In this document: one piece after another, positions 1 through 21,558 of the stretch | Layout: every line of letters begins with the position of its first letter | Position numbering within the stretch: position 1 is the stretch's first letter | Translations under genes and position numbers: made by a program | Notes under the pieces: model-generated | What the model was told of the DNA's origin: nothing | Seen by the model: only the letters and a program-made list of their open reading frames with translations | Databases searched by the model: none | Source: Bacteroidota bacterium | GTDB taxonomy: Bacteria > Bacteroidota > Bacteroidia > Bacteroidales > F082 | Reading direction: 5' to 3' | Assembly (NCBI GenBank): GCA_002686705.1 | Contig: NYYH01000032.1 | Coordinates: 1 to 21,558, forward strand | Length of the DNA: 21,558 nt

Positions 1-34
1 TGGTTATAAATTTATGAATTCTGTCCATAAAGAT

Positions 35-427
35 TTAAACCAATCTGTCCAAATTAGGGTGAAGACTTACACTAGTTTGAAGATGGGGAGCGACTAGTGA
101 ATTATTTGTCGATTTTCTATTTTTAACAATATGTTTAATCGCAAGTATTGGATGTTTAAAAATCATTCGTGGACCTGCATATCGCATGATGGTTTTTATT
201 TCGTCACGGTATTTCTTTTTATAACAGTGAACAGGGCATTTTTCGCAAGAAGGTTTATTCAAACCAAAAACACATTTATCTATGCGCAATAACGCATAGT
301 TCAACAATGTACTACAACTTTCGCATAGTTCATTCTTACGCGTATTATGATGAGACCTGCAATAAATACCAATCATTGCACTAACAGTCTTCTTTTCATT
401 ATCTATTTTATTCCTGAGTCTGCTCAT
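35..427 (-). CDS. ygbA: YgbA-family (nitrous oxide-stimulated promoter family) protein
   Basis: This 130-residue protein resembles Escherichia coli YgbA, a family annotated as 'nitrous oxide-stimulated promoter' and linked in enterobacteria to the NsrR nitric-oxide response. Visible family hallmarks are YCRSHH (residues 22-27), a CxxC at C35/C38, C52 within a DKCVFG segment, the C61-x2-C64-x3-C68 cluster in CEKCPVHCYK, and the following MRYAGPRMIFKHPILAIKH block. Seven cysteines make metal or Fe-S binding plausible, but that is inference. The tail after about residue 105 is low in conservation signal. The gene stands alone, divergent from rlmN, with a large inverted repeat upstream. A TATTTTTG -7-like box (minus strand, 443-436) lies only 8 nt before the ATG, which would give an almost leaderless mRNA; no -33 element accompanies it. 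The family assignment is confident; the biochemical role is unknown. Confidence 0.85.
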   Translation of the reverse strand: MSRLRNKIDNEKKTVSAMIGIYCRSHHNTRKNELCESCSTLLNYALLRIDKCVFGLNKPSCEKCPVHCYKKKYRDEIKTIMRYAGPRMIFKHPILAIKHIVKNRKSTNNSLVAPHLQTSVSLHPNLDRLV

Positions 428-445
428 AAAGTTTGCAAAAATATA

Positions 446-621
446 TTAAACCCAGAATATGCATTAGAAAATCTATTATAAACTACAATTACAGCAAAAT
501 ATACCACTTCGTTAAGCTTTGAAGCCTCACCATAGCGATGCTATGCTTTCATTTCAAAACTTTATATTTTATCGTACTTGTAGTCCTCATTACGAAGTTC
601 TAATGCATAATCAGGGTTAAA
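446..621. repeat. Large imperfect inverted repeat (MITE-like or cruciform element)
   Basis: Most of the 291-bp gap between ygbA and rlmN is symmetric. Outer arms 446-469 and 598-621 are complementary apart from a few mismatches. Inner arms 483-503 and 563-583 match at 17 of 21 positions. A perfect 6-bp stem (catagc/gctatg) with a 3-nt loop sits at 531-545. A further pair, acttcgt (506-512) and acgaagt (592-598), crosses the inner pairing, so alternative folds are possible. A near-palindrome gggttaaaccc (614-624) marks the right edge. No ORF is present. It looks like a dispersed intergenic repeat, but copy number cannot be judged from one window. Confidence 0.7.
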
Positions 622-677
622 CCCAATAAGAACCATATGTCAGAAATAAATATTCTAAGAATCACCTGGTTTTTTTA

Positions 678-685
678 TAATTTTG
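678..685 (+). promoter_or_regulatory. Possible -7 box upstream of rlmN
   Basis: TAATTTTG fits the Bacteroidota TAnnTTTG -7 consensus and would place the transcription start about 25 nt before the rlmN ATG. No TTG is found at the expected -33 position, so this is a weak call in AT-rich DNA. Confidence 0.3.
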
Positions 686-718
686 TGACTTAATTTCCTG
701 CCTTTAATCTGTCTTTTT

Positions 719-1741
719 ATGAAAGAAAAACTATTTGGTAAAACGCTGGAGCAGCTACAAATCATAATAGCTGAAATGGGTTTGCCAAAATTTACCGCTA
801 GGCAAATTACAGATTGGCTTTATAAGAAGGATATAACATCAATTGACGAGATGAGCAATCTGTCAAAAACAGCGCGATTTAAATTATCTGAAAAATATTT
901 ATTCGGACTTCAGACACCATCAGCAATTCAAACTTCAACTGATGGCACAAAAAAATACCTTTTTAATATTGATAATGCAGGAGCAGTTGAATCGGCTTTT
1001 ATTCCAGAAACTAAAAGAAATACTTTGTGTTTATCGACGCAGGTAGGATGTAAAATGAGATGTCTATTTTGCATGACGGGCCGTCAGGGGCTCAAATCAA
1101 ATCTTACAGCAGGTGAGATCCTTAACCAAATACGAAGTTTGCCTGAGCGCCATGAAATTACTAATCTGGTGTATATGGGAATGGGAGAACCAATGGACAA
1201 TCTTGAGGAGGTAATGCAGAGTTTAGAAATACTTACTGCTGAATGGGGGTTTGGCTGGAGTAAAAGAAGAATTACCGTAAGTACAATTGGAATCGTTCCA
1301 GCTATTAAGAATTTTCTGGAAAATAGTGAATGTCATCTTGCGGTTAGTTTACACACACCATTTGAAGCCGAGCGTAGTATGTTAATGCCTGTTAGTCATG
1401 TTCATTCAATTAACGACATCATTTCTGAAATTAAACTACATGATATTGGACGGCAAAGAAGAATATCTTTCGAGTATATTGTATTTGGAGGCATAAACGA
1501 TTCTCCTAAACATGTTAAGGAACTTGCAAAAATCTTAAATGGTATAAAGTGTAGGATAAACCTGATAAGGTTTCATCCAATCCCAAAAACTCAACTACCA
1601 GGAACAAACGAAAAACGACTTCAAGAGTTTCGAGAAGCGTTAATCGATAAAGGAATAATAACTACAATTAGAGCATCTCGCGGACAAGACATTGATGCGG
1701 CTTGTGGATTACTTTCTACAAAAAAAGAGGGAGGCGAATAA
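719..1741 (+). CDS. rlmN: 23S rRNA (adenine(2503)-C2)-methyltransferase RlmN
   Basis: This is a radical-SAM enzyme that methylates C2 of A2503 in 23S rRNA, and in studied bacteria also A37 of certain tRNAs, in the cytoplasm. The 340-residue length is normal for the family. The radical-SAM cluster motif CxxxCxxC is C111, C115 and C118 in CKMRCLFC, followed by MTGRQG. The SAM-binding GMGEP motif lies near residues 155-159. The conserved C-terminal RASRGQDIDAACGQL-like block contains C329, which corresponds to the methyl-carrying cysteine of the family. The N-terminal helical domain with FxxKQITDWLY-like residues is also present. The ATG at 719 gives the expected N-terminus. The next gene begins 34 nt after the stop on the same strand, so the two may share a transcript. 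Confidence 0.97.
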   Translation: MKEKLFGKTLEQLQIIIAEMGLPKFTARQITDWLYKKDITSIDEMSNLSKTARFKLSEKYLFGLQTPSAIQTSTDGTKKYLFNIDNAGAVESAFIPETKRNTLCLSTQVGCKMRCLFCMTGRQGLKSNLTAGEILNQIRSLPERHEITNLVYMGMGEPMDNLEEVMQSLEILTAEWGFGWSKRRITVSTIGIVPAIKNFLENSECHLAVSLHTPFEAERSMLMPVSHVHSINDIISEIKLHDIGRQRRISFEYIVFGGINDSPKHVKELAKILNGIKCRINLIRFHPIPKTQLPGTNEKRLQEFREALIDKGIITTIRASRGQDIDAACGLLSTKKEGGE

Positions 1742-1775
1742 TTTCTCTTATTTTTGTTATTATAATAGTTTTCAG

Positions 1776-2843
1776 ATGAATAAAATAAATAAAGGATTTG
1801 CCAGCGACAATTGGTCGGGTGTTTGTCCTGAAATAATGATGGCCCTTAATGAGGTTAATGAAGGACATTTATTTGCTTACGGTGAAGGAAATGAACAAGT
1901 CTCAGAACTGGCGTTTGCAAAGTTCAAGGAATATTTTGGTGAAGACATTGCTGTTTTCTTTGTTTACAACGGCACAGCTGCAAACGTTCTGGGGATTAGT
2001 CATATTATGAATTCTTATCATGCTGTAGTTACTGCTTCAACTGCACATTTAAATGAAGATGAGTGTGGTGCACCGGAGAAATTTATTGGAACAAAAATTT
2101 TGGAGATCCATACCGAAAATGGAAAAATACACCCTGGTCAGATAGAACCATTTTTGAACAGCATTGGGTTTCAACATCATTCCCAGCCAAAAGTTATCTC
2201 AATATCGCAAGTTACCGAAATGGGAACTATATATACTCCATCAGAGATTAAAGAATTGGCTGACTTTGCTCATAACAACAATATGTATTTACATATGGAT
2301 GGTGCACGAATTAGTAATGCGGTGGTTGCTCTTAATACCGACTTTAAAAGTATTACGACACATGCTGGAGTGGATATCCTTTCATTCGGAGGTACTAAAA
2401 ACGGTTTGATGTTCGGAGAAGTAGTAGTATTTTTCAACAAAGAGTTGGCGATTGAATTTGAATATGCACGTAAGCAGGGAATGCAACTTCATTCTAAAAT
2501 GCGTTTTATTGCCGCACAATTTACTCGTTTTTTAACTGATAATCTTTGGGAAAGCAACGCAAGAATCGCAAATGAGATGGCAAAAAAATTAGCTGTTGAG
2601 ATAAAGAACTTCTCACAAATTATTATATCACAACCGGTTGAAGCAAATGGAATTTTTGTTTACATGCCTGCTGATTTAATCCCAAAGCTGCAGGAACAAT
2701 ACTTTTTTCACATATGGAATGAATCTCCACAGGTTGAAGGAAATACAAACACAGGTTTTAAAGAGGTGCGATTGATGTGTTCTTGGGATACAACTGAGGA
2801 AGATATTAACGGGTTTGTTAATCTTATCAAAGATAGTTTATAG
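1776..2843 (+). CDS. ltaE: Low-specificity threonine aldolase (PLP-dependent)
   Basis: The 355-residue protein belongs to the beta-eliminating lyase/threonine aldolase family, which cleaves L-threonine or L-allo-threonine to glycine and acetaldehyde using pyridoxal phosphate. Landmarks are the N-terminal FASDNWSGVCPEIM segment, the YGEGNEQVSEL stretch, HMDGARISNA (the conserved aspartate and arginine that hold the cofactor), and SFGGTKNG with the probable Schiff-base lysine K208. The reading frame is open back to 1692, but that would add 28 unrelated residues overlapping rlmN. The ATG at 1776 starts right at the conserved FASDN block and is preferred. The gene converges on gatD with only 6 nt between the two stop codons. 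Confidence 0.9.
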   Translation: MNKINKGFASDNWSGVCPEIMMALNEVNEGHLFAYGEGNEQVSELAFAKFKEYFGEDIAVFFVYNGTAANVLGISHIMNSYHAVVTASTAHLNEDECGAPEKFIGTKILEIHTENGKIHPGQIEPFLNSIGFQHHSQPKVISISQVTEMGTIYTPSEIKELADFAHNNNMYLHMDGARISNAVVALNTDFKSITTHAGVDILSFGGTKNGLMFGEVVVFFNKELAIEFEYARKQGMQLHSKMRFIAAQFTRFLTDNLWESNARIANEMAKKLAVEIKNFSQIIISQPVEANGIFVYMPADLIPKLQEQYFFHIWNESPQVEGNTNTGFKEVRLMCSWDTTEEDINGFVNLIKDSL

Positions 2844-2849
2844 CAAATA

Positions 2850-4235
2850 TTACTTATGCACGTTTTTAATAAACTCTTCTACTTCTGGAATCCCACCCTG
2901 ATAAACAAGATAACCGTTGTATGGTTCACGATTTGTGATTTCGTCGTTTATGGGAGTAAGCATCATTCGCTTAACCTCTTCAGGATCTTCTGTTTGACCT
3001 AATATCCAACTTAACTTAACCCAGGCAACTTCGGGTAACATATTTCCCGCTGGGATAATACCCTTTGCCATCATATCACGACCCGTATCATATACAAACA
3101 TGTGAACATAGCCCCAGAGTGTTTGCAGAGTCATAAACATGTGAACTCCTTTTTCATGAGCCCTCTCAATTGCCGGATATAACTCTTTATTTACATGACC
3201 CAATCCAGTGCCAACAATAATAATCCCCTTATAGCCTTTTTCCACAAGAGCATCTATTGTGTCCGGCGACATGCCAGGATAATAATAAAGCATTGTTACT
3301 TTTTTATTGAAATAAGGTAATATCTTGACATTCTTATCAGCTCGGCGTTTATTATAATTTTTCTTTATTGGAATTATCTCTTTTCTACTAATTGTAGCTA
3401 GCGGAGTATCACCAATTGTTCGGAAAGTGGACCTGTAAGATGAGTGCATTTTTCGCACTCTAGTACCTTTGTGTAATAATCCATATTCATCAGATGTTGG
3501 CCCAAACATACAAACTTGTACTTCAGCAATGTCTGAATGTCCTGCAGCTTTCATTGCATGCATAAGGTTAAGCGCAGCATCAGAACTGGGCCGGTCTGAT
3601 GACCTTTGTGAACCAACCAAAACAACAGGTATAGGCAAATTCTGACACATAAAAGTTAAAGCGGCTCCTGTATGATGTAATGTGTCTGTTCCATGACCAA
3701 TAACTATTCCATCAATTCCTTTCTCAATTTCTTTACCAATTGCTTTAGCTAATGCGATGTATTGCTTGGGTCCCATATTCTCACTGAAAACAGCAAAAAT
3801 CTTCTCTGTTTCCAGATTACAAATATCGGCTAGCTCTGGCACAGCACCGTAGAGCTCACCTGGTGAAAATGCTGGTATAACTGCACCTGTACGATAATCA
3901 AGCCTTGACGCAATGGTGCCTCCCGTGCCAAATAGTTTAACATTTGGTAATCCGGGTGTCATAGGGAACTCCTTTTCTGGAATTTTATAATTGGCTTTTT
4001 TGTACCCGGTTTCTTTCATGCTTGTGATTGTCCCCGTGTCGATACCAATATTATAGCCAGTAACTATTTTAATGACAATATGTGTTTCATCATCATTTTC
4101 AGATCGTGGTAATACGGTTCCTTCAAAAGTGCCACGCGTAGTTTTGGCAATAACCGTTCCCCAAACACGTACTTTATATTTTTTTAATAAGTCTAGTGCC
4201 TCTCCTTTGTATCCCTGAAATATATCGTTATCCAT
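2850..4235 (-). CDS. gatD: Glu-tRNA(Gln) amidotransferase subunit D (archaeal-type GatD)
   Basis: GatD is the asparaginase-like subunit that releases ammonia for GatE, which uses it to convert Glu-tRNA(Gln) to Gln-tRNA(Gln). The 461-residue protein has an N-terminal small beta domain (about residues 1-85, with VRVWGTVIAKTTRGTFEGTVLPR) that plain L-asparaginases lack, and then the amidohydrolase domain. Catalytic residues are visible: T107 in FGTGGTIAS, T183 and D184 in GHGTDT, and K262 in RVRKMHSS. The GSQRSSDRPSSDA block is also typical. GatDE is classically the archaeal pathway, so its presence in a Bacteroidota-like genome is notable. The ATG at 4235 lies in a 38-bp segment duplicated at 5062-5099, where the original start overlapped the gatE stop. 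The gene remains full length after the insertion upstream of it. Confidence 0.93.
   Translation of the reverse strand: MDNDIFQGYKGEALDLLKKYKVRVWGTVIAKTTRGTFEGTVLPRSENDDETHIVIKIVTGYNIGIDTGTITSMKETGYKKANYKIPEKEFPMTPGLPNVKLFGTGGTIASRLDYRTGAVIPAFSPGELYGAVPELADICNLETEKIFAVFSENMGPKQYIALAKAIGKEIEKGIDGIVIGHGTDTLHHTGAALTFMCQNLPIPVVLVGSQRSSDRPSSDAALNLMHAMKAAGHSDIAEVQVCMFGPTSDEYGLLHKGTRVRKMHSSYRSTFRTIGDTPLATISRKEIIPIKKNYNKRRADKNVKILPYFNKKVTMLYYYPGMSPDTIDALVEKGYKGIIIVGTGLGHVNKELYPAIERAHEKGVHMFMTLQTLWGYVHMFVYDTGRDMMAKGIIPAGNMLPEVAWVKLSWILGQTEDPEEVKRMMLTPINDEITNREPYNGYLVYQGGIPEVEEFIKNVHK
4198..4235. repeat. 38-bp direct repeat, copy A (functional gatD 5' end)
   Basis: This segment encodes the first residues of gatD (MDNDIFQGYKGEA) on the minus strand. 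It matches 5062-5099 at 37 of 38 bases (the single difference is at 4227 versus 5091). Similarity stops abruptly on both sides. The two copies bracket the inserted DNA at 4236-5061. Confidence 0.95.
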
Positions 4236-4258
4236 TATATTGGTTTTATTATCAATTA

Positions 4259-4299
4259 TTTTGATTTAAGAACAAGGAATGTCAATTAACGAATTCAGA
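4259..4299 (+). repeat. Left-arm repeat unit 1
   Basis: It begins ttttgatttaagaacaagga and continues with an aattaacgaattcaga-like stretch. The same left-arm unit recurs in direct orientation at 4794-4833 and 4966-5008. Its gaacaaggaa (4270-4279) is the inverse of ttccttgttc at 4714-4723, so units 1 and 2 enclose the four-helix-bundle gene. Confidence 0.85.
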
Positions 4300-4319
4300 T
4301 TAAAATGGAATAAAAACTT

Positions 4320-4682
4320 TCATGCCTTCAAATTCTTTTGAGCTGTTTCAACACTTTTTACAAAAATTGATATTAATTCGTCATTCTCTTTTTTTGCAGA
4401 AATTATTTTAGTTTCAGCACTGTATAATAATGTTCTATGGATTATTTTGAGGCATATAAGTGTTTCCCTCAATTCTTTCAATACAACCTTCATTTTGTGA
4501 ATAAAGTCCTTTCTTGACTCCCCACTTTGTGCTTCACCATAATTTAATGCAACAGATGTTCCAGAGCGAACCAATTGGCCTGAAAGATGATTCCCCGCTT
4601 TTGAGTTTGGCATTTCGTTTACAATTTCTATTATTAATACAGAAAATTCAACTAATCGCTCTTCTAAATCAAATTTATTCAT
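4320..4682 (-). CDS. Four-helix-bundle protein, 23S rRNA IVS (S23) family
   Basis: The 120-residue protein matches the four-helix-bundle family first noticed as ORFs inside 23S rRNA intervening sequences, related in fold to the Avd accessory protein of diversity-generating retroelements. Typical features are the N-terminal DLEERLVEFSVLIIEIV helix, the HLSGQLVRSGTSVALNYGEAQ block, and ESRKDFIHKMKVVLKELRET leading to two further helices. It is predicted to be all alpha, with no signal peptide or membrane segment. Biochemical function is not established for stand-alone members. The start ATG at 4682 lies 5 nt from the end of a 45-bp repeat, and the stop is about 20 nt from the partner repeat, so the gene fills the interior of a repeat pair. 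It lies in the same direction as gatE and gatD, between them, and is probably a passenger of the insertion rather than part of the amidotransferase operon. Confidence 0.85.
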   Translation of the reverse strand: MNKFDLEERLVEFSVLIIEIVNEMPNSKAGNHLSGQLVRSGTSVALNYGEAQSGESRKDFIHKMKVVLKELRETLICLKIIHRTLLYSAETKIISAKKENDELISIFVKSVETAQKNLKA

Positions 4683-4687
4683 TTCGC

Positions 4688-4732
4688 TTTAAATCAAAAA
4701 TCAAAAATCGATGTTCCTTGTTCGATATTCAA
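4688..4732 (+). repeat. Right-arm repeat unit 2 (45 bp)
   Basis: It is identical to 5012-5056 at 44 of 45 positions. It contains an aaatcaaaaatcaaaaatcg stretch followed by gttccttgttcgatattcaa. The gttccttgttc core (4713-4723) is the inverse of the left-arm core. It directly precedes the start codon of the four-helix-bundle gene. Confidence 0.9.
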
Positions 4733-4793
4733 TTTTTATTAAACAACCTTTTCGATACTATTTCGTTATAATTATAAATAATTAATATTACTT

Positions 4794-4902
4794 TTTTGAT
4801 TTAAGAACAAGGAACACAAATTAACGAATTTAGTTTTTATATCTTATCTCAGCAATCGTTAATCCCTGCCTGACCGGCAGGCAGGCTTGTTCGATATTCA
4901 AA
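4794..4902. repeat. Empty inverted-repeat unit with nested GC hairpin
   Basis: The left arm (gaacaaggaac core, 4805-4815) and a right arm (cttgttcgatattcaaat, 4886 onward) enclose no gene. Part of the expected right-arm core is replaced by a GC-rich hairpin at 4865-4885 with perfect 8-bp arms (cctgcctg/caggcagg) and a 5-nt loop. In such AT-rich DNA this stands out as a separate nested repeat. No U-run follows it, so it is not a standard terminator. Confidence 0.7.
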
Positions 4903-4965
4903 TCCTACACTGCAATTATATCTTTAAACAATTTTATTCTTCTTTTAATTTTTTGTTTTCAATTA

Positions 4966-5056
4966 TTTTGATTTAAGAACAAGGAACACCGATCAACGAA
5001 CTTCGATTGCATTTAAATCAAAAATCAAAAATCGAGGTTCCTTGTTCGATATTCAA
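4966..5056. repeat. Empty inverted-repeat unit, shortest form
   Basis: The left arm 4966-5008 and right arm 5012-5056 lie almost back to back, with perfect 11-bp cores gaacaaggaac (4977-4987) and gttccttgttc (5037-5047). The right arm is nearly identical to that next to the four-helix-bundle gene. The unit resembles a non-autonomous, MITE-like derivative and ends about 5 nt before the copy-B direct repeat. Confidence 0.85.
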
Positions 5057-5099
5057 AATGCGCCTCTCCTTTGTATCCCTGAAATATATCATTATCCAT
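5025..5099 (-). pseudogene. Truncated 5' remnant of gatD
   Basis: The ATG at 5099 overlaps the gatE stop as ATGGATAA, and the frame reads MDNDIFQGYKGEA as in gatD. It then runs into the inserted repeat and stops after 24 residues (TGA at 5027-5025). It marks the original gatE-gatD junction. Ribosomes finishing gatE could still restart here and make a short peptide, but no function is suggested. Confidence 0.85.
5062..5099. repeat. 38-bp direct repeat, copy B (ancestral gatE/gatD junction)
   Basis: This is the partner of 4198-4235, with one mismatch. On the minus strand it holds the last bases of gatE, including its TAA stop, and the first 13 codons of a broken gatD. This copy shows the ancestral overlap of the two genes. 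Confidence 0.95.
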
Positions 5100-7038
5100 A
5101 ATGAATCTCTTTACTTAATTCGGTTAAATTTACATTTCCCAGAGCAATATTTCTTAATTTTCCCATAATCCAATCTTTAAGGTCTGGTTCAGATATGGCA
5201 TCCTTGCCTTCTGCAAATTTTTCATAAAGTAATGGCAATTTCGAAAGAATTGCGTCTTTAGAGTGTTTTTTAAAATTAATACTTGTAAGAATTGATTCAA
5301 AATCCATCTTTGGATGTTCAATCATATCTGGCAGCATCTTTTCTGCTAACTCATACTGAATGCCTTTTTTGTTGAGAAATCTAAAAAGTTTATATACCTG
5401 ATCATAGTCAAATTTCTCAGGCCCTTTATAATGACCTTCGGCAAACTTAACTACATGCCCGAAAAAAGTACCCACGTATGAGGGAAGTATGTCTAGTTCA
5501 TTTACAATTCTAGCAATTATCGGGAACAGGTTTTTGGAAAAAATATAAGTATATACACCTTCCGGGACTTTCCATTTCTTCAGATGTTTATAATTATCAA
5601 TCACATCTTGTGGAAGGGTCGCTCTAAGGGTTTCAATATAATCAGCTGCTAAGGGGATCGGTGCAGAATCAGTATCAGGATACATGCGGTCAGCACCAGG
5701 CAATACTCGTTCAAAAATAGTTGTGCCATCTTCAAATGATTTTCTTGTCTCTTCAGGCACACCAACCATTGCCATTTTGCATCTTTCCTCTATCGTTTCT
5801 ATTGCAGTTTGCATATCAACTTCATCTCCCCAAATAACTAACTGTGCATCACCAGTTTTTGAATTAAGTAGTTTTCTAATATTATCCCAACTACTTTTGC
5901 TTATTTTAGGTTCAAACTCTTCGGTGTGCATCATATTAGGCCTATCTAGACATGCAATAACTTTAAGTCTGTGAATAAATTCATCTGCAAACATTTGTCC
6001 GGGTTGAGTGAAATGTGATAGAACTCCTTCAAAATTAGGTAGATTAATAGCAATGATTTGTTCTTTTCCTGCTACCTCAGGTGTATTAACTAGCTCTTCA
6101 TTCAGTATTTTGTGACTCGTTTTCCAATTATCGGGATTATCTATTTTGCTTTCAAGAATTTCTCTTATCTGTAAAAGTGCCCATTGCCTGAAAACTTCAT
6201 TATGAGTAAGTTCAGGAATCCATTTTGTATGTGCAACTCCTTTTATCTCAACACGACTTCCTCCTCTGCAACTCACATTTACATCCTGACGACCGGCCCC
6301 AATTCCTGTGCGAACTTTTCCGGTACTTCTGTTAAGAAAACGGATGTAATCGCAACCTTCCTTAACTTCATCGGGATTAGCGAAATCAGGGTAAGTTACC
6401 GTTTCGATTAAAGGCATTCCAAGTCTGTCAGTCTTAAAAGTTCGTATGTGACCAATGTCGGAGATCTCACGGCAAGAGTCTTCTTCAATACTTAGTTGAA
6501 TTAGTCTGATTTTTTTATTTGGAAGCGCTATTTCACCTTCAACACCCAGAATAGCCGTCCGTTGAAATCCTGTTGGAATACTGCCGTCTAAATACTGCTT
6601 ACGCGTAATATGCACCTCTCCTACAATGTTCAATTTCGATAATAATGAAATTTCCAAAGCTTTTTCCAGAGCATCCATATTTATTGGAAACGGAGGTGTG
6701 TCATCAACCTCGTATGTACAAGCATTTTCGTTGTTAATGCGGTAGATAATCTCTTTTTTTGTTTTAAACTCCATCAATGCAGTACCGTCATATTCACCTA
6801 GTTCACTAAGGGTTGGCCTCATATGACGAATCAATTCGGCATCGTAATTATCATTTTCGTTGTATATTCCTGCAGGACAATGGCAAAACAATTTTTCATC
6901 TGTAAGTAGTTGCTGATGAACTTCTAGCCCAGACATAAAACCCAATGAGTCATAGGTTTTTTGTGTGGCTTTAGTACGATCTACATAACCAACTTTCTTC
7001 TTGGTTTTATTATAATTTGACGTTGAATCAAAAATCAT
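5092..7038 (-). CDS. gatE: Glu-tRNA(Gln) amidotransferase subunit E (archaeal-type GatE)
   Basis: GatE activates Glu-tRNA(Gln) with ATP to a gamma-phosphoryl intermediate and transamidates it with ammonia from GatD. The GatB/GatE catalytic core is visible: GLEVHQQL at residues 37-44, a KLFCHCP segment at 49-55, MRPTLSELGEYDG, the DDTPPFP motif, RKQYLDGSIPTGFQRT and the GAGRQDVNVS segment. At 648 residues it is much longer than bacterial GatB (about 475-500). The excess includes an insert (about 340-435) in the place of the AspRS-like GAD domain of GatE, then LPGADRMYPDTDSAPIPL and a helical tail that would contact tRNA. The protein pairs with GatD from the next gene, and the two originally overlapped by 8 nt. 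No gatA or gatC is present nearby. Confidence 0.94.
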   Translation of the reverse strand: MIFDSTSNYNKTKKKVGYVDRTKATQKTYDSLGFMSGLEVHQQLLTDEKLFCHCPAGIYNENDNYDAELIRHMRPTLSELGEYDGTALMEFKTKKEIIYRINNENACTYEVDDTPPFPINMDALEKALEISLLSKLNIVGEVHITRKQYLDGSIPTGFQRTAILGVEGEIALPNKKIRLIQLSIEEDSCREISDIGHIRTFKTDRLGMPLIETVTYPDFANPDEVKEGCDYIRFLNRSTGKVRTGIGAGRQDVNVSCRGGSRVEIKGVAHTKWIPELTHNEVFRQWALLQIREILESKIDNPDNWKTSHKILNEELVNTPEVAGKEQIIAINLPNFEGVLSHFTQPGQMFADEFIHRLKVIACLDRPNMMHTEEFEPKISKSSWDNIRKLLNSKTGDAQLVIWGDEVDMQTAIETIEERCKMAMVGVPEETRKSFEDGTTIFERVLPGADRMYPDTDSAPIPLAADYIETLRATLPQDVIDNYKHLKKWKVPEGVYTYIFSKNLFPIIARIVNELDILPSYVGTFFGHVVKFAEGHYKGPEKFDYDQVYKLFRFLNKKGIQYELAEKMLPDMIEHPKMDFESILTSINFKKHSKDAILSKLPLLYEKFAEGKDAISEPDLKDWIMGKLRNIALGNVNLTELSKEIHYG

Positions 7039-7072
7039 TTATGGGTACTTTAATACTTCTGAGAAAAAAGTC

Positions 7073-7080
7073 CAAATTTA
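7073..7080 (-). promoter_or_regulatory. Possible -7 box for gatE
   Basis: On the minus strand this reads TAAATTTG, a perfect TAnnTTTG match about 35 nt before the gatE start. No TTG is seen at the matching -33 position, so confidence is limited. Confidence 0.35.
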
Positions 7081-7146
7081 AGAAAAATGAAAAGCAGATA
7101 AATTGATAAGTTTTAAAAGTTTTGAATATTTGTATTAATTCTTGCG

Positions 7147-7179
7147 TTTGGATGTGTAGTGGTTTAATCCTTATTTTTG
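7147..7179 (+). promoter_or_regulatory. Predicted Bacteroidota-type promoter for the OstA-like gene
   Basis: TTTG at 7147-7150, a 21-nt spacer and TATTTTTG at 7172-7179 fit the Bacteroidota -33/-7 pattern. The transcript would start roughly 10-15 nt before the GTG at 7198. The same 21-nt spacer is seen in the marR promoter of this window. Confidence 0.5.
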
Positions 7180-7197
7180 TAGTATAAATTTTCATCT

Positions 7198-8739
7198 GTG
7201 GCAATTAAAATTAGGTTTATAATACTCTTAATAAGTGCATTTTTTATTTTGACAAATGTCATTGCACAGAAAAAATCCAGAGTAAACATTGAGCATGCTG
7301 ATTCTTTTAAGTATGATGCCAAATTTGGCAAAGATATTCAACGATTAATTGGCAATGTTGTTATTCGTCAGGATTCAACATTGTTTTATTGTGACAGTGC
7401 ATACATAAATGAAGTTAAAAACAGTTTTGAGGCATTTAGTAATGTTCACATAAAAGTAAATGATACGGTTGAAGTTTATGGATCACGATTGTTGTATGAT
7501 GGAAATTCAAAGATTGCCGAATTATTCGACAGTGTTAAACTTATCGATAAAAATACAGTACTAACTACTGATCATTTAATTTATAACAGAATTACAAAAA
7601 CTGCTTTGTACGACAATGGAGGGAAGATTGTGAATAAAGACAACATATTGATAAGTAGATGGGGTCTTTACTTTACGAAAACGCGTACATTTCATTTTAG
7701 AGATGATGTAGTTCTGACTAACCCTGATCAGGAAACATATTCTGACACCCTGATCTACAATACTAATAATGAAACCGCATATTTTCTGGGGCCCACTGTT
7801 ATAAGAGGAGAAGAAAGTATAATTTACTGCGAAAAAGGATGGTATGACACAAAAAATGATAAATCAAAACTCATTAAGCGACCTTCAATAGCGAATGCTG
7901 ATCAAACTATTGCCGCTGATAGTTTGTATTACGACAATAATACTTTTTTTGGTAAAGCAATGGGCAATGTTGTTATTACTGATACACTACGTAATGTTAT
8001 CCTTACTGGTAAAAGAGGAGAACTCTGGGATAAAAAAGGCATGTCATATGTAACTGATAGCGCAATTGCTATTACATACGACAGTGAAGATTCTCTTTTT
8101 ATCCATGCAGATACTATGTGGATGCACTTTGATAAAGATCGCAAAGCTAAAATGATGCGTGCTTATTATGGTGTACGGTTCTACCGTAAAAATCTCCAAG
8201 GCAAATGTGATTCTCTTGCTTATGACATGAACGATTCTACAATAAGGCTTTATAATCATCCTGTCCTTTGGTCAGGAAAAAACCAGTTAACAGCAGATTC
8301 GATCTCAATAGCAGTATCGGGAAGCCGGGCTGATTCTCTTATGATGTATAATACTGCGTTTATTGTTTCGAAAGATTCAACAGATTCATATAATCAAATT
8401 AGAGGTAAAAATATGACAGCATATTTTGTTAGAAATGAATTGGCAAAAATAAATGTGAATGGCAATGCTCAAACTGTTTATTTTGTTCGTGAAGAGGATG
8501 GTTATTTAATTGGTGTTGATTTAGCTGAGTCTAGTAGTATGACAGTGAGAATTAAAAACAACGAAATACAATCAATAACTTATCAATCGTCTGTAGATGA
8601 AGATATGTTTCCTGAAAAGGACCTAACTGAAAACGAAACAAAACTAAAGGGTTTTTCATGGCTTAATATTCTACGTCCTAAAAATAAGGAGGAAATTTTT
8701 ATAAGAGAAAAGCCAATTGATAAACCAGTCGAACGTTGA
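7198..8739 (+). CDS. OstA-like envelope protein (LptA/LptD N-terminal-type jellyroll)
   Basis: The 513-residue protein begins with a secretion signal (about residues 1-23, MAIKIRFIILLISAFFILTNVIAQ), so it is exported. The mature part shows the repetitive beta-strand pattern of OstA/LptA-type proteins, with successive units such as LIGNVVIRQDSTLFYCDSA, VEVYGSRLLYDG, TLIYNTNNETAYFLG and IAADSLYYDNNTFFGKAMG. Related proteins build the periplasmic lipopolysaccharide bridge, and Bacteroidota carry this longer form. A role in LPS transport or outer-membrane biogenesis is inferred from the family. The start is GTG at 7198. There is no upstream ATG, and this choice puts the signal peptide at the N-terminus. 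The gene converges on the MCE gene with 5 nt between the stop codons. Confidence 0.82.
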   Translation: MAIKIRFIILLISAFFILTNVIAQKKSRVNIEHADSFKYDAKFGKDIQRLIGNVVIRQDSTLFYCDSAYINEVKNSFEAFSNVHIKVNDTVEVYGSRLLYDGNSKIAELFDSVKLIDKNTVLTTDHLIYNRITKTALYDNGGKIVNKDNILISRWGLYFTKTRTFHFRDDVVLTNPDQETYSDTLIYNTNNETAYFLGPTVIRGEESIIYCEKGWYDTKNDKSKLIKRPSIANADQTIAADSLYYDNNTFFGKAMGNVVITDTLRNVILTGKRGELWDKKGMSYVTDSAIAITYDSEDSLFIHADTMWMHFDKDRKAKMMRAYYGVRFYRKNLQGKCDSLAYDMNDSTIRLYNHPVLWSGKNQLTADSISIAVSGSRADSLMMYNTAFIVSKDSTDSYNQIRGKNMTAYFVRNELAKINVNGNAQTVYFVREEDGYLIGVDLAESSSMTVRIKNNEIQSITYQSSVDEDMFPEKDLTENETKLKGFSWLNILRPKNKEEIFIREKPIDKPVER

Positions 8740-8744
8740 TTTAT

Positions 8745-9707
8745 TTAAAACAGTGAGAACCTTACGTATCTTTTCGGGTTTTTCTTAATGTCATTTAATA
8801 ATGAGTCAAGTGCTGTAGCCGACCTGTTTAATTCAAGGTATAAACTATCATCGTTAATTAGCATTCCAATCGTACCTTCACCGCTATTCACTTTATTAAG
8901 AACGGCTTGCATATCATCAAGTACTTTATTGGCCCGGGCAAAGGTTCCAGGAATTTCTGATTTAGATAAAGAATCACTTATTACTTTGAAGTTCTCTATT
9001 ATAGTACTAATGTTACCTTTATTTTCATTCAATGCGGTTGTTAACGAATCAAGATTTAAAAGAATTGCAGAAATACGCGAAGACTCTTCAACAACAAGAG
9101 TATCAATATTTGATGTGGCGTTTTGTAGGTTAGCAAATGTTTTATCAAGATGTTCAAAAGTTTCCTTCAGATTTTTTCGAGCTGTCTCGTTAAAAATAGA
9201 CTGAAATGCAATAACTAATGTGTCGATTGAACCCAATAAGGCTTCTGCCTTTTTCTTAATGGGTTGAACTTGAGCATTAACTTCAGCCATTAGTCCTGCT
9301 TCTACGCTTGTAGGAAGGGTGTCTCCTTCTTGCAGGATTGTTTTAGAATCACCAAGTACAAGTTCAATTGCTTTAGAACCCATTATGTCAGAACTGAATA
9401 TGCGAGCAACTGTATTTGAGGGTAATGGGAAATCAGAAGTAAGCATCATAGATACCATTATGTTACCCGACATATCAGGGTTAAAATAAACATTCTTAAC
9501 CTGACCTACTCGCAAGCCGTTTATCACAACAGGATTTGCTTTAATTAATCCGTTTACCTTTTCATAACTAGCATAGTAAATGTTTTCTTTTTGGAATAGG
9601 GCGGTACTTTTTAAGAAATTAAAACCCCATACAAATATTACAATTGCAGCTATAAAACTTGCTCCAATAATTATGGGCTTGGATCGTTTTTTCTTTGTTT
9701 CAGCCAT
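8745..9707 (-). CDS. MlaD/MCE-family lipid-transport protein
   Basis: The 320-residue protein has a cytoplasmic lysine-rich N-terminus and one membrane anchor (about residues 11-31, IIIGASFIAAIVIFVWGFNFL). A single MCE domain follows (about 38-120), with the typical VNGLIKANPVVINGLRVGQV and SSDIMGSKAIELVLG stretches. The rest is predicted to be mostly helical or coiled coil. MCE proteins of the MlaD type form hexameric rings that carry phospholipids between inner and outer membrane as part of an ABC transporter. No MlaE or MlaF homologue is present in the window. The amidase gene lies 176 nt upstream on the same strand, a pairing that suggests envelope maintenance. Confidence 0.88.
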   Translation of the reverse strand: MAETKKKRSKPIIIGASFIAAIVIFVWGFNFLKSTALFQKENIYYASYEKVNGLIKANPVVINGLRVGQVKNVYFNPDMSGNIMVSMMLTSDFPLPSNTVARIFSSDIMGSKAIELVLGDSKTILQEGDTLPTSVEAGLMAEVNAQVQPIKKKAEALLGSIDTLVIAFQSIFNETARKNLKETFEHLDKTFANLQNATSNIDTLVVEESSRISAILLNLDSLTTALNENKGNISTIIENFKVISDSLSKSEIPGTFARANKVLDDMQAVLNKVNSGEGTIGMLINDDSLYLELNRSATALDSLLNDIKKNPKRYVRFSLF

Positions 9708-9883
9708 TTTTTAAAAACGCTAAGTTAATCAAAATGTTATTTGAGATGGATATATATTAATTTTTTTTGTACCTCTTTAAACATAATATGCTTGATCGAT
9801 TTGTGTTATTGAACCGAGTTGGCTTTCTATACGGTGTCACGTAATTATACCATTGTTATTCTGCACAATAAATACTTAATTCA

Positions 9884-11023
9884 CTATTTCTTTTCTAGTA
9901 ACTTTGCTTCTTTGAGGCTAATTCTTTTACTTTTATTGAAGCATACTACAAATGCATCAGAAAATCCCGATGACCTTATCTTTTTCTTGTGAGTAATTGC
10001 CTGATTTTGATTTGAAAAACTTCCCGAAGTATACTTATACATGCCATTATGAACATAGTAAGAGATATCTTCAATATCTTTAAATTTAGGATGGGACAAT
10101 GGCAATTTTTTAGGGCTTGCGTAAAATTGCACACGGTATATAACGACATTTATTGCAACAGGTTCCTTTGATGATTCACTTTTTATGTCTTTTGGCTCAA
10201 CTTTCAGAGCCTTTTTGCGATATTCATAAGCATTATTTTCTTTTTCAAATTCCTTTTTATACTCTTTAAAAGCTCTATAAATTGCCGATGCTAAATAAAC
10301 CTGTCCTTCTTTCGATCTGAGGAATTTTTCCTCTTTAGGGTTACTTAAATAACCGAGCTCAACAAGAACTGAAGGCATAGAAGTTTTCCACAGCACTAAA
10401 AAACCAGCTTGATGGACACTTCTGTCCTTTCGTCCAGCTCTTTCGCTAAATTGTCTTTGAATCTTTTCAGCTACAACTAAACTTTTATCCAGCTTATCTC
10501 CTTGAAATAAGGTGAGACTGATTAATGATTCAGGTGAATTAGGATCAAAGTTGTCATATCTATCGGCAGCATCTTCTTCAAGTAGTATTGCAGCATTCTC
10601 CTTCATGGCAACATCCATATTTCTTTTTGTTCGATTATCTTCAATTCCCAGAACATATGTTTCTGTTCCGTAAATTTTTGAAGAAGGATTTGCATTACAA
10701 TGTATGGATATGAAGAGATCGGCATTGTTTGAATTTGCAATTTCACCACGTTTATGTAAAGGGATGAATTTATCTGTAGAGCGAGTATAAATTACTTTAA
10801 CATTTGGAAAATTCTTTTTGATGTAACCTCCTGTTTTTAATGCAACCGAAAGGACAATATCCTTTTCACGGGCATATTTACTGCTTGCTCCTGGATCTTT
10901 ACCGCCATGGCCTGCATCAATCACTACAGTTTTAATCTTGCTTCCCTTTTGTGCATAAAGAGGTTGAAAAACAAAAATAAATCCTGTAAATATTAAAAGT
11001 ATTATCCAACAATAGTTTTTCAA
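9884..11023 (-). CDS. N-acetylmuramoyl-L-alanine amidase (Amidase_3) with SPOR-like tail
   Basis: This secreted zinc amidase cuts the amide bond between MurNAc and the stem peptide of peptidoglycan, typically during cell separation. The 379-residue protein has a signal peptide (about 1-25). The catalytic domain starts at VVIDAGHGGKDPGA, with probable zinc and catalytic residues H39, E53, H108 (in SIHCNAN) and E222 (in VLVELGYLSN). After a charged linker (about 250-290), the C-terminal part (about 295-370), with VIYRVQFYASPKKLPL and YKYTSGSFSNQNQA, resembles a SPOR-type domain that binds denuded glycan at the septum. It is upstream of, and in line with, the MCE gene. The SPOR assignment is less certain than the amidase call. 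Confidence 0.9.
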   Translation of the reverse strand: MKNYCWIILLIFTGFIFVFQPLYAQKGSKIKTVVIDAGHGGKDPGASSKYAREKDIVLSVALKTGGYIKKNFPNVKVIYTRSTDKFIPLHKRGEIANSNNADLFISIHCNANPSSKIYGTETYVLGIEDNRTKRNMDVAMKENAAILLEEDAADRYDNFDPNSPESLISLTLFQGDKLDKSLVVAEKIQRQFSERAGRKDRSVHQAGFLVLWKTSMPSVLVELGYLSNPKEEKFLRSKEGQVYLASAIYRAFKEYKKEFEKENNAYEYRKKALKVEPKDIKSESSKEPVAINVVIYRVQFYASPKKLPLSHPKFKDIEDISYYVHNGMYKYTSGSFSNQNQAITHKKKIRSSGFSDAFVVCFNKSKRISLKEAKLLEKK

Positions 11024-11271
11024 AGTATAGTCTTTAATGGTTGTGAATAAATTTCAACTTTAAATAATTGCCAAGAATATTAATCAAAAGTATATCAAAG
11101 CAAATTCAAAATAATAATACGCGGAGTTAATTATTAACAAGACTTAGTTATTATTTCTTACACTAATAAAAACGTAATGGGCTATTGGAAATTGCTTTTT
11201 TAAATATCAAGTATAAATTATGGATGTTTATGCTTTTTTGAGCATATCCTTAAAAATAATCCCAAAAATAC

Positions 11272-11303
11272 TTGACATGCATAGCATTATTGTTGTAAAT
11301 TTG
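11272..11303 (+). promoter_or_regulatory. Predicted promoter of the marR-fad operon
   Basis: TTG at 11272-11274, a 21-nt spacer and TAAATTTG at 11296-11303 match the Bacteroidota -33/-7 consensus. The start of transcription would be about 15-20 nt before the marR ATG. It lies in the 304-bp gap between the divergent amidase and marR genes, in which I see no gene. Confidence 0.6.
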
Positions 11304-11306
11304 CAA
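11293..11306. promoter_or_regulatory. Candidate MarR operator overlapping the -7 box
   Basis: The 14-bp sequence ttgtaaatttgcaa is a near-perfect palindrome (12 of 14 positions symmetric) that covers the -7 element. Binding of a dimeric regulator here would block transcription. That the neighbouring MarR protein is the ligand is inferred from position. Confidence 0.45.
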
Positions 11307-11327
11307 TGTACGCATAATAGTTAGTAT

Positions 11328-11789
11328 ATGATTGTAGAAGACACGGTAGATTTTCACCTTCGCTCAACACTTTTCGCTATGCGAAGGATGTATAACCTAA
11401 TAGCACTTGAAAATGGTATTACTCAAGGCATTGGATACGCACTTATCAATATTGGAGAGGAGGGAATACCTGCCACAAAAATTGCTCCGTTGATGGGTAT
11501 GACAAGCTCTAGTTTAAGCCGAATGTTGAAAACGATGCAGGATGAAGGAATGATATACCGTCAACCTGATAAGGATGACAAACGAATTGTTCGAATATTC
11601 CTCACTGTTGAAGGAGAAATATTAAGAGACAGAGTAGAACAAGTAGTGCTAAATTTTAATAATGAACTCTTTAAGAAGTTGGATATTGAAGATTTACGTG
11701 CATTCGAAAGAGTCAATAATATTATTAAGGAACAGGTAAAACAAGAAATAGCTATACGACAAAATAATGGTAACCGTAAAGTGAAATAA
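11328..11789 (+). CDS. MarR-family transcriptional regulator of the fad operon
   Basis: The 153-residue protein shows the MarR winged-helix layout. N-terminal dimerisation helices are followed by a helix-turn-helix around residues 58-80 (IAPLMGMTSSSLSRMLKTMQ), with SSSLSRMLKTM as recognition helix. The wing is RQPDKDDKRIVRIFLT, with the family's conserved D-x-R pattern, and C-terminal dimer helices complete the fold. It is the first gene of the beta-oxidation operon, 11 nt before fadN, and its promoter carries a palindrome. By analogy with other fatty-acid regulators it may respond to acyl-CoA or a related metabolite, but nothing in the sequence identifies the ligand. Confidence 0.88.
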   Translation: MIVEDTVDFHLRSTLFAMRRMYNLIALENGITQGIGYALINIGEEGIPATKIAPLMGMTSSSLSRMLKTMQDEGMIYRQPDKDDKRIVRIFLTVEGEILRDRVEQVVLNFNNELFKKLDIEDLRAFERVNNIIKEQVKQEIAIRQNNGNRKVK

Positions 11790-11800
11790 AATATTTAAAC

Positions 11801-14203
11801 ATGATACGTAGAATAAAAAAAGTAGCAGTCTTGGGTTCGGGCGTAATGGGATCAGGAATTGCATGCCATTTTGCAAATATTGGAACAGAAGTTTTGCTCA
11901 TTGATATTGTTCCAGGAGAGTTAAATGGAAAGGAAAAAACAGCGGGAATGAGCCTCGATGACAAAGCAGTAAGGAATCGTATTGTAAATGATTCGCTCAA
12001 TGCCATGCTAAAATCAAAACCATCTCCAATTTACAAACAGGAATTTGCAAAGCGTATTACTACAGGAAATTTTGATGATGATCTTCAAAAAATATGCGAT
12101 TATGACTGGGTTATAGAAGTGGTAATAGAAAGATTGGATATTAAGAAATCGATTTTTGAGAGAGTGGATAAACTGCGTAAGTCGGGTTCATTAATAACCA
12201 CCAATACTTCTGGAATATCTGTTGAAGAAATGATTGTAGGACGAAGTGAGGATTTTCAAAAGAATTTCTGTGGTACACACTTCTTTAATCCACCTCGCTA
12301 TCTACAGTTATTTGAAATTATCCCTACCAGCGAAACCAATCCTGAAGTAATTTCATTTTTAGAAGAATATTCAGCAAAATTTCTTGGGAAAACCCCTGTG
12401 ATTGCGAAAGATACACCAGCATTTATTGCAAATAGAATAGGTACCTTTTCAATAATGCATTTGTTTAATAATGTGCAAAATTACGACCTTACAATTCCTG
12501 AAATAGATAAACTTACGGGCCCTGTCATAGGACGCGCAAAGTCTGCTACTTTTAGAACTGCTGATATTGTAGGTTTAGATACTTTGGTACATGTTTCCAA
12601 TAATCTAAAAGAAACTACAAATGATGAGGCCAACAAGATATTCAACATTCCAGACTACCTTGTTAAGATGCTTGATAAGAAGTGGTTAGGTTCAAAGACC
12701 AAGCAGGGCTTCTTTAAAAAAGTTGTTGAAGATGGGAAAAAGAAATTCCTTTCAGTTGATTTCAAAACGCTTGATTACATTGAAGCTCCAAGACCGAGAT
12801 TTGGCGTTTTTGAAAAAACAAAAGATATTGATAATCCTGCTGAACGCATACCGATTTTATGTGCTGATAAAGGGAAAGTGGGTGATTTTTATAGAGCATC
12901 GTTTTATGCGTTATTTGAATTCAGTTCAAATCGTATTCCTGAAATAAGTGATGATATCTACAAAGTTGATGATGCCTTAAATGCAGGTTTTGGTTGGAAA
13001 TTAGGCCCTTTCCAAACCTGGGATGTATTAGGTGTTAAAGATACTGTTAAAGCAATGGAAGATGCTGGGTTAAAAGCAGCTAAGTGGGTATATGATATGC
13101 TTGCTGCAGGAATAACTTCATTTTACAAAGTTGAAAATGGCTTGAAATATTACTATGATATTTCATCAAAAGCATACAAGGTGATTCCTGGTCAGGAAGG
13201 AAGACTATCACTTGATGTGTTGCGTCAGACAAATGTTCTTTGGGAAAATGATGACCTAACAATTCTCGATTTAGGTGATGGAGTACTTAATGCAGAGTTC
13301 CATACTAAAATGAATACGATAGGAGCTGGAATTCTTGAAGGCCTGAATAAAGCAGTCGACATGACTGAAGCAGATTACAAGGCACTTGTAATTTCAAATG
13401 AAGGCGAACACTTTTCTGCCGGGGCAAATGTAGGGATGATATATATGCTTGCAATTGAGCAGGAGTGGGAAGAGTTGGATTTAGCAGTCCAGTGGTTCCA
13501 AAAAACAATGATGAGAATGCGTTATTCCTCGATTCCGATAATTGCTGCTCCACATGGTATGGCCTTAGGAGGAGGTTGTGAGCTTTGCTTGCATAGTGAT
13601 AAAGTTATTGCCCATGCAGAAACATATATGGGGCTTGTAGAGTTTGGTGTAGGACTCATTCCGGGAGGTGGTGGTACAAAAGAATTTGCTTTACGTCTGT
13701 CGGATGAACTTCAAGAAGGCGATATACGCACAAATGCCTTTCTCAATCGTTACCTGAGTATTGGACAAGCTAAGGTATCCACATCGGCTTATGAAGCTTT
13801 CGACCTAGGTTATTTAAGAACAGGTATAGATGAGGTTATAGTTAGCCGCGTATTTCAGCTGGCTTATGCTAAAAAAGCAGCTCTCCTTATAGCAAATAAA
13901 GGATATACAAAACCCACACCACGAAATGATATTAAAATACTTGGCAAGGAAGTTCTGGGGATGGTTTATGTAGGTGCAGATGGTTTCACAACTGGCAATT
14001 ACATGTCTGAGCATGATAAACTAATAGCTGAAAAGCTTGGTTTGGTAATGGCTGGTGGAGAAATTTCACAACCTCTTACGCAAGTATCCGAACAATATTT
14101 ACTTAATCTGGAGCGAAAGGCTTTTTTAGAACTATGCTCTACTCGAAAAACACTGGAAAGAATCCAGAGCCTGATTACAAAAGGAAAGATATTAAGAAAT
14201 TAA
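11801..14203 (+). CDS. fadN: 3-hydroxyacyl-CoA dehydrogenase/enoyl-CoA hydratase (FadN type)
   Basis: This bifunctional beta-oxidation enzyme hydrates enoyl-CoA and oxidises 3-hydroxyacyl-CoA with NAD+. The 800-residue protein has the dehydrogenase first: a Rossmann motif G12-S-G-V-M-G17, the conserved GTHFFNPP block with catalytic H160, and a C-terminal helical dehydrogenase part containing KTKQGFFKK. The crotonase domain follows (about 480-700), with catalytic glutamates E594 (GGGCEL) and E614 (LVEFGVGLIPGGGG), spaced 20 residues apart as in enoyl-CoA hydratases. This domain order is that of Bacillus FadN and the reverse of E. coli FadB. It is 11 nt after marR and 12 nt before fadA. Confidence 0.95.
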   Translation: MIRRIKKVAVLGSGVMGSGIACHFANIGTEVLLIDIVPGELNGKEKTAGMSLDDKAVRNRIVNDSLNAMLKSKPSPIYKQEFAKRITTGNFDDDLQKICDYDWVIEVVIERLDIKKSIFERVDKLRKSGSLITTNTSGISVEEMIVGRSEDFQKNFCGTHFFNPPRYLQLFEIIPTSETNPEVISFLEEYSAKFLGKTPVIAKDTPAFIANRIGTFSIMHLFNNVQNYDLTIPEIDKLTGPVIGRAKSATFRTADIVGLDTLVHVSNNLKETTNDEANKIFNIPDYLVKMLDKKWLGSKTKQGFFKKVVEDGKKKFLSVDFKTLDYIEAPRPRFGVFEKTKDIDNPAERIPILCADKGKVGDFYRASFYALFEFSSNRIPEISDDIYKVDDALNAGFGWKLGPFQTWDVLGVKDTVKAMEDAGLKAAKWVYDMLAAGITSFYKVENGLKYYYDISSKAYKVIPGQEGRLSLDVLRQTNVLWENDDLTILDLGDGVLNAEFHTKMNTIGAGILEGLNKAVDMTEADYKALVISNEGEHFSAGANVGMIYMLAIEQEWEELDLAVQWFQKTMMRMRYSSIPIIAAPHGMALGGGCELCLHSDKVIAHAETYMGLVEFGVGLIPGGGGTKEFALRLSDELQEGDIRTNAFLNRYLSIGQAKVSTSAYEAFDLGYLRTGIDEVIVSRVFQLAYAKKAALLIANKGYTKPTPRNDIKILGKEVLGMVYVGADGFTTGNYMSEHDKLIAEKLGLVMAGGEISQPLTQVSEQYLLNLERKAFLELCSTRKTLERIQSLITKGKILRN

Positions 14204-14215
14204 AAACATAAAATA

Positions 14216-15388
14216 ATGAATGCATATATAGTCGGTGGATACCGATCAGCAATTGGAAAAGCTCCTCGTGGTAGCTTTCGTTTTACACGACCTGATGATA
14301 TAGCTGCAGCAGTTATCAGGTACCTGATGAACGATTTTCCGCAAATTGACAAATCTAAAATAGATGATGTTGTAGTTGGAAATGCTTTCCCGGAAGCAGA
14401 AACTGGTTTTAATATGGGCAGGTTGCTTTCACTTATGGCGCTTGATACTATTGAAGTTCCTGGATCAACAGTTAATCGTTATTGTGCATCAGGGCTCGAA
14501 ACAATCGCAATTGCCTCGGCAAAAATTACTGTAGGATTAGCAGATATTGTAATTGCAGGAGGTGCAGAAACTATGTCAATGATAAACATGGGTGGATGGC
14601 GTATGGTACCAAATCCCGATATGGCTCGTGAACACCCTAAGTGGTTTCTCAACATGGGATTGACATCTGAGATGGTTTCAAAAGAATACAAAGTAAGTCG
14701 ACAAGCACAAGATGAATTTGCTGTTAAGTCAGTTAATAAAGCATTAGCTGCAATTAAGGCAGGTAAGTTTAAAGATGAAATAGTTCCTATTACTATAAAA
14801 GAGAATTATTTTGATAACGGCTCGATGGAAAAACGCGAAAGAGTTTTCGATACAGATGAAGGTCCGCGACCTGGTACAACAATTGAAGGACTGTCCAAAC
14901 TTAAACCTGCATTTGCTGCCAACGGTAATTCCACAGCTGGAAACTCGTCACAAATGTCTGATGGAGCTGGTTTTGTTCTTGTTGTTTCTGAAAAGGCGTT
15001 AAAACAATATGACCTTACTCCAATTGCACGACTTGTTGACTATCAAGTTGCAGGAGTTGAGCCATATAAAATGGGAATAGGACCGGTAGCAGCTATTCCA
15101 AAAGTACTTGAACATTCAGGTCTTAGCTTACGTGATATAGATGGTATTGAACTAAATGAAGCATTTGCATCACAAGCCATTGCTGTGATGAATGAATTAA
15201 ATATAACTCCTGATATAGTAAATGTAAATGGTGGCGCAATTGCTCTTGGACATCCACTTGGTGCAACTGGTGCAAAATTAACGGTGCAATTATTACACGA
15301 ACTCAAGCGTACTAAGGGTAAATATGGTATGGTAACAATGTGTATCGGAATTGGACAAGGTGCAGCCGGAATTTTTGAGATATTGTAA
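14216..15388 (+). CDS. fadA: Acetyl-CoA C-acyltransferase (3-ketoacyl-CoA thiolase, FadA type)
   Basis: The thiolase performs the last step of beta-oxidation, splitting 3-ketoacyl-CoA with CoA to acetyl-CoA and a shortened acyl-CoA. The 390-residue length is usual. Catalytic residues are in place: nucleophile C90 in [10 protein letters not shown]346 in [15 protein letters not shown], and C376 in TMCIGIGQG. The NEAFASQ block and GGAETMSM are also conserved. It sits between fadN and fadE, matching the fadNAE order known from Bacillus subtilis. Confidence 0.96.
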
Positions 15389-15424
15389 GAAAACAGACAA
15401 CAAAATAGTTGAAAGGAAAAGATT

Positions 15425-17209
15425 ATGAATGATAAAAAAGTTTTAAAAGGTGGGGAATTCCTTATTCGTGAAACAGAAGCAAAAGATATTTTTATCCCTG
15501 AAGAGTTTGACGAAGAACAACGCATGATGGCTCAAACATGTAGAGAATTCACAGAAACACAAGTTAACCCAAATATGGACCAACTTGAAAAACACGATCG
15601 TAAGTTGTTAAGGAAGCTTATGCAAGATGCTGGTGATCTAGGTATTTTGGGCATTTCAGTGCCTGAAGAATACGAAGGATTTGGCCAAAACTTTGTTACA
15701 TCTATGCTTACTACTGAAGAAATGGGTAAAGGGTATAGTTTTGCTGTTGCCTATTCAGCACATGTTGGTATTGGAACTCTCCCCATCTTGTATTATGGTA
15801 CCGAGGAGCAAAAACAAAAGTATATTCCTGGGTTAGCTAATGGGAAACTTGTTGGCGCCTATTGCCTTACTGAGGCAGATGCGGGTTCTGATCCGAACTC
15901 TGGGAAGGCAGAAGCCGTGCTTACCAAGGATGGAAAGTTTTATAATCTAAACGGTGTTAAAATATGGATTACAAACGGAGGAGTTGCCGATCTGTTTATT
16001 GTATTTGCTAAAGTAAAGGGTGATAAAAATCTTAGTGCTTTCATTATTGAGAAGGAGCTGAAAGGTTTAACTATTGGCGCTGATGAAGTAAAGATGGGGA
16101 TAAAGGGCTCAACTACAGTACAGCTTTATATGGACGATGTTAAAGTACCGGTTGAAAACATGTTGGGAGAACAAAATTCGGGATTTAAGATAGCCCTTAA
16201 TATTCTGAATTTGGGTAGAATCAAATTATCAGGTGCAACTGTTGGTGCTTGTAAGGCAACTATTGATAATGCTTTGAATTATGCAAACGAAAGAAAACAG
16301 TTTGGTTCTCCGATTTCGAACTTTGGAGCTATTAAATTCAAATTGTCAGAAATGGCAATACTAACTTTTGCCTCTGAATCACTTACATATCGTGCAAGTC
16401 AAAATATTGACGATGCAATTGCTGGATATATTGCTGATGGAATGGATAAAGGTAAAGCAAGCCTTGAAGGTATACGTCAATATGCTATCGAAGCCTCAAT
16501 CGCAAAAGTTTATGGCTCCGAAGTACTAGATTATATTGTTGACGAAGCGGTTCAGATATACGGTGGCATGGGTTATTCTGCAGAAACACTTGTTGAAAGA
16601 GCATATCGTGATTCGAGGATCAATCGAATTTTTGAAGGAACTAACGAAATAAATCGTATGGTAACTGTTGGAGAGCTATTGAAGCGTGGGATGAAGGGAG
16701 AACTTGACCTCATTACTCCTGCAAAAGCTGTAGCAAGTGAGCTGTTGGCAATACCAGATTTTGGGGCTGCAAGTCCAGGTTATTTTGAGGCTAAACACAC
16801 GATAATTACGAATTTAAAAAAATCGATATTGCTGGTAGCTGGGGCGGCATTACAAAAATACATGGATAAATTTGCCGATGAACAGGAAATTATCATGAAC
16901 TTGGCGGATATGATAAATTATACATATGCTGCTGAGTCTATGATGCTTAGAGTTGAAAAACTTAACAACTTGTATGATGATGATAAACTGTCACTTTATA
17001 AGGATGTGCTAGATATTTTCTTCTATGATGTTGCGCCCAAAATTCATAAATTTGGTATAGATGCGGTTAACTCATTTGCTGAAGGCGATGAACATATGGG
17101 CATGCTTATGGGGATGAAGCGATTTACAAAAGTACCTGGTGTAAATGTAGTATCCATACGGCGTAAAATTGCTGACCACATGATTTCAGCTAATAAGTAT
17201 AATCTTTAA
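15425..17209 (+). CDS. fadE: Acyl-CoA dehydrogenase with C-terminal extension (FadE type)
   Basis: This FAD enzyme oxidises acyl-CoA to trans-2-enoyl-CoA and passes electrons to electron-transfer flavoprotein. The 594-residue protein is longer than classical 380-residue dehydrogenases. It has the usual N-terminal helical and middle beta domains ([30 protein letters not shown]), then a helical FAD-binding domain with [10 protein letters not shown] and [12 protein letters not shown]. The catalytic base is probably E404 in [11 protein letters not shown]. About 170 further residues form the C-terminal extension seen in the FadE/VLCAD-like group. It lies 36 nt after fadA. The stop is followed by an intergenic repeat. 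Confidence 0.95.
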
Positions 17210-17213
17210 ATAG

Positions 17214-17298
17214 AATTGGAGTGATGGAGTAGAGGAATGCTGGACGGTTATTGTCCCATTACTCCAATATTCCACAGCTCCATTACTCCTATACTCTA
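17214..17298. repeat. Intergenic inverted repeat built of TGGAGTRAT-like motifs
   Basis: Left-arm ggagtgatgga (17218-17228) pairs with tccattactcc (17279-17289), with one G:T-type mismatch. ccattactcc occurs twice (17255-17264 and 17280-17289). The region reads as degenerate short repeats on opposite strands forming a hairpin between fadE and the DUF4442 gene. It may act as an RNA processing or attenuation structure or be a dispersed repeat. Confidence 0.65.
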
Positions 17299-17305
17299 TT
17301 CATTT

Positions 17306-17788
17306 ATGCAAAATAATAATATACGTTCGTTCATCCAAAGCCCCTTAAAGATGAAGATGTTCATGCTTATGAAACTTCCAATGGGTTTAATTGCTGGATT
17401 ACGAATTACTAAAATGGATAGCAGTAGTTCCGTTGTAACAGTACCATTTAAATATGTAAACAAAAACCCGTTTAAATCAATGTACTTTGCCGTACTATCT
17501 ATGGCTGCTGAACTTTCCTCTGGAATAATTGCCCTTTCAGTAGTTTCTGAAGCTGAAAAACCAATATCAATGTTAGTTTTGAATATGACTGCCTCATTCA
17601 CTAAAAAAGTAAAATCGAAGGTTATTTTTACTTGTAGTGACGGAGAGAAGATAAAGAATACCATTGCTCAAAGTATTGTAACTGGAGAAGGGCAAACTAT
17701 TGATGTTGTTTCTGTTGGTATAGATGAGAGTGGTGATAAAGTAGCTGAGTTTTGTTTTACATGGACATTTAAGCCAAAAAATCCTTAA
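17306..17788 (+). CDS. DUF4442 hotdog-fold protein, putative acyl-CoA thioesterase
   Basis: The 160-residue protein resembles the DUF4442 hotdog family, with the conserved KNPFKSMYFAVLSMAAELSSGI segment (about residues 52-72) and a beta-rich C-terminal half. Hotdog proteins often hydrolyse acyl-CoA thioesters, and its position inside a fatty-acid oxidation cluster supports a role in acyl-CoA handling; no catalytic residue can be pinned down. The frame is open from an ATG at 17237, but that would translate the hairpin repeat into an unrelated leader, so the ATG at 17306 is chosen. No membrane segment is evident. Confidence 0.78.
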   Translation: MQNNNIRSFIQSPLKMKMFMLMKLPMGLIAGLRITKMDSSSSVVTVPFKYVNKNPFKSMYFAVLSMAAELSSGIIALSVVSEAEKPISMLVLNMTASFTKKVKSKVIFTCSDGEKIKNTIAQSIVTGEGQTIDVVSVGIDESGDKVAEFCFTWTFKPKNP

Positions 17789-17866
17789 TATTGTCAAGAA
17801 GTTGAAGATTAAAAGAGTACAGCAGGATAATGCTGTAGACTTAATATTAACATAATTCTGATTAAT

Positions 17867-19645
17867 TTGGAGGTTACTAAAACATTTGAACTTGTAGACA
17901 ACCTGCTCGATGGCCTGCAACGCGATGATGCACTTACTGTAAAGAGAAAAGGAAAGTGGGAAAAATTCAGCACATTAAAGTATAAAGAATTTGTTGACAA
18001 TTTCAGTTTTGGCTTAATTACCTTAGGATTTAAAAAAGGCGATAAAATTGTTAGTGTTTCTAATAATCGTCCCGAATGGAACTTTATCGACATGGGTATG
18101 ACTCAGGTTGGAGTTGTTCATGTTCCAATATATTCAAATCTTGGTGCCAAGGAGTACGAACATATACTTTCCCATTCTGATGCAAAAATTGTGATAACGT
18201 CATCTGAAGAGTATTATGATAAAATTAGTGAGCCAGCACAGAAATCTGACAATATTGAGAAAATTTATTCATTCGATCAAATTGAGGGAGTGGCTTCATG
18301 GATGGAGATAATTGAGTTAGGAAAGTCAAATGCTGAAAAATACAAAGATGAACTAATAAACATCAGGAATGGGATCAACGAGGATGACATGATGTCGATA
18401 ATTTACACCTCAGGAACCACTGGTTTGTCAAAAGGAGTAATGCTTAGTCATAGAAATTTCATTTCAAATGTTAAAGCTACTATACATATTCTCCCGGTTG
18501 GCCCTGAAGGAAAATTTGTTAGCTTCTTGCCACTTTGCCATGTGTTCGAAAGGATGCTTAATTATTTATTACAGTACAGAGGTTGTGCAGTTTATTATGC
18601 TGAAAATATAGAAACCATTGGAGATAATATCCGTGAGGTTAAGCCTGAAGGATTTGCTGCAGTACCAAGAGTAATTGAAAAAGTATATGATAAAATTATG
18701 CTCAAGGGAAAAGAACTCAAGGGTATTAAGAAGGGACTATTTTTCTGGGCTGTTAATCTAGGTTTTAGGTTTGAACTTAACAATGCTAATGGTTGGTGGT
18801 ACGGAGTTCAGCTTAAAATAGCTGACAAACTTATTTTTAGTAAGTGGCGTGAAGCCCTCGGTGGAAATGTTGATCTGATAGTATCAGGTGGGGCTGCTCT
18901 TCAAGCACGATTAGCCCGAATATTTAAAGCAGCAGGAATTCCAATACTGCAGGGATATGGATTGACTGAAACTTCTCCGGTTATTTCTGTTAACCACCCA
19001 AAATACCCACTTCTTAAGTTTGGAACATCAGGTCCCATACTAAATAACGTTGAGGTTAAGATCGCAGAAGATGGTGAGATCTTGATGAAAGGGCCTAGTT
19101 TGATGTTGGGGTATTATAAAGATAAGGAAAAAACCGATGAGGTTATTGACCCAGAAGGCTGGTTCCATACAGGTGATATTGGAGAAATACAAGAACATAA
19201 TATTCTTAAGATAACTGATAGAAAGAAGGAAATATTTAAACTTACAACGGGGAAATATGTTGCTCCTCAGGTTGTTGAAAACAGGTTTAAAGAGTCTGGT
19301 TTTATTGAACAAATAATGGTTGTGGGTGAAGGGGAAAAATATGCAGCTGCTATTATCTGCCCAGCTTTTCAATTTTTACATGGTTGGTGTTTTAAACATA
19401 ATATTGAGTTTAATGATAACAAAGATATGATACAAAACCTAGAGGTTATCAATAGGTTTCAAAAAGAAGTAGATACAATTAATGTAGAACTGGGTCAACA
19501 TCTTCAACTTAAGAAATTTGAATTGGTTAATCAGGAATGGACACCGGAAACAGGTGAGTTATCGCCTACTTTAAAAGTGAAACGTAAGTTCATTAAGAGC
19601 AAATATAAATTTGAATTAGACAAACTTTACGATTATTCTAACTAA
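17867..19645 (+). CDS. Long-chain fatty acid--CoA ligase
   Basis: This ATP-dependent enzyme activates long-chain fatty acids to acyl-CoA for beta-oxidation. The 592-residue protein has the adenylate-forming signature YTSGTTGLSKGVMLSHRN from about residue 180. It also has the fatty-acyl ligase blocks SFLPLCHVFERM, VSGGAAL, QGYGLTETSPV, GWFHTGDIGE and ITDRKKEIFKLTTGKYVAPQ. The start is TTG at 17867: an in-frame stop lies upstream at 17828, no ATG intervenes, and the next internal Met would remove about 70 conserved residues. It follows the DUF4442 gene by 78 nt and is probably in the same operon. Confidence 0.93.
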   Translation: MEVTKTFELVDNLLDGLQRDDALTVKRKGKWEKFSTLKYKEFVDNFSFGLITLGFKKGDKIVSVSNNRPEWNFIDMGMTQVGVVHVPIYSNLGAKEYEHILSHSDAKIVITSSEEYYDKISEPAQKSDNIEKIYSFDQIEGVASWMEIIELGKSNAEKYKDELINIRNGINEDDMMSIIYTSGTTGLSKGVMLSHRNFISNVKATIHILPVGPEGKFVSFLPLCHVFERMLNYLLQYRGCAVYYAENIETIGDNIREVKPEGFAAVPRVIEKVYDKIMLKGKELKGIKKGLFFWAVNLGFRFELNNANGWWYGVQLKIADKLIFSKWREALGGNVDLIVSGGAALQARLARIFKAAGIPILQGYGLTETSPVISVNHPKYPLLKFGTSGPILNNVEVKIAEDGEILMKGPSLMLGYYKDKEKTDEVIDPEGWFHTGDIGEIQEHNILKITDRKKEIFKLTTGKYVAPQVVENRFKESGFIEQIMVVGEGEKYAAAIICPAFQFLHGWCFKHNIEFNDNKDMIQNLEVINRFQKEVDTINVELGQHLQLKKFELVNQEWTPETGELSPTLKVKRKFIKSKYKFELDKLYDYSN

Positions 19646-19807
19646 GATTAGAATAATAAAAGTATGAGAGCTGAATATTAAAGGTTGAGGTACTCTTAAT
19701 TATGAACTTATCCGCAACAAATCAATCATTTTCTCATTATAATATAGTTTCATTCTTAATATTTAAATACTTAATCTTGTCATCATAATTCGCAAAACCT
19801 TATAGTA

Positions 19808-21558
19808 ATGTTAAAGCAAGTCATTTTTTTATTGATTCTCTTAGTAACCTTGGGCGTATTTACCTACTCTGTTTTAAAGTATGCTAGGTATTTTAAATTC
19901 ACCAAGAAGAAACCAATAACGGATATATCCAAAAGAATATGGCTAACAATTAAAATTGCCATTTTCCAAACGAAAATACTACGACAGCCTATTGTAGGTT
20001 TGATGCATGCTCTTTTATGGTGGGGATTTATTCTAATCCTGTTTGGAAGTGTTGAGATGGCAATAGACGGGTTGTTTGGAACCGAAAGGATATTAACTTT
20101 TTTAGGCCCGCTTTATGATTTTATCATAGCAGCAGGTGACGTTTCAGCCTTTGTAATTGCCTTGCTTAGCATTGCCTTTCTTTTTAGAAGGCTAATCATG
20201 CACATCCAACGCTTTTACGGACCCGAAATGAAATCGGTTTCAAAAATGGATGCCAATCTTGCTTTAACAATCATATTCATACTCATGATTACACTTCTTG
20301 GGATGAATACATATTATATTCTTTGGTGTAATTCAACCAATGAAATGATTCACGGTAGTTATCCGATTAGTAATATTATCGCTGGATTTTTTGATGGTAT
20401 TCCTGCAGAGCAATTATGGTTGGGCTATCAGATTAATTGGTGGGCTCACATAGTTTGGATTTTCATTTTTGCCAATATATTGCCTTATTCCAAACATTTC
20501 CATGTATTTATGTCAGTACCAAATGTATTTGTCAGTCGTATAACCCTCTTGGGTTATGTTGACAATATGGAGGCTATCACAAAAGAAGTAAAATTAATGA
20601 TGGATCCAGATGCAGCTTTCGCGGATGTTCCGGATGACGAAGATACACCTGAACGATTTGGAGTTAAGGATGTTGAGGATATCAATTGGATCAATTATTT
20701 TAACTCATTGGCATGTACCGAATGTGGACGCTGCACATCTGTTTGTCCTGCTAATATTACTGGTAAGTTACTTTCACCGCGCAAAATTATGATGGACACA
20801 CGTGCAAGAATGAAACAAAAAGGTCCTGGTTTAATAAAGGACGGTGTTGCATTTGAGGATGGAAAGTCGTTGCTCAGTACATTTATAACTGAAGAAGAAC
20901 TTTGGGCATGTACTCTCTGTAACGCTTGCGCAATGGAATGCCCTGTTAGCATTAATCAACCTTCTCTTATTCTTGATATGCGCCGCTATCTTGTTATGGA
21001 AGAATCAAAAGCTCCCACTGGATTAAACACCGTATTTTCTAACATTGAAAACAATGGTGCTCCATGGCAGTTCTCACCTGAGGACAGAATGCTTTGGGCA
21101 GAAGGACTTGAAATACCTTTAATGTCGGATGGTATGAGTCCTGAATACCTCTTCTGGGTGAGCTCAGCAGGTGCTTTTGATGACAGGTACAAAAAAGTAA
21201 CTCGAGAGTTTGTGAAGGTTCTTAATCACTTGAAGGTTGATTATGCTGTACTTGGAGTTGAAGAAGCTGATAGTGGTGATGTTGCTCGCAGGGCAGGAAA
21301 TGAAATGCTTTACCAGATGCAGGCAATGATGAATATTGAAGTGCTAAATGGTTATGAAGTGAAAAATATAATCACATGTGACCCTCATGATTTCAACACT
21401 CTTAAAAATGAATATCCTGATTTTGGAGGAAAATATAATGTTATTCATTATACTCAATTTATGCAGCAGCAAATTTCAAGCGGCAACTTAAAAATAGATA
21501 GTGATATGTTTGCTGGAAAAAAGATCACATTCCACGACCCATGTTATCTTGGTAGATG
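19808..21558 (+). CDS. Membrane Fe-S oxidoreductase, FadF/ETF:menaquinone oxidoreductase type (partial)
   Basis: The frame is open from ATG 19808 to the window edge (583 codons, no stop), so the C-terminus is missing. The N-terminal 230 residues hold about five hydrophobic segments, including a NarI-like region with histidines (for example in GLMHALLWW) that could bind heme. Two 4Fe-4S motifs follow: C303, C306, C309, C313 and C368, C371, C374, C378, both CxxCxxCxxxCP. The last visible residues, HDPCYLGR, begin a heterodisulfide-reductase-type cysteine-rich (CCG) domain. This layout is that of FadF/EMO proteins, which pass electrons from acyl-CoA dehydrogenase via ETF to menaquinone. The 162-bp gap before it shows no gene and no strong promoter. 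Confidence 0.85.
   Translation, partial: MLKQVIFLLILLVTLGVFTYSVLKYARYFKFTKKKPITDISKRIWLTIKIAIFQTKILRQPIVGLMHALLWWGFILILFGSVEMAIDGLFGTERILTFLGPLYDFIIAAGDVSAFVIALLSIAFLFRRLIMHIQRFYGPEMKSVSKMDANLALTIIFILMITLLGMNTYYILWCNSTNEMIHGSYPISNIIAGFFDGIPAEQLWLGYQINWWAHIVWIFIFANILPYSKHFHVFMSVPNVFVSRITLLGYVDNMEAITKEVKLMMDPDAAFADVPDDEDTPERFGVKDVEDINWINYFNSLACTECGRCTSVCPANITGKLLSPRKIMMDTRARMKQKGPGLIKDGVAFEDGKSLLSTFITEEELWACTLCNACAMECPVSINQPSLILDMRRYLVMEESKAPTGLNTVFSNIENNGAPWQFSPEDRMLWAEGLEIPLMSDGMSPEYLFWVSSAGAFDDRYKKVTREFVKVLNHLKVDYAVLGVEEADSGDVARRAGNEMLYQMQAMMNIEVLNGYEVKNIITCDPHDFNTLKNEYPDFGGKYNVIHYTQFMQQQISSGNLKIDSDMFAGKKITFHDPCYLGR

Follow-up and report, generated by a model that had tools for sequence, protein, structure and literature searches.

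A probable transposase-free relative of the 23S rRNA intervening sequences that lies between genes and carries an S23-family gene flanked by heptamer arrays

The intervening sequences (IVS) of 23S rRNA genes, as described for Coxiella and Leptospira, carry, in the loop of their inverted repeat, an S23p open reading frame in sense orientation; they occur sporadically and are thought to be horizontally acquired; in the Coxiella IVS, tandem heptamers (GACAGAT) in variable number precede the S23p start (PMC4990558). Reports of heptanucleotide repeats go back to 1990 (reference cited in PMC2670836), and the cyanobacterial STRR, usually built of 7-bp units, are hairpin-capable and of unknown function (PMC2670836). 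GGGNATC heptamers, known from Xanthomonas and Nostoc and examined in Xanthomonas campestris ATCC 33913 (PMC4692102), and the TAACTGA heptamers present in Beggiatoaceae, Cyanobacteria, and Bacteroidetes (PMC4679880) form, like the repeats reported here, dispersed and sometimes inverted heptamer arrays of unsettled cause.

The element analyzed here is a relative of the 23S rRNA IVS that lies between genes and has no transposase. Like the IVS, it has an S23-family open reading frame (intervening-sequence protein, IVP) in sense orientation between inverted repeats; unlike the IVS, it lies between gatE and gatD rather than in a 23S rRNA gene, its arms are heptamer arrays, and its host genomes hold several IVP copies and many gene-less arrays. 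The arms match the unexplained cyanobacterial heptanucleotide repeats (STRR) as these are described: both consist of tandem 7-nt units able to form a hairpin (here the arms and the hairpin of unit 3, below), and heptamers bracket the IVP genes of several plasmids from Nostoc, Planktothrix, Aulosira, and Dolichospermum. Whereas the account of STRR in PMC2670836 presents them without a gene of their own, a gene-bearing form is present here, and the accounts of GGGNATC and TAACTGA in PMC4692102 and PMC4679880 describe direct repeats of one unit with no link to an S23-family gene. The X. campestris protein Xcc0516, however, has the S23 fold (2gsc). Within the open-licence PMC literature, the Coxiella paper (PMC4990558) was the only one found to link an S23 or four-helix-bundle gene to heptamer repeats; the text of PMC5524665 and PMC11637426 mentions the gene in passing. 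The original prediction, made from the window's letters, had proposed an undescribed class of mobile element; an S23 gene in an inverted-repeat loop is already known from the rRNA IVS. In REP/RAYT systems (REPtrons) and MITEs, a single unit with a gene is accompanied by many palindromes of its type that have none. The present class has the same combination of a gene-bearing unit and gene-less palindromes; unlike REP/RAYT, it encloses a PF05635 gene rather than Y1_Tnp (PF01797) and has no fixed termini.

In the window, the whole 21,558-nt stretch of DNA analyzed, three arm-bounded units follow one another in the same direction on the minus strand, each of the form 5'-TTGAATATCGAACAAG ... CTTGTTCTTAAATCAAAA-3', in the minus-strand order gatE (stop 5092), the three units, and gatD (start 4235). 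Unit 1 consists of the IVP gene (4320..4682, minus strand, 120 aa), a 5' arm upstream of its start (4688..4732, minus strand; a heptamer array within a lag-7 run at 4688-4736), and a 3' arm downstream of its stop (4259..4301, minus strand), whereas unit 2 (4794..4902, minus strand) and the hairpin of unit 3 (4966..5056, minus strand) are gene-less. The left arms at 4259, 4794, and 4966 share an identical 18-mer, TTTTGATTTAAGAACAAG, and CTTGTTCGATATTCAA terminates the right arms at 4717, 4886, and 5041. Sequence and profiles (PF05635/TIGR02436) thus bear out one arm pair enclosing the gene and two empty pairs, as originally predicted, and the 45-nt right arms of units 1 and 3 (4688-4732 and 5012-5056; 98% identical) do differ at one base. 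An exception to the predicted sharing of gaacaagga/tccttgttc cores is the right (5') arm of unit 2, which lacks the full tccttgttc core; a GC-rich 21-nt palindrome (4865..4885) interrupts this arm where two heptamers meet. The 7-nt periodicity of the arms and a 38-nt duplication around the cluster, described below, are additional to what had been predicted.

Against 2,000 random window pairs (99th percentile of the inverted score 20, maximum 24), unit 3 scored 28, unit 1 scored 22, above the percentile but not the maximum, and unit 2 scored 16, inside the chance range. By RNA folding, hairpin formation is strong for unit 3 (z -6.8, 0 of 200 shuffles), moderate for unit 2 (z -4.1, 0 of 200), and weak for the whole gene unit (z -1.9, 3 of 100). 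Two Rfam matches, both under the gathering score, were taken as chance. The palindrome at 4865-4885 lies exactly between the GAACAAG and GATTAAC heptamers of unit 2, as a nested mini-insert; a pattern similar to it but more symmetric had no match among 286 fetched loci.

The enclosed open reading frame exceeded the curated cut-offs of PF05635 (50.7 bits, cut-off 33.8) and TIGR02436 (76.4 bits, cut-off 24) and was predicted to fold as a four-helix bundle (pLDDT 95.9), which together place it in the S23/23S rRNA-intervening-sequence-protein family. The nearest solved folds were BT_0352 (2rld) and Xcc0516 (2gsc), with TM 0.75-0.83 by query length; both entries list five chains (A-E), and Xanthomonas S23p is described as a homopentamer (PMC4990558). 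DGR Avd was a more distant fold match (4dwl/8ub7, TM about 0.7), and PF05635 is itself said to resemble Avd (PMC10053308); unlike a DGR, the short element leaves no room for a reverse transcriptase, and none was found among the four window ORFs that were profile-scanned. The scan of the enclosed ORF returned PF05635 as its sole profile, with no Y1/HUH domain, in line with the prediction that no transposase lies inside. PF05635 is very common (7,983 proteins at E <= 0.001 among 7,997 candidates scored in one search). Proteins 83-86% identical to the window IVP came from entries labelled Cloacimonadota, Marinimicrobia, and Ignavibacteria, a pattern that fits horizontal spread if these bins are clean, and a search of phages gave no DNA match and two protein matches.

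Both neighbors of the cluster are on its strand: gatE upstream (5092..7038, minus strand; TIGR00134 394.6 bits, cut-off 319.55) and gatD downstream (2850..4235, minus strand; TIGR02153 505.5 bits, cut-off 324). The first 38 nt of gatD (copy A, 4198..4235) recur in direct orientation beyond the third unit, where they contain the gatE stop and a truncated gatD start (copy B, 5062..5099), such that a duplication with 37/38 identical positions flanks the entire three-unit cluster. Read simply, an overlapping gatE/gatD junction would have been opened and duplicated on insertion, with both genes left whole; a tandem duplication may instead have preceded insertion. The junction is found without the element in G131, where the genes overlap by 4 nt (ATGA), and in G144, G162, and G175, with spacers of ~11 to 46 nt. 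The identical junction in G062 holds a different PF05635 gene with other heptamer arms, and the 447-nt spacer of G001 contains no ORF of at least 80 aa and shows inverted repeats by eye. A general target-site duplication was unsupported: the strongest direct repeats at other loci were mostly tandem units of the arms, L042 and L046 carry duplications that resisted interpretation, and the 38 nt of the window are unusual among loci with no consistent target duplication. The GatD/GatE pair (2850-7038) is of archaeal type in a Bacteroidota-like genome, and GatD occurred in 6 of 247 class-sample genomes at E <= 1e-60.

To describe the arms more generally, 84 IVP loci from three MAGs and a class-level sample, in which the window protein was matched in 121 of 198 genomes, were compared; these were high-ranking matches and not a random draw. 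L016, L021, L025, and L026, with no tblastn match, were left out, as were ORFs <240 nt and identical ORFs, and 83 loci were scored for arm statistics, one being without a flank. On either side of the IVP genes lay mutually complementary arrays built from a degenerate 7-nt unit, and this unit varied from element to element (examples are GAACAAG-GATTAAC-GATTTTA, AATATCC, AAAGTTC, and CACTATT). In the 120-nt flanks of the 84 loci, match excess peaked at lags 7, 14, and 21, both upstream (0.080/0.051/0.044) and downstream (0.101/0.065/0.060), against -0.008/-0.009/0.009 in 1,029 control windows from the same loci; the dominant lag was 7 in 61 of 83 loci and 8 in another 15, compared with lag 7 in 48 of 514 control pairs. 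Strong arm runs (89 of 168 arms) had a median length of 37 nt, or 5.3 units. The inverted-repeat score (median 37 vs 17 for mock genes in the same loci) was above every one of 79 mocks in 62 of the 83 loci and above the mock 95th percentile in 69, with 14 below; four-helix-bundle genes are therefore usually bracketed by such arms, as the original prediction expected, with letters that differ. Alignment scores were used because RNAduplex arm energies did not separate loci from mocks (median -55 vs -52 kcal/mol). A locus's own partner arm was the best of all 83 in 35 loci (1 expected). Between genomes, arm similarity rose with protein identity (Mantel r 0.235, with 1 of 999 permutations as high; far-flank control -0.06), so the arms tend to travel with the gene.

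The genome-wide search with the arm sequence that had been proposed proved a poor guide in genome contigs: the exact arm pattern was found in five stretches in three MAGs and in no viral contig, and the class can therefore be neither found nor defined by arm letters. A first palindrome detector was likewise too strict (9 in G113, 0 in the other two groups). A fixed-sequence transposon was rejected on the rarity of the exact pattern, and an IS or MITE with conserved terminal inverted repeats and a fixed-length target duplication was rejected because arms differ between elements and no consistent duplication was seen. Of the predicted relation between an autonomous element and MITE-like derivatives, the sharing of arms by gene-bearing and gene-less units stands, whereas the shared feature is a drifting heptamer array and not a fixed IS or MITE sequence.

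The element is probably a transposase-free mobile element of the IVS type residing outside rRNA, a hairpin with arms of about five 7-nt units that carries an S23/Avd-family gene in its loop, and we infer that the IVP protein drives its spread. The arms would serve as the recognition and copying substrate of this protein, a member of a family whose solved structures have five chains, and the protein would act both in cis, at the arms of its own element, and in trans, at gene-less arms. Its target would be the 7-nt step and the hairpin rather than the letters, so that the arms could drift freely, and slippage in 7-nt steps together with copying across the hairpin would keep the two arms alike. 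By analogy with the rRNA IVS, RNase III may cleave the hairpin in a read-through transcript, and an element inserted between operon genes would then be tolerated. A broader reading is possible, although put forward tentatively: a new mobile class in which a pentameric Avd-like protein, with one heptamer per protomer, reads and propagates arrays, and which would be the hidden cause of STRR, GGGNATC, TAACTGA, and IVS heptamers and of coding-region heptamer insertions in signal peptides and linkers. The idea of one heptamer per protomer comes from the centering of strong arm runs on 4-5 units. Tying PF05635 to heptanucleotide repeats would provide the repeats with a candidate maker and the protein with a candidate substrate, both halves being testable in culturable cyanobacteria and Bacteroidota, and would define a mobile element with neither transposase nor fixed ends.

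Alternatively, the arrays could be passive products of polymerase slippage and template switching, in which IVP genes settle or with which they move along as passengers. In many bacterial genomes the most frequent long tandem units are reported to be heptamers, and an explanation by slippage has been published (PMC4679880, PMC4692102); many arrays are also single and, by a simple ORF finder, lie inside ORFs (13 of 31 in G113 and 10 of 18 in other chunks). This account is nevertheless unlikely, since IVP genes mostly lie between two mutually matching arms and since arrays are nearly absent from IVP-free genomes. In a dialect-free count over 1,745 kb from 49 genomes, from which the G113 chunks, partly picked for arm matches, were left out and in which several chunks from contigs with a known IVP match introduce a mild bias, 3 lag-7 arrays were found in 560 kb from 17 IVP-free genomes and 78 in 1,185 kb from 32 IVP genomes (rho 0.57), or 1 and 49, respectively, at a stricter setting. 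Lag 8 behaved like lag 7 (1 vs 33 arrays); lags 5, 6, 9, 10, and 13 had no link to IVP in the same 1,745 kb, lag 12 was weakly positive (rho 0.29, p 0.05), and lag 11 was weakly negative. None of the 81 lag-7 arrays lay within 600 nt of an IVP-like ORF. Wide occurrence of arms with no link to the gene had been named as grounds for abandoning the original prediction; gene-less arrays are indeed widespread, yet almost only in IVP genomes. Their match to the dialect of IVP arms in the same genome was modest (mean percentile 0.65), with the own genome being the best match for 15 of 66 arrays (1.3 expected), or 5 of 35 without the G113 chunks, which were partly chosen for arm matches.

Mobility of the element, the other half of the preferred reading, was assessed at four loci in congeners, where the element occurred in one or two genomes each and was absent at 94 genome-sites with both flanks (13 + 37 + 37 + 7 congener genomes with no room for, or no match to, the IVP gene). 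Flank counts are BLAST rows, and junction letters were inspected at 11 loci for thyA-folA, 15 for L052, 4 for L040, and 5 for L081, the last five in four genomes. Between two genes that we take from their sequence to be thyA and folA, the element was present in G113 only among 18 genomes, and in the 13 with both flanks the gaps were too short for the gene; at several element-free junctions the stop and start overlap as ATGA, and in G262 a related element (69% DNA) lies about 100 nt past the right flank match. At the L052 junction, the element was present in G157 and G267 of 45 genomes and absent from 37 with both flanks, and several of the inspected empty junctions hold other, gene-less palindromes that differ between congeners. 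The L081 junction carries the element in G137 of 40 genomes, with 37 having both flanks and no element, and the L040 junction in G151 of 11, with 7 having both flanks and no gene; related copies in the same genus, L307 and L309 (G237 and G304), are 74% identical in DNA to L040 and lie at other sites with unlike flanks. Polymorphism of the loci, which had been predicted between strains, was thus seen between related species.

The same data bear on a fixed-cassette origin, by which the hairpins tune operons through RNase III or translation, the IVP is an RNA-binding regulator, and apparent gain is mostly differential loss. The elements do sit between genes of operons, with 63 of 77 in sense to both neighbors, 1 antisense to both, and 13 mixed (simple ORF finder; 7 of 84 loci were without a neighbor within 700 nt on one side), and excision by RNase III is known for the rRNA IVS (PMC4990558); the orientation of gene-less palindromes is unreadable because they are alike on both strands. 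However, presence in one or two genomes against absence at 94 genome-sites would need massive parallel loss, and one junction holds different palindromes in different congeners, which makes this origin distinctly improbable. Mobility of the element is well supported by these sequence comparisons.

The relation between the IVP gene and the arrays was also examined across 149 genomes, in which matches to a four-unit heptamer pattern, in both readings, were counted against PF05635 matches at E <= 0.001; the pattern counts include overlapping matches and the IVP elements' own arms, and the pattern covers only some dialects. IVP copy number and pattern matches were correlated (rho 0.645, p 7e-19, with genomes not phylogenetically independent), and median matches rose with IVP number from 1 in 27 IVP-free genomes through 4, 5, 24, and 27 to 52 in the 14 genomes with at least 10 IVPs. 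The flanks of one IVP contribute 0.76 matches on average (0 in 62 of 84 loci), and after subtraction of this amount per IVP the correlation was 0.50 and the medians 1, 3, 3, 19, 22, and 43; subtraction of 5 per IVP, far over the measured value, abolished it. The link between IVP number and arrays is an association, which does not by itself make the gene the cause. As exceptions, G126 has 7 IVPs and no pattern match, and G125 is IVP-free with 23 matches; for the latter, an incomplete genome or another maker is conceivable.

Mobilization by a transposase supplied in trans, of the Y1/RAYT (REP-type) or another IS family, with the IVP gene as cargo in the manner of a REP or MITE, appears very unlikely from the same counts. 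Y1_Tnp copy number was correlated with pattern matches before correction (rho 0.46; genome size 0.39), and the 18 IVP genomes without a Y1 match had a median of just 3.5 matches; with IVP, Y1, reverse transcriptase, and size considered together (uncorrected counts), however, partial correlations were 0.51, 0.12, 0.10, and 0.05, respectively, a test that concerns the Y1 family. Those 18 genomes also include counts of 114, 83, and 67, whereas the 10 genomes with Y1 and without IVP had at most 6 (median 2), and the arms have no fixed ends. In favor of such movement, an IS-like MITE, bounded by 10-bp direct repeats and with termini resembling CAATGCTATTAAGTTAAG, contains a gene-less arm unit in L002 (about 5760-5945, minus strand) and in L004 (about 4040-4230), so that one mobile element is carried by another. 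Retro-mobility through a DGR-like or other reverse transcriptase using the Avd-like protein, to which the fold likeness to DGR Avd (4dwl, 8ub7) would point, is hardly credible given that RVT_1 occurred in 48 of the 149 genomes with a partial correlation of 0.10 and that 82 IVP genomes without RVT_1 still had a median of 12.5 pattern matches.

Heptamer-bounded IVP genes, which we regard as probable mobile elements of the IVS type, also occur on plasmids and in other phyla. IVP matches were found in 22 plasmid records (10 of Nostoc), of which 14 were fetched together with one of two phage records, and 11 of these 15 loci were cyanobacterial. The pooled flanks had a lag-7 excess of 0.183/0.164, compared with -0.012 in the control, and stronger than in the 84 loci. 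Inverted scores were at least 50 in 8 of the 15 loci, with heptamer arms of GAAGTCG or GAGGTCG on Nostoc plasmids, AATCCCC/AATCGTA in Planktothrix, TAATTCG in Dolichospermum, and AAAATTC in Aulosira; they were weaker in Treponema (36, GAAAGTG-type) and Gloeocapsa (32) and at most 25 in Bernardetia, Pseudanabaena, Chlorohelix, Anabaena cylindrica, and the phage locus. The peak lag was 6 in Bernardetia and A. cylindrica and 11 in Nostoc L220, the one non-heptameric locus among the eight, where a perfect 40-nt inverted repeat lies on either side of the IVP gene (about 1302-1431 and 1804-1850), which may be a further type of palindrome employed by this gene family. At the cas1-cas2 junction of cyanobacterial plasmids, two Nostoc have no insert, and Nostoc TCL26-01 and Anabaena cylindrica carry the IVP gene, which is antisense between cas1 and cas2 in these two plasmids (L214, L216). 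On the L213 and L218 plasmids, the IVP gene adjoins helicase and DNA methylase genes.

Several arrays were observed in particular settings. Two in L189 (4449-4502 and 7473-7568) are in frame and resemble the signal peptide of exported proteins, and others lie in likely protein linkers (L153:8692, L158:7895, and L163:7143). In L197 (4088-10650; G168:C1), nine heptamer arrays of several dialects occur within about 6.5 kb.
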